Assembly (NCBI RefSeq): GCF_026340565.1
Contig: NZ_JAPEPB010000002.1
Span: 124,001-188,000, forward strand
Source of the DNA: Kitasatospora sp. NBC_01287
GTDB taxonomy: Bacteria; Actinomycetota; Actinomycetes; Streptomycetales; Streptomycetaceae
Length of the DNA: 64,000 nt
Reading direction: 5' to 3'
Under the pieces are notes generated by a model. That model had not been told where the DNA came from and ran no database searches. It saw only the letters and a list, made by a program, of their open reading frames with translations. Shown one piece after another: positions 1-64,000 of this stretch (position 1 is its first letter; every line of letters starts with the position of its first letter). The translations under genes and the position numbers were made by a program.

Positions 1-279
1 CAGGGCATCGACGGACTGGGCATCCCCACCCGGCTCTCCGTCCAGGGCGGCCTCACCGCGACCGGTACGCCGACGGCGAACCTCGCGACCCGCCTCCTGC
101 GACCGGCCCACCTGTCGACCGAGCTGCCCGTCTATCCGGACGGCCCCGTCACGTTCGTCCTGCCCGTCCGGCGGACCGGCGCCCACCAGGCCGATGTGAC
201 GGTCAGTTACGGGGCCTGCAGCGAGAGCACCTGCCTGATGCCCGTCAGCAAGGAAGTGATCCCCCTCGGCCTCAACTGA
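1..279 (+). CDS. C-terminal part of a DsbD N-terminal-domain-like protein (partial)
   Basis: The frame is open from base 1 to a TGA at 277-279, giving the last 92 residues of a protein whose start lies outside the window. Near the end it reads VSYGACSESTCLMP. This is like the aromatic-x-x-C...C-x-x-P signature of the DsbD alpha / disulfide-corrector domain (PF11412), an extracytoplasmic immunoglobulin-like fold that handles thiol-disulfide exchange. The final strand (SKEVIPLGL) also fits the end of that domain. The family assignment rests on this short motif, and whether a thioredoxin or membrane part precedes it cannot be seen. Confidence 0.6.
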   Translation, partial: QGIDGLGIPTRLSVQGGLTATGTPTANLATRLLRPAHLSTELPVYPDGPVTFVLPVRRTGAHQADVTVSYGACSESTCLMPVSKEVIPLGLN

Positions 280-315
280 CAGCATCGACCGCACAGCCCG
301 CACAGCTCACACCGA

Positions 316-338
316 CCGACCGCGCGGCAGGCGGTCGG
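316..338. terminator. Hairpin between convergent genes
   Basis: The arms CCGACCGC (316-323) and GCGGTCGG (331-338) are perfect with a 7-nt loop. They lie between the stop at 279 and the minus-strand stop at 348, so they could terminate both transcripts. No T-tract follows, as is usual in high-GC actinobacteria. Confidence 0.5.
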
Positions 339-347
339 TGCGGGCCG

Positions 348-1175
348 TCAGCCCAGGAACGCCGCGGTGGTCGCCACGAACCGGCCGGGGTCGTCGACCC
401 AGGGGTAGTGGCCCGCCCCGGGCTGCACCAAGAACGTGGCGGCGGGGAGGAGCTCCGCGAACTCAGCGGTCGAGCACGGGGGGCTGTTCAGGTCGAACTC
501 CCCGGTGAGCAGCAGGACCGGTGCCCCGTGGCGAGCGAGGGCCGCCCGCGTGCCGGCCGGTTCGAAGGCGCCCTCGGCCCCGAAGCCGGCGACCGCCGCC
601 ATGTTGACCGGCCGGCCAGCCTCGTACTGCTCGCGGGCCGCCTCGTCCCAGCGGCCGCAGAAGAAGGGGCCGATGGCCTCGAAGTCGCCGCCGGTGCCCG
701 CGATGAGCGCCTCCAGCGCGGCGAACGCCGCCGGGAACCACGGCTCGCCGCTGCGCAGCAGAGCCAGTTCGCGCCGCTGCTGCCCGGTGATCTCGATGCC
801 GACCGCCCGGGTGCCGGGACCGATCAGGGCGAGCTTGCCGATGCCGTCCGGATGCCGGGCCGCGTACTGCACCGCGATGTTCGCACCGGCGGAGTGGCCG
901 AGCAGGTCCAGCCGGGGCAGCCCGAGGTGGCGGCGCAGCGCCTCGACGTCGTCGACCAGTCGATCGCACCGGTAGGAGGAGAGGTCCTCGGGGGCCGCGG
1001 ACCGACCGGTGCCGCGCGGGTCCGGCATGATCAGCCGGCGGTGCGCGGAGAGGCCGCCGAGGCCGCCGAGGTAGTGGGAGTCCGTGGGCCCACCGGGGAG
1101 GCAGACGAGCGGAACGCCGCTCCCCTGGACGCGGTAGGCGAGCAGGGTTCCATCGGGCGCGGAGAATGTAGGCAT
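348..1175 (-). CDS. Alpha/beta hydrolase
   Basis: A 275-residue soluble alpha/beta-hydrolase of the proline-iminopeptidase/epoxide-hydrolase-like type. The nucleophile elbow GHSAG has Ser95. The acid is Asp228 in TGEFDLNSP and the base is His256 in GAGHYPW. The oxyanion-hole region is CLPGGPTDSHY near residues 25-35. The ATG at 1173-1175 is chosen because the protein then begins with the usual first strand (MPTFSAPDGTLLAYRV), while upstream in-frame codons run through the palindromic operator. It is transcribed away from the HTH gene at 1253, and a 40-bp palindrome lies between them, so the neighbour probably regulates it. The substrate is unknown. Confidence 0.85.
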   Translation of the reverse strand: MPTFSAPDGTLLAYRVQGSGVPLVCLPGGPTDSHYLGGLGGLSAHRRLIMPDPRGTGRSAAPEDLSSYRCDRLVDDVEALRRHLGLPRLDLLGHSAGANIAVQYAARHPDGIGKLALIGPGTRAVGIEITGQQRRELALLRSGEPWFPAAFAALEALIAGTGGDFEAIGPFFCGRWDEAAREQYEAGRPVNMAAVAGFGAEGAFEPAGTRAALARHGAPVLLLTGEFDLNSPPCSTAEFAELLPAATFLVQPGAGHYPWVDDPGRFVATTAAFLG

Positions 1176-1187
1176 GGCGTGGATCCT

Positions 1188-1227
1188 GCCAGCCATAACC
1201 AGGTTGTACAATCTGGTTATGGCTGGC
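1188..1227. promoter_or_regulatory. 40-bp near-perfect palindrome, operator of a divergent pair
   Basis: The left arm GCCAGCCATAACCAG (1188-1202) pairs perfectly with 1213-1227, and the central TTGTACAA (1204-1211) is itself palindromic. Only 1203/1212 mismatch. It lies between the divergent hydrolase (start 1175) and HTH regulator (start 1253), just upstream of the regulator's -10 box. It is therefore placed to block or control both promoters. Confidence 0.7.
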
Positions 1228-1240
1228 ATCGGCACAGGTG

Positions 1241-1246
1241 TATAAC
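1241..1246 (+). promoter_or_regulatory. -10 box of a probably leaderless gene
   Basis: TATAAC sits 6 nt before the ATG at 1253, so transcription should start at or next to the A of the start codon. No Shine-Dalgarno sequence precedes that ATG. Confidence 0.55.
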
Positions 1247-1252
1247 TCTGGC

Positions 1253-1888
1253 ATGGCAGGCGAAGCGAGCACCGCGCACCAGGATCCCCCGGCACTGACC
1301 CAGGCACAGGCCGAGCGGCTGCTCGCCGGCCTGAACGAGGTCGTCCGCGCGGGCGAGGAGGCGCGGCAGCTCCGCGCCGAGATGATCAAACTGCTGGCCG
1401 GCCTCGGCTGGACCCAGGAGCGGATCGCCCGGCTCACCGACATGAGCCAGGCGGCCGTGTCCAAGCAGGTCTCCAAGGCCCGGACGGAGGACCCGCCGCC
1501 GCCCCCACCGCCGCTCTCCCTCGACCAGCCCGACACGCCCTGGCTGGAAGGACGGCTGTGGGGGCTCGCCGAGGAGATCTCCGAAGCCTGCGACGGGGAC
1601 GCCCGCTGCACCCGCCACCTCAGCGCGATCGCCCGGGGCAGGCAGCGCTTCACGCCCCGGAGCGTCGACGAGCTCCGGCGCCTGGTCGAAGCGGATCTGA
1701 CGCTGCGCCGGGACCTGCTGCCGAGCGGCTACCGAGCGGCGTACGACGAGATCAGCCGCCGCCTCGACACCCCCGCGAAAGCCATCGCCGGTGGGACCGG
1801 CACCGCCGACGGCCTGTCGGCCTCCGCGCGCCGCACCCTCGCCCACCAGATCCAGCGCGACCAGCTCCACCTCGACCGGACACCGTGA
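1253..1888 (+). CDS. Helix-turn-helix DNA-binding protein, divergent regulator
   Basis: A 211-residue protein. Residues 51-76 form a sigma-region-4-like helix-turn-helix (WTQERIARLTDMSQAAVSKQV). A seven-proline linker follows at 81-87, then a charged helical C-terminal half with no recognised ligand domain. The ATG at 1253 is preferred to the in-frame GTG at 1238 because a TATAAC -10 box lies 6 nt upstream of it. It is divergent from the alpha/beta hydrolase with a 40-bp palindrome in the shared promoter region, which suggests local autoregulation. A 16-bp direct repeat that includes the TGA stop is present at 1874-1889 and 1900-1915. The family was not identified. Confidence 0.65.
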   Translation: MAGEASTAHQDPPALTQAQAERLLAGLNEVVRAGEEARQLRAEMIKLLAGLGWTQERIARLTDMSQAAVSKQVSKARTEDPPPPPPPLSLDQPDTPWLEGRLWGLAEEISEACDGDARCTRHLSAIARGRQRFTPRSVDELRRLVEADLTLRRDLLPSGYRAAYDEISRRLDTPAKAIAGGTGTADGLSASARRTLAHQIQRDQLHLDRTP

Positions 1889-1961
1889 CGGGACACCACG
1901 ACCGGACACCGTGACCGAGCGTCCGCACCGGTATATCCGCTGTTCCGGGGTGGCCGGCCCG

Positions 1962-3557
1962 TCAGGCCCGGACCGCGCAGGGTAGGGCGGCCAGGGCGCC
2001 GCCGAGCAGGGCGGCGGGGTCGGCCGTCGCCTCCCGGGTACGCCACGCGATGTGGCCGTCCGGCCGGACCAGCAGGGCGCCGGTGCCGCCCAGGGCGGCG
2101 CGGGCGGCGATGTCGGGTCCCGGGTCGGCGTGGCGCAGCCCGTGGGCCGCGGCGGCCCGCTGCCAGCAGGCGGGTCCGAGCAGGATCCATCCACCGTCCG
2201 GCAGGTCGACCGTCGAGCGGCCGTCAGGGGCCCAGGAGTGGGGGACGCGGGTGCCGGGGCTCCCGTCGAGGTCCTCGGCACCGTGCTCGATCGGGTCCTC
2301 GGGACCGGCCAGCACGGCCGCCGAGCGGTAGCGCTCGCCCAGCCCCTGCGACTCCAGGGCCGCCCACCGTCCGGCCATCGCGGCGGCGCCGTCGGGGGTC
2401 AGGTCACGGGCGTTCGCACCGGAGGCCGCCACCGCGCGGACGGCGGCCGGGTGCCGCTCGTCGTGGTAGCTGTCGAGCAGGCGGTCGCCGGCCCGGCCGT
2501 CCAGCGCGGCGGCGAGCTTCCAGGCGAGGTTGTGGACGTCGGCGACACCGGTGCCGGCGCCGCGCGCCCCGGCCGGCGGCATCTGGTGCGCCGCGTCACC
2601 GACGAAGAAGACCCGACCGTCGCGCAGCCGGTCCAGGGTGCGTTCGCGGGCCTCCCACGGCAGCACGCTGAGCACCCGCAGGTCGGGGGCCGGCAGGCCG
2701 AGCGCCGAACGGACCAGGTCCGCGCACCGGGCGGCGGGGTAGTCCTCGGGGCGCTCCACCGCGGTGTCGTAGCGGATGTGGAGGGCCCAGCGGGAGTGGT
2801 TGTCGATCGAGGTGAGCATCCCGTGCAGGTCCGGGCGGCGGATCAGGACGATGCTGAACTCCCGTCGCTGGACGAATCGGTGGAGATCGGCCCGGAAGAG
2901 CACGTTGAGCTGGTGGCCGTGGCTCGCGCCCTGGGTGGAGGAGACGCCCAGCTGGTGGCGCAGGCCTCCCCCGGCTCCGTCCGCCGCGATCAGGTAGTCG
3001 GCGGTGGCCTCGCGGACGGCCCCGGTGCGGACCTCCTCCAGCCGCACCCGCAAGCCGGTGGCGTCCTGCTCCAGCAGGTGGCAGCGGGTGTGGAAGCGCA
3101 GTTCGCCCGGCCCCTTGCGGGCGGCCGCCAGCAGCACCGGCTCGACCACATCGAGGGTTGCCCGGACGCCGGTCGTCGGGCTCCAGCGGGCGACGGCCGC
3201 CGGTGCGAAGATGCTGGGCTGGGCGCCGGGGAGGGGCGGCGGTGACGCGCTGTCAGCTGACGATTCGTCAGAGTCCCTGCGCTGCAAGGGACCTATGGCT
3301 TCGGCGAGCGTGGCGCCGCAGTACAGGCCCTGGGCGGGCGCCAGCGCCGCGCCGGCCGCGCGGACGGCGTCGGCCACGCCGAGGTCACGGAACACCTCCA
3401 TCGCCCGGGCGTTGACGCTGCGGGCCCGGGGGTGGGCGTGGGTGGAGGCGTGCGCCTCGACCAGGAGGGACGGCACGCCGAGCCGGGAGAGCGCCAGGGA
3501 GGCGGTCAGGCCGACGATGCCGCCGCCCACGACGATGACGGGGTGGTGGTCGTTCAC
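1962..3557 (-). CDS. FAD-dependent aromatic hydroxylase / monooxygenase
   Basis: A 531-residue class A flavoprotein monooxygenase of the PheA/TfdB/RdmE type. The N-terminal Rossmann motif is VVGGGIVGL (residues 9-17), and the FAD-binding GDAAHQMPPAGARGAGTG is about 60% along. A C-terminal thioredoxin-like extension is also present. Such enzymes hydroxylate phenolic or polyketide substrates using NAD(P)H and O2. It starts at a GTG. The gene follows the MFS exporter on the same strand with about 105 bp between, and a TetR regulator is divergent from that exporter. Joint detoxification (oxidation plus export) of an aromatic compound or antibiotic is a reasonable inference. The substrate is not known. 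Confidence 0.85.
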   Translation of the reverse strand: MNDHHPVIVVGGGIVGLTASLALSRLGVPSLLVEAHASTHAHPRARSVNARAMEVFRDLGVADAVRAAGAALAPAQGLYCGATLAEAIGPLQRRDSDESSADSASPPPLPGAQPSIFAPAAVARWSPTTGVRATLDVVEPVLLAAARKGPGELRFHTRCHLLEQDATGLRVRLEEVRTGAVREATADYLIAADGAGGGLRHQLGVSSTQGASHGHQLNVLFRADLHRFVQRREFSIVLIRRPDLHGMLTSIDNHSRWALHIRYDTAVERPEDYPAARCADLVRSALGLPAPDLRVLSVLPWEARERTLDRLRDGRVFFVGDAAHQMPPAGARGAGTGVADVHNLAWKLAAALDGRAGDRLLDSYHDERHPAAVRAVAASGANARDLTPDGAAAMAGRWAALESQGLGERYRSAAVLAGPEDPIEHGAEDLDGSPGTRVPHSWAPDGRSTVDLPDGGWILLGPACWQRAAAAHGLRHADPGPDIAARAALGGTGALLVRPDGHIAWRTREATADPAALLGGALAALPCAVRA

Positions 3558-3620
3558 GGGGGTGCTCCTCGGTGTGGTTGCGCTTGTTGTGCCGGTGCGC
3601 GGGAGGGCCGGTGTGGCTGC

Positions 3621-3680
3621 GGTCAGGACGGCCGGGCGGCGGTCAGGACTGCCGGGCGGCGGTCAGGACTGCCGGGCGGC
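3621..3680. repeat. Three tandem 20-bp repeats across a stop codon
   Basis: GGTCAGGACTGCCGGGCGGC occurs at 3641-3660 and 3661-3680, with one mismatch at 3621-3640. The third copy contains the TGA stop (3663-3665) and last codons of the minus-strand MFS gene, so the segment spanning the gene end has been duplicated twice downstream. Confidence 0.9.
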
Positions 3681-5156
3681 GGCCCCGCGCAGGCGGAGCG
3701 AGGCCAGCGCGGCCAGCGCGCTGAAGGCCGCCGCCGCCAGCAGGGCCGCGTGGTAGCCGCCGAGTTGGGCGAGCGCCGGATCGCGGCGGCCCGCCCCGTG
3801 GCGGGTCGCCGCGTCGGTGAGGGACACCAGCAGCGCGAGGCCGAGTGCGCCGCCGAGCTGCCGGGACATGTTGAGCAGGCCGGAGGCCAGGCCCGCGTCC
3901 TGGGGCGGCACCCCGGCGGTGGCCGCGTTCGCGGCCGACATCAGCATCAGACCGAGGCCCAGCCCGGTCAGCACCACCGGCCCGAGCAGGTCGGCGCGGT
4001 AGTCGGCGGCGAGCGGCACCCGGCTCAGCCAGAGCAGGCCGGCGGCCCCGAGCAGGCCGCCGTAGCAGGGCAGCCGGCGGATGCCCGCGGCGAGCAGCCG
4101 GCGCGAGGCCAGGGCGGCGATCGCCAGGCAGGCGCCCATCGGCAGCATCGCCAGGCCGGCGCGCAGCGCGTCGTAGTCCAGGATCTGCTGCAGGACCTGT
4201 GAGACCAGGAAGAGCGAGGCGGTCAGGGTGGCGCCGAGCAGCAGCACGACCAGGTTGCCCGCGGGCAGGTTCGGCAGGCGGAACACCCCGAGCCGGACCA
4301 GCGGCCGGCTGCTCCGGGACTCGACGGCGACGAACAACGCGAGCAGCACGGCGGCCGCGGCCAGCGTCCCGAGGGTCATCGGTGAACCCCAACCGTCCTC
4401 CCCCGCGAGGGAGATGCCGTAGAGCAGGGCGCCGACCCCGGTGGTGACCGCGAGGGCACCGGGGATGTCCAGGCCGATCGGACCGGTGCGCGGCGGGGCC
4501 GGGCGCAGGCAGAACGAGACGGCGGCGATCAGCGCGATGCCCACGGGGACGTTGACGAACATCACCCACCGCCAGCCGGCCCGCTGGGTCAGCACGCCGC
4601 CGACCAGGACCCCGAGCGCCGCCGCCGACGAACTCGCCGCCGCCCAGAGCGAGAGCGCCCGCTGCCGGGCCCGGGCGTCGTGCTGGGTCGCCGCCATGAT
4701 CACGCCGAGCGTGGACGTGGCCAGCGCGGAGCCGCCGACGCCCTGGACGGCCCGTGCGCAGAGCAGCGTCGCCCCGCTGTCCGCGAGGCCGCCGACCATG
4801 CTCGCCCCGGTGAACAGCACGAGGCCCAGCCGCAGCACGGCCCGCCGGCCGAACAGGTCGCCGGCCCGGGCCGCCAGCAGGATGAAACCGCCGAGGGTGA
4901 GCAGGTAGGCGTTGACCACCCACTGCTGACCGGTGGCGGACAGGCCCAGGTCGGCGCGGATCGCCGGCAGGGCGACGTTCACGATCGCGCCGTCCATGAC
5001 GACCATGAAGGCCGCGGTGCAGCCGATCGCGACGACGACGCCGGGCGGCAGGTGCGGGCGGAGCAGCTGAGCACCGGTGACCGATACCGGGGTCGGCCTC
5101 GGCGAGGGTGGAGGCGGAGGCGGGGTTGGAGGCGGGGTTGGAGAGAATGACGGCAT
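3663..5156 (-). CDS. MFS drug-efflux transporter, DHA2 (EmrB/QacA) type
   Basis: A 497-residue membrane protein with a Pro-rich N-terminal tail and about 14 hydrophobic segments. The first membrane helix ends in MVVMDGAIVNVALP, the DHA2-family motif at the end of TM1. GDLFGRRAVLR is the loop 2-3 MFS motif A. It should export drugs by proton antiport. The start is the ATG at 5154-5156, giving MPSFSP; the longer in-frame extension would run through the operator palindrome. A flavin monooxygenase follows it and a TetR gene is divergent, as in tetA/tetR-like cassettes. Confidence 0.88.
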   Translation of the reverse strand: MPSFSPTPPPTPPPPPPSPRPTPVSVTGAQLLRPHLPPGVVVAIGCTAAFMVVMDGAIVNVALPAIRADLGLSATGQQWVVNAYLLTLGGFILLAARAGDLFGRRAVLRLGLVLFTGASMVGGLADSGATLLCARAVQGVGGSALATSTLGVIMAATQHDARARQRALSLWAAASSSAAALGVLVGGVLTQRAGWRWVMFVNVPVGIALIAAVSFCLRPAPPRTGPIGLDIPGALAVTTGVGALLYGISLAGEDGWGSPMTLGTLAAAAVLLALFVAVESRSSRPLVRLGVFRLPNLPAGNLVVLLLGATLTASLFLVSQVLQQILDYDALRAGLAMLPMGACLAIAALASRRLLAAGIRRLPCYGGLLGAAGLLWLSRVPLAADYRADLLGPVVLTGLGLGLMLMSAANAATAGVPPQDAGLASGLLNMSRQLGGALGLALLVSLTDAATRHGAGRRDPALAQLGGYHAALLAAAAFSALAALASLRLRGAAARQS

Positions 5157-5169
5157 GGCGGACTCCCGA

Positions 5170-5202
5170 CTTGAACACTGTTCTACTCGAACAGTGTTCA
5201 AG
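5170..5202. promoter_or_regulatory. TetR-type operator palindrome
   Basis: Perfect 14-bp arms CTTGAACACTGTTC (5170-5183) and GAACAGTGTTCAAG (5189-5202) flank the 5-bp spacer TACTC. The site is centred in the 66-bp gap between the divergent MFS gene (start 5156) and tetR-like gene (start 5223). Its size and symmetry are typical for a TetR dimer or dimer pair. Confidence 0.8.
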
Positions 5203-5222
5203 TTAGGTTCGCCTTCCTCGCC

Positions 5223-5900
5223 ATGTCAAGAGCCGCGGGCCACCAGGAGAAGAAGATGCGACTGCACCGTCCGGACGTGCTCAACGGCGCGATGGCCCTG
5301 CTCGACGCCGAGGGCCTGGACGGGCTGACCATGCGGCGCTTGGCCACCGTGCTGGACGTACGCCCCAGCGCGCTGTACTGGCACTACCGCGACAAGCAGG
5401 CGCTGCTGGAGGCCATCGCCGAGCACCTCATGGCGGGCGTAGCGGAGATCGACACCGAGCAACCGGGCATCGACCAACTCGCCGAGCTGGCAAGGCGGTT
5501 GCGGGAAGCGCTGCTGTCCCACCGGGACGGCGCCCGGGTCGTCTCCGGCACCTTCGTCCGGCAGCCCGACACGCTGCGCACCGGGGAGGTCGCGATCCGG
5601 GCCGCGCTGGCCGCGGGCATCGCCCCCGAGCACGCGGCGCTGGCGTTCTTCACGCTCCAGGACTACGTGCTGGGCCACACCATCGAGGAGCAGAGCCGCG
5701 CCGACCTCATCGCCGAGCGGGGCCGCGAGGAGGCGCCGGGACCGCAGGAGACCGAGGACTTCCCCGCCATCGGCGCGGCCATCGGCCACTGGGCGGCCAT
5801 CGAACCCGACGCCCGCTTCGAATACGGGCTGGGGCTCCTCCTGGACGGGCTGCGCGCCCGGCTCGACCGCGTGGCGGGCGGCGCGGGCCCGACCCGCTGA
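5223..5900 (+). CDS. TetR-family repressor, TetR(class)-like C-terminal domain
   Basis: A 225-residue protein. The N-terminal HTH at about residues 15-60 reads LTMRRLATVLDVRPSALYWH followed by YRDKQALLEA, the canonical TetR recognition helix with YWHYRDK. The remainder resembles the tetracycline-repressor type ligand domain. It is divergent from the MFS-monooxygenase operon with a perfect 33-bp palindrome between, so it most likely represses that operon and itself, and a drug substrate relieves this. The downstream hairpin at 5969-6001 ends the unit. Confidence 0.88.
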   Translation: MSRAAGHQEKKMRLHRPDVLNGAMALLDAEGLDGLTMRRLATVLDVRPSALYWHYRDKQALLEAIAEHLMAGVAEIDTEQPGIDQLAELARRLREALLSHRDGARVVSGTFVRQPDTLRTGEVAIRAALAAGIAPEHAALAFFTLQDYVLGHTIEEQSRADLIAERGREEAPGPQETEDFPAIGAAIGHWAAIEPDARFEYGLGLLLDGLRARLDRVAGGAGPTR

Positions 5901-5968
5901 GGGCCGGCGGCGCCGGGGCACGGGGGCGCCGGAGCGCATCGCGCGGGTCCGACGGGGTACGGAAACCA

Positions 5969-6001
5969 GACGGGCGCGACCGCTAACGCGTCGCGCCCGT
6001 C
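5969..6001. terminator. Bidirectional terminator hairpin
   Basis: Perfect 12-bp arms GACGGGCGCGAC (5969-5980) and GTCGCGCCCGTC (5990-6001) enclose a 9-nt loop. The hairpin lies between the convergent tetR-like gene and nadE. Confidence 0.75.
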
Positions 6002-6043
6002 GTAGGTGTCGTAGGTGTCGTGGGTGTCGTGGGTGTCGTGCCA
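5999..6043. repeat. 9-bp tandem repeat array
   Basis: Five consecutive units of GTCGTAGGT or GTCGTGGGT run from 5999 in the nadE-tetR intergenic space; the last is degenerate (GTCGTGCCA). The array begins inside the right arm of the terminator hairpin. Confidence 0.75.
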
Positions 6044-6105
6044 GGGGATCCCGGGCCCCGGCGTCCTGCCGCGGGCTACCGGCGGCTACCGCGACGACCC
6101 TGGAA

Positions 6106-6948
6106 TCAGCCCCGCCACCAGCTGTCCAGCGGGGTGACCGGAACGGTCCGCTTGTGCCGGGTCGCGAGGTAGACCGACTCCACCTTCGCCGCCACCTCCG
6201 GCGCGACCTCGGCACCTTCGAGGTAGTCGTCGAGCTGGGCGTAGGTCAGGCCCAGGGCCACCTCGTCGGGCAGCGCGGGCCGATCGTCCTCCAGATCGGC
6301 GGTCGGCACCTTCTCCCAGGTGCTCGGCGGCGCGCCCAACTCCTGCAGCAAGAGCGCGCCCTGACGCTTGGTCAGGCCGGTCAGCGGGGTCAGGTCGACA
6401 CCGCCGTCGCCGAACTTGGTGAAGAAGCCGGTCACCGCCTCGGCCGCGTGATCGGTGCCCACCACGAGCAGGTTCAGCTGGCCGGCGATCGAGTACTGGA
6501 TCACCATGCGCTCACGGGCCTTGATGTTGCCGCGCACGAAGTCCCGCAGTTTGGGCTCCTCGCCGAGCAGCTCCCGCAGGCCGAGCGCCGACTCGGCGGC
6601 GACGGCGTCCGCGCTCGGCTTGACGTTCACCGCGATCGACCGGTCGGGCCGGATGAACCCCAGCGCGATCTGCGCGTCGTGCTCGTCGGCCTGCACGCCG
6701 TAGGGCAGGCGTGCCGCGACGAACGTGGCCTCGTGCCCCTCGGCCCGCAGCTCCTCGGCGGCGAGCTGGCACAACCTACCGGTCAGCGTGCTGTCCTGGC
6801 CGCCACTGATCCCGAGCACGTAGCCCTTGGCCGGGGTCGACCGCAGGTAGTCCTTGAGGAAGTCGACCCGTTGCCGGATTTCGACCTTGGGCTCGATGAC
6901 CGTCTTGACGCCGAGCTCGGCGAGGATCTGCTCCCGGAGGTTTGCCAT
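6106..6948 (-). CDS. nadE: Ammonia-dependent NAD+ synthetase
   Basis: A 280-residue cytosolic enzyme that amidates deamido-NAD+ with ammonia and ATP in the last step of NAD synthesis. The PP-loop signature SGGQDSTL occurs near residues 50-57. [25 protein letters not shown] is the adenylate/Mg-binding stretch, and TAD(L)[10 protein letters not shown] matches the C-terminal P2 loop. Its length is that of the short NH3-dependent form, with no glutaminase domain. TACAAT lies 6 nt before the ATG, so the mRNA is probably leaderless. Confidence 0.95.
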
Positions 6949-6954
6949 TCACTC

Positions 6955-6960
6955 ATTGTA
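6955..6960 (-). promoter_or_regulatory. -10 box of nadE
   Basis: On the minus strand TACAAT lies 6 nt before the nadE ATG with no Shine-Dalgarno sequence between, which predicts a leaderless transcript. Confidence 0.6.
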
Positions 6961-6995
6961 CTGGCCGTGATCAGCGGGCTCGGCTCGGCCCAGGG

Positions 6996-7040
6996 CCAGG
7001 CCCGCCAAGCCCGTCAAGCCCGCCAGGCCCGTCAGGCCCG
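6996..7040. repeat. Five tandem 9-bp repeats across a stop codon
   Basis: Units of (C/T)CA(A/G)GCCCG repeat five times without gaps. The last unit (7032-7040) contains the TGA stop of the minus-strand epimerase gene. Confidence 0.85.
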
Positions 7041-7994
7041 GACACCGGCGACCAGCTCCGCCTCCTCGGCCGGGGAGAGCTCGAACGGCAGCGGCGGCTC
7101 GCCGCGCTCGCGGTCCCAGGCCAGCACGTCGGCGATGGTCACCGCCAGCGGGGTCGCGGGCAGGCCGGCGGCGCGGGCGCGTGCCGCGCTGCGCTGCTGG
7201 GTGGCCCAGAGCGACGCGGGGCGGATCAGCGGGAAGAACGGTGACACCGCGTCGGCCGGGACCGGAACGACCTCGACCCGGGTGCCCGCCACTCGCGCAC
7301 AGGTGGCGATCAACTCCGCCATGGTGATCGGCTCGGCCGGGCCGACGGCGTGGAAGGCGCCGGGCCTGTCGTCCAGCAGCAGCCGCACCACCAGGCGCGC
7401 GGCGTCGCGCGAGTCGACCAGCTGGATCGGTTGCTCGGGGCTGCCCGGCAGGGCCACCCGGCCGCCGCGCGCGGCCCGGCGGACCCAGTACGTCAGCCCG
7501 TTCTGCACGTCGTGCGGCCCGGCGACCTTTCCCAGCCGCACGATCGTCGCCCGCGAGCCGTACCGGGCCACCACGTCGTCCTCGCAGGCCACCTTGCACG
7601 GCCCGTAGGTGTCCTCGTCGAGTTCCTCGGTGTCGCGCACCGGCGGCCGGCGCGGGGTGTCCTCGTCCGATCCCGGCTGCAGGCCCGTCCGGGCGTACAC
7701 CGCGTGGCTGGAGATGAACAGGTACCGGCCGACCCGGTCGCCGAGCGCCGCCATCGCCTGCCCGACCTGGCGCGGGACGTACCCGCTGACGTCCACGACC
7801 GCGTCCCAACTGCCGTCGCGCAGAGCCGAGTAGTCCCCGGTGTCCCGGTCCCCGATCAGCCGGGGCACGCCGGGGAACAGCTCGGGTCCGGTCAGCCCCC
7901 GGCCGAACAGGGTCACCTCGGCACCCTGGCGCAGCGCGTCCGCCACGATCGCCCGGCCGACGAACGAGGTACCACCAAGCATCAGAAGTCGCAT
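7032..7994 (-). CDS. NAD-dependent epimerase/dehydratase (extended SDR)
   Basis: A 320-residue protein with the N-terminal dinucleotide motif GGTSFVGRAIV (GxxxxxG variant). It has a VVDVSGYVP segment, and SHAVYARTG carries a possible active-site Tyr. The C-terminal half matches the substrate domain of isoflavone-reductase/UDP-glucose-epimerase-like SDRs. The ATG at 7992-7994 is used because the protein then starts directly on the first beta strand (MRLLMLGG); TACTGT lies 8 nt upstream as a -10 box. Upstream in-frame sequence is low-complexity Ala/Pro. Substrate unknown; no operon partner. Confidence 0.85.
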   Translation of the reverse strand: MRLLMLGGTSFVGRAIVADALRQGAEVTLFGRGLTGPELFPGVPRLIGDRDTGDYSALRDGSWDAVVDVSGYVPRQVGQAMAALGDRVGRYLFISSHAVYARTGLQPGSDEDTPRRPPVRDTEELDEDTYGPCKVACEDDVVARYGSRATIVRLGKVAGPHDVQNGLTYWVRRAARGGRVALPGSPEQPIQLVDSRDAARLVVRLLLDDRPGAFHAVGPAEPITMAELIATCARVAGTRVEVVPVPADAVSPFFPLIRPASLWATQQRSAARARAAGLPATPLAVTIADVLAWDRERGEPPLPFELSPAEEAELVAGVRA

Positions 7995-8104
7995 GGCACT
8001 TGACAGTAGCGGCGCACCCGCGCCGGCTCCACCGAGTTCCGGCACCGGCGAGGCGGGCGCGGGCAGGGCACGGCTGTGTGCGGCCGCGTGCGGCCGGGCA
8101 AGCC

Positions 8105-8764
8105 CTACCGACTGCTGAACGGGCCGTTCAGGGCCGCCCATTGGAGCAGGAGCACGGTCTTGGCATCGGCGATCCGCCCGTCGCGGATCATGTCCAGCGC
8201 CTCGGCGAAGGGCAGTTCCACGGTGGTGATGTCCTCGCCCTCGGCGGCCACCCCGCCGCCCGCGGCGGTGGCGGTCGCCGGGGTGTAGGGGGCGGCGAAG
8301 AAGTGCAGGCGCTCGGTGACCGAACCGGGGCTCATGTAGAGCTCGAAGACCCGCTCGACCGCGCCCACCTCGTGCCCGGTCTCCTCGGCCGCCTCCCGGC
8401 GGATGGCCTCCTCGGGGCTGTCGCCGTCCAGCAGCCCGGCCGCGGTTTCGAGGAGCATCCCGTCGGGGTGTCCGTTGACGTAGGCGGGGAGCCGGAACTG
8501 GCGGGTGAGCAGCACCGTGCGGCGGGCGGTGTCGTGGAGCAGCACGGTGGCCCCGTCGCCGCGGTCGTAGGTCTCGCGCTGCTCGCGGCTCCAGTGGCCG
8601 TCGCCGTGCTGGTAGTCGAAGGTGGTCCTGCGCAGCACGTACCAGTCGCAGGAGAGCACCTCCACGTCGCGCACCAGCACCCTTGGGTTGCCCGTCAGTT
8701 CGCGGCCGTGCCGGTCCAGGCCGGTGCGCCCGCGGCGGTCGGGGGTGTCGAGGCCGGCGGTCAC
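8105..8764 (-). CDS. Nudix hydrolase, NudK / ADP-sugar pyrophosphatase-like
   Basis: A 219-residue protein. The Nudix box at about residues 120-142 has the form G-x5-E-x7-REAAEETG-x-E (GLLDGDSPEEAIRREAAEET and on). An N-terminal beta-rich half (LTRQFRLPAYVNGHPDG) is typical of the NudF/NudK group, which cleave ADP-ribose or GDP-mannose. The ATG overlaps the stop of the upstream DUF4406 gene by 4 bases (ATGA), so the two are translationally coupled. It is the last gene of the DeoR-DUF4406-Nudix operon, and a nucleotide-sugar or nucleoside salvage role would fit. Confidence 0.88.
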   Translation of the reverse strand: MTAGLDTPDRRGRTGLDRHGRELTGNPRVLVRDVEVLSCDWYVLRRTTFDYQHGDGHWSREQRETYDRGDGATVLLHDTARRTVLLTRQFRLPAYVNGHPDGMLLETAAGLLDGDSPEEAIRREAAEETGHEVGAVERVFELYMSPGSVTERLHFFAAPYTPATATAAGGGVAAEGEDITTVELPFAEALDMIRDGRIADAKTVLLLQWAALNGPFSSR

Positions 8765-9138
8765 CGGGCGGCCGGCACGTCGTCGAGCCCGGTGCAGACG
8801 AGCTTGTGCTGCGCGCGGGCCAGCGCGACCATCCGGTCCGCCCCCTGGGAGGGGCCGCCGATGCGCAGCACCGCGTCGCAGCGCGACAGCAGGAGTTCGG
8901 CGACGGGGTGGAAGATCTCCTCGAAGAGCGCGTCGCCCGGGGAGCTGCTGCCGGCGGTCTCCAGCAGCGGCAGGGCGAGCGCCTCGCCGGTGACCGGCAG
9001 GTGGCCGGCGCGGAACAGGGCCAGGGCGGCCTGGTTCATCGCCCGCACGTTCGCGTCGAGCTTGACGGGGTCGTCGCCCGTTCCGGACCGGTAGGGGCCG
9101 GCGACGAGGATCATCAGGGGGCGGGGGACAGCGGGCAC
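8761..9138 (-). CDS. DUF4406 protein, nucleoside 2-deoxyribosyltransferase-like
   Basis: A 125-residue protein that begins MILVAGPYRSGTGDDP after a short leader. It carries the Rossmann-like features of nucleoside 2-deoxyribosyltransferase folds: AGPY near the N-terminus, GEALALPLLE in the middle, and CDAVLRIGGPSQGAD near the end. The start is a GTG (9136-9138) with GAGGAG about 7 nt upstream. It lies between a DeoR regulator and a Nudix hydrolase with tight spacing, so all three probably act on the same nucleotide or sugar compound. The biochemical activity of DUF4406 is not established. Confidence 0.8.
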   Translation of the reverse strand: MPAVPRPLMILVAGPYRSGTGDDPVKLDANVRAMNQAALALFRAGHLPVTGEALALPLLETAGSSSPGDALFEEIFHPVAELLLSRCDAVLRIGGPSQGADRMVALARAQHKLVCTGLDDVPAAR

Positions 9139-9175
9139 GGTATCGCTCCTCAACAGGGCGGTGGCTGAGCGGGGT

Positions 9176-9961
9176 TCAGGCCAGCAGGGTGTCGACGCCC
9201 GCTTCGCGCAGGGCCTGCAGGGTCCGTGGGCCGGCCGGGTGGGTCGCGTCGTCGGCGGCGGCGGCATCGGTGACGAAGGTGTCCACCGCCCCGAGCTCGG
9301 CGACCTGGCTGAACGCGCGGACCCCGAGCTTGGTGGCGTCCGCCACCGCGACGGTGGCCGCGGCCTGGGCGAGGCCGGCCTGCTTGACCGCCGCGTCGTC
9401 CAGCGAGAACTCCGACCAGCCGTGCTCGGCGTGCACACCGCCGATGGACATCACGAAGCGGTCGAAGGCCAGGGATTCCAGCGTGCGCAGGGCCAGCGGG
9501 CCGACGAAGGAGTGCTCCCCCGGACGGGAGCGTCCCCCCACGATCAGGAGGTCGATCCCGGGCCGGTCCGCCAGGCGCGTCGCCGCCTGCAGGCTGAGCA
9601 CGGCCACCGTCAGCGGCGCCCTGGCGGCCAGGTGCTCCGCGACGTGCACGGTGGTGGTCCCGGCGTCCAGCAGCACCCGCGAGCCGGGCTCCACCAGCGC
9701 GGCCACGGCCGCGCCGAGGCGGTCCTTCGTCGCGGCCTGCCAGGGCTCGCGGGCGGCGAAGCCCGAGCCCTCCTCGCGGGCGCGGGTGGCGACCGCGCCA
9801 CCGTGCACCCGGCGGACCAGGCCCTGGCGCTCCAGCGCGTCCAGGTCCCGGCGCACGGTCATCTCGGAGACCCCCAGGCGCTGCGAGAGCTCCGACACGG
9901 AGATCCGGTCGGCGCCCTGCACCAGTCGCAGGGTCAGGTCCAGACGGTTGGCGACACCCAT
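9176..9961 (-). CDS. DeoR-family transcriptional regulator
   Basis: A 261-residue regulator with an N-terminal winged HTH at about residues 20-58 (ISVSELSQRLGVSEMTVRRD, then LDALERQGLVRRVHGGA). The DeoR C-terminal sensor domain carries the effector-binding motifs LLDAGTTTVHVAEHL, LIVGGRSRPGEHSFVGP and VADATKLG. Members sense phosphorylated sugars or nucleosides. It heads the operon with the DUF4406 and Nudix genes 37 bp downstream. A TAGAAA box lies 6 nt before the ATG, suggesting a leaderless, autoregulated transcript. Confidence 0.9.
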   Translation of the reverse strand: MGVANRLDLTLRLVQGADRISVSELSQRLGVSEMTVRRDLDALERQGLVRRVHGGAVATRAREEGSGFAAREPWQAATKDRLGAAVAALVEPGSRVLLDAGTTTVHVAEHLAARAPLTVAVLSLQAATRLADRPGIDLLIVGGRSRPGEHSFVGPLALRTLESLAFDRFVMSIGGVHAEHGWSEFSLDDAAVKQAGLAQAAATVAVADATKLGVRAFSQVAELGAVDTFVTDAAAADDATHPAGPRTLQALREAGVDTLLA

Positions 9962-10061
9962 GGCACATTTCTACCAGAGGAGTGTTCGAAATGAACAATC
10001 CATGTGCGATCAGTCGCACGCGGCAGGCCGCGCCACGCCGGTCCGAGCCACCCCCAGCCGC

Positions 10062-10090
10062 ATCAGGTGCGTCAGGTGCGCGTCAGGTGC
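10062..10090. repeat. Three 9-bp repeats across a stop codon
   Basis: (A/G)TCAGGTGC occurs at 10062, 10071 and 10082. The third copy holds the TGA stop (10083-10085) of the minus-strand SnoaL-like gene. Confidence 0.75.
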
Positions 10091-10571
10091 TTCGGATGCG
10101 GGGGGCGGTCCCGGTGGGAAGCCGCTCCGTGTCGGTGCCGAAGGGCAGGAAGACAGTGCGGGTGGCGAGGTACCAGCGGCCGTCGACGGTGCGGAAGGTG
10201 TCCTCGTAGTGGCCCACGTTGGCCGGCAGGCGGGGCTCGATCATGCCGCCGACGTAGCCGTCGACCCGGTACGTCGTCAGGTACGACACCGCACGGGCGC
10301 TCGTCGCGGACTCGACCGTGACCAGGACGTTCGTCATCAGGCGGCGCGAGAGCCGGTCCGCGGGGCGCGACGCGAAGTAGGCCCGCAGAGCCTCACGGCC
10401 CTCGATGCGGCGGTCGCCGTGGGGCCAGTGCCAGCTGCCGTCGGGCGTGAACAGCTCGGCCACCGAGCCCGGCTCGCCGAGGTCGAGGCGGTGGATGAAG
10501 TCCACGATGATCCGCTCACAGGCGCGTTCCGCGAGCATCCGGTCGATCGGGGCAGTGATGTTGTCGTCCAT
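10083..10571 (-). CDS. SnoaL-like / NTF2-fold protein
   Basis: A 162-residue protein of the SnoaL_4 type. The N-terminal helix is followed by FIHRLDLGEPGSVAELFTPDGSW, a GREALRAYFASR helix, and a curved sheet containing VGHYEDTFRTVDGRWYLATR. The NTF2 cone fold serves as a cyclase, dehydratase, dioxygenase subunit or ligand binder, and catalytic residues cannot be assigned here. It is followed by the amine oxidase gene region but is transcribed from its own start, so any link is uncertain. Confidence 0.75.
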   Translation of the reverse strand: MDDNITAPIDRMLAERACERIIVDFIHRLDLGEPGSVAELFTPDGSWHWPHGDRRIEGREALRAYFASRPADRLSRRLMTNVLVTVESATSARAVSYLTTYRVDGYVGGMIEPRLPANVGHYEDTFRTVDGRWYLATRTVFLPFGTDTERLPTGTAPRIRST

Positions 10572-10662
10572 CCCCTGTTCCTATCAGCTCGACCGCGGTG
10601 CCGAGCAGCGATTTTTCGGCGCTGCCCGGCACCGGTACGCGAGCGCGGTCAGATCAGCGAGG

Positions 10663-12339
10663 TCAGATCTGCGCGGTGATCTCGCCCGCCACCCGGACCC
10701 CGGAGGCCACCGCGGCGTTGAGGGTGGCGTTGTCGACGTCGGTGTGCTCGCCGGCGAAGTGGATCCGGCCCTCCTGGACCGCCTCGTAGCCGGCGAACGA
10801 GGTGTACTGGCCGGTCCGGTAGTAGTGGTAGGCGCCCAGGTGCCAGGGGTCGAGGGACCAGTGGTCCTCGTAGGCCCGGCCGTTGTAGGCGGCCGTGGTG
10901 CCGGGGAAGACCCGTTCGATCTGCGCCAGGAACGCGTTGACGTCGGCGGCCGGGGCCGGGCCGTGCGCCGCGCCCGTCAGGCCGGTGCGGGCGGCCTCGC
11001 CGCCGGGGAAGTTGACCAGCAGGGCCGGCGCGCCGGCCGCGCCGAGGTTGACCGAGCCGTCCCAGGCGGTCTGGTAGCCGAGCGGCCCGGTGTTGGAGAT
11101 GCCGTTGTAGCCGAGCGCGGGCCAGGTCTTCTTCGTCAACTGGGTGACCAGCTTGGCGTTCTGGCCCATTCCCTGCTGCCCGATCGCGGTCAGCTTCAGC
11201 GCCGAGAGGCCGGCCCGGGAGAGGTCGACGTTGCGCAGCGTGCTGAACGGCAGCGCCAGCACCACGTGGTCGGCGGGGACCTGGACGGTGCTGCCGCCGT
11301 GGTCGAAGGTGCAGGTGTAGCTGCCGTCGCCGTTGCGCGCCAGGGCGATCAGCTGGTAGCCCTGCTGGACGGCACCGGCCGGCAGCTGCCCGACCATGCC
11401 GCTGACCAACTGGTCGTTGCCGCCGACCAGGTGGTACTTCTCGTCGAACCCGCTCCCGTCGTCGAAGGTGCTGGACGCCCCCAGGAAACTGATCATGTTC
11501 AGCGCGGAGGACTGCCCGGGCTCGCCACCCGACTGCAGCTGGATGGACTGGATCAGCTGGCCGAGCGCGGAGCCGGCCGGCAGGCCGATCTCGGCGAGGT
11601 AGTCCAGGCAGGAGAGCTGGTCGAGCCGCAGCGCCTCCGCGGTGTGGTTGTTGTAGCGCGGTGTGCCGATCGCCTGGTACGAGGCGCTGAAGGCGTTGAA
11701 CGCCTCGGCGGTCCAGTCGCTCTGCTGCTGGTCGCTGTTGTAGAGCGCGCCGTTGATCCAGGCGGCGTAGTCGCCGGTGTCCAGCGCGCCGCCGTTCGCG
11801 TACTCGCGCTGCAGGCCCAGGCTGTTGGCCAGGCTGAGCACCGCCTTGTCGGTCGAGCTGATGAAGGACCCGCCGTGCTCGGCGACCTGGCCGCCGGCGA
11901 AGAAGCCGCGCAGCGACCAGCATCGGCCGCCCACGTGGGTGGTGTCCGCCTCGTAGACCGTGGCGGCGACCGGCTTGGCCCGGTTCCACAGCTGGTGGGC
12001 GCAGCGCAGGCCGGCCAGACCCGCTCCGACGACCACCACCCGGGGCGCGGCGGCGGTGGTTGCCGCGGCGGCCCGGGAGGGGGTGAGCAGGCCGGTGGGC
12101 ACGGTGGCCGCGATCGCACCGGCGGCGCCCAGGACCTGACGGCGGCTCAGGTGGTGCGCCGCCCGCTCGGCCCGCTCGCCGGCGACCTCCGCGACGGGCA
12201 TCCGGCGGCGGCGCGCCTCGCCGATGGCGGAGAAGACCGCGCGCAGCGGATCGGGCAGGCCCGCCCGGTTCCCGCCGCCGGGCGGCGTGGCGCCGGGCAG
12301 GGAGCGGTTCGAGCGCGGGCCGGTGGGTTCGCGGTGCAT
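10663..12339 (-). CDS. Tat-exported flavin monoamine oxidase
   Basis: A 558-residue flavoprotein of the monoamine/L-amino-acid oxidase family. A twin-arginine signal SRRQVLGAAGAIAATV (residues 65-80) follows an unusually long, Arg-rich n-region. The FAD motif RVVVVGAGLAGLRCAHQL is near residue 100, GGRCWSLRG and AEHGGSFISS are further on, and the C-terminal FAD loop is IHFAGEHTDVDNATLNAAV. It should oxidise primary amines or amino acids outside the membrane, releasing aldehyde, ammonia and H2O2. A 31-bp palindrome at 12465-12495, matching the one in front of the TetR gene, places it under the same repressor as the amidohydrolase-ABC transporter unit. Confidence 0.88.
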   Translation of the reverse strand: MHREPTGPRSNRSLPGATPPGGGNRAGLPDPLRAVFSAIGEARRRRMPVAEVAGERAERAAHHLSRRQVLGAAGAIAATVPTGLLTPSRAAAATTAAAPRVVVVGAGLAGLRCAHQLWNRAKPVAATVYEADTTHVGGRCWSLRGFFAGGQVAEHGGSFISSTDKAVLSLANSLGLQREYANGGALDTGDYAAWINGALYNSDQQQSDWTAEAFNAFSASYQAIGTPRYNNHTAEALRLDQLSCLDYLAEIGLPAGSALGQLIQSIQLQSGGEPGQSSALNMISFLGASSTFDDGSGFDEKYHLVGGNDQLVSGMVGQLPAGAVQQGYQLIALARNGDGSYTCTFDHGGSTVQVPADHVVLALPFSTLRNVDLSRAGLSALKLTAIGQQGMGQNAKLVTQLTKKTWPALGYNGISNTGPLGYQTAWDGSVNLGAAGAPALLVNFPGGEAARTGLTGAAHGPAPAADVNAFLAQIERVFPGTTAAYNGRAYEDHWSLDPWHLGAYHYYRTGQYTSFAGYEAVQEGRIHFAGEHTDVDNATLNAAVASGVRVAGEITAQI

Positions 12340-12464
12340 GTGGTGCCTCTTCTCGGGGGGACGGCTTCCCTGCGGCGGTGGGGGCCGGCAGGCGGCAGGT
12401 CGGAGAGGCTCGCGCGACGGCGTGGCGCCCGACGCGTTTTCGAGTTGCTGGGGAGTGAACCGCT

Positions 12465-12495
12465 AGCGCATCGCCGTTGTCAACAGCGTTGCGCA
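12465..12495. promoter_or_regulatory. TetR operator copy 1, upstream of the amine oxidase gene
   Basis: AGCGCATCGCCGTTG-T-CAACAGCGTTGCGCA has 15-bp arms with 12 of 15 pairs and a single spacer base. Its design and core match the palindrome at 13329-13359. It lies 126 bp upstream of the amine oxidase start. Confidence 0.65.
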
Positions 12496-12599
12496 ATCTT
12501 CCGCCGAACCCGCCCTCCCCCGACCGCCTCCCCGCCGCCCGACCCCCGCCGCCCGACCCCTCCCCCGGCGTTCGACCCCCGGCGACGCCCGACCAGGCC

Positions 12600-13295
12600 T
12601 CACGCCCCCCGAACGGCCTTGGCCCGCTGCTCGATCGCGGTGATCAGCGCCTCGACCCTGGCCTGGTAGACCTGGTCGTGGGTGACCTCGGCCAGTTCCT
12701 GGCCCAGCCGGGTGATGTTCGGGAAGCCGCGGGCGTCCACCAGCCGGTACTCGCGGCTCCATGACGACTCGTCGGCGGCCCGCACCTCCGGGTCGAAGAG
12801 CAGGTAGGCGGCCCGCTGGCCGACGTAGGCCAGCAGCGAGTCCCCGACCATCCGGTAGTGGACGGCCGCCTCCGCGCCGTCCAGCCCCGCCTCCATGACG
12901 GCGCCGAGGATGAGCTCGACGACGCGGAACTCGTTGGCGCGCCTGGTGGTCCGGCTGGCCATGATCGAGCTGACGGCGGGGTACTTGAGCGCGACCGCCA
13001 GCGAGCCGGCGGCCAGCGCCCGCAGCCGCCCCTTCCAGTCGAGCCCCTCGGGGATGCTGTCGAGCACCTCGCCCAGGGTCCGGTCGGCGACGGAGAGCAG
13101 CAGCTCGTCCTTGTCGCGGAAGTGCCGGTAGACCGCGGTCGGGTCGGCGCCCAGCTCCTCACCGAGGCGGCGGACCGTGAAGGCGTCGGCACTGCCCCGG
13201 GCGGCGATCCGCAGACTCGCCTCGATGATCGCCTCGGGCGTGAGCTGGGATCCCGTGCGCTTGCTGCGGGCGGGAGTTACAGGTGGTTTCTCCAT
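12600..13295 (-). CDS. TetR-family repressor of the amine/peptide module
   Basis: A 231-residue protein. The HTH spans about residues 15-60 (FTVRRLGEELGADPTAVYRH, then FRDKDELLLSV). An all-helical effector domain of the TetR_C type follows. The ATG at 13293-13295 is preceded by GAGGTC; a longer TTG start is less convincing. It is divergent from the amidohydrolase-oligopeptide ABC operon, with a 31-bp palindrome between, and a second copy of the palindrome lies upstream of the amine oxidase gene. It probably represses all of these genes until an amine, amide or peptide inducer binds. Confidence 0.87.
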   Translation of the reverse strand: MEKPPVTPARSKRTGSQLTPEAIIEASLRIAARGSADAFTVRRLGEELGADPTAVYRHFRDKDELLLSVADRTLGEVLDSIPEGLDWKGRLRALAAGSLAVALKYPAVSSIMASRTTRRANEFRVVELILGAVMEAGLDGAEAAVHYRMVGDSLLAYVGQRAAYLLFDPEVRAADESSWSREYRLVDARGFPNITRLGQELAEVTHDQVYQARVEALITAIEQRAKAVRGA

Positions 13296-13328
13296 GGTGA
13301 CCTCAGTGTATCGATGTGGGGGCAATGC

Positions 13329-13359
13329 AGCGCAACAGTGTTGACAACAATGTTGCGCT
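13329..13359. promoter_or_regulatory. TetR operator copy 2, between tetR-like and amidohydrolase genes
   Basis: AGCGCAACAGTGTTG-A-CAACAATGTTGCGCT has 15-bp arms, 14 of 15 paired, with a one-base spacer. It sits between the divergent starts at 13295 and 13431. The near-identical site at 12465-12495 argues for one protein binding both. Confidence 0.75.
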
Positions 13360-13430
13360 GCCGTTCACTCCTCCTCAACAAACACGCCGAGCGGGCCAGG
13401 CCACCTGGCCCGCCGAGGGGGAGGTTCCCG

Positions 13431-15158
13431 TTGACGACCCAGCACAGCGCACCGCGGACCGGGCAGCGCGCCGACACCGTCTTCACGGGGGGCCGGATCT
13501 TCACGGCCACCGGGCCGGCACCGGTCGAGGCCGCGGTGGCGGTCGGCGCCGGCCGGATCATCGCGGTCGCCGACGAGGCGACGGTCCTGCTGCTGGCGGA
13601 CCAGGACACCGAGGTGGTCGACCTCGCGGGCGGCCTGCTGGTCCCCGGGTTCCAGGACGCCCACGTCCACCCGGCGGTGGCCGGCGTGCAGATGCTGCGC
13701 TGCGACCTGTCCGGGGAGCGCTCGGTGGACGGCTACCTGACGGTGATCGCCGCCTACGCCGAGGCCAACCCCGACGCGCGGTGGATCTGCGGCGGCGGCT
13801 GGTCGATGGACGTCTTCCCCGGCGGCGTGCCGACCCGCGCGATGCTCGACGCGGTGGTGCCGGACCGGCCCGTGCTGCTCACCAACCGCGATGGCCACGG
13901 CGCCTGGGTCAACACCGCGGCGCTGCGACTGGCGGGCGTGGACCGCGACACCCCGGACCCCGCCGACGGCCGGATCGAACGGGAGGCGGACGGCAGCCCG
14001 CTCGGCACCCTGCAGGAGGGGGCGATGGACCTGGTCGCCGCCCATGTGCCCGTCGCGACACCGGAGGAGGCGCACGCCGGCCTGCTGGTGGCCCAGCAGC
14101 ACCTGTTCTCGCTCGGGGTGACCAGCTGGCAGGACGCCATGATCGGCGCCTTCCCCGGCAATCCCGACAACTACCAGGTCTACCTGCGTGCCGCGGCGGA
14201 CGGCTCCCTGCGGGCCCGGGTGGTGGGCGCGCTCTGGTGGGACCGCGAACGCGGCCTGGAGCAGCTGCCCGACCTGGAGGAGCGCCGCCGCGGCGGCCAG
14301 GTGGGCCGGTTCAACGCCACCACCGTGAAGATCATGCAGGACGGCATCGCGGAGAACTTCACCGCCAGCATGCTGGAGCCCTACCTGGACCGCTGCGGCT
14401 GCCCCACCCAGAACACCGGTCTGACCTTCGTCGGGCCGCAGTTGCTGACCGAGGCGGTCTGCGCGCTGGACCGGGCCGGCTTCCAGGTGCACTTCCACGC
14501 GCTCGGCGACCGCGCCGTGCGGCAGGCCCTGGACGCGCTGGCCGCGGCCCGGGCGGCCAACGGCGCGGGCGACAACCGCCACCACCTGGCACACCTTCAG
14601 GTGGTCCACCCCGACGACCTGGCACGCTTCGCCGAGCTGGGGGCGGCGGCCAACATCCAGGCCCTGTGGGCCGCGCACGAGCCGCAGATGGACGAGCTGA
14701 CGATCCCCTTCCTCGGACCGGAACGCGCCGCCCTGCAGTACCCGTTCGGGGACCTGCAGCGGGCCGGCGCCCACCTGGCGGCCGGCAGCGACTGGTCGGT
14801 GAGCAGCCCCAACCCGCTCTGGGGCATCCACGTCGCGGTCAACCGGGCCGTGCCGGTGGACGCCCCCAACGCCTCGGCCGACCACCAGCCGCGCGAGCCC
14901 TTCTACCCGGAGCAGGCCCTGACGCTGGCCCAGGCGCTCACCGCGTACACCGCGGGCAGCGCCTGGGTGAACCACCTCGACGACGTCACCGGCACCGTCG
15001 AGATCGGCAAGTACGCGGACCTGGTGGTGCTGGACCGCGACCCGTTCGACCGCCCGGCCGAGGAGATCGGCCTCACCCGGGTGCTGCGCACCTACATCGA
15101 GGGACGCGCGGTCTTCACCGCCGCCCCTGACCAGCTCCCGCTGACCACCGCTCCCTGA
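13431..15158 (+). CDS. Amidohydrolase family 3 (YtcJ / N-substituted formamide deformylase-like)
   Basis: A 575-residue metal-dependent amidohydrolase. The start is a TTG at 13431, chosen because GGGGGAGG (13416-13423) lies 7 nt upstream. The N-terminal beta domain has DTVFTGGRIFTATG, then GFQDAHVHP gives the metal-binding HxH. Further features are a metal-bridging Lys candidate in NATTVKIMQDG, HFHALGDRAVRQALDAL, HHLAHLQVVHPDD and a C-terminal AAGSDWSVSSPNP. YtcJ-like enzymes hydrolyse N-substituted formamides or cyclic amides. It is followed by a complete oligopeptide ABC transporter, so it may process the imported compound. A 10-unit repeat overlaps its 3' end. Confidence 0.85.
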   Translation: MTTQHSAPRTGQRADTVFTGGRIFTATGPAPVEAAVAVGAGRIIAVADEATVLLLADQDTEVVDLAGGLLVPGFQDAHVHPAVAGVQMLRCDLSGERSVDGYLTVIAAYAEANPDARWICGGGWSMDVFPGGVPTRAMLDAVVPDRPVLLTNRDGHGAWVNTAALRLAGVDRDTPDPADGRIEREADGSPLGTLQEGAMDLVAAHVPVATPEEAHAGLLVAQQHLFSLGVTSWQDAMIGAFPGNPDNYQVYLRAAADGSLRARVVGALWWDRERGLEQLPDLEERRRGGQVGRFNATTVKIMQDGIAENFTASMLEPYLDRCGCPTQNTGLTFVGPQLLTEAVCALDRAGFQVHFHALGDRAVRQALDALAAARAANGAGDNRHHLAHLQVVHPDDLARFAELGAAANIQALWAAHEPQMDELTIPFLGPERAALQYPFGDLQRAGAHLAAGSDWSVSSPNPLWGIHVAVNRAVPVDAPNASADHQPREPFYPEQALTLAQALTAYTAGSAWVNHLDDVTGTVEIGKYADLVVLDRDPFDRPAEEIGLTRVLRTYIEGRAVFTAAPDQLPLTTAP

Positions 15159-15261
15159 CCGGCACCCCCTGGCCAACTCCCCCTGACCAACTCCTCGCTG
15201 ACCAACTCCTCGCTGAACACCGCCCGCTGACCAACTCCCCGCTGACCACCGCTCCCTGACC
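15127..15261. repeat. Ten-unit 14-15-bp tandem repeat across a stop codon
   Basis: CTGACC or a one-base variant recurs at 15127, 15141, 15155, 15169, 15183, 15198, 15213, 15227, 15242 and 15256, in a unit like CTGACCAACTCCTCG. The third unit contains the TGA stop of the amidohydrolase. The first two units are coding; the rest fill the gap to the next gene. Confidence 0.85.
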
Positions 15262-15286
15262 ACCGCCCTCACGGAGGAACCCCCGG

Positions 15287-16915
15287 ATGAGACCCAGTCC
15301 CCGCAGCCTGCTGGCCGCCGTCACCGCGGCCGCCGCGCTCACCACCAGCGCCTGCGCCGGCACCGCGCAGCAGACCGGCGCCGCCGCCTACAAGCTGACC
15401 AGCACCACACCCGCCGCCGCGGGCGACATCGACTCCTTCACCTGGTCGCTCTACGGGGAGCCGACCTCGATCGACTACGCCTACTCCTTCGACTTCCCGC
15501 CCAACCAGATCCTCGCCAACGTCTGCGAGAGCCTGCTGCGGTGGAACCCCGACCTCACCACCTCGCCGAGCCTGGCCACCTCGTACAGCAACCCGACGCC
15601 CACCACCTGGGTCTACCAGATCCGCCCCGGCGTGCACTTCCACGACGGCACGGTGCTCAGCGCGGACGACGTCGTCGCCTCGCTGCGCCGTAACCTCGAC
15701 CCCGCGGTGGCCGGCGACTGGGCCTACCCGTTCCGCAACGTGCAGTCGATCGACAAGACCGGCGCGATGCAGGTGACCGTCACCCTCAAGACGCCCGACT
15801 CGACCTTCAACCAGTACATGGCCGCCAGCCCCGGCACGGTGGAGTCCGCCGCGACGCTGGCCAAGGACGGCAAGGACTACGGCAACCCCGCCGACGGGGT
15901 CAACTGCACCGGCCCGTTCGCCTTCTCCTCCTGGACCTCGGGCCAGTCGCTGGTCCTCAAGCGCTTCGACGACTACTGGGACCCGCAGCTCAAGGCCAAG
16001 GCCGGGCAGGTGAAGTTCGTCTTCCTCTCCGACCCGACCACCCGGGTCAACGCGTTCCGCACCGGTGAGGTGGACGGCGGCTGGATGGTCCCGGCCGGCG
16101 CGTACGACCAGTTGCGCGACACCCCGGCCGGCACGCTCTACTTCGGCCAGAACACCACCGTCGCCGACGAGGTGGTCAACAACCTGAAGGGCCCGCTCGG
16201 CGACGCCCGGGTGCGGCAGGCGCTGCTGATGGCGATCGACCGCAAGGGCATCGTCAAGGCCGGCGCCGCCGGGGTGGGCGAGGTGGCCGACTCGCTCGTG
16301 ACGGCCAACAACTGGAACGGCGCGCCGCCTTCGACGGCGGCCGACGCGGCCAAGGCACTGCCCGCCTACCCCTACGACCCGGCCAAGGCCAAGGCGCTCG
16401 CCGCGCAGGCCGGGGTGAGCGGCCAGAAGGTGGTGATCGCCACCAGCCCGCTGGACTCCCAGACCACCATCATCACCCAGGCCGTCGCCCAGGCCGCCAC
16501 GGCCATCGGCCTCAAGCCGGAGATCGACACCGTCTCCGCCGACAAGTACACCGCGCTCTTCACCGATCCGGCCGCCCGCCAGGGCGTCGACCTCTTCCTG
16601 ACCTTCTGGTACACCTCGATCACCGACCCGCTGGACATGTACGGCTCGCTGCAGACCGGGGCGTTCAGCAACTACGGCAACTGGTCCGACCCGAAGTTCG
16701 ACGCGGCCGTCGACCAGGCCGTGGGCGCCTACGACCCGGCCGCCCACGCCGCCGCCACCGAGGCCGCGCAGCAGATCGCCATGACGCAGCTGCCCTGGCT
16801 GCCGCTCTACACCGAGCCGGTCAGCGTCTTCCTCGGCAAGCGGATCACCGGCGTGCAGCCGTCCATCGCCTACCTGTACTACCCGTGGGCGGCGCAGATC
16901 GGGGCCAAGGGGTGA
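15287..16915 (+). CDS. Oligopeptide/nickel-type ABC transporter substrate-binding lipoprotein (SBP family 5)
   Basis: A 542-residue extracellular solute-binding protein. The signal peptide ends in a lipobox (TTSAC, Cys at residue 23). SBP_5 features include LARRNLDP-like DVVASLRRNLDPAVAGDW, a conserved VRQALLMAIDRKGIVKA, and the two-lobed layout with a C-terminal WLPLYTEP. It is the first gene of a five-gene transporter operon and follows the amidohydrolase at 128 bp. GGAGGAACCCCCGG precedes the ATG. The ligand is likely a peptide or small amide. Confidence 0.92.
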   Translation: MRPSPRSLLAAVTAAAALTTSACAGTAQQTGAAAYKLTSTTPAAAGDIDSFTWSLYGEPTSIDYAYSFDFPPNQILANVCESLLRWNPDLTTSPSLATSYSNPTPTTWVYQIRPGVHFHDGTVLSADDVVASLRRNLDPAVAGDWAYPFRNVQSIDKTGAMQVTVTLKTPDSTFNQYMAASPGTVESAATLAKDGKDYGNPADGVNCTGPFAFSSWTSGQSLVLKRFDDYWDPQLKAKAGQVKFVFLSDPTTRVNAFRTGEVDGGWMVPAGAYDQLRDTPAGTLYFGQNTTVADEVVNNLKGPLGDARVRQALLMAIDRKGIVKAGAAGVGEVADSLVTANNWNGAPPSTAADAAKALPAYPYDPAKAKALAAQAGVSGQKVVIATSPLDSQTTIITQAVAQAATAIGLKPEIDTVSADKYTALFTDPAARQGVDLFLTFWYTSITDPLDMYGSLQTGAFSNYGNWSDPKFDAAVDQAVGAYDPAAHAAATEAAQQIAMTQLPWLPLYTEPVSVFLGKRITGVQPSIAYLYYPWAAQIGAKG

Positions 16916-17901
16916 GCGCCTCGACCCTGTCGCGGAGCGCCCTGTCCCGGACGGCCATCGCCGCGGCGCGCAGGCTGCTGGGCATGGCGGTGACCCTGCT
17001 GGTCACCTCGTTCCTGGTCTTCTCCTCGCTCTACCTGGCGCCCGGCGACCCGGCGAGCTTCCTGGTCCGCGGGCGCAGCCCCGGCCCGCAGGAGCTCGCC
17101 GCGATCCGGCAGCAGTACGGCTTCGACGACCCGTTCCCGCTGCGCTACTGGCACTGGCTGGACGGCGTACTGCACGGCGACTTCGGCCGCTCCTACCTGT
17201 TCCACCAGAGCGTGGGCGAGGTGCTCTGGTCCCGGCTGCCCGCCACCCTGCTGCTGATCGGGGTGTCGGCGCTGATGATCGCCGTGGTGGGCGTCGGCGC
17301 CGGCATCGTCGGCGCGCTGCGGCGCGGCACCCGCACCGGCTCCGCCGTGCTGCTGCTGGTGACGGTCGGCGCCGCGGTGCCCTCCTTCGTGGCGGCGATC
17401 GTGCTGCGCTCGGTGCTCGGGGTGAACCTTGGCTGGTTCCCCACCATCGGCAACGGCACCGGCGTGCTGGACCGGCTGCACCACGTGGTGCTGCCCGCGA
17501 TCGCCCTCTCGGTGACCTTCATGGCGCTGGTCACCCGGGTGACCAGCGCCGCCATGCTCGACGAGATGCGGCGCGAGCACGTGGAGGTCGCGCTCAGCCG
17601 CGGGCTGCCCCGGCGCACCGTGATCCGGCGCCACGTGCTGCGCAACGCGCTCGGCCCGATCGTCACCGTCGGCGGCCTGCTGGTCTCGGGGATGCTGGTC
17701 AGCACCGCGATCGTGGAGACCGCGTTCGGCATGTCCGGGATCGGCTCCCTGCTGATCCAGAGCGTGGACGAGCTGGACTTCCAGGTGGTCCAGGCGATCG
17801 TGCTGCTGGTGGTCGCCGCCTTCGTCGTCGTCAACGCCCTGGTGGACCTGGTCCATCCGCTGATCGACCCGCGCGTGCGCGCCGCAGGAGGAGCCCGATG
17901 A
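16912..17901 (+). CDS. ABC transporter permease, DppB/GsiC type
   Basis: A 329-residue inner-membrane permease with about six membrane helices. The typical first-helix/loop sequence is YLAPGDPASFLVRGRSPGP, followed by RQQYGFDDPFPLRYWHWL. The EAA coupling loop is EHVEVALSRGLPRRTVIRRH. The GTG start overlaps the upstream stop by 4 bases (GTGA), showing translational coupling. It forms the channel together with the next gene. Confidence 0.92.
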   Translation: MSASTLSRSALSRTAIAAARRLLGMAVTLLVTSFLVFSSLYLAPGDPASFLVRGRSPGPQELAAIRQQYGFDDPFPLRYWHWLDGVLHGDFGRSYLFHQSVGEVLWSRLPATLLLIGVSALMIAVVGVGAGIVGALRRGTRTGSAVLLLVTVGAAVPSFVAAIVLRSVLGVNLGWFPTIGNGTGVLDRLHHVVLPAIALSVTFMALVTRVTSAAMLDEMRREHVEVALSRGLPRRTVIRRHVLRNALGPIVTVGGLLVSGMLVSTAIVETAFGMSGIGSLLIQSVDELDFQVVQAIVLLVVAAFVVVNALVDLVHPLIDPRVRAAGGAR

Positions 17902-18785
17902 GCACGACGAGCCCAATGAGTCCGCTGGGCAGACCCGCCTCCCTGCTGGGCGGCCCGCTGCGCCGCCTGCGGCGCCTGGGCGGCGGAGTGCTGACCCGAC
18001 TGAGCCTGCTGGTGCTGCTGCTCTTCGTCCTGGTCTCGCTGTTCGCGCCCTGGCTCGCCCCGCAGGACCCGACCTTCGGCGAGCTGGGCGACAGCTTCGC
18101 CGGCCCCGGAGCCGGCCACTGGCTGGGCACCGACGGGGGCGGGCACGACACCTTCTCCGCGCTGCTGGAGGGCACCCGCACCAGCCTGGTCGGTCCGCTC
18201 GCCGTGGTGCTCTGCTCCACCGTCGCCGGGATCGCGGTGGGCCTGTTCACCGCCTGGCGCGGCGGCTGGGTGGACACCGTGGTGGGCAGGGTGCTGGACA
18301 TCGTCTTCGCCTTCCCCGCCCTGCTGCTGGCGATCCTCGCCGTGGCCCTGTTCGGCAAGGGGCTGACCGCGCCGGTGCTCGCCATGGGCGTCGCCTACCT
18401 GCCCTACACCGCTCGGCTGGTGCGCGGCCTCACCGCCCAGGAGAAGGTGCGGCCCTACATCGCCGCGTACCAGGTCCAGGGCCACTCGGCCGTGTTCGTC
18501 GCCCTGCGCCGGCTGCTGCCGGGCATCATGCCCACCGTCCTCGCCCAGTCGACGGTCAACTTCGGCTACGCCCTGCTCGACCTCGCCGCGCTCTCCTTCC
18601 TCGGGCTCGGCGTGCAACCGCCCACGCCCGACTGGGGCGCCATGATCAACCAGGGCCAGGCCGCCGTGCTGCAGGGGCAGCCGCTGTCCGCGATCGTGCC
18701 GGCCGTCGCGGTCGTGCTGGTCGTCGTCGCTTTCAACGTCGTCGGGGAGAGCCTCGGCGACCGGCTCGCCGGGAGGGAGTCCTGA
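17898..18785 (+). CDS. ABC transporter permease, DppC/GsiD type
   Basis: A 295-residue permease. The DppC-type N-terminal helix and periplasmic segment is FAPWLAPQDPTFGELGD, with HWLGTDGGGHDTFSALLEGTR beyond. The later EAA loop lies around AYQVQGHSAVFVALRRLLPG. ALSFLGLGVQPPTPDWGAMI is the classical family C-terminal signature. ATG overlaps the upstream stop (ATGA). It is the heterodimer partner of the preceding permease. Confidence 0.92.
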   Translation: MSTTSPMSPLGRPASLLGGPLRRLRRLGGGVLTRLSLLVLLLFVLVSLFAPWLAPQDPTFGELGDSFAGPGAGHWLGTDGGGHDTFSALLEGTRTSLVGPLAVVLCSTVAGIAVGLFTAWRGGWVDTVVGRVLDIVFAFPALLLAILAVALFGKGLTAPVLAMGVAYLPYTARLVRGLTAQEKVRPYIAAYQVQGHSAVFVALRRLLPGIMPTVLAQSTVNFGYALLDLAALSFLGLGVQPPTPDWGAMINQGQAAVLQGQPLSAIVPAVAVVLVVVAFNVVGESLGDRLAGRES

Positions 18786-19882
18786 TGCCGCCGCTGGAGA
18801 ACCCGTTGCTCCCGGACCCGCTGCTGCCGGACCCGCTGCTCGAAGACCCGCTGCTGGCGTACGACGCGCTGCGGATCGAACTGCCGGGGATGGCCCGCCC
18901 GGTGCTGGACGGCATCGACCTGGCCGTCGCCTCCGGCGAGGCCGTGGCCCTGGTCGGCGAATCCGGCTCGGGCAAGTCGGTGACCGCCCGCGCCGCCCTC
19001 GGCCTCTTCCCCGCCGGTGCGCGGATCGGCGGCCAGGTCCGCGTCGACGGCACCGAGCTGGTCGGTGCCCGGGCCGCGAGCCTGCGCGAAGTGCGCACCA
19101 CCAAGGCCTCCATGGTCTTCCAGGACCCCCGGGCCGGGATCAATCCGGTGCGCCGCATCGGCGACTTCCTGACCGAGCAGCTGCGCCTGGTCGCCGGCCG
19201 GTCCGCCGACGAGGCCAAGGACCGCGCGCTGGAACTGCTCGCCGCCGTGGGCCTGCCCGACCCGCCCCGGCACCTGCGCCAGTACCCGCACCAGCTGTCC
19301 GGCGGCATGCTGCAGCGGGTGATGATCGCCGGCGCGCTCACCGCGGAGCCGCGCCTGCTGCTCTGCGACGAGCCCACCACGGCGCTCGACGTCACCACCC
19401 AGGCCGAGATCATGTCCATCCTGGGCCGGCTGCAGCGCGAGGGCGGCCTGGGCCTGCTGCTGATCACCCACGACCTCGACCTGGCCGCCGCCACCTGCGA
19501 GCGGATCTACGTGATGTACGCCGGGCGGATCGTGGAGAGGGCCACCAGCGCCGACCTCCTCGCCTCGCCCCGGCACCCGTACACCGCGGGCCTGCTGGGC
19601 TCCTCGCCGCCCCTGACCGGCGCGCTCACCCGACTCGAACCCATCCCCGGCACGCCGATGAGCCTGGCGCGGAGCGCGTCCGGCTGCGCCTTCTTCGACC
19701 GCTGCCGCTTCGCCCGGCCCGGACTCTGCGACCTGGCCCCGCCGCCGCTGGCCCCCGCCGGAGCATCGCTCGTCGCCTGCCACCGGGCGGCGGAGCTCGC
19801 CGACTCGCTGCGGCCGGCCGGGCCGCACGGGGCGGGCGCCGCACCCGAACACACCCTCTCGGTCCCTGAGGAGAAGCGTTGA
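18785..19882 (+). CDS. ABC transporter ATPase, DppD type
   Basis: A 365-residue ATP-binding subunit. Walker A is GESGSGKS near residues 58-65, the ABC signature is LSGGMLQRV, Walker B is LLLCDEPTTALD and the H-loop is LLITHDLDLA. The C-terminal oligopeptide/dipeptide domain has a CAFFDRCRFARPGLC cluster that may bind iron-sulfur as in other DppD proteins. The start overlaps the previous stop by 1 base (TGATG). Oddly, the N-terminus has four copies of a (P/E)(N/D)PLL repeat before the first ABC strand. Confidence 0.92.
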   Translation: MPPLENPLLPDPLLPDPLLEDPLLAYDALRIELPGMARPVLDGIDLAVASGEAVALVGESGSGKSVTARAALGLFPAGARIGGQVRVDGTELVGARAASLREVRTTKASMVFQDPRAGINPVRRIGDFLTEQLRLVAGRSADEAKDRALELLAAVGLPDPPRHLRQYPHQLSGGMLQRVMIAGALTAEPRLLLCDEPTTALDVTTQAEIMSILGRLQREGGLGLLLITHDLDLAAATCERIYVMYAGRIVERATSADLLASPRHPYTAGLLGSSPPLTGALTRLEPIPGTPMSLARSASGCAFFDRCRFARPGLCDLAPPPLAPAGASLVACHRAAELADSLRPAGPHGAGAAPEHTLSVPEEKR

Positions 19883-20745
19883 CCAGCGACCCCGGCATGC
19901 TGCTGCAGGCGAGCGGCCTGCGCAAGACCTACCCGGCCGGCGGGAAGACGGTCGTGGCGGTCGACGGCCTCTCCTTCGCGCTGCGCCCCGGCGGGGCGCT
20001 GGGCATCGTGGGCGAGTCCGGCTCCGGCAAGACCACCACCGCGCGGATGCTGGTCGGCCTGGAGCACCCCGACCAGGGGCAGATCCTGGTCCAGGGCACC
20101 CCGCTCGCCGCCCGGACCCGCGGCCGGGCGGCACGGCTGGCACGGGCCAAGGCCGTCCAGATCGTCTTCCAGGACCCCTACCTCTCGCTGGACGCCCGCC
20201 TCAGCATCGGCGCCACCCTGGACGGGGTGCTGCGGCTGCACGCCGCACCGTCCGGCGGCGATCGGGCGGCAGCGGCCGCCCAGCGGGCGGCACGGGTCCG
20301 GGAACTGCTGGCGCAGGTCGGGCTCGGCGACCGCGAGGCGGCCGCGCTGCCCCGCCAGCTCTCCGGCGGGCAGCGCCAACGCGCCGCCATCGCCCGGGCG
20401 CTGGCCGTGGAGCCCGCCGTCCTGGTGCTCGACGAGGCGGTCTCGGCGCTGGACGTCTCGGTGCAGGCCCAGGTCCTCAACCTGCTCCGCGACATCCGCC
20501 GCGACACCGGCATCGGGCTGGTCTTCGTCAGCCACGACCTGGCGGTCATCCGCTACGTCTGCGACGAGGCCCTGGTGATGTACCGCGGCCGGACGGTGGA
20601 GCAGCGCGGCGTCGCCGAGCTCCTCACCGCGCCCCGGCACCCGTACACCCGGCTGCTGCTGGCGTCCGTCCCGCACCCCGGCTGGGACCCGGCGGCCATC
20701 GGCGCGCGCCGCCGCGAGCTGGCCGAGAGCGAGCCGGCGGGGTGA
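19879..20745 (+). CDS. ABC transporter ATPase, DppF type
   Basis: A 288-residue ATPase. Walker A is GESGSGKTTTARM, the signature is QLSGGQRQRAAIARAL, Walker B is LVLDEAVSALDVSVQAQ and the switch is VFVSHDLAVIRYVC. A TTG start is used, overlapping the upstream TGA (TTGA) with GAGGAGAAG in front. It pairs with the preceding ATPase to power the transporter. The stop lies in the first of two 14-bp repeats (20739-20766). Confidence 0.9.
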   Translation: MTSDPGMLLQASGLRKTYPAGGKTVVAVDGLSFALRPGGALGIVGESGSGKTTTARMLVGLEHPDQGQILVQGTPLAARTRGRAARLARAKAVQIVFQDPYLSLDARLSIGATLDGVLRLHAAPSGGDRAAAAAQRAARVRELLAQVGLGDREAAALPRQLSGGQRQRAAIARALAVEPAVLVLDEAVSALDVSVQAQVLNLLRDIRRDTGIGLVFVSHDLAVIRYVCDEALVMYRGRTVEQRGVAELLTAPRHPYTRLLLASVPHPGWDPAAIGARRRELAESEPAG

Positions 20746-20922
20746 GGCGGGCGGGGCGACGCGGGCGGGGCCGGCGGGGGTCCCGTGGCAGCTCCCGGGG
20801 TCACCCGCGTGCGCACTCCCGGTGGCGGGCCCGGCGGGTCGGACATTCCCTGAGCTGAGGAAGACAAGTCGATCATCATCGGCAGCCACCTCTTCCAGGA
20901 CCGCCGACACAGGGAGTGTGCG

Positions 20923-22302
20923 ATGCCCGCCGAGCCCGCCGAGCCGGACGAGCCGAATGCGCCGGACACACCGGGCGAGCCGGACGAGCTGGCCCGGCTG
21001 CGGCAGCGCCTGACCGCGCTGGAGGCCGCCTCGGCCGCACCGCCTCGGGGCCGGCACCGGCTGCGGACCTCGGGCTCGGCGGTGCTGATCGTCATCGCCT
21101 CGCTGCTGGCGCTGCTCTCGGTGATCGCGGTCTGGAGCCACTCGATCATCAGCGACACCGACCGGTACGTCGCCACCGTCGCGCCGCTGGCACGCAATCC
21201 GGACGTCCAGGCCGCGATCACCAACCGGGTCACCTCGGAGGTGCTGGCCCAGATCGACGTGAACGGCCTGGTGAACCAGCTCTCCCAGGCCGCCGTCGAG
21301 CAGGGTGCGCCGCCCGCGCTCGGCACCCTCTTCAACGGCCTGAGCGGGCCGATCAGCAGCGGACTCAGCCAGTTGGTCAGCAGCACCGTCAGCAAGGTCG
21401 TGACCAGCGACCAGTTCGCGGCCCTGTGGGACAACGCCAACCGGGCCATCCACTCCACGCTGGACAAGGCCCTGACGGGTGAGGGCGGTGGCGCTGTCTC
21501 CCTGCAGGACAACCAGGTCGCCATCGACATCGGCCCGTTCGTGGACAAGGTCAAGGACCAGCTGGTGAGCTCCGGGTTCGCCCCCGCCGCGAAGATCCCG
21601 ACCGTGCACACCAACTTCGTGGTCTTCGAATCGAACGACATCGGCAAGGTCAAGGGCTACCTCCGGCTCCTGGAGATCATGGGCACCTGGCTCCCCGTCA
21701 TCACCGTGCTGATCGCCGCCGCCGGGGTGTACACCGCCGTGAACCGGCGCCGCGGCCTGATCGGCGCGGCGCTCGGGGTGGCCGTCGCCATGCTCCTGCT
21801 GGGGGTCGTGCTGACGGTCTTCCGGGCGTTCTACCTGGACCACCTGCCGCCGGGAGTCTCCCAGCCCGCCGCCGGGGCGATCTACGACGCGCTGATCCGC
21901 TTCCTGCGCGCGAGCGTACGCGCCGTCGGCACGGCGGCCCTCGTCACGGCGGCCGGTGCCTTCCTGATCGGACCGTCCAGGGTCGCCGTGGTGACCCGCA
22001 CCGCCTGCCGTTCGAGCATCGGCGCGCTGCGCGAGGTGGCCGCCGGCCACGGACTGCGCCTGGGACCGGTCGGCCGGTTCACGCACCGCTACAAGCGCTG
22101 GATCGGCGCGGTGATCCTGGCGGTGGCGGCCGTCGTCCTCGCGACCTGGAGCTACCCGACGGCGGCCGTGGTGCTCTGGATCGTGGTCGTGGTGCTGGCC
22201 GCGTTCGCCGTCCGGGAGTTCCTGGACGCGGAGCCGGAGGACTCCTCGCGGGAACAGGCGGCGGCACCCACCGCCCCGAGCGTGCCACCCACCGGCGGTT
22301 GA
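20923..22302 (+). CDS. Membrane protein of unknown function
   Basis: A 459-residue protein with an acidic, Pro/Glu-rich N-terminus and a short coiled coil (LARLRQRLTALEAAS). One membrane helix follows near residues 52-72 (AVLIVIASLLALLSVIAVW). A long extracytoplasmic domain comes next with a run of predicted amphipathic helices (TNRVTSEVLAQIDVNGLVNQ). A C-terminal cluster has about five membrane segments. GGGAG precedes the ATG. The next two small genes follow on the same strand, also preceded by RBS sequences, so they may form a unit. No enzymatic motif was recognised. Confidence 0.75.
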   Translation: MPAEPAEPDEPNAPDTPGEPDELARLRQRLTALEAASAAPPRGRHRLRTSGSAVLIVIASLLALLSVIAVWSHSIISDTDRYVATVAPLARNPDVQAAITNRVTSEVLAQIDVNGLVNQLSQAAVEQGAPPALGTLFNGLSGPISSGLSQLVSSTVSKVVTSDQFAALWDNANRAIHSTLDKALTGEGGGAVSLQDNQVAIDIGPFVDKVKDQLVSSGFAPAAKIPTVHTNFVVFESNDIGKVKGYLRLLEIMGTWLPVITVLIAAAGVYTAVNRRRGLIGAALGVAVAMLLLGVVLTVFRAFYLDHLPPGVSQPAAGAIYDALIRFLRASVRAVGTAALVTAAGAFLIGPSRVAVVTRTACRSSIGALREVAAGHGLRLGPVGRFTHRYKRWIGAVILAVAAVVLATWSYPTAAVVLWIVVVVLAAFAVREFLDAEPEDSSREQAAAPTAPSVPPTGG

Positions 22303-22465
22303 GGCATCGGGGACGGCGAGCACCGAAGTCACTCCCCCTGGCACACCCGTGGATCGAGATGCAGCCCCGCCGGAGTGTCCCTAAGGTCGAATCAGGGGTC
22401 GACGCAGGTGTCTCCTTCCCTCCCTCGACGCGTCGACGCCCACGCATCCAGGAGATGACTCCACC

Positions 22466-22786
22466 ATGAGCACGTCATCCGAAACCCCCGTCCTCGACAC
22501 GCTGGCCGCCATGACCCTCGACTCGGTCGAGCGGTGCGGGTTGCCGCCGGACACGCTGATCCTCACCAGGCTCGCCGCGCTCGCCGCGATGGACGCACCG
22601 GCGATGTCCTACCTCGCCCACATCGACCCGGCCATCAGGACCGACCTGACACCCGCCCAGGTGCAGGACGTGCTGGTCGCGATCGCCCCCATCGTGGGCA
22701 CGGCCCGGGTCATGTCCGCGGCCACCCACATCACCGAGGCCCTCGGCATGGCCATCGCCGTGGCCGAATCCGGCTCCGCGGCTTGA
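22466..22786 (+). CDS. Carboxymuconolactone decarboxylase-like small protein
   Basis: A 106-residue all-helical protein. LILTRLAALAAMDAPAMSYL, TPAQVQDVLVAIAPIVGTARV and SAATHITEALGM correspond to the repeated helices of the CMD/AhpD-like fold. It lacks the CxxC of AhpD peroxidases, since its only Cys is in VERCGLPPD, so redox activity is unlikely. AGGAGATGAC precedes the ATG. It lies between two membrane-protein genes and is often seen with DUF7144 proteins in streptomycetes (recalled, not checked). Confidence 0.7.
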   Translation: MSTSSETPVLDTLAAMTLDSVERCGLPPDTLILTRLAALAAMDAPAMSYLAHIDPAIRTDLTPAQVQDVLVAIAPIVGTARVMSAATHITEALGMAIAVAESGSAA

Positions 22787-22834
22787 AGCCCGCCGGACCG
22801 GGCGGCAACCGAGCGCAGGAACAGAGGTAGCAGG

Positions 22835-23254
22835 ATGTCCGCACAGCCGAACGTTCGCGACCAGAGCACCAACACCGTGGCCGGCGGCCTGGTCGTCTTC
22901 GCCGCCGTCATGCTCCTGCTCGGCGGACTGCTGAGCGTCTTCCGCGGGATCATGGGCATCGCCAAGGACGATGTCTTCCTCAGAACCCCGAACTACGTCT
23001 TCAAGTTCGACCTGACCAGCTGGGGATGGATCCACCTGGTCCTCGGCGCGATCGCGATCGTGGTGGGTCTGGGCCTGTTCAGGCTCGCCGTGTGGGCCAG
23101 GATCCTGGGCGTCGCCGTTGCGTCGCTGCTGATCATCGCCAACTTCCTCTCCATCCCCTACTACCCGTTCTGGTCCATCACCGTCATCGCCATCTGCGCG
23201 TTCGTCATCTGGGGCCTCTGCGCGATCCGTCGCGACGACGCCCGGATGACCTGA
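22835..23254 (+). CDS. DUF7144-type four-helix membrane protein
   Basis: A 139-residue protein with four membrane segments (near residues 15-36, 62-84, 85-105 and 108-130). The first is followed by GIMGIAKDDVFLRTPNYVFKF and the second begins WGWIHLVLGAIAIVVGLG. This pattern belongs to a common actinobacterial DUF7144 family of unknown role. An RBS (GAGGTAGCAGG) precedes the ATG by a few bases. Its TGA stop lies in a TGACCTGC direct repeat. Confidence 0.78.
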   Translation: MSAQPNVRDQSTNTVAGGLVVFAAVMLLLGGLLSVFRGIMGIAKDDVFLRTPNYVFKFDLTSWGWIHLVLGAIAIVVGLGLFRLAVWARILGVAVASLLIIANFLSIPYYPFWSITVIAICAFVIWGLCAIRRDDARMT

Positions 23255-23319
23255 CCTGCTGACCTGCCGGACAACCGGGCCGGACGACCGGACCGGGCCG
23301 GCGGGTCCGGTGCCGCCCC

Positions 23320-23334
23320 CCGGCCTCAGGCCGG
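23320..23334. terminator. Short GC hairpin between convergent genes
   Basis: CCGGCC and GGCCGG (23320-23325 and 23329-23334) with a TCA loop lie between the DUF7144 gene and the convergent FtsX-type permease gene. Confidence 0.35.
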
Positions 23335-23375
23335 CAGGCCGCGGACGAACCCGGCGAGGAGCGCCGCCCCGCGCC

Positions 23376-25313
23376 CTACCTGCCGCGCCGCAGGGCCAGC
23401 CCGCTGGGCAGCAGGCCGGCCGCCAGGGCGAGCACCAGGCAGGCCGCGACGCTCACCCCGAGCGGTTCCCAGGGCAGTCGCAGGGCCACCGCCGTCTGCC
23501 CGGCCAGGATCCGGTGGTTGAGCAGTGCCGTGGTGCCGCCCTGGGTCAGCGCGGTGACCGCCAGCGCCAGCACCGCCGCCGTGGCCACGACGAGCACCGC
23601 CTCCAGCGCGACCATCGCCAGGACCTGGCGGCGCACCGAGCCCGCCAGTCGCAGGACGGCGAAGTCGCGGCGCCGGTCGGCGGCCGACATCACCATGGTG
23701 TTGACGATCGCGATCAGTGCGTAGAGCAGCGCCGGCCCGAGGATCGTGGTCGTCGCGATCCAGGCGTAGCGGGCACCGGGATCGGGGCCGGGCCGCTGGG
23801 CGTCGGTCAGGTCGCCGCCGAGCAGCGCCGGCGGCGCGGCGCTGAGGTAGACCGCGCCCGGGTGGGTGGCCGACAGATGGCCCGCGACGGCGCCACCGCT
23901 GAGCAGCACCTCGTCCAGGCCGAGCTGGGTGCGGTAGACGTAGGCGAGCCGCGGGGTGATCACGGTGTCGTCGGGCAGCCGCAGGTTGACCCGGTCGCCG
24001 AGGTGCCAGCCGTTGCCGCGGACCACGTCGGTGGAGGCCGCGAGGGTGTCGCCGCGCAGGTCGCCGGGCGCGCCCTGGGTGCCGGGCAGGGTCCAGGCGG
24101 TGGCGAGGTCGCCGTCGACGACCGTGGCGGCCGAGGGGGCGGAGGCGGCGGAGTCCTCCGAGCGGTCGGCGAACGAGGCGGTGTCCGCGCCCAGGCCGGT
24201 GATCACCAGTGAGGTGGTAGCGGTGGCCCGCAAGCCCGGCGCCGCGGCCGCCAGCCGCGCCGCCGCGTCCACCGGCAGCGGCCCGGCGCCCGGTCGCAGC
24301 ACGTAGCGGGCCGCCGTGGCAGCTCGGCCCTGGGCGGTCATCGCGTCGGCGAAGGCCGCGGTGCTGCCCACCGCCGTGCCGGTCAGCGCGATCACCAGGA
24401 AGGCCGGGGTGGCGGTGGAGACGGTGCGGCGCACCGAGGTCAGCGCGTTCTGCCGGGCGAGCAGGGCGGCGGCGCTCACCGCCCCGCGCAGCGGCAGGGT
24501 GAAGACCCGCACCAGCACCGGGACCAGCACCGGGGCGAAGAGGCTCAGCGTGACGATCGCCATCAGGTCGGCGGCCATCACCCACTGCGAGGCCAGCTGC
24601 GGGTCGTCCGCCTGGCCGCCCGGAGTGGCCGGCAGGCTGGGGGCCACCAGGTAGAAGCCGACGGTCGCGAGCAGACCGCCGAGCTGCGTGATCGCGCAGA
24701 CCCAGCGCAGCGGGGTCATCACCTTGCCGTCCACCGCCGCCTCGCGCAGCGCCTCCGCCGGTCGCACCCGGCCCGCGCGCAACGCGGCCGCGAGGGCGCC
24801 GAGCAGCGCGACCACCAGGCCGACGGCCCCCGCCAGCAGCATCGGGGCCACCGACGGGCGGGCGGTGAAGCCGGCGGGCGCGGCGCCGCGCTCGACCAGC
24901 CAGTGGGCCAGCACCGGCGCGGCGGGCAGCGCGAGCAGGCAGCCCGAGACCACGGCCGCCAGCGCGACCACCAGGGCCTCGCCCATGACCAGCAGCACCA
25001 TCTGACGGGGGGTCGCGCCGACGGCGCGCAGCAGCGCGGTCTCCTGGCGGCGCTGGGCCACCGCGAAGGCGAAGGTGCCGGCGACCACGAAGACCGCGAC
25101 GAAGGCGGCCATCCCGGCGGTGAAGGTCAGCACCTTGTGCAGCGAGGGCGCGCCGAGCGGGGAGTCGTCACCCATGGTGTCGTTCAGCAGCACGCCGGTG
25201 GTGGCGACCAGGGTGACGCCCAGGGTGAGCGCGAGGTAGGAGCCGGCGAAGGCGGTCCGGCGCCGCCGCAGGCTCGCGCCGGCGACCGGCAACAGGGTCA
25301 GCAGGTCACTCAC
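23376..25313 (-). CDS. ABC transporter permease, FtsX/MacB-like fusion
   Basis: A 645-residue permease with two FtsX-type halves. The N-terminal membrane helix is near residues 20-45, with three helices near residues 88-200 containing AVAQRRQETALLRAVGATPRQ. A second set follows after a large extracytoplasmic domain, with SAADRRRDFAVLRLAGSVRRQ before its helices. The duplicated R-x-E/D-x-A-x-L-R motif marks both halves. The GTG start overlaps the stop of the ATPase gene (GTGA). It probably exports a peptide, lipid or drug or performs mechanotransmission with its ATPase partner. Confidence 0.9.
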   Translation of the reverse strand: MSDLLTLLPVAGASLRRRRTAFAGSYLALTLGVTLVATTGVLLNDTMGDDSPLGAPSLHKVLTFTAGMAAFVAVFVVAGTFAFAVAQRRQETALLRAVGATPRQMVLLVMGEALVVALAAVVSGCLLALPAAPVLAHWLVERGAAPAGFTARPSVAPMLLAGAVGLVVALLGALAAALRAGRVRPAEALREAAVDGKVMTPLRWVCAITQLGGLLATVGFYLVAPSLPATPGGQADDPQLASQWVMAADLMAIVTLSLFAPVLVPVLVRVFTLPLRGAVSAAALLARQNALTSVRRTVSTATPAFLVIALTGTAVGSTAAFADAMTAQGRAATAARYVLRPGAGPLPVDAAARLAAAAPGLRATATTSLVITGLGADTASFADRSEDSAASAPSAATVVDGDLATAWTLPGTQGAPGDLRGDTLAASTDVVRGNGWHLGDRVNLRLPDDTVITPRLAYVYRTQLGLDEVLLSGGAVAGHLSATHPGAVYLSAAPPALLGGDLTDAQRPGPDPGARYAWIATTTILGPALLYALIAIVNTMVMSAADRRRDFAVLRLAGSVRRQVLAMVALEAVLVVATAAVLALAVTALTQGGTTALLNHRILAGQTAVALRLPWEPLGVSVAACLVLALAAGLLPSGLALRRGR

Positions 25314-26053
25314 GCGGCCGGCTCCGCTTCCAGCGAGGTCATCAGCTCGGCGACCCGCTGGGCGCTGGGCGCGGCGAGGTCGCCGACCACCTGGCCGTCG
25401 GCCAGGAAGAGCACGCGGTCCGCGTGCGCGGCGGCGACCGGGTCGTGGGTGACCATGACGGTGCTCTGGCCCTCCTCATCGACCAGCGAGCGCAGCAGGG
25501 CGAGCACCTCGCGGCTGCTGGAGCTGTCCAGCGCGCCGGTCGGCTCGTCGGCGAAGAGCACCTTCGGGCGGGCGATCAGCGCCCGGGCGATCGCCACCCG
25601 CTGCTGCTGGCCGCCGGAGAGCTGCGAGGGCAGGTGACCGGCCCGGTGGCCGAGCCCGACCTGGGCCAGCGCCTTGGCGACCTGGGTCCGGTCGGGCCGC
25701 TTCCCGGCCAGGCGCAGCGGCAGCCCGACGTTCTGCTCCGCGGTCAGCGAGGCGACCAGGTTGAACGCCTGGAAGACGAAGCCCAGCCGCTCCCGCCGCA
25801 GAATCGTCAGCTGGGTCTCCGTCAGTCGGCCGAGCTCCACCCCGTCCAGCACGACCCGCCCGTAGTCCGGCCGGTCGAGTCCGGCGGCGCACTGCAGCAG
25901 GGTGCTCTTCCCGGATCCCGAGGGCCCCATCACCGCGGTGAAGCTCCCGCGCGCGAAGCCGATGTCCACCCCCGCGAGGGCCCGGACCGCCTCCGGGCCG
26001 GTGCCGTAGGTGCGGTGCAGTTGTTCCAGCCGTAGAACGGCGTCATCCCCCAT
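25310..26053 (-). CDS. ABC transporter ATPase, MacB/LolD type
   Basis: A 247-residue ATPase. Walker A is GPSGSGKSTLLQ, the Q-loop is GFVFQAFNLVASLTAEQNV, the signature is LSGGQQQRVAIARAL, Walker B is LFADEPTGALD and the H-loop is MVTHD. These are diagnostic of the LolD/MacB/FtsE group paired with FtsX-type permeases, and the next gene is such a permease with overlapping codons. The ATG at 26051-26053 is chosen because the ABC domain then begins 8 residues in; no clear SD is seen. Confidence 0.92.
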   Translation of the reverse strand: MGDDAVLRLEQLHRTYGTGPEAVRALAGVDIGFARGSFTAVMGPSGSGKSTLLQCAAGLDRPDYGRVVLDGVELGRLTETQLTILRRERLGFVFQAFNLVASLTAEQNVGLPLRLAGKRPDRTQVAKALAQVGLGHRAGHLPSQLSGGQQQRVAIARALIARPKVLFADEPTGALDSSSSREVLALLRSLVDEEGQSTVMVTHDPVAAAHADRVLFLADGQVVGDLAAPSAQRVAELMTSLEAEPAA

Positions 26054-26236
26054 GATCGTCACAGGGGGTATGACTACCACACCGGATCTTCCCACGGCCA
26101 TCCGTCATCAGCGTCCCGCTCCGCCCGGCCGGTCCGGCGAGCCCCGCGGCGCCCGAGCGACGGCGCGACGGCGCGACGGCGCGCGAGGCGGGAGGATGGT
26201 ACCTGGGGGCGACCGACGCGGAGATGAGGTGTCCCG

Positions 26237-26776
26237 ATGGCGACCGGTCCGGCAGCGCCGCACGACCCTGAGCACACGCGCCTGTGGCAACACTGGCAGC
26301 AGGCGGAGGAAGCGCACCTCTCCCCCACCAAGCGGTCACTGATCGTGACCTGGCTCGCCTTCGGCACCACCTTCGGCACCGCACGGCTGATCACCCACGG
26401 CATCAGGGGCGGCTGGCTCCCCTGGGGGAACATGTCCGCGGGCGGGCAGCACCTGCACCACTACAACCTCGGCATCGCGGCCCTGGCCGGGGTCGGACTG
26501 ATCGCGGTCCGCGGGGACGAGAAGGCCGTCGGGCACCCGCTGGTCGCCGCGAGCTACGGCGCGGGCGCGGCGCTGATCGCCGACGAGTTCGCCCTGCTGC
26601 TCGACCTCCAGGACGTGTACTGGGCGAAGCAGGGCCGGGTGAGCGTGGACGTCGCCTTCGGCCTGCTGGCCGGGCTCGGCGCCTACCTGACCGCCGCGCC
26701 CTTCTGGCACGAGGTCATCCGGGCCGGCCGGCGGCACGCCGCCCGCCGCCTGCGCGAGGCCGCCCGGCCGCGCTGA
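26237..26776 (+). CDS. Conserved integral membrane protein, function unknown
   Basis: A 179-residue protein with four hydrophobic segments. A His-rich stretch, GGQHLHHYNLGI (about residues 72-83), lies at the start of the second segment and could bind metal or haem, but this is inference. The acidic DEFALLLDLQDVYWAKQGR loop between segments 3 and 4 is conserved-looking. ATG follows GATGAGGTG. It is divergent from the FtsX-type exporter and its 3' end overlaps a possible minus-strand gene. Confidence 0.72.
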   Translation: MATGPAAPHDPEHTRLWQHWQQAEEAHLSPTKRSLIVTWLAFGTTFGTARLITHGIRGGWLPWGNMSAGGQHLHHYNLGIAALAGVGLIAVRGDEKAVGHPLVAASYGAGAALIADEFALLLDLQDVYWAKQGRVSVDVAFGLLAGLGAYLTAAPFWHEVIRAGRRHAARRLREAARPR

Positions 26777-27107
26777 CCGCGCTGCACGCCGGGGCGGCGG
26801 GGCGGCGGGGCGGCGGGGCGGCGGCTTCAGAGCTGCCCCGGGCATAGCGCCGCAGGCGGTCGAGGTCCTCGGCGGGGTCCGCTGCGAGGTAGGGGTCCGC
26901 GGCGAGGGGGTCGGCGGCAAGGGAGCCGGGGCGGATCGGCACGGGGTGCTCGCGGACGACGCGGCCGGCCAGGGCCAGGGCGGCGTCGGCGTCGGCGTCC
27001 GGGGCCTGGACCACCACCGAGCCCAGGCGGTCGAAGCTGTGCAGCACCGCGGATCTGCGCCGCCCTGGCCGGGCGGTGAAGGTGATCTCCACGCACTGCC
27101 GCCGCAC
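26715..27107 (-). CDS. Hypothetical protein downstream of the monooxygenase (uncertain)
   Basis: A 130-residue reading frame on the same strand as the monooxygenase at 27174, starting at a GTG 66 bp after it. The N-terminal half (VEITFTARPGRRRSAVLHSF, then DRLGSVVVQAPDADADAALALAGRVV) looks like a small alpha/beta domain. The C-terminal third is low-complexity Pro/Ala/Arg derived from the 8-bp repeat at 26791-26822. It overlaps the convergent membrane-protein gene by 62 bp. It may be real only in its first 85 residues, or not at all. Confidence 0.35.
   Translation of the reverse strand: MRRQCVEITFTARPGRRRSAVLHSFDRLGSVVVQAPDADADAALALAGRVVREHPVPIRPGSLAADPLAADPYLAADPAEDLDRLRRYARGSSEAAAPPPRRPAAPACSAVSAAGRPRAGGGRRAAGRPG
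26791..26822. repeat. Four tandem 8-bp GGGGCGGC repeats
   Basis: GGGGCGGC repeats four times, starting 15 bp past the stop of the membrane-protein gene. Confidence 0.8.
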
Positions 27108-27173
27108 GGCCTCGTCGGTGACCTCGCTGTGGCGGGCAGGGCGGGCGGGGCGGGCCGGGCGGGGCGGGCCGGC

Positions 27174-28841
27174 TCAGGCCGGGGTGAAGGTCCGGCGCAG
27201 GTGGGCCGCCAGCGCCTCGGGCGTCGCCGGGCCCAGGCGCGCGCCGAGGTGGCCGTCGGGGCGGATGACGAACGCCTCGCCCTCGCGGGGCCGGTAGCCG
27301 GCCTCGAAGGCGCCGGCGGCGTCCCGGACGGCCGGCAGGAGCAAGCCGGGCGGGCCGGCGCCGTCGGCGAGCAGCACGTAGCTGTCGAGCAGGCCGTGCG
27401 CCGCCTGCCGGGCCGCGGCCGCGCAGGCGTGCAGGTGTTCGGCGCGGGCGTCGGGGCCGGCGTGGAGCAGCAGCGTGTGACGCGGACCGCGCAGCAGGTC
27501 GAACAGCCGCTGCGGGTAACCGGCCAGGTCGCGGGAGAGCCCGCCGCAGTCCGGTGCCCGGTCGCCTGGCGCCGGGCCACCGTCGGGCGCGCCCGCACCA
27601 CCCGGCACGGGGTCGACCAGCGGGCTGCCGGGGTAGCCGACCAGCAGCTGGGCCTCGCGCAGCAGCATGGTCGTGAGGTCGTCGGGGTCGGCCGCCATGC
27701 CCTCCCTGGCGTGCCGCACGGTGCGCCCGACCACCTCCTCGCCCACCGGGTGGCGCTCGGCGTGGTAGCTGTCGAGCAGGTCGTCGGCACCGACGCCGCG
27801 CACCGCCAGCGCGAGCTTCCAGGCCAGGTTGAAGGCGTCCTGCACACCGGTGTTCATCCCCTGGGCGCCGGTGGGCGGGTGGATGTGGGCCGCGTCGCCC
27901 GCCACGAAGAGCCGGCCGGCGCGGTAGCGGTCGACCAGCCGGTGCGAGATCCGGAAGGTGGACGACCAGCGCAGCGCGGCGGCCCTCGTCGGCTGCGGCG
28001 CGAGCCGGTCCAGGACGGCCTGGATGTGCCGCAGCTCCGGCCCGCGGCCCTCCGCCAGGCCGTGCGTGACGCCGTCCGGCGCGCCCGCCCCACCCGAGCC
28101 GCCCGCACCGCCCGCACCGCCGTCCTGCCCCGCCGCGAGCTCCGGCGGGACCATCATCGACATCCGGTACCGGCCCCGGCCGGGCAGCGGGATGCAGACC
28201 AGCAGGTCGTCCACCGCGCCGTCCGCGTCCAGGTGCGTGGCGCGGACTCCGTAGCCTGTGGGCAGGTCCCAGTCGACCTCGACATCCCCGAGCATGTACT
28301 GCTCGGGGAAGGCGTCGCCCTCGAAGCTCAGGTGGGCCGCGCGGCGCACCCGGCTGTGCGCGCCGTCGCACCCCACCAGGTAGCGGGCGCGCACCCGCTC
28401 GGTCCCGGTGGGAGTGCTGAGCGTGGCCAGCACCCGCTCCTCGTCCGCCTCGACGTCCAGCAGCTCGGTGCCGCGCTCCACCACCGTGCCGTAGCCGGCC
28501 AGGTGCTCGGCCAGCAGCCGCTCCGTCGTGTACTGCGGCAGCGCGGCGAACGCGTAGGGCACCTCCGGCGGCAGGCTCAGCTCGATCCGCGGGCCGGGCT
28601 CGCCGTTGACGAAGAGCAGCTGGCCGCGCATCGGCACGGCCTCGTCCAGCGCCTCGCGGACCAGCCCCATCGCCTCCCACAGCTCCAGCGTGCGCGGCTG
28701 CACGCCGACCGCCTTGGCGTACGGCTGCGGAGCGGCGAGCCGGTCGATGATCCGGCAGTCGACCCCGTGGCGCCGCAGCTCGGCGGCGGCGGTCAGCCCG
28801 ACCGGGCCCGCGCCCACCACCAGCACGTCGATCTCGCCCAT
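27174..28841 (-). CDS. FAD-dependent monooxygenase (PheA/TfdB family)
   Basis: A 555-residue class A flavin monooxygenase. VLVVGAGPVGLTAAAELRRH occurs at residues 6-25. The substrate-channel region contains QPRTLELWEAMGL (the DG-like motif follows at GCDGAHSRVRRA). FAD-binding GDAAHIHPPTGAQGMNTGVQ is followed by AFNLAWKLA, and the C-terminal thioredoxin-like domain ends with AFVIRPDGHLGARLG. GGAGG lies about 6 nt before the ATG. Such enzymes hydroxylate polyketides, rifamycin or phenols. It is the second of two in this window and is not adjacent to a regulator or transporter of its own. Confidence 0.88.
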   Translation of the reverse strand: MGEIDVLVVGAGPVGLTAAAELRRHGVDCRIIDRLAAPQPYAKAVGVQPRTLELWEAMGLVREALDEAVPMRGQLLFVNGEPGPRIELSLPPEVPYAFAALPQYTTERLLAEHLAGYGTVVERGTELLDVEADEERVLATLSTPTGTERVRARYLVGCDGAHSRVRRAAHLSFEGDAFPEQYMLGDVEVDWDLPTGYGVRATHLDADGAVDDLLVCIPLPGRGRYRMSMMVPPELAAGQDGGAGGAGGSGGAGAPDGVTHGLAEGRGPELRHIQAVLDRLAPQPTRAAALRWSSTFRISHRLVDRYRAGRLFVAGDAAHIHPPTGAQGMNTGVQDAFNLAWKLALAVRGVGADDLLDSYHAERHPVGEEVVGRTVRHAREGMAADPDDLTTMLLREAQLLVGYPGSPLVDPVPGGAGAPDGGPAPGDRAPDCGGLSRDLAGYPQRLFDLLRGPRHTLLLHAGPDARAEHLHACAAAARQAAHGLLDSYVLLADGAGPPGLLLPAVRDAAGAFEAGYRPREGEAFVIRPDGHLGARLGPATPEALAAHLRRTFTPA

Positions 28842-29097
28842 GATCCGCCTCCCACGCCTCCGGCAGGGCCGGGCACCGCCACCACCTTCCAGGCTGCCCC
28901 CGCCCGCCGCGCCGCCGCCACCGCACCGCGGCTGCGGCGCGCGGCGCGACCCGCGGACCATGGCCCCGGAGCACCACCCCAGTCGCTGACGATGCGTCAG
29001 AACACCTCCCACCAGCGCCACCCGGGCGGACGCCCGGCCCCGGACGGCTCGGCGGCCGTCCGGGCGCAGCGTCCCCAAACTCGCGGGTCGAGGCGGC

Positions 29098-29103
29098 TAC
29101 GCT
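29098..29103 (+). promoter_or_regulatory. -10 box of a probably leaderless gene
   Basis: TACGCT lies 6 nt before the ATG at 29110, with no Shine-Dalgarno sequence in between. Confidence 0.5.
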
Positions 29104-29109
29104 CGGCGC

Positions 29110-29949
29110 ATGGAGCACTCCGACGGGCGCGCGGAAGGCGCCGGACCCTTCACCACCAGAGTCACCTCGCGCCTGGCCGGCGGCGGTTCGGTGGTCTGGG
29201 AGTCGCGCCGGGCCCGCAAGCGCGGTGCGCTGAAGGTGCGTGCCGCGGGGGCCGCGCACGGCACGTCGCGCAGCGCCGACGCCGGGACCCTGGCCCGCCT
29301 GGGCAGGCTCAACCTGATCGCCTCCGGCGCGTTCACCCTCGGCGGGGCCCTGTTCGCGCTCGGCGCCGCCCTCGGCCAGCTCGGGGCGAGCGGGCCGACC
29401 GCGAGCGCCTCGATCTACTTCACCGGCGGCCTGTTCTTCACCACCGGCGGCTACGCCTCGCTGCTCCAGGCGATCAACGCCCCGCGCCGCGGCGGCGAGC
29501 CCGGTTCACTGGTCGCGGTGGGCTGGCGCTGGTGGAGCTACGAGCCGATGCGGATCGGCTGGCTGAGCACCTTCGTGCTCTTCACCGGCACGCTGGTGTT
29601 CGGGGTCAACCTGCTGGACTCCTTCCTCCAGGGGCTCACCGCCCAGCAGGTGAACCGGTTGATCTGGACCCCTGACCTGGTCGGCTGCCTGCTGTTCCTG
29701 GTCTCCGGGCACCTGGCGATCGCGGAGGTCTGCCACGGGCGGCCGCGGCTGAGCCCGCGCGGGCTCGACTGGTGGATCGTGGCGGTCAACCAGCTCGGCT
29801 CGGTGCTCTTCCTCATCGCCGCGCTGGCCGCCTTCACCCGCCCGGACACCGGCAGCCAGGTCAACGTCGACGTCGCCAACTGGGGCACCTTCGCGGGCGC
29901 GCTCTGCTTCTCGGTGGGCGGCGTCCTTCAGTCCTTCGAGCGACCCTGA
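29110..29949 (+). CDS. Membrane protein, YrhK-like
   Basis: A 279-residue protein with a 60-residue basic N-terminus and about six membrane helices arranged as repeats. The pattern LNLIASGAFTLGGALFALGA recurs later as WWIVAVNQLGSVLFLIAALA, which resembles the YrhK domain (PF14145). The function is unknown. It starts without an SD, 6 nt after a TACGCT box. Its stop codon abuts a 21-bp tandem duplication. Confidence 0.68.
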   Translation: MEHSDGRAEGAGPFTTRVTSRLAGGGSVVWESRRARKRGALKVRAAGAAHGTSRSADAGTLARLGRLNLIASGAFTLGGALFALGAALGQLGASGPTASASIYFTGGLFFTTGGYASLLQAINAPRRGGEPGSLVAVGWRWWSYEPMRIGWLSTFVLFTGTLVFGVNLLDSFLQGLTAQQVNRLIWTPDLVGCLLFLVSGHLAIAEVCHGRPRLSPRGLDWWIVAVNQLGSVLFLIAALAAFTRPDTGSQVNVDVANWGTFAGALCFSVGGVLQSFERP

Positions 29950-29989
29950 GCTCCGGCCCCGAGGTCCCGAGCTCCGGCCCCGAGGTCCC
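29948..29989. repeat. Perfect 21-bp tandem duplication at a gene end
   Basis: Two identical 21-bp units (29948-29968 and 29969-29989), each starting GAGCTCCGG. The first begins inside the TGA stop of the YrhK-like gene (29947-29949). Confidence 0.85.
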
Positions 29990-30050
29990 GAGGGGCTGTC
30001 CGACAGGCCCCGGCCAGACCCCGGCGGCGCCACGGTGTTAGAAATGACGC

Positions 30051-32759
30051 ATGGTCGAACAGGCCGACCGATCCCGGACGGTGTCGAAGCAGTCGCTGTT
30101 CGCGAAGAGTCCTCTCGGGAAGAGTCCGCGGAGCGTTGCCGGACAGGTATTCGCCCTGCAGGTCGTGGTCGTGCTGCTGCTCGTGCTGGGCGCGATCCTG
30201 GCGCTGGTCCTCGAATCGCAGAACGCCAGCGACACCGAGGCCCGCAACCGCTCGGTGGCGGTCGCCGAGACCTTCGCGCACTCCCCCGGCCTGGTCGACG
30301 TGCTGAACTCGCCCGATCCGTCGGCGGTGCTCCAGCCGATCACCGAGGCCGCGCGCAAGGAGGCCGGCGTCGACTTCATCGTGGTCATGAACACCCAGGG
30401 GATCCGCTACACGCACCCCATCCCGAGCCTGATCGGCAAGCACTTCGTGGGGACCATCGGCCCCTCCTTGGCCGGCCAGGTCTACACCGAGAGCGTGCAC
30501 GGCCCGCTGGGCCACGAGATCCAGGCGATCGTGCCGGTCAAGGCCCCCGACGGTTCGGTGGTGGGCCTGGTGGCGGCCGGGCTCACGGTCAAGGACGTCA
30601 CCACGGCCGGCGACCGGCAGCTGCCGGTGATCCTCGGCACCGGCGCCGCCGCGCTGGTGGTGGCCACCACCGGGACCGCCCTGGTGGCCAGGCGGCTGAA
30701 GCGCCAGACGCGCGGCCTGGGGCCGGTCGAGATGACCCGCATGTACGAGCACCACAACGCCGTCCTGCACGCGGTGCGCGAGGGCGTGGTGATCGTCGGG
30801 CAGGACGGGCGGCTGCTGCTGGCGAACGACGAGGCCAAGGAGTTGCTGGGGCTGCCGGCCGACGCGGAGGGTCGGCACCTGGGCGAGCTGCGGGGGCTGG
30901 ACCCGGACACAGCGGAGCTGCTGCTGTCGGGCCGGACGGCCACCGACGAGGTGCACCGCTCGGGCAGCCGGCTGCTCGCGGTGAACCAGCGGCCGACGGA
31001 CGGGCGCACCGGCGCGATGGGCACGGTCGCCACGATCCGCGACTCCACCGAGCTCCTGGCGCTCTCCGGCAAGGCCGAGGTGGCCGCCGGGCGCCTCGCC
31101 CTGCTCTACGAGGCCGGGGTGGGCATCGGCACCACCCTCGACGTCGTGCGCACCGCCGAGGAGCTGGCCCGGGTCGCGGTGCCCGGCTTCGCGGACTTCG
31201 TCACCGTCGACCTCGCCGACCCCGTGCTGCTGGGCGACGAACCCACCGGCACCGGGATGGACCTGCGCCGGGTCGTCGTCCACGGCATCCGCGAGGACCA
31301 TCCCTTCTACCCGCCCGGCCGGCTGATCACCTTCATCCCCTCCTCCCCGCAGGCCCTCGGCTTCGACAGCGGCCGGTCGCAGGTGGTGCCCGACCTGGCG
31401 GACGCGCCCGGCTGGCAGGCGCAGGACGAGGGATGGACCAGGGGGATCCTCGACTACGGTGTCCACTCGCTCATCACCACCCCCCTGAAGGCACGGGGCA
31501 TCATCCTGGGCGTCGCCAACTTCTGGCGGTCCCAGAAGCCCGAGCCCTTCGACGACGAGGACCGGTCGGTGGCCGAGGAACTGGTCGCGCGAGCGGCGGT
31601 CAGCATCGACAACGCGCGCCGCTACACCCGCGAGCACGCCATGGCGGTGACCCTGCAGCGCAGCCTGCTGCCGCGCGCGCTGCCGGAGCAGAGCGCGCTG
31701 GAGGTCGCGCACCGCTACCTGCCCGCGCAGTCCGGGGTCAGCGGCGACTGGTTCGACGTCATCCCGTTGCCCGGCAGCCGGGTCGCCCTGGTGGTGGGCG
31801 ACGTGGTGGGCCACGGGCTGCACGCCGCGGCCACCATGGGCCGGCTGCGCACCGCCGTGCACAACTTCTCCGCGCTCGACGTCCCGCCGGACGAGTTGCT
31901 CGGCCACCTCGACGAGCTGGTGAACCGCATCGACCAGGAGGAGAGCGAGGGCGGCACCGGGACGGGCGTCACCGGAGCCACGTGCCTGTACGCGATCTAC
32001 GACCCGGTCTCCCGGCTGTGCACCATCGCGCGGGCCGGACATCCCACGCCCGCCCTGGTGCGGCCCGACGGCAGCGTCGTCTTCCCGGAGCTGCCGATCG
32101 GGCCGCCGCTCGGCGCGGGCTCGCTGCCGTTCGAGACGGCGCAGGTGGAGCTGGCCGAGGGCACCCAGATCGTGCTGTACACCGACGGGCTGATCGAGGA
32201 GCGCACCCGGGACATCGACGTGGGCATGGAGCTGATGCGCGAGGTGCTCTCGCAGCGCGAGCGGGGGCCCGAGGAGAACTGCCGGGCCCTGCTCGCCGCC
32301 CTGCTCCCGGCCCGCCAGCAGGACGACGTGGCGCTGCTGATCGCGAGGACCCGGGTGCTCGGCGCGGACCGGGTGGCCGAGCGGGAGGTGCCCAGCGACC
32401 CGGCCGCCGTCGCCGAGGTCCGCGCGTGGGCGGTCTCGGTGCTGGACGGGTGGGGCCTGGCCGACCTGGCCTTCAGCACCGAGCTGGTGCTCAGCGAACT
32501 GGTCACCAACGCCATCCGCTACGGCTCGCCGCCGGTCCGGCTGCGGCTGCTGCGCGACCGGAGCCTGACCTGCGAGGTGGCCGACGGCAGCAGCACCTCC
32601 CCGCACCTGAAGTACGCGGCGACGACGGACGAGGGCGGGCGCGGGCTGTACCTGGTCGCCCAGCTCACCCGGCACTGGGGCACCAGGTACTCCCCGCAGG
32701 GCAAGATCATCTGGGCGGAGCAGCCGTTCCCCGGGCCGGCCTCCGCCCCGGACCCGTGA
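30051..32759 (+). CDS. Sensor phosphatase: sCache-PAS-GAF-SpoIIE(PP2C)-HATPase
   Basis: A 902-residue signalling protein. TM1 is near residues 29-53. An extracellular sCache/CitA-like domain occupies about 55-195 (VVMNTQGIRYTHPIPSLIGK is the ligand-pocket region). TM2 is near 200-222, PAS about 235-330 and GAF about 345-510. A SpoIIE/PP2C phosphatase domain (535-770) has metal ligands in SGDWFDV and GDVVGHG. A C-terminal HATPase_c anti-sigma kinase-like domain (775-895) has the N-box ELVTNAIRYGS and G-box DEGGRGLYL. Such proteins control anti-sigma-factor antagonists in streptomycetes. A TAGAAA box lies 6 nt before the ATG. No target anti-anti-sigma gene is adjacent. Confidence 0.92.
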   Translation: MVEQADRSRTVSKQSLFAKSPLGKSPRSVAGQVFALQVVVVLLLVLGAILALVLESQNASDTEARNRSVAVAETFAHSPGLVDVLNSPDPSAVLQPITEAARKEAGVDFIVVMNTQGIRYTHPIPSLIGKHFVGTIGPSLAGQVYTESVHGPLGHEIQAIVPVKAPDGSVVGLVAAGLTVKDVTTAGDRQLPVILGTGAAALVVATTGTALVARRLKRQTRGLGPVEMTRMYEHHNAVLHAVREGVVIVGQDGRLLLANDEAKELLGLPADAEGRHLGELRGLDPDTAELLLSGRTATDEVHRSGSRLLAVNQRPTDGRTGAMGTVATIRDSTELLALSGKAEVAAGRLALLYEAGVGIGTTLDVVRTAEELARVAVPGFADFVTVDLADPVLLGDEPTGTGMDLRRVVVHGIREDHPFYPPGRLITFIPSSPQALGFDSGRSQVVPDLADAPGWQAQDEGWTRGILDYGVHSLITTPLKARGIILGVANFWRSQKPEPFDDEDRSVAEELVARAAVSIDNARRYTREHAMAVTLQRSLLPRALPEQSALEVAHRYLPAQSGVSGDWFDVIPLPGSRVALVVGDVVGHGLHAAATMGRLRTAVHNFSALDVPPDELLGHLDELVNRIDQEESEGGTGTGVTGATCLYAIYDPVSRLCTIARAGHPTPALVRPDGSVVFPELPIGPPLGAGSLPFETAQVELAEGTQIVLYTDGLIEERTRDIDVGMELMREVLSQRERGPEENCRALLAALLPARQQDDVALLIARTRVLGADRVAEREVPSDPAAVAEVRAWAVSVLDGWGLADLAFSTELVLSELVTNAIRYGSPPVRLRLLRDRSLTCEVADGSSTSPHLKYAATTDEGGRGLYLVAQLTRHWGTRYSPQGKIIWAEQPFPGPASAPDP

Positions 32760-32830
32760 GACCCGGGCAGCCCGTGAAGCCCGGGCCGTCCCGTAAAGCC
32801 CGGGCAGCCCCGTGAAGCCCGGGCCGTCGT
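32752..32830. repeat. Four- to five-unit 18-19-bp repeat from a stop codon onward
   Basis: CCCGTGA or CCCGTAA followed by (A/G)(A/G)(C/G)CCCGGGC recurs at 32753, 32771, 32790 and 32809. The first CCCGTGA contains the TGA stop of the phosphatase gene, so the stop context is repeated downstream. Confidence 0.8.
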
Positions 32831-32845
32831 GCAAGACCCGCGCAG

Positions 32846-33394
32846 TCAGCCCGCGACGCCGGGCCCCGCACCCGGCAGGGCCGCCTCGGCGACAGCGAGG
32901 ACCCAGTCACTGCTGCGCATCAGCGTCCCACTGCCCGACGGGTACTCGAAGTCGCACTCGCCGAGCAGGGTGAAGCCCAGGCGGCGGCAGAGCGCGTTGG
33001 AGGCGGCGTTCTCCACCGAGGGGAACGCGTGCAGGGTGCCGGGGGCACCGGGCCGGCGGGCCGCCTCCCGGACGACGGCGACCAGCGCGGCCCCGGCCGC
33101 GGCGGCGATGCCGCGGCCCTGGTGGGGCGGCAGGACGTTCCAGCCGGTCTCGAAGACCTGCTCGCCCTGCCAGGTGCGCTGGTGGTAGGCGATGCTGCCG
33201 ACCATCTCGCCCTCCAGCAGGACGGCGAACATGCAGCCGCCCGCGGTCTCCGGCAGCGCGAGGTAGCGGCGGTGCCGGGCGAGCAGTTGCTCCTCCGGCT
33301 CCGGGCCGCCGACCCAGCGGCGCATCTGCGGGGTGTTGATCCGCCGCAGCAGGCCGAGCGCGGATTCCGACCAGGGTTCGAGGTGGACGTCCAT
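32846..33394 (-). CDS. GNAT-family N-acetyltransferase
   Basis: A 182-residue acetyltransferase of the RimJ/RimL-like type. The acetyl-CoA loop is NVLPPHQGRGIAAAAGAAL (Q-x-x-G-x-G/A), and ENAASNALCRRLGFTLLGECDFEY is the C-terminal signature. ATG at 33392-33394 is used; an ATG at 33404-33406 would add MLRG. There is no obvious SD. Substrate unknown. It is divergent from an AraC-type gene. Confidence 0.85.
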   Translation of the reverse strand: MDVHLEPWSESALGLLRRINTPQMRRWVGGPEPEEQLLARHRRYLALPETAGGCMFAVLLEGEMVGSIAYHQRTWQGEQVFETGWNVLPPHQGRGIAAAAGAALVAVVREAARRPGAPGTLHAFPSVENAASNALCRRLGFTLLGECDFEYPSGSGTLMRSSDWVLAVAEAALPGAGPGVAG

Positions 33395-33503
33395 GCCGCG
33401 CAGCATGCCAGCACCGGGCCTGACCAGGCATCTCATTTCTCCGGCGGCACCCCTCGCGGGCGCTCGGCGCGCGCCTGTCCGACCCGTGTGCCACGATCGC
33501 GCG

Positions 33504-33947
33504 GTGACCAGCAGACCCACCACCGCGCAGCACCTGCAGGACCTCGCGCGGCTGCGCCGCGTCCGCGACCGGATCGACCGGGAGTACGCGCAGCCACTGG
33601 ACGTCGAGGCGCTCGCCCGCGGCGCGCACATGTCGGCCGGGCACCTCAGCCGCGAGTTCCGGCTCGCCTACGGCGAATCGCCCTACGGCTACCTGATGAC
33701 GCGGCGCATCGAGCGGGCCATGGCGCTGCTGCGCCGCGGCGACCTCAGCGTCACCGACGTCTGCTTCGCGGTCGGCTGCTCGTCGCTGGGCACCTTCAGC
33801 ACGCGCTTCACCGAACTGGTCGGCGTGCCGCCGAGCACCTACCGGCGCGACACGGCGCGCGGCACGGCGGGGCTGCCGCCGTGCGTGGCGAAGCAGGTGA
33901 CCAGACCGATCAGGAATCGAGAAGCGCGGCCACCCGGGCGCGGTTAG
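33504..33947 (+). CDS. AraC-family transcriptional regulator (HTH only)
   Basis: A 147-residue protein made almost wholly of the double-HTH AraC domain: DVEALARGAHMSAGHLSREF with LAYGESPYGYLMTRR, then SVTDVCFAVGCSSLGTFSTR and FTELVGVPPSTYR. It has no N-terminal ligand domain and a short basic tail. The GTG start at 33504 has CACGAT 6 nt upstream and no SD. The VOC gene begins 10 bp after its stop, so it may regulate or be co-transcribed with that gene. Confidence 0.85.
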   Translation: MTSRPTTAQHLQDLARLRRVRDRIDREYAQPLDVEALARGAHMSAGHLSREFRLAYGESPYGYLMTRRIERAMALLRRGDLSVTDVCFAVGCSSLGTFSTRFTELVGVPPSTYRRDTARGTAGLPPCVAKQVTRPIRNREARPPGRG

Positions 33948-33957
33948 CGTGACCGGC

Positions 33958-34368
33958 ATGGACATCACGATTCACACCGTCTTCCTCTCGCACACCGACG
34001 CGGACGCGTCCCTGGCCTTCTACCGCGACGTCCTCGGCTTCGAGGTCCGCAACGACGTCGGCTACGGCGGGATGCGCTGGATCACCGTGGGCCCGGCCGA
34101 GCAGCCCGGCACCTGCATCGTGTTGGAGCCGCCGGCCGCCGACCCCGGCATCACCGACGAGGAGCGCCGCACCATCGTCGAGATGATGGCCAAGGGCAGC
34201 TACGCGCGGGTCATCCTGGCCACCGCCGACCTCGACAGCACCTTCGCCAAGCTGGTGGCAGCCGGCGCCGAGGTCGTCCAGGAGCCGACCCGGCAGCCGT
34301 ACGGGGTGTTCGACTGCGCCTTCCGCGATCCGGCGGGCAACCTGATCCGGATCAACGAGGTGCGCTGA
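33958..34368 (+). CDS. VOC-superfamily (glyoxalase/bleomycin-resistance fold) protein
   Basis: A 136-residue protein with two beta-alpha-beta-beta-beta modules. ASLAFYRDVLGFEVRNDVGYG marks module 1 and YGVFDCAFRDPAGNLIRI is the end of module 2, with a metal-ligand Glu just before the terminus (INEVR). A TAGCGT box lies 7 nt before the ATG, so it may be leaderless. The AraC-type gene immediately upstream is the common partner of this family in actinobacteria. Substrate unknown. Confidence 0.85.
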   Translation: MDITIHTVFLSHTDADASLAFYRDVLGFEVRNDVGYGGMRWITVGPAEQPGTCIVLEPPAADPGITDEERRTIVEMMAKGSYARVILATADLDSTFAKLVAAGAEVVQEPTRQPYGVFDCAFRDPAGNLIRINEVR

Positions 34369-34521
34369 GCCGTCCGGCGACCGGGCCGCTCCCGCGCACC
34401 GTTCCCACGACCCGTTCCGCTGCCCCGTTCCGATGCCTCGTTCCGCTGCCCCGGCCGGGCGCACCGCGCGGCCGGGGCAGGCCTGAGCGGGCTCGATACC
34501 TTGGTGCCGACCCCGGTGCCC

Positions 34522-34575
34522 GATCCCGGCGCCCGCGACCCCGGTGCCCGCGACCCCGGTGCCCGCGCGGTGCCC
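34522..34575. repeat. 15-bp tandem repeats upstream of the UvrA-like gene
   Basis: CCCGCGACCCCGGTG-type units repeat three to four times. A second short repeat (TTCCGCTGCCCCG-like) lies at about 34413-34460. The pair fills the gap between the VOC and UvrA-like genes. Confidence 0.65.
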
Positions 34576-34595
34576 GCCCCACAGATGGAGAGACG

Positions 34596-36986
<2,391 letters not shown>

Positions 36987-37001
36987 CGGGAGGCCGGGTG
37001 G

Positions 37002-37316
37002 TCAGGCCCCGCCGTGGCGGCTACGGGAGCGGGGGCCACGGCGGCGGCTGAATCGCGTGACCGGGCCGCTCGCGACGAAGAGTACCGCGGCCGCGAGCAC
37101 GGGCCCGAGCAGCAACCACCCGGCCCCGCCGATGCGGTCGATCAATCCGGTGAGCGACAGGACGGCGGCTCCGGCCAGCCATACGCCGCCGACCACTCCG
37201 GCCCAGCCCCCGAGGCGCGGGCGCTTGAACGCCTCCGGCTGCCAGCCGTTCAGCGTCCGCACCCCCAGCACCGCCAGGTTGAGACCCATCATCAGGCCGA
37301 ACCACTCCCGCACCAT
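37002..37316 (-). CDS. Small three-helix membrane protein
   Basis: A 104-residue protein with three hydrophobic segments (MMGLNLAVLGVRTL, GVVGGVWLAGAAVLSLTGL and WLLLGPVLAAAVLFVA) and a basic C-terminal tail rich in Arg. GGAGGGG lies 5 nt before the ATG at 37314-37316, which decides the start. No family was recognised. Confidence 0.68.
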   Translation of the reverse strand: MVREWFGLMMGLNLAVLGVRTLNGWQPEAFKRPRLGGWAGVVGGVWLAGAAVLSLTGLIDRIGGAGWLLLGPVLAAAVLFVASGPVTRFSRRRGPRSRSRHGGA

Positions 37317-37390
37317 GGCACCCCTCCCCCGGCGAGCGTACCGCCCGCTCATCCAGCGGTCGTCGGCACGGTAGCCCGGTCTCCCGGCGC

Positions 37391-37425
37391 TTGATCATCA
37401 TCTAGTTGAATGCTAAATTAAATGC
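37391..37425 (+). promoter_or_regulatory. Promoter of the GNAT-OsmC-pirin operon with direct repeats
   Basis: The -35 box TTGATC (37391-37396) and -10 box TAAATT (37414-37419) are 17 bp apart. Two direct repeats, TTGAATGC (37406-37413) and TTAAATGC (37418-37425), flank and overlap the -10. This AT-rich patch stands out in the local GC background and is a likely regulator site (a MarR-type protein is a guess). Confidence 0.6.
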
Positions 37426-37493
37426 CGAGCCCGGGTCTCCGCCCGGACCATCGCCCGGCCGACACCTCTCCGCCGCCGACCGCAGGAGGACCC

Positions 37494-37799
37494 ATGACCA
37501 CCACCGTGACGGACAACCCGGACCGGTCGCGGTTCGAGATCACCGAGGACGGTGAGCTCGCGGGCTTCGCCGAGTACTACCGCTACGAGCGCGAACTCGC
37601 CTTCATCCACACCGAGATCGACCCCGCCTTCGCCGGTCGGGGCCTGGCCGGCACGCTGGCGCGCGCCGCCCTCGACGCCGCCCGCCAGCAGGGCGTGGAC
37701 GCGCTCCCGTACTGCCCGTTCTTCCGGGGCTGGCTGGCCAAGCACCCGGACTACGTCGACCTGGTGCCCCAGGACCAGCGCACCCGGTTCGGGCTGTGA
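37494..37799 (+). CDS. Small GNAT-type N-acetyltransferase (YjdJ/YidJ-like)
   Basis: A 101-residue minimal acetyltransferase (PF14542 type): FEITEDGELAGFAEY, FIHTEIDPAFAGRGLAGTLA and the C-terminal CPFFRGWLAKHPDY motif. AGGAGGA lies 5 nt before the ATG. It is the first gene of an operon whose next gene (OsmC-like) starts in a GTGA overlap. Confidence 0.88.
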   Translation: MTTTVTDNPDRSRFEITEDGELAGFAEYYRYERELAFIHTEIDPAFAGRGLAGTLARAALDAARQQGVDALPYCPFFRGWLAKHPDYVDLVPQDQRTRFGL

Positions 37800-38362
37800 G
37801 CACCGCCCCGGCCGGGGGCGCCCCGGCCGCCGACGTCACCGCCGCGCCCATCCCCGCCCCGGGGTTCGTCCGGTCCGCCGCCGTCGTCGCCACCAGCACG
37901 GACGAGGATCACCGCGTCGACATCCGCTCCGGCCACCACCGCCTGGCCGCCGACGAGCCGGCCTCCAACGGGGGCGCCGACACCGCCACCACACCGGTGG
38001 GCCTGCTGCTCTCGGCCCTCGGCTCCTGCACCGCCATCACCCTGCGGATGTACGCGCAGCGCAAGCAGTGGCCGCTGCGGACCGTCCGGGTCCACCTCGG
38101 CTACGAGAAGGGCCCCGACCGCGCGGTGCGCATCACCCGGCGCATCGAGCTGCTCGGCGACCTGGACGAAGCGCAGCGCGCCCGCCTGCTGGACATCGCC
38201 GAGCGCACGCCGGTCACCCGCGCGGTGGCGGGCGGCACGCCGATCATCGCGGCCGGTCCGGCACTGCCGACCACACCGCCCGCGCCTCGCGCACCGAGCG
38301 CGGAGCCGACGGCAGCACCGACCGCAGCGCCTACCGCAGAGGAGTCACCAACCCATGCGTGA
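37796..38362 (+). CDS. OsmC-family protein lacking the second catalytic Cys
   Basis: A 188-residue protein with the OsmC fold: TPVGLLLSALGSCTAITLRMYAQRK carries the peroxidatic-type Cys, then YEKGPDRAVRITRRIEL follows. Where active OsmC/YhfA proteins have C-P-V-H, this one has RTPVTRAV, so the second Cys is replaced by Thr. The C-terminus is a low-complexity Pro/Ala/Thr tail. The GTG start overlaps the upstream stop (GTGA) and its own 3' end overlaps the pirin gene by 8 bp. A role in peroxide or thiol stress is inferred from the family; activity may be altered. Confidence 0.87.
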   Translation: MSTAPAGGAPAADVTAAPIPAPGFVRSAAVVATSTDEDHRVDIRSGHHRLAADEPASNGGADTATTPVGLLLSALGSCTAITLRMYAQRKQWPLRTVRVHLGYEKGPDRAVRITRRIELLGDLDEAQRARLLDIAERTPVTRAVAGGTPIIAAGPALPTTPPAPRAPSAEPTAAPTAAPTAEESPTHA

Positions 38363-39317
38363 GCCCGATCGACAGGTTCCCACCCCGCACGGCGGACGCG
38401 AGCACGTACCGGCCGGCCCCGTGCGGGAGTTGCTGACGCCGCGCGAGACCGCGCTCGGCGGCAGCACGGTGGTGCGGCGGTTGCTGCCGAACCTGGGACG
38501 GCGGATGGTCGGCGCCTGGTGCTTCGTCGACCACTACGGCCCCGACGACATCGCCGACGAGCCCGGCATGCAGGTGCCCCCGCACCCGCACCTGGGCCTG
38601 CAGACCGTCAGCTGGCTCCACCAGGGCGAGGTCCTGCACCGCGACAGCCTCGGCAACCTGCAGACCGTACGCCCCCGCGAACTGGGCCTGATGACCTCAG
38701 GCCGCGCCATCTCCCACTCCGAGGAATCCCCGCGCGAACACGCCCGCCTGCTCCACGGCGCCCAACTCTGGGTAGCCCTCCCCGACACCCACCGCCACAC
38801 CACCCCCACCTTCGAACACCACACCCACCTCCCCGAGATCACCGCCCCCGGCCTGCACGGCACCGTCATCCTCGGCACCGCCGACACCGCCACCTCACCC
38901 GGCACCACCCACACCCCCCTGGTCGGCATCGACCTCACCCTCACCGAAGGCAGCACCACCCGCCTCCCCCTCGAACCCGACTTCGAATACGCCGCCCTCA
39001 CCATGTCCGGCCGCACCGAGGTCGACGGCGTCCGCCTGGAACCCGGCTCGATGCTCTACCTCGGCAGCGGCCGCCGCGAACTACCGCTGCGCGCACTGGC
39101 CGACGGCTCCCTGCTGCTGCTCGGGGGCGAGCCGTTCGAGGAGAAGATCGTCATGTGGTGGAACTTCATCGGCCGATCCAGTGAGGAGATCGTACAGGCA
39201 CGATCTGACTGGATGGAAGGGTCCAGGTTCGGCGAGGTGCACGGCTACGACGGGCAGCGGCTGGCCGCGCCGACGCTGCCGTCGGTGCCCCTCAAGCCTC
39301 GGGGAAGGGCGCGCTGA
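38355..39317 (+). CDS. Pirin-family cupin protein
   Basis: A 320-residue bicupin. The N-terminal metal site PPHPHLGLQTVSWLHQGEVLHRDSLG has three His ligands and SGRAISHSEE follows. The pirin C-terminal domain then has GIDLTLTEGSTTRLPLE and a closing MWWNFIGRSSEEI. Pirins are quercetinase-like or redox-sensing nuclear/cytosolic proteins. The ATG lies 8 bp inside the OsmC-like gene, so it is the third gene of the coupled operon. A GC hairpin at 39337-39354 ends the unit. Confidence 0.92.
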   Translation: MREPDRQVPTPHGGREHVPAGPVRELLTPRETALGGSTVVRRLLPNLGRRMVGAWCFVDHYGPDDIADEPGMQVPPHPHLGLQTVSWLHQGEVLHRDSLGNLQTVRPRELGLMTSGRAISHSEESPREHARLLHGAQLWVALPDTHRHTTPTFEHHTHLPEITAPGLHGTVILGTADTATSPGTTHTPLVGIDLTLTEGSTTRLPLEPDFEYAALTMSGRTEVDGVRLEPGSMLYLGSGRRELPLRALADGSLLLLGGEPFEEKIVMWWNFIGRSSEEIVQARSDWMEGSRFGEVHGYDGQRLAAPTLPSVPLKPRGRAR

Positions 39318-39336
39318 CCTGGCATTTTGTTCGGTG

Positions 39337-39354
39337 GGGCGGATGCGTCCGCCC
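39337..39354 (+). terminator. Terminator after the pirin gene
   Basis: GGGCGGA (39337-39343) and TCCGCCC (39348-39354) pair perfectly around a TGCG loop, 20 bp after the pirin stop. Confidence 0.6.
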
Positions 39355-39525
39355 GCTGTGTGGGTGCCGGCAGGCTCGATCGCGGCTGGCGGTGGAGGCC
39401 GCGCTCAGCTGGGTTCGGTGACGCCTATAGAGGCCCGTGAGCGCCGGAAGCGAGTCCCGTGTTTAGCTGCCTTTAGCAGCGTCTAGTAGTACTGATGCTG
39501 ACCTTTTGCTGACCCCTGAGTGGGT

Positions 39526-39555
39526 TGAGGTCTAGACCATTTGGTCTAGACCTCA
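39526..39555. repeat. 30-bp palindrome centred on AATTT
   Basis: Arms TGAGGTCTAGACCA (39526-39539) and TGGTCTAGACCTCA (39542-39555) are perfectly complementary with 2 bases between. It could be an operator or a recombination site as well as a terminator. Confidence 0.7.
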
Positions 39556-39778
39556 CATGTAGCCGTCGTGCTCAGCTGAGGCCGACGATCAGGGAATCCC
39601 TCCCCCGAGCGCCGGCCCTGAACCTGATCCGGCCCCACTGTCGGGAACCTCTCGCGAGCGCGAGGCGGGGCATGGCTGTGCTGCCTGGCGGCTGGGGGAA
39701 AGCCCTCGCGAGCGCCAGGTCGACGCAACCCGGGAGACTGAACCCGGCGTATAGGTCGACTCGTCCGCTGCCTAGCCA

Positions 39779-39826
39779 GCACGAGGCCCCCTGAACTGCA
39801 AACTTGCAGTTCAGGGGGCCTCGTGC
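39779..39826. repeat. 48-bp perfect palindrome
   Basis: Twenty-three-base arms (39779-39801 and 39804-39826) are exactly complementary around the two bases AC. The core CTGCAAACTTGCAG is AT-richer than the arms. As RNA it would fold into a very stable hairpin. No gene end lies immediately next to it, the nearest being the pirin stop 460 bp upstream. Confidence 0.85.
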
Positions 39827-39962
39827 ATGCCCTGGAGGCCGTAGTCGCTTGCTTGCTCCGTGTGTCTATTGCTGCCTACTTCTGGGTGGTCAGTGGAAAT
39901 TTTGCGGGAGCGGGCAGTCTGTTGATCATCCTCACCGTCCGAGTCGAGTGACAGGACAAACC

Positions 39963-40238
39963 ATGGCAGAACCTCCTTGGGCCGTGCCCGGCGTGCCGCT
40001 GCCGATAGCCTGCGATGTGTGCGCCATCCCCCGCAGCCCGTGCCGGCGGCACGACAGCTACGAAGGGCTCGGAATGCCGAACGAGAACCTTCCCGCAAGG
40101 GCCGTCTGGACCACGCGGATTTTTGCTGCGGCCCGGTCGCACGAGGCCGTCGCAAGGCTGGTGGCCAAGAACCCTGGAATTACCGGTCGAGAGCTCCTGG
40201 AGGCGCTGGCCGGCGAGGTCGCTAGCCTCAAGGCGTAG
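39963..40238 (+). CDS. Orphan small protein with Cys/His-rich N-terminus
   Basis: A 91-residue protein beginning MAEPPWAVPGVPLPIACDVC, then AIPRSPCRRHDSYEG. C-x2-C...C-x2-H could bind zinc. A helical C-terminal half (FAAARSHEAVARLVAKN, then PGITGRELLEALAGEVASL) looks like a small HTH-like bundle. AGGA lies 8 nt before the ATG. No family recognised. It is the first of three unrelated orphan genes on the plus strand. Confidence 0.55.
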   Translation: MAEPPWAVPGVPLPIACDVCAIPRSPCRRHDSYEGLGMPNENLPARAVWTTRIFAAARSHEAVARLVAKNPGITGRELLEALAGEVASLKA

Positions 40239-40571
40239 CGGCCCACGCTGGACCGCCCGCTCCCGATTCAAGACCTACCGCGATCGGAGCGTGCCGACTT
40301 GAAGCGCTAGGCCGCTGATCGGCGAGGGCGTCAACTCGGCGTAGCCGATCGCAGATATCCCGCCGGTGAGCGTGTCTGAGATGTCCCGCTTTGTCGTCAC
40401 GATCAATGACGTTCGGGCCCCTATGGGCCTGCTCGCCCTCCCGAACGTGGGCGAATCCCACCCAACTGCTGACTCTGCCCTTCCCGAGCTCACGAAGTTG
40501 GCCCAGCATGGGCGGCGGAGTGAGAGCTTGTGTGGCTAGGTTGAACCGACACCTGCGGCATTGGAGCACCC
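40239..40571. other. Intergenic stretch without a supported gene
   Basis: About 330 bp. A weak TAGGTT -10-like box lies near 40537, 30 bp before the next ATG. Reading frames on both strands lack codon bias or any recognisable motif. Confidence 0.4.
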
Positions 40572-41150
40572 ATGGCCTTGAGCATTGCAGAGCAGCACCA
40601 CGCAGCGGAAACCGCCGCCACCTGTACTCAGTTGCTAGAGCTGGACGTTGTCTGGACGACCGGTCTGGAGGGCGGCGTTCCGGAGGGGAAAACGGAGGCG
40701 TCCGGCGATCTCATCAACGTTGGTCTGAGTATGGCCACCGCGCTCGGGCAGATTCACGAGCGGGTGTCCTTTCTCGGCGGTTTCGCTGATCAGCTTGAGG
40801 GGCTCCTTCTGGAGCAGGGCGGTCAGATCGAGGGCTGGACCCTGGACCTGAGCCCCATGCATGTGCCTGGGCTGGTACGCGATGCGGTGAAGTACGTGGA
40901 CAACCATGCGACCGAGGAGATCGCCGCTCTCCTCGCCAAGGTTGAGCGCCTGGAGGGTGGGCAGGCCGTGCAAGGCGATTTGCGGAGAAGAATGCGCGGC
41001 TACCTCTTCATCCTCGGTGCGGCCGTTTCACTGGCCCTGGGGACCCTTGCTGCGGCGGGTGGTGGCCCAGTTGGGGTCGCCCTCGGCGTGGCAGGTGTGG
41101 GAGTGGCGCAGGTGTTCTTGACGCAAGGACTCTCCGACGTACGCGCGTGA
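40572..41150 (+). CDS. Orphan protein with helical domain and two C-terminal membrane helices
   Basis: A 192-residue protein. Residues 1-135 are helical with heptad-like stretches (EIAALLAKVERLEGGQAVQ). The last 50 residues hold two hydrophobic segments (GYLFILGAAVSLALGTLAA and GPVGVALGVAGVGVAQVFL) after a basic RRRMRG stop-transfer signal. No homologous family recognised. A membrane-anchored accessory protein of a mobile element is possible but unproven. Confidence 0.6.
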   Translation: MALSIAEQHHAAETAATCTQLLELDVVWTTGLEGGVPEGKTEASGDLINVGLSMATALGQIHERVSFLGGFADQLEGLLLEQGGQIEGWTLDLSPMHVPGLVRDAVKYVDNHATEEIAALLAKVERLEGGQAVQGDLRRRMRGYLFILGAAVSLALGTLAAAGGGPVGVALGVAGVGVAQVFLTQGLSDVRA

Positions 41151-41301
41151 CGCGTCTCGGTGCGCCTGGGTGCTGACCTGATTGCTGGTGGGCGCGTTGT
41201 GGCGCACGTTCCGCCTAAATTCCTGGACGCCGACGATGAGTCGGGCCTCTGAGTCGCCTGGTTCTCCGCGTCGCAGATTGTTCCGAATTCCACCACCCCA
41301 G

Positions 41302-41327
41302 GCCCCCGCTCCCCACGGAGCGGGGGC
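41302..41327 (+). terminator. Strong terminator hairpin
   Basis: Arms GCCCCCGCTCC (41302-41312) and GGAGCGGGGGC (41317-41327) pair perfectly around CCAC and are followed by TTCG. It separates the orphan membrane gene from the Cys-rich gene. Confidence 0.75.
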
Positions 41328-41349
41328 TTCGTCATACCCGGAGGGACCC

Positions 41350-41727
41350 ATGAAGCACATCGGCCGGATCCGCCACGGCCGCTGGCAGTGCAACATTTGC
41401 CGGGCGGCCTGGGCCACGGTGGAGGGCGCCAAGAGAGCGAAGAAGCCGTGTCCGGAAATTCCGCTGCCCCACGGCCTGTACCGGCGCGAGCACATCGTCT
41501 ACCCCACCTGGTCGAAGGAGGAGCCCGAAGAGGGGCGCGAGCCAGTTGACGCGCTGTGCGACGACGGTGGCTGCCCCTGTATGACGCACGCCTGCGACTG
41601 CGACGTCTGCACGGCGAAGATCGACGCGCCGGGGCTCAACGTCCTGCGTGACGACCATGAGTGCAGCGGTGGCGGCCTACTGACATACCTGGAACGCGGA
41701 GAGATAGTCAAGACTGTCCCGTGCTGA
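41350..41727 (+). CDS. Orphan cysteine-rich protein, probably zinc-binding
   Basis: A 125-residue protein with 13 Cys. An N-terminal CNIC pair and a central cluster CDDGGCPCMTHACDCDVC suggest one or more structural zinc sites. GGAGGGACCC immediately before the ATG fixes the start. The composition (Cys, acidic, few aliphatics) is unlike neighbouring chromosomal genes. No family recognised. It ends 100 bp before the tRNA 3' fragment. Confidence 0.6.
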   Translation: MKHIGRIRHGRWQCNICRAAWATVEGAKRAKKPCPEIPLPHGLYRREHIVYPTWSKEEPEEGREPVDALCDDGGCPCMTHACDCDVCTAKIDAPGLNVLRDDHECSGGGLLTYLERGEIVKTVPC

Positions 41728-41824
41728 GGAGGTGGGTACGAGCCTGTACCCGGGCGAGGCAGGCGACAGGGATGAGATCCGTAGAGCCCAGTCCAGCGGG
41801 CCATTGCTCTGCTTGTCCCGCCAA

Positions 41825-41855
41825 GTCTCGGGTTCGAATCCCGAAGGCGGCTCCA
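41825..41855 (+). other. 3' end of a tRNA gene (T-arm, acceptor strand, CCA), likely att scar
   Basis: The segment contains a complete T-arm (stem TCGGG/CCCGA around TTCGAAT), a 7-nt acceptor 3' strand AGGCGGC, discriminator T and CCA. The matching acceptor 5' strand (GCCGCCT) and the D and anticodon arms are absent upstream, so this is not a full tRNA. From memory the acceptor fits a streptomycete tRNA-Thr. Such 3' fragments are left by integrases that use the tRNA 3' end as attB. Confidence 0.7.
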
Positions 41856-41863
41856 TCGTGTGC

Positions 41864-42489
41864 TCAGCGCCGGATCGCGAAGACCTCGACATCTGCGTTC
41901 ATCGCCCGCAGCCGACGGGCCGACTGAAGGAGTGAGACCTGAGCGAACGCGAAGAGGGAGTCGACGGTGATGTCCTTCCCGTCCTTGAGGAGGATGGCGA
42001 GGACGACCTTCAGCGTGCCGAAGTCGCTCAGGAGACGGTGGTCGGGAGTACGGTCCGCAACCTGCCGGAGGAAGTCCTTGCGGATGGCTTCGTCACTGCG
42101 CAGGGTTTCGACGGCGGTCACGGCCTGGGCGAAGAGGTGGTTCAGTGGCGCGGTGCCAGCGCTGCTGCTGGCCTTCTTGACACAGATCAGCTGGTTGTCC
42201 GGGCCCAGGACATCGCAGATCTCCAGCCCGCCGCCGTTGAACTTGTCGGTGACGACGTTCTTCTTGTCGAAGAGAAGGTAGCCGTGTTGATCGGCTGCTC
42301 GCTTGTTGTACCAGTCCTCGTCGTGAGAGTCCTGCTGCTTGCTGTTCGGTGCGCCCTTTGGCCACGTCGGCAGTTGCACACTTGACGGCTTGTCGAGCAA
42401 CTGCCGCAGCTCGTCCTCGAGCGTCTCAAGGAATCTGGCACCCACCTCGTACCACTTCCCATGGCCGTAGCGGAAGATTTCAAGTCCAG
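41864..42489 (-). pseudogene. C-terminal fragment of a DUF6119 (TIGR04141) gene, cut by an IS3 element
   Basis: Read through the IS junction, this piece continues the frame of the fragment at 43974-45078 with LEIFRYGHGKWYEVG and ends with VEVFAIRR. It has the DUF6119 C-terminal features (FLLDKKNV-like LLFDKKNVVTDKFNGGG, EICDVLG, CVKKASSSAGTAPLNHLFAQ, AVTAVETL). The K-x-n-H-L-F-x-Q-A layout resembles a nuclease- or NTase-like core, but this is inference. Removing the IS restores a 577-codon reading frame. In its present state it has no start and is a pseudogene. Confidence 0.85.
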
Positions 42490-42505
42490 TGAGACGGTCG
42501 TGACG

Positions 42506-43558
42506 TTATGAGGTTTGTGGTGCGGGTTCCCTGCGCTTGGCGGGGTCGTTGATCCATGCCGTCTTCGGGATCTCGGGTGGTCTGGGACGGCGGCCGAAGC
42601 GTTCGGGGTGGCGCGCGTAGGCCTCGGCGAGGGTGACGGACCGCTGGTCGCGGATCTCCTCCGCCGTGCCGAAGTGGACGCTGGCGGGCGTGTGAAGTCC
42701 GATACCCGAGTGCCTGTGCTCGTGGTTGTAGTACGAGATGAAGGCGTCGAACCATTCGCGGGCATGGGCCAGGGAGTCGAACCGCTCGGGGTAGTCGGAC
42801 ATGTACTTGGTGGTCTTGAACTGGGCCTCGCTGTAAGGGTTGTCGTTGGAGACCTTCGGACGCGAGTGACTCCGGGTGACGCCGAGGTCGATCAGCAGCT
42901 GGGAGACCTTCTTGGAGGTCATCGAGGTGCCCCGGTCGGCGTGCACGGTCTCGGGGACGATGCCGTTGCGCGCGATGGTCTCGCGGATCAACTCCTCCGC
43001 CCGCTCGGCTGATTCGGCCAGTTCGACGGTGTGGCCGACGATGTAGCGGCTGAAGATGTCGATGATCACGTAGGCGTGGTACCAGATGCCCTTCCTGGGG
43101 CCGGCAGCTTTGGTGATGTCCCAGGTGAAGACTTGCGAGGGGCCGTCGGCGACCAGTTCGGGCACCGTTTTGGCCGGGTGGGTGGCCTGGCGGCGGCGCT
43201 CACCGGACTGCCCCCGCTCACGCAGGATCCGGTACATCGTGGAGACCGAGCAGTGGTAGCGCCCGGTGTCCAGCTCACGGGCCCAGATCTGCGCGGGCGC
43301 CAGTTCGGCGTACTCGGGGCTGTTCATCAACTCCAGTACCGCAGTGCGCTCTTCGGCTGTCAGGGCCGATGGCTGGACCTGGGGCGACCTGGGCTTGCGT
43401 GCGGGCGTCGGCTGAAGCCTGCGGTAGTGGGTGGCCCGGGAGCGGCCGGTCAGCCGGCATGCGGCCGTGGTGCCGAGCTCGTGTTCGACGGCGGTGAACG
43501 CCTCGTCCACGACGGGGTCCGCGGCGTGCTTCAGTCCGCGCTCTCGGAGATCATTTCC
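42506..43558 (-). CDS. IS3-family transposase OrfB (DDE integrase domain)
   Basis: About 350 residues in the -1 frame relative to orfA. The HTH_21 segment comes first (TAEERTAVLELMNSPEYAEL), then the rve integrase core. The catalytic triad is D in FTWDIT, D in VHADRGTSM and E in NPYSEAQF, with exactly 35 residues between the second D and E. The C-terminal YNHEHRHSGIGLHTPASVH is the family hallmark. It is made as a fusion by frameshifting near 43558 or by internal initiation; the boundary is approximate. Confidence 0.9.
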   Translation of the reverse strand, partial: GNDLRERGLKHAADPVVDEAFTAVEHELGTTAACRLTGRSRATHYRRLQPTPARKPRSPQVQPSALTAEERTAVLELMNSPEYAELAPAQIWARELDTGRYHCSVSTMYRILRERGQSGERRRQATHPAKTVPELVADGPSQVFTWDITKAAGPRKGIWYHAYVIIDIFSRYIVGHTVELAESAERAEELIRETIARNGIVPETVHADRGTSMTSKKVSQLLIDLGVTRSHSRPKVSNDNPYSEAQFKTTKYMSDYPERFDSLAHAREWFDAFISYYNHEHRHSGIGLHTPASVHFGTAEEIRDQRSVTLAEAYARHPERFGRRPRPPEIPKTAWINDPAKRREPAPQTS

Positions 43559-43914
43559 AAGAGCGCCGACGCTTTTCCCAGGACCTCCAACGCTGCCTTG
43601 TTCCGGGCGAGCTCCCTCTCCAGCCGTTCCACCTGCCGGCGCAGCTTCTCGTTCTCGACCTCGGTGGCGGACTTCTTCGGGCGGGCCGGGCTGGTGCGGT
43701 GGTCGACCAGGTTCTCCAGGGCCCCGGCATCGCGCGCGGCCCGCCACTCGGTGACGTGCGAGTGGTACAGGCGCTCGCGGCGCAGAACCGCACCCTTCTC
43801 GTTCTTGGGCGCGGCGTCGTACTCGGCGACGATCCGCAGCTTGTACTCGGGACTGAACGTGCGGCGCTTCGGCCTGGGAGCCGGGTCGGCAGCGGACGGA
43901 TTGGTGCTGGTCAT
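43531..43914 (-). CDS. IS3-family transposase OrfA (HTH_Tnp_1)
   Basis: A 127-residue protein. An N-terminal HTH (RTFSPEYKLRIVAEYDAA, with REGLYHSHVTEW-like RERLYHSHVTEW) binds the IS ends. A leucine zipper (NEKLRRQVERLERELARNKA) oligomerises it. It overlaps orfB by 28 bases, where a -1 frameshift (GGAAA region) would yield the active OrfAB protein. Confidence 0.9.
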   Translation of the reverse strand: MTSTNPSAADPAPRPKRRTFSPEYKLRIVAEYDAAPKNEKGAVLRRERLYHSHVTEWRAARDAGALENLVDHRTSPARPKKSATEVENEKLRRQVERLERELARNKAALEVLGKASALLEMISESAD

Positions 43915-43973
43915 CAGGGATGGAACTCCTACTCGGGCCCTCTCAGGCTAACCCGACAAAGCGGGACGTCTCA

Positions 43974-45078
43974 CCCAAGGCTGACAGAGAGGGTAGAAGT
44001 ACCGCGTCGTTCCGACAGGGACGTCCGCGATGAGCCACTCCTTGCCGCTGGTCGCCGCGCCGGCTGGCGTCTTAAGGTCGTCGTCGCTGAACATGACGAC
44101 GCGCACCTGGCTGAGCGCCTTCATGCGATCACCTTCGGCCTTGTCCGAGACGAACTGGAGGAGGACGGGGAGGTCGAGGTCGAAGACATCTTCGCTTCGG
44201 CTACCCAGGGTGATGCGGAATGCCTGCGCAGAGCCGAAGCCCTCTTGGCAGGCTTCGGGAACTCCCAAGGTCAGCCGGGGGTGGCTGGTATCAGCCAGCA
44301 TGGCCTCCAGGGCGGTCCGAGCGTCCACCGCCTTGCGGCTTCGGTTGTCCAAGGTGTGCAGTCGGTCCACGAAGCGCAGTTCCGGTAGTGGGTCCGCTCG
44401 GGCGCACACCTCTTCGATCGCGCGTAAGTCGCTGAGGAACTCCTCTGGAGTGGTGGCCAGCGGCAGCTTGATGGTCGACTCCGAGCACTCGACCCGGACG
44501 TGCTTGGAGGTCCCGGAAGGCAGCGATGTCAACGCAATGCCGCTGACCGTTCCGCAGATGCGGCGGACGACCGCGCCGAATCGGTCGAGCCCGAAGCCGT
44601 CGATGCGCTCGCCACGGGCGACGGAGTACTCATCAACACGCCCTCGGCCGTCCATGATCTGATTGCGGACCTTGATGATGCCGTCCTCGTCCAGGCATCG
44701 GGTAGCGAACTCCAGCCCGAACTCGTCGTCCCGGTAATAGGGGTCGAGCATGTGCTGGCCGACGCCGTAGCTCAGGGCATACAGGCCGCGCTCGGTCCGC
44801 ATCAGGACGAGGCCGGCGGCGGAGTGGTTGCGCTCCTTGACCTCCAGGCCGGTGATCCGTTCAACGGCCGGGCACCAGTCGGCCCGGTCCCGGGGGATCC
44901 CCCCGTTCACCAGTAGTCCGGTGACGCCCTCTCGGGAGAAATCGCGGACCTGGTAGCCCGGGCGGCTGAGGTAGCGGGGGCGCACGAGGGCCCGGAGGTC
45001 TACCGGCCGCCCATCGGGAACGGTGAGTCGGTGCAGGGTGGACTTCCGGGTTCCGGTGTTCTGCTGCTTGGCATCCAC
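43974..45078 (-). pseudogene. N-terminal fragment of the DUF6119 (TIGR04141) gene
   Basis: The GTG start at 45076-45078 has AAGGAG 6 nt upstream. The sequence matches the sporadic TIGR04141 family: LHRLTVPDGRPVDLRALV, SAAGLVLMRTERGLYALSYG with GVGQHMLDPYYRDDEFGLEF, IKVRNQIMDGRGRVDEYSVA and FGLDRFGAVVRRICG. It is cut after RYFYPLCQPW by the IS3 element. It is divergent from the methylase-hsd operon across a 170-bp promoter region, so it once belonged to that defence locus. It could still produce a 370-residue truncated protein. Confidence 0.85.
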
Positions 45079-45172
45079 GTCGCGCTCCTTGTCTCTTGCC
45101 TTCGGCGGACATGAGCTGCACTGCCTCTTGCGCGCTGACCGGCCGAATGGCAGCAGCAGTGCGTCGATAATG

Positions 45173-45202
45173 AAGGTAGCCAAAGTCTGTTGGCGCTGTC
45201 AA
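45173..45202 (-). promoter_or_regulatory. Promoter of the DUF6119 gene
   Basis: On the minus strand TTGACA (45197-45202) and TACCTT (45173-45178) are 18 bp apart, about 95 bp before the GTG start. This is the best consensus -35/-10 pair in the window. Confidence 0.65.
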
Positions 45203-45236
45203 CAAGATGTAACTTCAAGAATGGCTGGCCATGGTG

Positions 45237-45242
45237 TACGGT
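45237..45242 (+). promoter_or_regulatory. -10 box of the methylase-hsd operon
   Basis: TACGGT lies 6 nt before the ATG at 45249 with no SD between. This suggests a leaderless first gene and favours 45249 over the in-frame ATG at 45231. Confidence 0.5.
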
Positions 45243-45248
45243 GACGTC

Positions 45249-46982
45249 ATGCTTGAAGACGACGTCCCCGACCCCACGGCCACCGCTGCGGAGATCGCAC
45301 GGTTGGCCGGGGTGACGCGCGCCGCAGTCTCCAACTGGCGCAGGCGTCGCCCGGACTTCCCGGCGCCTGTCGGCGGCACGGCGGCCAGCCCGTTGTTCTC
45401 GCTCGTTGAGGTGCAGCGGTGGCTGGACGGACAGCGCGAAGGGCGGGAGGTCAACAGCGAGGTCCGGTTGTGGCAGGCGCTTCGCACCGCCTTCGGGGTC
45501 GACATGGTTGGAGCGCTGGCGGCCGTTGGCGAGCATCTCCTTGGGGAGGGCATCGGGCTGAAGGACGGCTCTGCGCGCGAGGCGATGGAGGGACTGCTCG
45601 CGGAGCGGACTCCTGCCGAGGCGATGGACGGACTTGTCGCCCGTCTGTTGGATTCCACCGCCCGCGCCGCGTTGGACGGATCTTCGACGCTGCAACTCGC
45701 CCGAGCTGTGGGGGAGCTTGCGGGCGAGACCACCGGCACCGTCTTCGATCCGGCGTGCGGTATCGGATCCCTCCTGGTCGCGGTGGGTGGCGGCAAGGTG
45801 CGCAGCAGGCTGGGCCAGGACATGCAAGCGGATGCGGTTCGTCTGGCCCGGGTGCGTGTGGGCCTGTCCGCCGCCTCGAGGGCGACACCACCTCGGTTGG
45901 CGGAGGGCGACTCGCTTCGGGCTGACGCCTTTCCGGACCTTCGCGCGGACCTGGTCGTGTGCGAGCCGCCAACTGCCGTGGCCGACTGGGGTCGCGAGCA
46001 GTTGCTCGTCGATCCGCGCTGGGAGGCTGGGGTGCCCTCGCGTGGAGAGAGTGAGCTCGCTTGGCTCCAGCACTGCTACCACCACACAGCCCCTGGGGGG
46101 AGGGCCGTGGTCGTTTTGCCGGCGTCGGTCGCCCACCGCCGATCCGGTCGGCGGATTCGCGCGGAACTGGTGCGTCGCGGTTGCGTCACCGCGGTGGTGG
46201 CTCTGCCGCCGGGCCTCGCGGCTAGCCATGCTCTCCCGCTGCACGTGTGGATGCTGAGCCGGCCTTCCGCCCCCGGAAACGGCGCGACGACGGTGCGAAT
46301 GGTGGACCTCGGCGCCAGCAGCTCCGACGGACCGTGGCAGCCGAAGCCGCACCAGGAGGTCTGGGTGCCGCTGATCGATCTGCTCGACGATGACGTGGAC
46401 CTCACACCCGGCCGCTATGTCCGCGAGCCAGAACCCGACTACGCGGCAGAGTACGTCGCGCTGCGAGGCGAACTCGATCTACAACTGCGCAGACTGCGGA
46501 ACCTGCTACCGGAGCTGTCGGCCCGGAGCGATGCCGGCGACCTGGATGAGGGTGTACCAGTGGCGGTGAGCGACCTGTTGACCGCTGGTCTAGTCACTCT
46601 CGACGGCGAGCAACTCACCTCCACCAGTGACCAGCTGGACCCGGACTATGTGCGGGGCTTCGCAGCCAGTCCGGCGAACACCCGCCGCAGCACCTCGTCC
46701 TCGGGTACGTTCCGAGCGGACCTTCGCTCAGCGCGCTTGCCGCGTATGGACATTGAGGCGCAACAGCGCTACGGAAACGCCTTTCGCTTGTTGGGCACGT
46801 TCCAGCGCGAACTCACCGAACTTGCCAAGATAGGAGACCGAGCCGCGCGGCTCGCCTGCGACGGCCTCACCAGCGGCGCGCTCGACCCAGGGCCCGCGCT
46901 TGACTCGGGCGGCATCAGGCAGCAGATCACGACGACCGACGGAGACGACGCAGTGCGGCGGGAAGAGGGCAGGACGCTTTGA
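45249..46982 (+). CDS. HTH-fused N6-adenine DNA methylase-like protein with altered catalytic motif
   Basis: A 577-residue protein. Residues 14-65 form a phage/MerR-like HTH (ATAAEIARLAGVTRAAVSNW, ending with the FSLVEVQRWLDG wing). The SAM-binding motif I reads FDPACGIGSLL (near 167). Where HsdM proteins have NPPF/Y it reads CEPPTAVADW (near 238), so the catalytic Asn is replaced by Glu. The target half contains GGRAVVVLPASVAHRRSGRR, and the C-terminus has coiled-coil and SxTSSSGTFRADLRSAR segments. It overlaps the true hsdM by TTGA. It probably binds DNA and SAM without methylating, acting as a regulator or partner. The role is inferred. Confidence 0.8.
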   Translation: MLEDDVPDPTATAAEIARLAGVTRAAVSNWRRRRPDFPAPVGGTAASPLFSLVEVQRWLDGQREGREVNSEVRLWQALRTAFGVDMVGALAAVGEHLLGEGIGLKDGSAREAMEGLLAERTPAEAMDGLVARLLDSTARAALDGSSTLQLARAVGELAGETTGTVFDPACGIGSLLVAVGGGKVRSRLGQDMQADAVRLARVRVGLSAASRATPPRLAEGDSLRADAFPDLRADLVVCEPPTAVADWGREQLLVDPRWEAGVPSRGESELAWLQHCYHHTAPGGRAVVVLPASVAHRRSGRRIRAELVRRGCVTAVVALPPGLAASHALPLHVWMLSRPSAPGNGATTVRMVDLGASSSDGPWQPKPHQEVWVPLIDLLDDDVDLTPGRYVREPEPDYAAEYVALRGELDLQLRRLRNLLPELSARSDAGDLDEGVPVAVSDLLTAGLVTLDGEQLTSTSDQLDPDYVRGFAASPANTRRSTSSSGTFRADLRSARLPRMDIEAQQRYGNAFRLLGTFQRELTELAKIGDRAARLACDGLTSGALDPGPALDSGGIRQQITTTDGDDAVRREEGRTL

Positions 46983-49009
46983 GTAAGAACCAGGAACTGG
47001 CTGACTTCATCTGGTCGGTGGCCGACCTGCTGCGGGGAGATTACAAGCGCTCCGAGTACGGCAAGGTCATCCTGCCGCTGACTGTGCTGCGCCGGCTGGA
47101 CTGCGTCATGGAGCCGACCCGGCAGGCTGTGTGGGACCGGGCCGCCTCCTACACCGGAGAGAACAAGGACGGACTGCTGCTGGCTGCGTCCAAGCTCAAG
47201 TTCTACAACCTCTCCGAGCAGACCTTCGACACCATCAGCAGCGACGCGGCCAACGTGGCGAAGAACCTCAGGGACTACATCCGCGGCTTCTCAGTCGAGG
47301 CCACCGAGATCATCAACCGCTACGAGTTCCACCTCCAGATCGACCGGCTGGACAACGCTGACCTGCTCTACCAGGTGGTGCGGAAGTTCGCCGGCCTGGA
47401 CCTGAGCTTCGAAGCCGTGGACAACCACGACATGGGCTACGTCTTCGAGGAGCTGATCCGAAAGTTCGCCGACGCCTCCAACGAGACTGCCGGTGAGCAC
47501 TTCACCCCCCGCGAGGTCATCGAGCTGATGGTCGAACTGCTGCTCGCCCCAGACGACGACCGGCTGAACGGAGAGGGCCAGGTCGTCAACATCCTCGACC
47601 CGGCCTGCGGCACCGGAGGCATGCTCTCGGCGGCCGAGGAACACATCCGCAAGCTGAACCCGAGAGTGCGCGTCAACCTGTTCGGACAGGAGCTCAACGC
47701 CGAGTCGTACGCCATCTGCCGCTCCGACATGCTGCTAAAGGGCCACACCGCCAAGAACATCCGCTTCGGCAACTCCTTCAGCCAGGACGGCCACGAGGGC
47801 GAGACTTTCAACTACATGCTGGCCAACCCACCCTTCGGCGTGGAGTGGAAGAAGGTCGAGAAGGTCGTCCGTCAGGAGAACGAGGACCGGGGATACGACG
47901 GCCGCTTCGGCGCCGGCCTACCCCGGATCAACGACGGCTCGCTGCTGTTCCTGCAGCACATGATGAGCAAGATGCAGCCGCTGAAGAGGGACGCGGCCGG
48001 CGACGAGGTTGGCGGCACCCGGCTGGCCATCGTCTTCAACGGCTCCCCGCTCTTCACCGGTGGTGCGGGGTCCGGCGAGTCGGAGATCCGCAGGTGGATC
48101 ATCGAGCACGACTACCTGGAGGCGATCGTCGCCCTCCCGGACCAGATCTTCTACAACACCGGCATCTCCACGTACTTCTGGATCGTCACCAACCGCAAGC
48201 CTACCGACCGCAAGGGCCACGTGATCTTGCTTGATGCCCGCGACCAGTGGTCCAAGATGCGCAAGTCGCTCGGCGAGAAGCGTAAGGAGATTACCCGTGC
48301 CCAGATCGGACACATCTGCGGCATCTACCGCGACGCGCTTAGCATCGTCAGTGACGAGGCCCATCCGGACCACAGGCGAGTGAAGGTCTTCGCCAACCGG
48401 GACTTCGGCTACCAGCGCATCACTGTCGACCGGCCGCTCAAGCTCCGCTTTGAGCTGACCGAGAACAGCCTCACCCAGCTCGGCGCGTCAGCTGCCGTGA
48501 AGAAGTCAGTCGGCGGCGAGGCGGTGGTCGAGATGCTGCTCGCCGCGCTTAAGCCGCTGCTCGGATCGCAGTGGTCCACCAAAGCTGAGGCATGGGACGC
48601 GCTGCGCACGGCCATGGTGGAAGAGGGCGTGCTGTGGCCCGCCGTCGCAACGTTCCAGAAGGCCATGCGGGACGCACTGGGCGTGACAGACCCCGAGGGT
48701 GAAGTCCAACTCATCAAGGGTAAACCCGAGGCTGACGCCGACCTGCGCGACAACGAGAACGTCCCGCTGAGCGAGGACATCGACGAATATTTTGCCCGCG
48801 AGGTGTTGCCTCATGTCCCGGACGCCTGGATCGCGGAGACCCGTAACCCGAAGACGAAGGAGGTGGAGCGGTTCAAGACGGGGTACGAGATCCCGTTCAC
48901 CCGTCACTTCTACGTCTATACCCCGCCGAGGCCGCTGCCGGAGATCGACGCGGAACTCAAGTCGCTGGAGGCCGAGATTCAGGCGCTGCTCGGGGAGGTG
49001 ACCGGCTGA
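46979..49009 (+). CDS. hsdM: Type I restriction-modification methylase subunit HsdM (long form)
   Basis: A 676-residue N6-adenine methyltransferase. The N-terminal HsdM_N helical domain is KRSEYGKVILPLTVLRRLD. SAM motif I is DPACGTGGML near residue 206 and catalytic motif IV is ANPPFG near 282. A 150-residue C-terminal extension (GSQWSTKAEAWDALRTAMVE onwards, ending RHFYVYTPPRPLPEID) makes it about a quarter longer than classical HsdM. A TTG start overlaps the upstream stop. It should modify the site recognised by HsdS and protect host DNA. Confidence 0.95.
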   Translation: MSKNQELADFIWSVADLLRGDYKRSEYGKVILPLTVLRRLDCVMEPTRQAVWDRAASYTGENKDGLLLAASKLKFYNLSEQTFDTISSDAANVAKNLRDYIRGFSVEATEIINRYEFHLQIDRLDNADLLYQVVRKFAGLDLSFEAVDNHDMGYVFEELIRKFADASNETAGEHFTPREVIELMVELLLAPDDDRLNGEGQVVNILDPACGTGGMLSAAEEHIRKLNPRVRVNLFGQELNAESYAICRSDMLLKGHTAKNIRFGNSFSQDGHEGETFNYMLANPPFGVEWKKVEKVVRQENEDRGYDGRFGAGLPRINDGSLLFLQHMMSKMQPLKRDAAGDEVGGTRLAIVFNGSPLFTGGAGSGESEIRRWIIEHDYLEAIVALPDQIFYNTGISTYFWIVTNRKPTDRKGHVILLDARDQWSKMRKSLGEKRKEITRAQIGHICGIYRDALSIVSDEAHPDHRRVKVFANRDFGYQRITVDRPLKLRFELTENSLTQLGASAAVKKSVGGEAVVEMLLAALKPLLGSQWSTKAEAWDALRTAMVEEGVLWPAVATFQKAMRDALGVTDPEGEVQLIKGKPEADADLRDNENVPLSEDIDEYFAREVLPHVPDAWIAETRNPKTKEVERFKTGYEIPFTRHFYVYTPPRPLPEIDAELKSLEAEIQALLGEVTG

Positions 49010-50217
49010 TGAACCCAGCTCAGACTAAGATTCGATACGCGCTGCGCCCCCGAGAGGTGACTGGCTGTACGCATCTGCAAGTCCTATCGGTCTACCGAGA
49101 TCACGGAGTCATTCCGAAGAATTCGCGAGATGACAACAATAACAAGACTCCTCTAGATCTATCGCGATACCAAGAGGTCCGTCCCGGCGATCTTGTGATC
49201 AATAAGATGAAGGCTTGGCAGGGATCTCTTGGCGTTTCCCGGCATCATGGGATCGTGAGTCCAGACTACCTGGTTTGCACAATTGATCGATCCGTCCATC
49301 CCGGATTTCTTCACCACTTGCTGAGGTCTGCACTCCTCATTTCTGAGTTTGGTCGCCGGTCTAAGGGAATTAGGCCAGCGCAGTGGCGCCTCTATTGGGA
49401 GGATTTTGCCGAGATCTCCATTCCGCTGCCCTCGCTCGACGAGCAACGGCGCATCGCTGACTTCCTCGACGGAGAAACCTCTCTCATCGACAAACTGGTG
49501 GATCTCCGTTCTCGTCAGCGGGATGCGATCCGCACTCGGCAGGCCGTGTATGCCGAGAAGGCTCTCGGACAGTGTTCGTCAGGGGAATGGACTAAGGTCA
49601 AGTATCTCGTTCGGGCGCGACCGCGCTATGGAGTGCTTGTCCCTGTTTTCGAGGATGATGGAGTTCCTTTTATTCGCGTCAATGACCTGCTGGACCTTTC
49701 GGGGCGGGCAAGTGGATTGCTGCGAATCCCAGTAAGTCTCTCAAGTCAATACGCGAGAACAATCACCATGCCGGGCGACATTCTCCTTAGCGTGGTTGGA
49801 ACCCTGGGTAGAGCGGCTATCGTGCCGGATGAACTTGCCGGCGCCAACGTTGCTAGGGCCGTTTGTTCGATTCGCTTGAAACCGAATGTCGATGCGAGTC
49901 TTTTCACCGCCTGGATTGCTACGGGTGAATTTGACCGTCAGGCAGTTCTTGCTACTGGGTCGGACTCTGCCCAGCCCACGCTTGGGATGGAAGATCTGTC
50001 GAATTTTTCTGTTCGGTGGCCCACGGATCCCAATGAGCAAGAGAGGGTCGCCGGTCAGGTGGAAGAGGGGCGGCAGGGCCATACGGAATTGGTCCGACGC
50101 ACAGACCGTCAACTTGCGCTCCTCGCTGAGCGCCGCCAGGCACTGATTACCGCCGCCGTCACGGGACGGCTCGACGTCACCACTGCCGAGCGCTCTGCGC
50201 ACGGTCACGCTCTCTGA
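49009..50217 (+). CDS. hsdS: Type I restriction-modification specificity subunit HsdS
   Basis: A 402-residue protein with two target-recognition domains separated by conserved helices. TRD1 (residues 1-150) ends in EISIPLPSLDEQRRIADFLD and the central helix follows (ETSLIDKLVDLRSRQRDAI). TRD2 (190-355) ends FSVRWPTDPNEQERVAGQV and the second helix repeats the pattern (LVRRTDRQLALLAERRQALI). Start and upstream stop overlap by 1 base (TGATG). Both TRDs are clearly AT-richer than hsdM and hsdR, a sign of recombination-driven change of specificity. The recognised sequence cannot be told. Confidence 0.93.
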   Translation: MNPAQTKIRYALRPREVTGCTHLQVLSVYRDHGVIPKNSRDDNNNKTPLDLSRYQEVRPGDLVINKMKAWQGSLGVSRHHGIVSPDYLVCTIDRSVHPGFLHHLLRSALLISEFGRRSKGIRPAQWRLYWEDFAEISIPLPSLDEQRRIADFLDGETSLIDKLVDLRSRQRDAIRTRQAVYAEKALGQCSSGEWTKVKYLVRARPRYGVLVPVFEDDGVPFIRVNDLLDLSGRASGLLRIPVSLSSQYARTITMPGDILLSVVGTLGRAAIVPDELAGANVARAVCSIRLKPNVDASLFTAWIATGEFDRQAVLATGSDSAQPTLGMEDLSNFSVRWPTDPNEQERVAGQVEEGRQGHTELVRRTDRQLALLAERRQALITAAVTGRLDVTTAERSAHGHAL

Positions 50218-50228
50218 GGGGGATTCAG

Positions 50229-53200
50229 ATGAACGATGCGCGCGTCTACACCGAGAAGGCATTTGAGAACGCCGTCGAGGCGGCGCTGCTGCGCAGCGGT
50301 TGGCAGCGCGGGCTCGCGAACACCTACGACCGTGCGCTGGGGATCGACACCTCGGAGCTTGCCGTGTTCCTCGGGGCGTCGCAGAACGACGCTTGGCTGG
50401 CGCTCCAGGCCGCCTATGGCGAGGAGGAGGAGCAGGCCATCGGCCGGTTCGCGAAGCGGGTGGCGCGGGAGATCGATTCGCGAGGGCTGCTGGATGTCCT
50501 GCGGCGGGGCGTGAACGACCGGAACGTAAAGATCCAGCTCGCGTACTTCCGTCCCGCGCACACTCTCGCTAGCGATGCCTTGGACGAGTACGACGCCAAC
50601 CAGCTCACGTTCGTGCGCCAGTTCCACTACTCGGCCTCGCGCCCGTCCGACACCCTCGACATGGCGTTCTTCCTCAACGGACTGCCGGTCGCCTCCGTGG
50701 AGTTGAAGAACGGGCTGACCGGCCAGACCGTCGAGGAGGCCAAGCGGCAGTACCGGCGGGACCGAGACCCGAAGGAGTTGTTCTTCGCGAAGCGCAGTCT
50801 GGTGCACTTCGCGGTCGATCCGACGCTGGCATTTCTGACGACCCGCCTGGCCGGGGACGCGACCCGCTTTCTGCCCTTCAACACCGGCTCCGGTGGCCCC
50901 GGTCAGATTGGCGGGGCGGGCAATGTCCCGGCACCTACAGACGGGTCGTATCCCACCTCTTACCTCTTCGACGGGGTATGGGCGCGGGACAACTGGCTGG
51001 AACTGCTGCAGCGCTTCCTGCACGTGGAGGACGCCGCAGCGAAGGCCGGCAGGGCGCCCTCGCACAAGCCCGGCAGTGCGCACACGCAACCGTTGATCTT
51101 CCCGCGGTTCCACCAGTGGGACGCAGTGCGCAAGCTCATCGCACACGCGGCCCGCCACGGCTCGGGGGAGAACTACCTGATCCAGCACTCCGCCGGTTCG
51201 GGCAAGTCCAACACCATCGCCTGGCTGGCGCACCACCTGTCGAGCTTGCACACCTCCCACGACCTTGGGCTGATCGCGCCGACCGCACTCGCCTCAGGCT
51301 TGGGGGCGAACAAGCTGGTCTTCGACAAGGTCATCGTGATCACTGACCGGCGGGTGCTGGACAAGCAGCTCCAGGACACCATCTACCAGTTCGACCACAA
51401 GGCCGGCGTGGTCGTACGGATCGACGAGAACTCCCAGCAGCTCGCGGACGCGCTGACCGGGCCGACGGCCCGGATCGTGATCACCACGGTGCAGAAGTTC
51501 CCCTTCGTCCTGGACAAGGTCGCGGGGCTGGGTGGACAGCGCTACGCGGTGATCATCGACGAGGCGCACTCCTCACAGGGCGGGGAGAGCGCAGCGGCGC
51601 TGAAGAAGGCGCTGGGCCGTCTTGGCTCCGACGCGGTGGATGAAGACGGTGACCCGCTGACGGCCGCGGCCCTGGCTCGCGGCAAGCAGCCGAACCTTTC
51701 CTTCTTCGCGTTCACTGCCACGCCCAAGGCCAAGACGATCGACCTGTTCGGCACCCCTTACCCCAACGCCGGCTCGGGGGAGCAGGAGAAGGGACCATTC
51801 CACGTCTACTCGATGCGGCAGGCCATCGAGGAGGGCTTCATCCTCGACGTGCTCGGCAACTACATCACCTACGCCACCTACTTCAAGCTGCAGGAGGCCG
51901 CCGCCGACGCGGCCGAGCAGCAGGTGGATCCGCGTAAGGCCCGCTCCAAGCTGGTGAGGGCTGCGCTGATGTCGGAAGCGTCGATGGCCTCCCGCGCGAA
52001 AATCATCGTTGACCACTTCCGCTTGCATTCGAGCCCGCGCCTCGGCGGTCGGGCCAAGGCGATGGTGGTCACCTCCGGCCGTGACCACGCCGTGCGGCTG
52101 TACCAGGCTATGCGCGCCTACATCGATCAGCGCGGCTTCACTGACTGCGGCACCCTTGTTGCGTTCTCCGGGGCACTGACCCTCGACGGGATCGAGTACA
52201 CCGAACCCAAGCTCAACGGCTTCCCCGAACGTGAACTGCCCGCCCGATTCGGCTACACCCGCGCTGACGACCCGAACCCGCCCTCCGTCCCCAAGCCCGA
52301 ACACCGGATCCTCGTCGTCGCCGAGAAGTACCAGACCGGCTTCGACCAGCCGCTGCTGACTACCATGTACGTGGACAAGATCCTGGTGAAGCTGGCCGCG
52401 GTGCAGACGCTGTCCCGACTCAACCGCACTCACCCCCTCAAGACCACCGAGGATCTGTTCATCCTCGACTTCGCCAACCGCCCCGAGGACATCCAACAGG
52501 CGTTCCAGCAGTACTACGAGGCGTCGATCAGCGAGCCCACCGACCCCAACCTGCTGTTCGACCGCGAACGCGAGGTCATGGCCTACCAGCTCCTGGTGCA
52601 AGCAGAGATGGACGCGTTCGTCACGGCGTACTTCGCCGCCTTCCAGGGCGGAACAGCGACCGACACGGCCATCATGAAGGCCCACGCCCGGCTCTACGGC
52701 TACCTCCAGCCGGCCCTGGACCGCTTCAACGCCCTCAACGCCACCGAGCCCGACACTGCGGCCGAGTTCCGCCGCGCCCTGGAGTCCTACACCAAGGCGT
52801 ACGGCTGGCTCTCCCACGTGATCGGCTTCGAGAACCTGGAGCTGGAACGGCTCTACCAGTACGGGCGCTTCCTGCTGCGTCGTCTGCCCGCACCCGTGCG
52901 CAGTGCCGGCGCGGACATCGGTGCCGCAGTCCCGAGCCACATGCGCATCACGCAGACCGGTACCCCCGAACTGCGCCTGGAGGCAGCCGGCGCACAGCTC
53001 CTGCCAGGCTTGGTGCCCGAAGCCGGCGGAGCAGTGGCCGAGGCGGAGGAGATGTCGCTGGCCGAGGTGATTCAGTCCGTCAACGCGGAATACGGAACCG
53101 GGTTGTCCACCACCGACCAGATCCTGCTCGGCCAGCTGGTGGTCGCCGTCAGCGAAGACCCCGAACTGCGGGCCATCGCGCTGCACCAGGATCAGGACGT

Positions 53201-53450
53201 CTTCGGCGGGGAGCTCGAGAAGGACCTCGACCGGATCGTCATCGACCAGGCGGCCTCCAACGACGCGCTCATGGTCCGATACTTCGACGACGCCAACGTC
53301 AACCGCCTGTTCAAGCAGGTCGCGACCCAGCAGGCTTACCAGCTCATCCGTCGCCCGGTCCGGCGCGAAGCCGAGCGCCGGGCCACTGAACAGCGGGCCG
53401 CCGAACTGAAGTCCACCGGAAGCCGTCGCGCGGAGCCACCAACCGCATAG
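50229..53450 (+). CDS. hsdR: Type I restriction endonuclease/translocase subunit HsdR
   Basis: A 1,073-residue motor-nuclease. The N-terminal PD-(D/E)xK nuclease has catalytic residues in LDMAFFLNGLPVASVELKNG (E-x-K near residue 157) and QYRRDRDP (QxxxY motif). Helicase motif I is SAGSGKSNT (near 324), motif II IIDEAH (near 441), motif III FFAFTATP, and motif VI QTLSRLNRTH. The C-terminal helical domain is long. It starts 11 bp after hsdS with GAGGGGG in front. It translocates DNA and cuts unmodified phage or plasmid DNA. Confidence 0.95.
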   Translation: MNDARVYTEKAFENAVEAALLRSGWQRGLANTYDRALGIDTSELAVFLGASQNDAWLALQAAYGEEEEQAIGRFAKRVAREIDSRGLLDVLRRGVNDRNVKIQLAYFRPAHTLASDALDEYDANQLTFVRQFHYSASRPSDTLDMAFFLNGLPVASVELKNGLTGQTVEEAKRQYRRDRDPKELFFAKRSLVHFAVDPTLAFLTTRLAGDATRFLPFNTGSGGPGQIGGAGNVPAPTDGSYPTSYLFDGVWARDNWLELLQRFLHVEDAAAKAGRAPSHKPGSAHTQPLIFPRFHQWDAVRKLIAHAARHGSGENYLIQHSAGSGKSNTIAWLAHHLSSLHTSHDLGLIAPTALASGLGANKLVFDKVIVITDRRVLDKQLQDTIYQFDHKAGVVVRIDENSQQLADALTGPTARIVITTVQKFPFVLDKVAGLGGQRYAVIIDEAHSSQGGESAAALKKALGRLGSDAVDEDGDPLTAAALARGKQPNLSFFAFTATPKAKTIDLFGTPYPNAGSGEQEKGPFHVYSMRQAIEEGFILDVLGNYITYATYFKLQEAAADAAEQQVDPRKARSKLVRAALMSEASMASRAKIIVDHFRLHSSPRLGGRAKAMVVTSGRDHAVRLYQAMRAYIDQRGFTDCGTLVAFSGALTLDGIEYTEPKLNGFPERELPARFGYTRADDPNPPSVPKPEHRILVVAEKYQTGFDQPLLTTMYVDKILVKLAAVQTLSRLNRTHPLKTTEDLFILDFANRPEDIQQAFQQYYEASISEPTDPNLLFDREREVMAYQLLVQAEMDAFVTAYFAAFQGGTATDTAIMKAHARLYGYLQPALDRFNALNATEPDTAAEFRRALESYTKAYGWLSHVIGFENLELERLYQYGRFLLRRLPAPVRSAGADIGAAVPSHMRITQTGTPELRLEAAGAQLLPGLVPEAGGAVAEAEEMSLAEVIQSVNAEYGTGLSTTDQILLGQLVVAVSEDPELRAIALHQDQDVFGGELEKDLDRIVIDQAASNDALMVRYFDDANVNRLFKQVATQQAYQLIRRPVRREAERRATEQRAAELKSTGSRRAEPPTA

Positions 53451-53525
53451 CCTTTACTTGACAATACGTCACGTAATAGGCCCGGTGGAGTGGTTGCGCT
53501 CCGCCCATGCAGAGAGGCACCGCGC

Positions 53526-55166
53526 ATGGTGCACGGCACGCCGCCCTCCGAGCCAGGAGTACCGGCCCGCATCATCGCGGGCCGGTACCGGCTGCACTCC
53601 CCCATCGGTGCGGGCGGCATGGGTGAGGTCTGGCAGGCGTACGATGAACGCCTGGACCGCCGGGTGGCGGTGAAGATGATGCTGGCCGAAAGCCCGCTTC
53701 CGCCCGGATTCCAGGGCGCGGCCTTCGAAGAGACCCTGCAGACCCGCCGCGCCCGTTTCCTGCGCGAGGTCCAGATCACCGCCGGCATCGAACACCTTGG
53801 TGTTCCCGCTGTCTTCGACACAGGCACTGATGAGGCCAGCGGACGCCTGTTCGTGGTCATGCAGCTCCTCCAGGGCCGAGAACTGCAGACCTTCATCGAC
53901 GAAACCGACTACGAACACGAGACGGTCCCCGTCTCCTGGGCCGCGGCCGTCGGCGCCCAGATCGCCTCCGTCCTCGACACCGTGCACCACCACGACGTCG
54001 TCCACCGCGACATCAAGCCCTCCAACCTGATGATCACCCCTGGAGGGGTAGTCAAGGTCCTCGACTTCGGCGTCGCCGCCCTGCGCGGAGTCGGCACCCT
54101 GCCCCGGCTCACCCAGGTCGGCATGACCGTGGGAACCCCGCCCTACATGTCACCCGAGCAGAGCCTAGCGAACGCCGTAGGCCCCGCCGCCGACGTCTAC
54201 GCCCTCGCCTGCGTACTCCACGAACTCCTGACCGGGAAGCCACCCTTCACCCCCGACGACAGTCGCTCTCACATGTGGCACCACGTCCACACCCCAGCCC
54301 CGCCGATCCGCACCCTGCGCCCGGACGTGCCGGTCGACATCGAGGCTCTGCTCTTGGCGATGCTCACCAAGGAATCCGAGCAGCGCATGGGCGCGATGGA
54401 GGTCTATGACGCTCTCTTGCCCCTCGTTCATGTCAACGCCCAAACCCTCGCTGCGACCGGCGATGGTGTCCTCGACCCTCGACTGCCGTTCCTCCGCCCC
54501 TTTGGTGGTCGGCCGCGCACTGCCGGCGTCGTTGCCTCCTACACGCCCACCGTGGTTGTTCCCTCGCCACTCGCGGTTCCTGCCGCAGCGGTGCAGGAAG
54601 GCGCCGTCGCATTGGCCGAGCAAGAGGCAGACGCGATTTCGGACCGTGCGGCTCGGCTGGCTCAGGAAGGCCAGTTCACCCAGGCCGTCGACGTTCTGGA
54701 TAGCGCCATCGCAAGGGCCACGGATCCAGAGCTCAGGGAAGGCATGCAGTTCAGCCTCGCCCAAGTGAAGTTCCTGGCCGGAAGCCACCGCGAGGCCCTC
54801 GCCCTGTTCGAGCCCCTCGCCCACGAATACACGAACCGCTATGACGGTGACGACGAGCAAGCACAGCTGTGTTGGTACTACACCGCGCAGTGCCGGATGG
54901 AACTTGGTGAAGCGAGCGCCGCCATTCGGGCCTTCGACCATGTCGCGGAGAACACGCCTGCTTCCGACGACGAGGACGCCGTCAACCGCCACCTGGATAC
55001 CCTCGCCCGGCTCATGAGTCTGTATGCAGCGACGGAAAACCTCCCCCAGGCACTGGACATCGGCGACCGACTCCGAACGGAGACCTCCCACCTGCGGGGA
55101 AGCGATTGGCCAGGGCTAGCGCAGATCGACGCCTATCTCCACCGCCTTCGCCGAGACCTGGGCTAA
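53526..55166 (+). CDS. Serine/threonine protein kinase with C-terminal TPR repeats
   Basis: A 546-residue soluble kinase. The glycine loop is IGAGGMGEVWQAYD, ATP Lys is K49 in VAVKMM, the catalytic loop is HRDIKPSNLM (D162), DFG is LDFGVAAL and the APE-like motif is PPYMSPEQS. All key residues are present. After a Pro-rich linker, residues about 365-545 carry three or more TPR-like helical hairpins (AARLAQEGQFTQAVDVLDSA, FLAGSHREALALFEPLAHE, and ELGEASAAIRAFDHVAE). There is no membrane helix or PASTA domain. It lies 76 bp after hsdR on the same strand and may be part of the defence operon. Confidence 0.9.
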   Translation: MVHGTPPSEPGVPARIIAGRYRLHSPIGAGGMGEVWQAYDERLDRRVAVKMMLAESPLPPGFQGAAFEETLQTRRARFLREVQITAGIEHLGVPAVFDTGTDEASGRLFVVMQLLQGRELQTFIDETDYEHETVPVSWAAAVGAQIASVLDTVHHHDVVHRDIKPSNLMITPGGVVKVLDFGVAALRGVGTLPRLTQVGMTVGTPPYMSPEQSLANAVGPAADVYALACVLHELLTGKPPFTPDDSRSHMWHHVHTPAPPIRTLRPDVPVDIEALLLAMLTKESEQRMGAMEVYDALLPLVHVNAQTLAATGDGVLDPRLPFLRPFGGRPRTAGVVASYTPTVVVPSPLAVPAAAVQEGAVALAEQEADAISDRAARLAQEGQFTQAVDVLDSAIARATDPELREGMQFSLAQVKFLAGSHREALALFEPLAHEYTNRYDGDDEQAQLCWYYTAQCRMELGEASAAIRAFDHVAENTPASDDEDAVNRHLDTLARLMSLYAATENLPQALDIGDRLRTETSHLRGSDWPGLAQIDAYLHRLRRDLG

Positions 55167-55275
55167 TTGCTAGGAGAGGAGCTATGCAACAGGTTCGCTG
55201 ATCGGTGCTAGACGGGTACACCGGGGGCGTGGAAGCCAGTGCGGAGGCTGCCCCGGTCTCATCATCGTCGCTTGA

Positions 55276-55301
55276 AGACCCGTGCGCGTCGGGCCGGGTC
55301 T
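55276..55301. terminator. Hairpin between convergent kinase and DUF6615 genes
   Basis: AGACCCG (55276-55282) and CGGGTCT (55295-55301) pair perfectly with a 12-nt loop. Confidence 0.4.
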
Positions 55302-55308
55302 GAAGAGA

Positions 55309-56277
55309 TCAGAGATGGACGAGGACCATGCCGGCGAGGCGCTCAGCCCCGACGGGTGGCCCGGCTCCGTTCATGACGGGCTCGACGTACTTAGGAAGCC
55401 TCCGCCGGAGGCCGCATAGGACGTCGGCGTAGTACGGCGCGGAGAAATATGCACGGTCCGCAGGCACGGTGCGGAAGACCGCATCCCGGTTCAGGATCAT
55501 AGGTAGCTCGCGTTCCATGACCTGATCGAAGACCCCGCTCCCCATTTTCGAGACGATATCGAAGATGGCCTTGGCGATCTCTCGAGGGCCGTATTGCCGG
55601 TCCTCCAAGAACTTTCGGAGCTCGCCTCGGAGTTGGTACAGGTTCGAGTCCTTGATCTCGGGGGTGAAGACGTTCCGGTCGATGGCGTCTTCAAGTGGGA
55701 GCCCGATAGAGAAAGCCTTCAGACCCGCTTGACGTGGGGCGCACACAGCCAGCTGCTGGGCCGCTAGGGCGGGAAGCAGAAGGATGCTGGCGCGCTCGCA
55801 ACGTAGGCAGGATGGGTCGACCTGAGGAACCCCCTCCTGCCGGGAGGCGCAGGCCGGGCAGTGGCGGGCCCCGCCCCGGTATGTCAGATCGCCGCAGTAG
55901 AGAGCGTAGACGGCTGGCACATTGAAGCGGTCGGCGGTCCTGAGGAGATCAGCCATCTGCTTGCTCGTGTTGTCGGGGTGCTTGAAATCGACGGTGAATC
56001 CCGTTTTGATGGGCTTCAGCTTCTTGGCTTGGACGAGAAGGCCGAAGCATTCGCCAGTCAGGTCGACGAACCACCAAAGCCAGTCCGCACCGACCTGACC
56101 TTCGTGTGTCCGCGCGAATTCAACATAGCGGACCTCTGGGTGTGCCTTCATCAGTAGCTGAACGGTGGTTTCTTCCTCGCCCCACTCGCGGTCCTGCAGG
56201 GCGCTTTCCCGGACATGGTCCTCGACGGCCAGGCGGCCCCGGGTGAAAGCGGCGAGGACGTCGGCATGGCTCGGCAC
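55309..56277 (-). CDS. DUF6615-family protein, putative PD-(D/E)XK-like nuclease
   Basis: About 322 residues. ENxxGEE-like REWGEEETTVQLLMK, then EFARTHEGQVGADWLWWFVD and FGLLVQAKKL form a D-x-n-Q-A-K core reminiscent of the E/Q-x-K active site of restriction-like nucleases. A Zn-ribbon-like CPAC...CLRC pair follows, and a long C-terminal helical part. GTG at 56277 is chosen, though the frame stays open to a GTG at 56478; the intervening 67 residues are His/Tyr/Pro-rich and look non-coding. It faces the kinase gene at the end of the defence block. Confidence 0.7.
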   Translation of the reverse strand: MPSHADVLAAFTRGRLAVEDHVRESALQDREWGEEETTVQLLMKAHPEVRYVEFARTHEGQVGADWLWWFVDLTGECFGLLVQAKKLKPIKTGFTVDFKHPDNTSKQMADLLRTADRFNVPAVYALYCGDLTYRGGARHCPACASRQEGVPQVDPSCLRCERASILLLPALAAQQLAVCAPRQAGLKAFSIGLPLEDAIDRNVFTPEIKDSNLYQLRGELRKFLEDRQYGPREIAKAIFDIVSKMGSGVFDQVMERELPMILNRDAVFRTVPADRAYFSAPYYADVLCGLRRRLPKYVEPVMNGAGPPVGAERLAGMVLVHL

Positions 56278-56752
56278 GGGGATGGTGATCCTTCCGGTGG
56301 CAGCTGAGCCGGCCGTGCGGGGCGACGGCGTGACAGGCTTGAAGTGAGGGTAGGTCAGTTGTCCACCACTAGAGTAGGCATTCCTCCGTGGCTGAGGGTA
56401 GTGTCCCCTGAAATGGTGGAGCGGTCCGTGCCAATAGTCGTGCGGTGGGGAGTAGTTCGTGCTGGCTCGGTAGGACACCGGTAATGAGCCGCCACAGGCA
56501 CCACCTGGACAGGCCAGCCCCAGAACCGGACGATTGACCTGCGTCGGTCGTTACGGCCGACGACGGCTATCGGCAGCGAGTGTGGGCCACAGGATGGCGG
56601 GAAGGGTCTGGGCGAAGTAGTCGCCTTAGAGCGTTGTGGTGAACCGCTCTGTAGCTCGATGAGCTGCGGTTTCCTCAGCACGGTGGTGTGTGGATGGCTT
56701 CTTCAGGGCAGCCAGCTGACGGTTGGTTGGGTCGGTGGTGGAGGTGTCGTTC

Positions 56753-57409
56753 GTGCCGTCGGTGATTGCGTTGCTGGAGCGTCGTGAGGCGCGGGCCCGG
56801 GAAGAGTTGGATGCCTGGCAGGAGCTGCTGCGCGAGGCCCAGGAGCAGGTGGCTGTCCATCAGGAGCGGTTGGAGTGTGCGCGGATCGGCCGGGAGGAGG
56901 TGCTGCGTGCGCTGGCGGAGGAGGCCGAGGCCGTGATGGTGCAGCCGCTGACTGCGGTGACGCCCACCGCTCGCGCGCTGGCGCCGGTGACGGCACCGCA
57001 AGTGCCGCCGCAGCCGCCGCACGAGGCGGGGGACGGCGTGCCGGAGCCGGCAGTGCCCGCGGTGCCTTCGGTCCTGCGGACGGGTTACGATCCGCGGCCG
57101 CCTGCGTGGCAGCCGGGCCTGGGCGTGGAGGTGCTGGCCGGGGCCTATCGGCAGGTCTTCGATGTGGTCGCGGGTGCGGGTGCCCCGGTGGCGGTCAAGG
57201 CGTTGACTGTCGCGCTGGGGCGGGACGCAGAGCGGCTGAAGGAGATCGAGAAGGTCCGTCACCGGGCCTATGCGCTGCAGGCCAGGGGCTGGCTGGGGCG
57301 GGTGCCGGGCGGGTTGTTCATCCCCGCGCCGGGCCCGGCGCGGGGAGCCGGTGCGGGCGGAACTCGGGCCAGTGCAGGCGCTGGCGGGCCATCCGCCGGC
57401 CGAGGGTGA
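56753..57409 (+). CDS. Passenger protein of the IS5-like element, coiled coil plus winged-helix-like domain
   Basis: A 218-residue protein. The N-terminal 60 residues are a coiled coil (ALLERREARAREELDAWQEL). A Pro/Ala linker follows, then residues 130-200 resemble a compact winged helix (VKALTVALGRDAERLKEIEKV, with ALQARGWLGRVPGGLFIP). GGAGG lies about 8 nt before the GTG at 56753. From memory, similar coiled-coil-wing proteins are numerous in streptomycete mobile DNA. The last 30 residues are Gly/Ala-rich and overlap the transposase end. Function unknown. Confidence 0.6.
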   Translation: MPSVIALLERREARAREELDAWQELLREAQEQVAVHQERLECARIGREEVLRALAEEAEAVMVQPLTAVTPTARALAPVTAPQVPPQPPHEAGDGVPEPAVPAVPSVLRTGYDPRPPAWQPGLGVEVLAGAYRQVFDVVAGAGAPVAVKALTVALGRDAERLKEIEKVRHRAYALQARGWLGRVPGGLFIPAPGPARGAGAGGTRASAGAGGPSAGRG

Positions 57410-58283
57410 TCGAGGCGGCCCACCACACCATCTGCACGTGGTGGTCGTCGCGGCGCTCGTGGTCGCGGTTCAGGCGCCGCGAGCGCGAGAGCCAGCCGAG
57501 CGTGCGCTCCACCACCCACCTGCGCGCCAGTACCCTGAACCCCTTGGTTCCGTCGGTGCGCTTGACCACCTCCACTCTCACCCCGTGCGCGGCGAAGGCG
57601 TCGGCCAGTTCCTGGCCCTGGTAGGCGGAGTCCGTCCACACGAGTTCGAGCAGCCGTCCGGGCTCGGCCATGAATGCCTCGAGCAACTCCGGGGCGGCCT
57701 TGGAGTCGTGCACGTTGGCCGCGGTGACGGTGACCTCCAGCAGCAGTCCGCCGGTGTCGGTCAGGACGTGGCGCTTGCGCCCGTCGCGCAGCTTGCCGCC
57801 GTCGAAGCCGCGTGAGGTGGCCGGACAGGTCTCCGAGCCGTCCACGGACTGAGAGTCGATGATGCCCGCGCTCGGCTCCGTCGCCTTGCCCTGCTTCTTG
57901 CGCTCGGTGCGGCGCAAGCGCTGGTAGAGCTCGCGGATGTAGCCGTGGCGGCGCCAGCGGCGGAAGAAGTCGTACACCGCCCGCCAGAAGGGGTAGTCCG
58001 CAGGCAGATTGCGCCACTTGACGCCATTGTCGACCAGATAGCGCACCGCGTCGATCACCCCCCGGTGGCAGTGCGCCTCAGGGCGTCCGCCCTTCCCCTC
58101 CAGCCAGGCGGGCATCGGCATCGCGCCGCGGATCACCGCCCATTCGGCGTCCGTCATGTCGCTGTCGTAGCGCGGCGCGCGGTGCCCCTCCCCGATCGCC
58201 CCGTACAGGTGCACGTAGCAGTCACACCCCGGAGTGAGCGCAGTGGACTCGCCGGCACCGGGAGTGCTGAACTGGTTGGGCAA
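57318..58283 (-). CDS. IS5-family transposase
   Basis: A 321-residue DDE transposase. N-terminal DUF4096-type domain: MTDAEWAVIRGAMPMPAWLE and AVRYLVDNGVKWRNLPADYP. DDE core: first D in IIDSQSVDGSE, second D in VWTDSAYQGQ, and E in RRWVVERTLGWLSRSRRLNRD. The TTG start at 58283 keeps the GHRAPRYDSDMTDAEW leader commonly seen in this family; ATG at 58157 is an alternative. The reading frame appears intact. Confidence 0.9.
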   Translation of the reverse strand: MPNQFSTPGAGESTALTPGCDCYVHLYGAIGEGHRAPRYDSDMTDAEWAVIRGAMPMPAWLEGKGGRPEAHCHRGVIDAVRYLVDNGVKWRNLPADYPFWRAVYDFFRRWRRHGYIRELYQRLRRTERKKQGKATEPSAGIIDSQSVDGSETCPATSRGFDGGKLRDGRKRHVLTDTGGLLLEVTVTAANVHDSKAAPELLEAFMAEPGRLLELVWTDSAYQGQELADAFAAHGVRVEVVKRTDGTKGFRVLARRWVVERTLGWLSRSRRLNRDHERRDDHHVQMVWWAASITLGRRMARQRLHWPEFRPHRLPAPGPARG

Positions 58284-58433
58284 CGGGCCTCCTCGGGCGA
58301 AAGCGGTCTCGACAACCAGCTCTCTACCAAGGGGCCCGTTGCTTCACGCCCAAGCGGTCACGGGCACCTGCGTGCGAACGCTCACCCTCCCCACCTGCAA
58401 ACCTCGAACGCCGCACGGTTCACCACAACGCTC

Positions 58434-58679
58434 TTACTGAGGGCGGTCGGGTGGCGGGAACTCCAGCAGGCAGCCGTCGAGGCGCACCAACATGCGCTGG
58501 ACTGAGCCGTCGGGCAGGTGGACGTGGCGGTACAGGAACGGGTGTTGGGCGCCGTGCAGTGTGACCACTCCGTCCTCGAAAACGGCCCGACCGCTCGCTA
58601 TCGCCCGCAGACTGAGGTCGGTGCCCGCCGAGTGGGCGTCCCTGTCCCGGCTGCTTGGGCGCCGGTGCCGCCCAGCCAC
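58434..58679 (-). CDS. Small protein following the Nudix gene, ends at the IS insertion point
   Basis: An 81-residue reading frame that starts at a GTG 3 bp after the Nudix stop. The C-terminal half (FEDGVVTLHGAQHPFLYRHV, then HLPDGSVQRMLVRLDGCLLE) is hydrophobic/beta-like and plausible. Its stop TAA is the TTA target duplication of the IS5-like element, so the IS landed exactly at this stop codon. Excision would restore the same stop. No family recognised. Confidence 0.45.
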   Translation of the reverse strand: MAGRHRRPSSRDRDAHSAGTDLSLRAIASGRAVFEDGVVTLHGAQHPFLYRHVHLPDGSVQRMLVRLDGCLLEFPPPDRPQ

Positions 58680-58682
58680 GGG

Positions 58683-59162
58683 TCAGGCTCCGACCAGGGC
58701 GCGGGGGTCGGCGTCGGCGTCCCAACCGTGCGTGGAGAAGCCGCGCCCTCCGTGCAGGTAGGCGACGAGCGCCTTGTGCGAGGTGGGGAACATCGGGGTG
58801 GGCAGAGCATCGACCGGTGCCCACGCGACGGACACGTGCTTGTCCGGCTCGGTGTTCGTCAGCTCGCCCTGCCAGGTCGTCGTGGCGAAGACGGACAGCA
58901 GGAACGGGCCCCGGCCGTCCCACCCTGCCTTGACCTGGATCGTGTGCACCAGGCTCAGCTTCTGCGGATCAACAATCAGACCGGTCTCCTCCAGGACCTC
59001 GCGTGCCGCCGCCTCATCCAGCCGTTCACCCTCCTCCGCCTTTCCTCCCGGGATCGTGAACGCTGGCGTCTTGGCCCAACTGTCGTTCGCGTAGTGGATG
59101 ACGGCGACCCGTCCGGTGGCCTGGTCGTGAACGATGGTGCTGACGGCCTGACGAAGAGTCAT
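58683..59162 (-). CDS. Nudix hydrolase (MutT-like)
   Basis: A 159-residue protein. The Nudix box has G-x5-E-x7-REVLEETGL (beginning GGKAEEGERLDEAAA). The flanking strands are TIVHDQATGRVAVIHYAND and LLSVFATTTWQGE. The start is the ATG at 59160-59162. The substrate could be an oxidised nucleotide or other nucleoside diphosphate derivative, which cannot be told here. A small gene follows, almost touching it. Confidence 0.88.
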   Translation of the reverse strand: MTLRQAVSTIVHDQATGRVAVIHYANDSWAKTPAFTIPGGKAEEGERLDEAAAREVLEETGLIVDPQKLSLVHTIQVKAGWDGRGPFLLSVFATTTWQGELTNTEPDKHVSVAWAPVDALPTPMFPTSHKALVAYLHGGRGFSTHGWDADADPRALVGA

Positions 59163-59403
59163 CACGATGGTGTTCCCAACTTCCTTGGTGGAGATCAGAA
59201 CTGGACGGACTGCTCGTACAACAGGGCAAACGGTAGGGGCGGTTGCGGATCCCTTCGTGTCGGCTTTCGAGATGACGATCCTGGCAGTCGAGGGCCTGGG
59301 CGGTAGCAAGTCGGCTCGGGAGTCACCCGATCGTGGCAACATCAGTTCGAGGCCGGCCTGCGGCCGAGCGGCGGGCCGAGGCCGTCGGTGCGGCGCCAGT
59401 CGG

Positions 59404-60012
59404 TCAGATGAGCCGGAGAGCACAGGTGATGAAGTCGCGTGCGGCGGGCGCTCCCTGAGCGCTGTCACGCAGCAGGTCGAAAGCGCGCTGGAAGAGGGTG
59501 ACGCCGTCCGGGCCGGTGATCGTGTGCGGGCCGGCGTAGCCCTCGGTCTCGACCCGGCTCCCGTCGTAGATCGTGAATCCGCCGCCCGGGTAGACGCGCA
59601 GTCGGGCGCGAGCGGGGATGACGGTGACGGTCAGACCAGGGCGGTCGAGCACCTCGAGCAGGTGCCGCAGCTGGGCACGCATCACCGCGGGCTCGATGGC
59701 GGTCAGCAGCGCCTGCTCCCCCAGCAGGACGTCGTGAGTGCGGTATGCCTCACCCAGGTACCGGGCGCGGGCGAGGCGGGCGTCGAGGCCGGCCTCGATG
59801 TCATCGGGCAGCTGGTGCAAGTCGGCGACGCTGCGCAGGACCGCGCGGGCGTACTCGGGGATCTGGCAGGCGCCCCAGATAAGGTCGGGACAGTAGACGG
59901 CCTGGTGCCTGGCTCCGCTGGTCAGGTCTAGGTACGCCTGCTGGGTGGGGCCGGTACCGCGTTGCAGCAGATGATCCTTGCTGGCCGGGGCGAGGGGCGG
60001 TTCAGGGCACAC
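59404..60012 (-). CDS. DUF5753 protein without the usual N-terminal HTH
   Basis: A 202-residue protein that corresponds to the DUF5753 sensor domain: LIWGACQIPEYARAVLRS, LGEAYRTHDVLLGEQALLTA, PGLTVTVIPARAR and VTLFQRAFDLLRDSA. In the Scr1-type DNA-binding proteins of streptomycetes this domain follows an HTH of about 70 residues. Here the frame opens directly on it from a GTG, and the 170 bp upstream encode no HTH in any frame seen. It may be a truncated regulator, or one that needs a partner. Confidence 0.75.
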   Translation of the reverse strand: MCPEPPLAPASKDHLLQRGTGPTQQAYLDLTSGARHQAVYCPDLIWGACQIPEYARAVLRSVADLHQLPDDIEAGLDARLARARYLGEAYRTHDVLLGEQALLTAIEPAVMRAQLRHLLEVLDRPGLTVTVIPARARLRVYPGGGFTIYDGSRVETEGYAGPHTITGPDGVTLFQRAFDLLRDSAQGAPAARDFITCALRLI

Positions 60013-60185
60013 GGGTGGCTCCCGTTGATGGTGGGCGCTGGGGACTCAGCTGTCGGGCAGAGTTGGGCCGGAGTCGGGTCGATCTCAGGGACGGGCACCG
60101 GGCCGAACCGTGTCGCAAGCACGACGGCATGGCAGCAGCGCTCGGCACCGAGCGTCTGAAAGATCGCGCGAGTATGGGACTTCAA

Positions 60186-61630
60186 CTACAGGTCGCGAGG
60201 GACGGGGGCATCGGGCGCGGCGAGGGCGAACAGCAGCCGGGGGCCGAGCCCCACAGTGTGGCCGCTGCCCATAAGCAGGACGGTGTCGCGGGGGCCAGCG
60301 AGTTTGGCGAGCAGGTGCTCGACGCCGGCTGCGGGGAGGTCTTCGCCGGGCAGGTCGGGGGTGTGGAGGTGGTTGTCCAGGCCGCCGATGGTGGCAGCGC
60401 GCGCGATGGCGCCGGTTCCGGTGGGCAGGTCGGGGTTGTCGGCCCGGCGCCGGTCGTACAGCGGCAGCAGCACCAGTTCGTCGACGGCGGCGAGCTCGGC
60501 GCCGATGTCCTTGGCCTGGGCGAGCGTGCGCGACCAATGGGAGGGTTCGAAGACGGCGACGAGCCGGCCCGTCGTCAGGGAGCGGGCGGCCTTGAGGTCG
60601 TCAGCGATCTCGACCGGGTGCCGGGCGAGGGAGTCCATCACGGTGACGCCCTCTTGGCGCCCCAGGACGGTCAGGGACCGCTCGATGCCGCGGTACTGCT
60701 CCAGGCCACGCCCCAGGTCGCCGGGGTCGGCGTCGAGGGCGAGGGCGGCAGCCATCGCCAACGCTGCGGCCGTGGCCGCGTGGCGCCCGGGCAGCGGCAG
60801 GCGCAGCGCGTGTGTCCTGCCCTCCCAGTCGCTCAGCGTCAGGGTGCTACCAGCGCCGTCCGTGGTGAGCTTGGTGATCCGCAGATCGCTGCCGCGGACC
60901 TGACCGACGCTCACCACCCGCGGGCCCGGCTGGTGCTCGGCCAGGCGCTGGGCGAGTTGGGCGCAGCCGCTGTCCCAGGTCGGCAGCACCACGATCTGGC
61001 TGCGGCGGGCCAGTGCCTCCAGTTCCTCCAGCGCGGCGTCGTGGTTGTCGAAGTGGGGTGGGTTCGCCGTGACGGCGGTGATCACGGTCAGCGTGGGTGC
61101 GCAGCATCCGCCGAGGTCGGCGTCGGGGCCGAGCTCGGTGATCAGCAGGTCGCCGCCGCTGTGGTGCCCGGCAGGCTGTCCGACAGGCGGGGCGAGCAGC
61201 GTCCAGGCCGGATTGCGTAGTGCAGGGCGGCGGTGAGTGCCCCGGCGGTGAGCGTGGTGCTGTGGCTGCCGGCCACCACGATCGAGGTCGGGGCGGCGGC
61301 GATCAGCAGGCCCAGCGCGTCCGCGTGGTCCAGGACCGGCAGGCCCATGTCCTGGGCGCGCGTCGTTTCGGCGCCGCGGGCCAGCGAGTTCGCCCCCGAG
61401 GCGACGAGGGCGGACATGTCGGCGCGCACGTGGCCGCGATCGTGTCCGGGCAGGACACCGATCCCGAGAGCGGCCAGATGGTCGGGGACGTCCTGGGGGT
61501 GGGCGCAGCCGGTGGGGCGGGCGCCGCGCTCGGCCAGCACTTGAGCCAGGCCCGGCATACCCGGATCTGCGATCCCGATCAGGTGCGGGGCTGCCAGCAG
61601 TGCGGGACCGGTGTAGTCGAGGGGGTCCAT
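60186..61630 (-). pseudogene. MurC/Mpl-like Mur ligase, frameshifted and with a lost P-loop Lys
   Basis: Two reading frames together cover one Mur-ligase-like protein of about 481 residues. The N-terminal part (61142-61630) ends at GALTAALHYA. The C-terminal part (60186 upward) continues in the -1 frame with NPAWTLLAPP and GGDLLITELGPDADLGG. One base is missing near 61215. The ATP loop that is GTHGKTT in MurC reads GSHSTTL, so the Lys is absent, while MDSLARHPVEIADDL recalls the MurC DDYxHHPxE motif. Sequencing error cannot be excluded. It is the last gene of the operon, 2 bp after the CvnD-like gene. Confidence 0.75.
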
Positions 61631-61632
61631 GG

Positions 61633-62247
61633 TCAGCTCCTTTGCTGCGGGAACGCGATGGCTTCTGCGCTGGCAGCGGTTGCGTGGGCGTGTTGGACGA
61701 GGGCGGTCAGGGAGCTCATCGCGGTGCCGTGCTGCGTTATGTCGGCCGTGATGAGGGGGATGCGCGGGTCGTTCAGGTGCAGGGCCCGGCGGACGGTTGC
61801 CTTGGTGCCGGGCCACGCGGGGCCGGGCTCGTTGATGACCGCGGCCAGTGGGATGCGGCGCCGGTGGAGGTATTCGGTCGTGGCCAGGGAGGAGGCCGGA
61901 TTGTGGGGGTCGGCGACGACGAGTGCGGCGTCGGCGGCGCACAGCAGCTCTTCCCAGCGGAACCACAGCCGCTCCTCGTCAGGGACGGCGAAGAGCGTCA
62001 CAGCTGCCCGCTCCAGGGCGATGCGGCCCAGGCTGAGCGTCACCGTGGCATCGGGGTCCTCGCTCAGGCCGCTGCCGGGGGCGGTGACGCTCAGCAGCTC
62101 CGTGACCGGTCGCAGCGGGTTATCGCTCAGGGCGGTGGCCAAGGTGTGCGCGGTGCCGGGCGGGCCGGCCACGAGGACCGCCAGGGACGGGCGCGGGTCG
62201 AGCAGCAGGCACTCGCCGCTGGGTGGGGACGGGTGGAGGGATGGCAC
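61633..62247 (-). CDS. CvnD-like GTPase relative without P-loop Lys
   Basis: A 204-residue protein resembling the small GTP-binding protein of streptomycete conservons. VLVAGPPGTAHTLATALSDN stands at the P-loop, TVTLSLGRIALERAAVTLFA resembles the MDFGRI switch region, VPDEERLWFRWEELLCAADA corresponds to GTPGQxRFWFMWDDL, and PLAAVINEPGP to the N(K/x)xD area. The P-loop G-K-T is replaced by A-H-T and the NKxD is absent, so GTP binding is doubtful. It lies in a coupled operon with a GS-like ligase and a MurC-like protein, without the other conservon genes. Confidence 0.72.
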   Translation of the reverse strand: MPSLHPSPPSGECLLLDPRPSLAVLVAGPPGTAHTLATALSDNPLRPVTELLSVTAPGSGLSEDPDATVTLSLGRIALERAAVTLFAVPDEERLWFRWEELLCAADAALVVADPHNPASSLATTEYLHRRRIPLAAVINEPGPAWPGTKATVRRALHLNDPRIPLITADITQHGTAMSSLTALVQHAHATAASAEAIAFPQQRS

Positions 62248-62298
62248 CGGGTGTCTTCCTGAGTCGTCGGTCGGAAAGGGGGTGACAGCGCCAGGTCG

Positions 62299-63705
62299 TC
62301 ATGCCTGGTCGAAGCCGCGCTGAACTTCCAGGTCGCTGACGTGCTGCTCGTGGAAGCGAAGCTCGGCGTCGGCGGCCAGCGCGTAGTGGGCGATGACCTT
62401 CTCGCCGAACAGCTCGACGGCCAGGGCGCTGTGTTCGAACGCGTCAACGGCTTCACCGAGCGACAGCGGCACGCACGGGGCGGCGGTCTGCCGGTAGGCG
62501 TCACCGGACACCGGCGCCGGCGGCGCCAGGTGCTCCTCGATCCCCCAGCGGGCGGCTGCCGCGGCCGCGGCCACCAGCAGGTAGGGGTTGGCGTCCGCGC
62601 CGGGCAGCCGCACCTCCAGGTGAAGGCCCGGGCCGTGCCCGACCACCCGCACCGCACACGTGCGGTTGTCGCGGCCCCAGGCGAACCTCGTCGGCGCGAA
62701 CGAGTACGGCCGGTAGCGCTTGTAGGAGTTGACGTACGGCGCGAGGAGAGGCATCAGATCCGGGAACGCGCCGAGCAGGCCGGCCACCACGTGCTGACCG
62801 AGCGGCGACAGCTCCTCGGGGCGGTCCGGGTGGGCGAGCACCGGCCGGTCCTCCCGCCACAGCGACAGGTGCAGATGGAGCCCGGCACCTGTCGAGTCGT
62901 CGGGCGCAGCCATGAACGTCGCGGCCATGTGCTGCCGGGCGGCGAGCGCGCGAGCGGCCTCCTTGAACAGCACGTGCTGCTCGCACGCCGCCGTCGCATC
63001 CCCGTACGGGAAGGTGACCTCCAGCTGGCCAGGGGCGCCTTCGGCCTTGACGGCCTCCACCGGCAGCCCGGCGCCTTCCAGCGCGGAGGTCAGACGCGCG
63101 AGGTACTGGGCCACCTTCTCCGGCAGGTCGAAGGCGTAGTCCCGCCCCGGGCCGGTCACTGGCAGCAGGGTGCGCACCCTCGCACCCTGCTGCGCCGCCT
63201 GGTCCTCGTCCGAGGCGTGGTAGACGACGAACTCGCTCTCCAATCCGACCCTGATCTCCAGGCCCTGGCCGGCCAGCGCCGCGAGCTGCTCGCGCAGCAC
63301 CGTGCCCGGCGCGACCGGCAGGCGCTGCCCGGTGGCATCCAGTGGATCGGCGAGCACCAGCGCGGTGTGCGGCACCCATGGCACTACCCGCGCCGTGCGG
63401 GCGTCAGGGGCCAGACGCACATCCGGGTAGCCGTCGCGCCACCAGCTCTCGGCCGCCACCATGCCCAGGTCAGTGGCCAGCAGGTACCCGCAGCCTTCCA
63501 TGTGCATCGTGTCGTCCAGCAGCCGCTCCACGACGCCCGCCGTCGGGAAGGTCTTGCCGCGCAGCCGGCCCTGCAGGTCGATGGTCGCGATCCGTACCTG
63601 CCGGACCTCGTCGATCCGCACCGCCTCACGGAACTGGGTCGGCGTCAGCAGGCCGCGAAACTGGGCACCCGTGCCCAGCGTGGGCATCGGTGCGGTGGTC
63701 ATCAT
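62299..63705 (-). CDS. Glutamine synthetase-like gamma-glutamyl ligase (GlnA/PuuA type)
   Basis: A 468-residue enzyme of GS class I shape. VGLESEFVVY and GAPGQLEVTFPYGDA carry metal-binding Glu residues, GAGLHLHLSLWRE has the nucleotide/metal His, RYRPYSFAPTRFAWGRDNRT holds the ATP/glutamate Arg, and LEVRLPGADANPYLL is the last signature. Catalytic residues appear intact. Family members ligate Glu to ammonia, polyamines, anilines or other amines. The ATG overlaps the stop of the upstream APC permease gene (ATGA), so uptake and gamma-glutamylation of one amine substrate are probably linked. Confidence 0.9.
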   Translation of the reverse strand: MMTTAPMPTLGTGAQFRGLLTPTQFREAVRIDEVRQVRIATIDLQGRLRGKTFPTAGVVERLLDDTMHMEGCGYLLATDLGMVAAESWWRDGYPDVRLAPDARTARVVPWVPHTALVLADPLDATGQRLPVAPGTVLREQLAALAGQGLEIRVGLESEFVVYHASDEDQAAQQGARVRTLLPVTGPGRDYAFDLPEKVAQYLARLTSALEGAGLPVEAVKAEGAPGQLEVTFPYGDATAACEQHVLFKEAARALAARQHMAATFMAAPDDSTGAGLHLHLSLWREDRPVLAHPDRPEELSPLGQHVVAGLLGAFPDLMPLLAPYVNSYKRYRPYSFAPTRFAWGRDNRTCAVRVVGHGPGLHLEVRLPGADANPYLLVAAAAAAARWGIEEHLAPPAPVSGDAYRQTAAPCVPLSLGEAVDAFEHSALAVELFGEKVIAHYALAADAELRFHEQHVSDLEVQRGFDQA

Positions 63706-64000
63706 ACGACCTCGGCTTCAAGCTCGGCCATCGCCCGGTCGGCGACCGGGATGCTGTAGCGCGGGCCAGCCACCCGGTAGCTGACCTCCGCGCCGACCAG
63801 AACCACCACCAAGGCGATGCCGGCGTAGTTGAAGGAGTCGACGGTCACCGGGGATACCTGCGGCAGGCAGAACAGCAGCGTCACGCAGGCGACCCACACC
63901 ACGGCCACGACACCGATCGGCTTGCTCCAGCGGCCCAGGCTCCACGGACCGGGCCGAAAGCGCCGCCCCGCACGCAGACGCAGGAACACCGGGATCGCGA
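63702..64000 (-). CDS. C-terminal end of an APC-type amino acid/amine permease (partial)
   Basis: The gene runs off the right end of the window. The visible 99 residues have two membrane helices (PIGVVAVVWVACVTLLFC, then DSFNYAGIALVVVLVGAEVSY) that match the last two helices of APC-superfamily permeases, followed by an acidic tail (MAELEAEVV). Its TGA overlaps the ATG of the glutamine-synthetase-like gene, so it is the first visible gene of that operon. Confidence 0.8.
   Translation of the reverse strand, partial: AIPVFLRLRAGRRFRPGPWSLGRWSKPIGVVAVVWVACVTLLFCLPQVSPVTVDSFNYAGIALVVVLVGAEVSYRVAGPRYSIPVADRAMAELEAEVV

What the first reader, a model, noticed from the sequence alone, without database searches (positions are those of the whole stretch)
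60186..64000. Operon of permease, gamma-glutamyl ligase and two P-loop-less NTPase relatives
Seen: an APC permease end, an intact GS-like ligase, a CvnD-like protein with GPPGTAHT instead of G-x4-GK-T, and a MurC-like protein with GSHSTT instead of GTHGKT, all close-spaced. Both NTPase-fold proteins have lost the ATP/GTP-contacting Lys. Inference: they may have become binding or scaffold proteins in a pathway that adds Glu to an amine, possibly a specialised metabolite. The coincidence of two dead P-loops is striking.
Basis: partly seen in the sequence, partly recalled or inferred. Interest (0 to 1): 0.6.

Follow-up and report, generated by a model that had tools for sequence, protein, structure and literature searches.

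The report
Retired cell-wall enzyme in regulator-like operon
A group of soil bacteria keeps, under selection, a cell-wall enzyme relative that has lost key ATP-handling parts and sits next to, or fused to, DNA-binding and switch-like proteins, so it probably works as a binding or regulatory part rather than as an enzyme.

Summary
In detail: APC permease end, GS-like ligase, CvnD-like protein with GPPGTAHT, MurC-like protein with GSHSTT. Missed: the Mur-like gene is split by a one-base net loss near 61,217.

The P-loop losses are conserved, not local decay. I found 29 such Mur-like loci in 23 of 70 genomes of the genus (probably Kitasatospora) and one in 324 other genomes of the family. Of these 30 copies 29 have the P-loop segment, none with Lys; 9 of 9 paralogues and 7 of 7 housekeeping MurC keep it. 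The adenine Asn, second-metal His and triphosphate His are gone in 26 of 26 open copies; the window lineage keeps the metal-binding Thr and Glu. The group has one origin (100/100), the MurC fold (model Z 38) and purifying selection. The other-genus locus repeats the window's genes, GPPGTAHT included, with the Mur frame open.

A LuxR-type HTH gene directly follows in 24 of 29 loci and is fused in one; a dead CvnD-like domain or a Roadblock gene precedes in some. Best reading: a Mur pseudoenzyme serving as adaptor or ligand sensor of a regulatory module, often coupled to a gamma-glutamyl ligase. Partners, binding and ligand are inferred.

The parts
63702..64000 (-). C-terminal end of an APC-type amino acid permease (whole gene 502 aa, runs past the window end; L009:5703-7211)
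   Evidence: NCBIfam TIGR00907 E 4.2e-111 for the whole protein, below that model's cut-off
62299..63705 (-). GS-like gamma-glutamyl ligase, 468 aa; the motifs examined are kept; Phe where the ammonia-using GS in the alignment has Glu
61633..62247 (-). CvnD-like (Ras-like) protein, 204 aa, without a P-loop Lys
   Evidence: 27-36% identity to CvnD proteins over about 170 aa; no Pfam family above cut-off
62143..62166 (-). GPPGTAHT in place of the CvnD P-loop GGFGVGKT
   Evidence: identical in L144
61142..61630 (-). MurC-like gene, N-terminal part (first frame)
61253..61270 (-). GSHSTT in place of the MurC P-loop GTHGKT
61216..61218 (-). site of a one-base net loss that splits the MurC-like frame
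   Evidence: DNA alignment with L144
60186..61216 (-). MurC-like gene, middle and C-terminal part (second frame; the listed ORF with a start codon is 60186-61085)
58683..59165 (-). NUDIX hydrolase; a relative also lies downstream of the Mur-like gene in L144, L042 and L041/L069 (directly or after one or two genes)

Best explanation
The window holds one copy of an operon found in about a third of the genus, whose centre is a MurC-derived, probably non-catalytic protein. Shown by sequence: it keeps the Mur domains and the predicted MurC fold but has lost the P-loop Lys, the second-metal His, the adenine Asn, the triphosphate His and most UDP-loop glycines; the metal-binding Thr and Glu are replaced in most copies but kept in the window lineage; it is under purifying selection; it is encoded with, and in one locus fused to, a LuxR-type helix-turn-helix protein; in some loci a dead CvnD-like domain precedes it or shares its reading frame, in others a Roadblock protein precedes it. 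Inferred: it does not ligate amino acids with ATP; it works as a non-catalytic adaptor or ligand-binding part of a regulatory complex that passes a metabolite signal to the HTH protein. Where the APC permease and GS-like ligase are present, the likely signal is an imported amine or its gamma-glutamyl product. In the window lineage (window and L144) the HTH gene is absent from this place, so there the CvnD-like protein is the candidate partner; the window's own Mur copy is broken by a frameshift unless the assembly is wrong.
For: Lys lost in 29 of 29 copies with the segment, kept in 9 of 9 paralogues and 7 of 7 housekeeping MurC. Second-metal His, adenine Asn and triphosphate His lost in 26 of 26 open copies, first-metal Glu in 25 of 26, all kept in the 16 comparison proteins (residue roles from PMC3060825, passages). 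One origin, 100/100. dN/dS 0.24-0.54 in 10 pairs; window against L144: Mur 0.25 and 0.31, CvnD-like 0.39, GS 0.26. Model pLDDT 82, Z 38.3 to MurC 1p3d over 441 residues at 2.5 A. HTH directly downstream in 24 of 29 loci, fused in 1, one inserted gene away in 1; GerE E 4.4e-7 to 3.2e-17 in 3 of 4 tested. All 22 genus matches to the L046 HTH protein at E <= 1e-10 lie within 2 kb of a dead-Mur gene (places). CvnD-like and Mur in one reading frame in L042 and L069/L041. Roadblock gene (E 2e-6, one tested) overlapping the Mur start by 4 bases in 4 loci, and a short piece in a fifth.
Against: No binding, expression or interaction data. The window and L144 keep the metal-binding Thr and first-metal Glu, the triphosphate Arg is kept in 19 of 26 and the ribose Asp in 13 of 26, so nucleotide binding is not excluded, least of all in the window lineage. 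The HTH partner is not in place in the window, L144, L066 and L070. Distances of Mur follow GS (0.93) better than HTH (0.87 on 17 loci; 0.83 on all pairs held), so the ligase may be the closer partner (pairs are not independent). The tree program flags the join of L144 with L042 and L069 as one of long branches. The loci with CvnD-like and Mur in one frame keep a ribosome-binding-like stretch before the Mur start, so a separate Mur protein may also be made.
Confidence: 0.43

Rival explanations
1. One reading: the Mur-like (and CvnD-like) protein is a non-catalytic scaffold or substrate-binding subunit of the GS-like gamma-glutamyl ligase in a pathway that adds Glu to an imported amine.
For: GS-like ExE, ExxxGQxE and HxH motifs in 22 of 22 operon sequences and Phe where ammonia-using GS has Glu in 22 of 22; Mur and GS distances correlate at 0.93, partial correlation 0.75 against 0.45 for HTH; 22 of 29 loci have both APC and GS (in L041 their frames are broken as called).
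Against: 7 of 29 loci lack the APC/GS pair yet keep the dead Mur, 5 of them with HTH next to it and 1 more with an HTH cut by the contig end. High correlation may only mean that neighbouring genes travel together.
Confidence: 0.25
2. The Mur-like protein is still an enzyme, with a re-built active site or a different donor, for instance a ligase that uses a pre-activated substrate or an ATP user without the P-loop Lys.
For: A family motif (GSHST in 22 of 28 genus copies with the segment, hand count) is itself conserved; metal-binding Thr and Glu are kept in the window and L144, and Arg or Asp at other parts of the site in many.
Against: Second-metal His, adenine Asn and triphosphate His are lost in 26 of 26 and the first-metal Glu in 25 of 26; L043, L050, L051, L058, L066 and L070 vary even the new motif.
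Confidence: 0.14
3. The genes are decaying remnants without function.
For: The window Mur copy is frameshifted; L044 lacks the P-loop segment and L048 is frameshifted.
Against: 27 of 30 copies have an open Mur frame; purifying selection; the same GPPGTAHT and GSHSTT in an ortholog from another genus.
Confidence: 0.08

Closest known systems
MurC, UDP-N-acetylmuramate--L-alanine ligase
   Same: Mur domains, profile match to a MurC structure (7bva, E 1.3e-49), model Z 38.3 to 1p3d
   Different: P-loop Lys, second-metal His, adenine Asn, triphosphate His and most UDP-loop glycines lost; different operon; the genome has another MurC match elsewhere (C1:2913568), taken as the housekeeping one
Conservon / actinobacterial G-protein system (CvnA-D)
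   Same: CvnD-like protein (window) or Roadblock protein (other loci) encoded next to the Mur-like gene
   Different: No CvnA kinase or CvnC recognised among the neighbours inspected; the CvnD-like protein lacks the P-loop Lys; Mur-like and mostly HTH proteins are present instead
PAP11 / plant MurE-like protein of plastid-encoded RNA polymerase
   Same: A Mur ligase relative taken over as a part of transcription machinery (PMC12681378, passages); chain 8r6s_Q of a plastid RNA polymerase entry is row 50 of the fold list (that this chain is PAP11 is my inference)
   Different: MurE type, in plants; part of the polymerase itself rather than linked to an HTH protein
GS-like gamma-glutamylpolyamine/amine synthetases (GlnA3, PuuA)
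   Same: The GS-like gene of the operon; the same contig carries a Puu-type operon with APC, GS-like, Peptidase_C26 and dehydrogenases
   Different: No hydrolase or dehydrogenases beside the window's GS-like gene, so a plain catabolic route is not visible. GlnA3 paper known from the search listing only (PMC5403932); PuuA recalled

Membership tests
MurC / ATP-dependent Mur ligases | Mur domains and fold | tested here: met
   PF01225 and PF02875; model of a relative Z 38.3, 2.5 A, 441 residues
MurC / ATP-dependent Mur ligases | P-loop Lys (GTHGKT) | tested here: not met
   0 of 29 copies with the segment; 16 of 16 comparison Mur proteins have it
MurC / ATP-dependent Mur ligases | second-metal His, adenine Asn, triphosphate His | tested here: not met
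   each lost in 26 of 26 open copies and in the window C part; kept in 16 of 16 comparison proteins (roles from PMC3060825, passages)
MurC / ATP-dependent Mur ligases | metal-binding Thr of the P-loop and first-metal Glu | tested here: inconclusive
   window and L144 keep both; among 26 open copies Thr is kept in 8 and Glu in 1
MurC / ATP-dependent Mur ligases | ligase activity | not testable with these tools
   no assay
CvnD Ras-like GTPases | sequence relationship | tested here: met
   34-36% identity, E about 1e-19 per genome for the best matches; 27-34% to 12 aligned relatives
CvnD Ras-like GTPases | G1/P-loop GxxxxGK(T/S) | tested here: not met
   GPPGTAHT (window, L144), GAEHDTAA (L042), GTEHDTTA (L069); 12 of 12 CvnD relatives keep GKT
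CvnD Ras-like GTPases | Ras-like fold of this protein | tested here: inconclusive
   single-sequence model too poor, pLDDT 39
Conservon (CvnA, B, C, D) | all four core genes together | tested here: inconclusive
   CvnD-like or Roadblock at most seen; no kinase or CvnC recognised among neighbours read, but not every neighbour was run against a family library
GS-like gamma-glutamyl ligases | GS catalytic domain and core motifs | tested here: met
   PF00120 E 2.9e-83; ExE, ExxxGQxE, HxH in 22 of 22; the ExR...NP pattern in 21 of 22, not matched in L069
GS-like gamma-glutamyl ligases | a defined amine substrate | not testable with these tools
   no NCBIfam equivalog reached its cut-off
Mur relative in transcription (PAP11-like role) | physical link to a transcription protein | tested here: inconclusive
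   gene fusion with HTH in 1 of 29 loci and adjacency in 24 of 29; no protein data

The most novel reading that the evidence does not exclude
A MurC ligase was turned, once, in the Kitasatospora lineage into the ligand-sensing hub of a new kind of one-operon signalling system: permease and GS-like ligase import an amine and tag it with Glu, the dead Mur protein reads the gamma-glutamyl product with its old amino-acid side, and a LuxR-type HTH protein (with a dead Ras-like or a Roadblock partner in some lineages) turns that into transcription.
Probability: 0.2. Interest if true: 0.8.

Novelty: new variant of a known kind. Interest (0 to 1): 0.55.

Why it matters
Mur ligases are among the best-studied bacterial enzymes, yet a conserved bacterial family of Mur pseudoenzymes tied to HTH and switch-type proteins was not found in the papers searched (search listings; the library lacks most subscription papers). 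If the regulatory reading is right, it gives a bacterial parallel to the plant MurE-like protein of plastid RNA polymerase and a tractable soil-bacterial model of how an enzyme becomes a sensor. If only the scaffold reading is right, it still shows a GS-like ligase that evolves together with a dead Mur partner.

Tried and rejected
Single-sequence AlphaFold model of the window CvnD-like protein: pLDDT 39, discarded. First scan of genome contigs with the C part alone: no relative; repeated with an alignment, 11 named loci. Defence-system library, 10 proteins: only two marginal matches (E 0.0088 and 0.0042), rejected. Programmed frameshifting for the split Mur gene: rejected by inspection only (no slippery run that I could see at the site; L144 reads through in one frame); not tested formally. 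The idea that the window had lost an HTH gene: not supported, since L144 also shows none between Mur and NUDIX. The idea that Mur is tied more closely to HTH than to GS: the distance comparison did not support it. An earlier reading that the window's metal-binding residues are lost: wrong for Thr and first-metal Glu, which the window and L144 keep; I lowered the best explanation from 0.45 to 0.43 and raised the enzyme rival from 0.12 to 0.14 for that reason. L043, L050, L063-L066, L072, L147 and L148 were missed by a first motif pattern and read again.

A family absent from a fold list is not excluded; no claim here rests on such an absence.
Full report
WHAT IS THERE. The window is G000:C2:124001-188000, on an 865-kb contig beside an 8.5-Mb one. 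On the minus strand lie the end of an APC permease, a GS-like ligase, a CvnD-like protein and a MurC-like protein. The genes overlap or nearly touch: -4 bases (permease/GS), 51 (GS/CvnD-like), 2 (CvnD-like/Mur-like). Upstream, outside the window, lies a gene of 319 aa that recurs in related operons (labelled TPR3; no Pfam match).

THE MUR GENE IS SPLIT. In fact its N part (61142-61630) and its middle and C part (from 60186) are in different frames. An ortholog in another genus, L144, is 82% identical in DNA and reads through in one frame; the alignment needs one three-base gap and one single-base gap, the latter near window position 61,217. Intact copies therefore exist. Two other copies in the genus are broken: L044 lacks the P-loop stretch and L048 is frameshifted further on.

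THE P-LOOP LOSS IS A FAMILY TRAIT. A search of 70 genomes of the genus and a profile search of 394 genomes of the family, 70 of them the same genus, give 29 loci of this Mur-like group in 23 of 70 genomes (two of the loci, L041 and L069, are near-copies in one genome) and one (G113, L144) in the other 324. Outside the genus I counted only matches above the score range of ordinary MurC (up to about 287 bits); a copy as diverged as L070 (270 bits) would be missed. A class-wide draw of 394 genomes at a stricter limit found only the window's own. Of the 30 copies 29 have the P-loop segment; the Lys position is Thr in 28 and Asn in 1; L044 lacks the segment. It is Lys in 9 of 9 paralogues (six intact-P-loop Kitasatospora loci, three Streptomyces plasmid genes) and in 7 of 7 housekeeping MurC. 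At positions given for MurC/Mpl in PMC3060825 (passages), among the 26 open copies in the tree: second-metal His, adenine Asn and triphosphate His are lost in 26 of 26; first-metal Glu is Asp in 24, Thr in 1, Glu in 1 (L144); the P-loop Thr is kept in 8 of 26; triphosphate Arg in 19, ribose Asp in 13; the third and fourth positions of the UDP loop are Gly in 1 and 2 of 26. The 16 comparison proteins keep these, except Ser for Thr in 3. The window itself keeps the P-loop Thr, the first-metal Glu, the Arg and the ribose Asp, and lacks the rest. So the loss is broad in the family, but the window lineage is the least stripped at the first metal site.

IT IS KEPT, NOT DECAYING. The dead group is one side of a branch with 100/100 support in a 42-row tree and needs one change of state. 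dN/dS (Nei-Gojobori) is 0.24 to 0.54 in 10 close pairs of Mur-like genes, like the GS-like genes beside them (0.31 to 0.53 in 8 pairs). Window against L144: permease 0.16, Mur C part 0.25, GS 0.26, Mur N part 0.31, CvnD-like 0.39. High G+C makes dS rough. A model of the K. mediocidica protein (10-row alignment) has pLDDT 82 and pTM 0.84 and aligns with MurC 1p3d over 441 residues at 2.5 A, Z 38.3.

THE CVND-LIKE PROTEIN. It aligns with 12 CvnD relatives at 27-34% identity (E 8.5e-25 to 2.2e-14 in a small file); all 12 keep a GKTT P-loop. The best genus matches are 34-36% identical, E about 1e-19. The window and L144 share GPPGTAHT at 70% overall identity. L042 and L069 (with L041) carry a CvnD-like domain with other broken P-loops, in the same reading frame as the Mur-like domain and without a stop between; a ribosome-binding-like stretch precedes the Mur start, so both a fused and a separate Mur protein may be made. 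L144, L042 and L069 group at 98/96, but the program flags this join as one of long branches, so a single gain of the CvnD-like partner is likely rather than shown (the window was not in the tree because its gene is split).

NEIGHBOURS. In 29 genus loci: HTH gene directly downstream in 24, fused to the Mur-like protein in 1 (L056), one inserted gene away in 1 (L048), not in that place in 3 (L009, L066, L070; in L070 an HTH-like gene, itself one of my queries, lies two genes upstream). L144 has none there either. GerE matches: L046 4.4e-7 (one stretch), L042 4.6e-15 and L057 3.2e-17 (two stretches each); the L070 protein has none. None of the six intact-P-loop Kitasatospora loci shows this HTH beside the Mur gene. 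In 70 genomes all 22 matches to the L046 HTH protein at E <= 1e-10 lie within 2 kb of a dead-Mur gene; of 15 weaker ones down to 1e-6, 5 do and 10 do not. A Roadblock gene (PF03259, E 2e-6 for L057) overlaps the Mur start by 4 bases in L054, L055, L057 and L061; in L062 only a 36-aa piece was called there. These five Mur copies group at 100/100. APC and GS-like genes precede the Mur-like gene in 22 of 29 loci, a GH15 trehalase-like gene follows in 19 and a nucleoside deoxyribosyltransferase-like gene (below Pfam's cut-off) in 17. Gene calls are from my own hexamer script, so small genes may be missed.

WHICH PARTNER. On 17 loci that have Mur, HTH, GS and APC, pairwise distances of Mur correlate with GS at 0.93, with HTH at 0.87, with APC at 0.39; partial correlations are 0.75 (GS) and 0.45 (HTH). 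This speaks for GS, Mur and HTH travelling together, GS most closely, and against my first thought that HTH alone is the partner. It cannot separate function from neighbourhood, and pairs are not independent. But the five Roadblock loci and L070 keep the dead Mur without GS.

THE GS-LIKE LIGASE. It keeps the ExE, ExxxGQxE and HxH motifs in 22 of 22 operon sequences. Where two ammonia-using-type GS in the alignments have Glu (NSYKRLVPGYEAP), the window has Phe, as does 5dm3, the nearest solved relative, and so do 22 of 22; that this Glu is catalytic is recalled. An amine other than ammonia is therefore likely (inference). The same contig carries a Puu-type operon with a second APC/GS-like pair, a Peptidase_C26 and dehydrogenases.

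MECHANISM. Shown: anatomy, conservation, loss of residues, fold by prediction, gene fusions. Inferred: no ligation with ATP; a regulatory complex with the HTH protein (CvnD-like or Roadblock in some lineages); a ligand that may be an amine or its gamma-glutamyl product. Feedback-inhibited GS acting on transcription factors in Bacillus is a recalled precedent; the plant MurE-like PAP11 in plastid RNA polymerase is a precedent for a Mur relative in transcription (PMC12681378, passages).

KNOWN WORK. Conservons are described as CvnA kinase, CvnB Roadblock, CvnC and CvnD GTPase (PMC13343842, abstract; PMC4316618, passages). Searches for a Mur pseudoenzyme or a MurC-like regulator in these bacteria gave no paper on this family (listings); most subscription papers are not in that library.

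Noticed in passing
L010:491-8544 (G000:C2 about 795.5-803.5 kb): A Puu-type amine-use operon on the same contig: APC, GS-like (40% identical to the L046 operon's GS), Peptidase_C26, two aldehyde dehydrogenases, a short-chain and a zinc dehydrogenase.
   Followed up: partly
L059, L060, L071-L074; L146-L148: A different MurC paralogue with an intact P-loop sits, in varying combinations, beside a second Mur ligase (annotated MurF on the plasmids), D-Ala-D-Ala ligase, a PLP enzyme (threonine/serine dehydratase) and a C39-like peptidase: perhaps a spare or altered cell-wall precursor pathway.
   Followed up: partly
window 59404-60012 (-): A DUF5753 protein of 202 aa without its usual HTH part, between the Mur-like gene and the NUDIX gene; not seen in L144.
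   Followed up: partly
window 57318-58283 (-): IS4/5-type transposase downstream of the NUDIX gene, where L144 and L042 have an ABC transporter gene.
   Followed up: partly
window 46979-49009 and 50229-53450 (+): Type I restriction-modification genes (HsdM, HsdR-like), followed by a protein kinase gene at 53526-55166.
   Followed up: no
L045:2318-6346: A 1342-aa protein with AMP-binding, carrier and hexapeptide domains lies where the GS-like and APC genes should be; only a short GS C-terminal remnant remains.
   Followed up: no
L054, L055, L057, L061, L062: Sub-clade of the dead Mur family with a Roadblock gene upstream and no APC/GS pair; in L055 one 698-aa frame matches both the HTH and the deoxyribosyltransferase-like queries.
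   Followed up: partly
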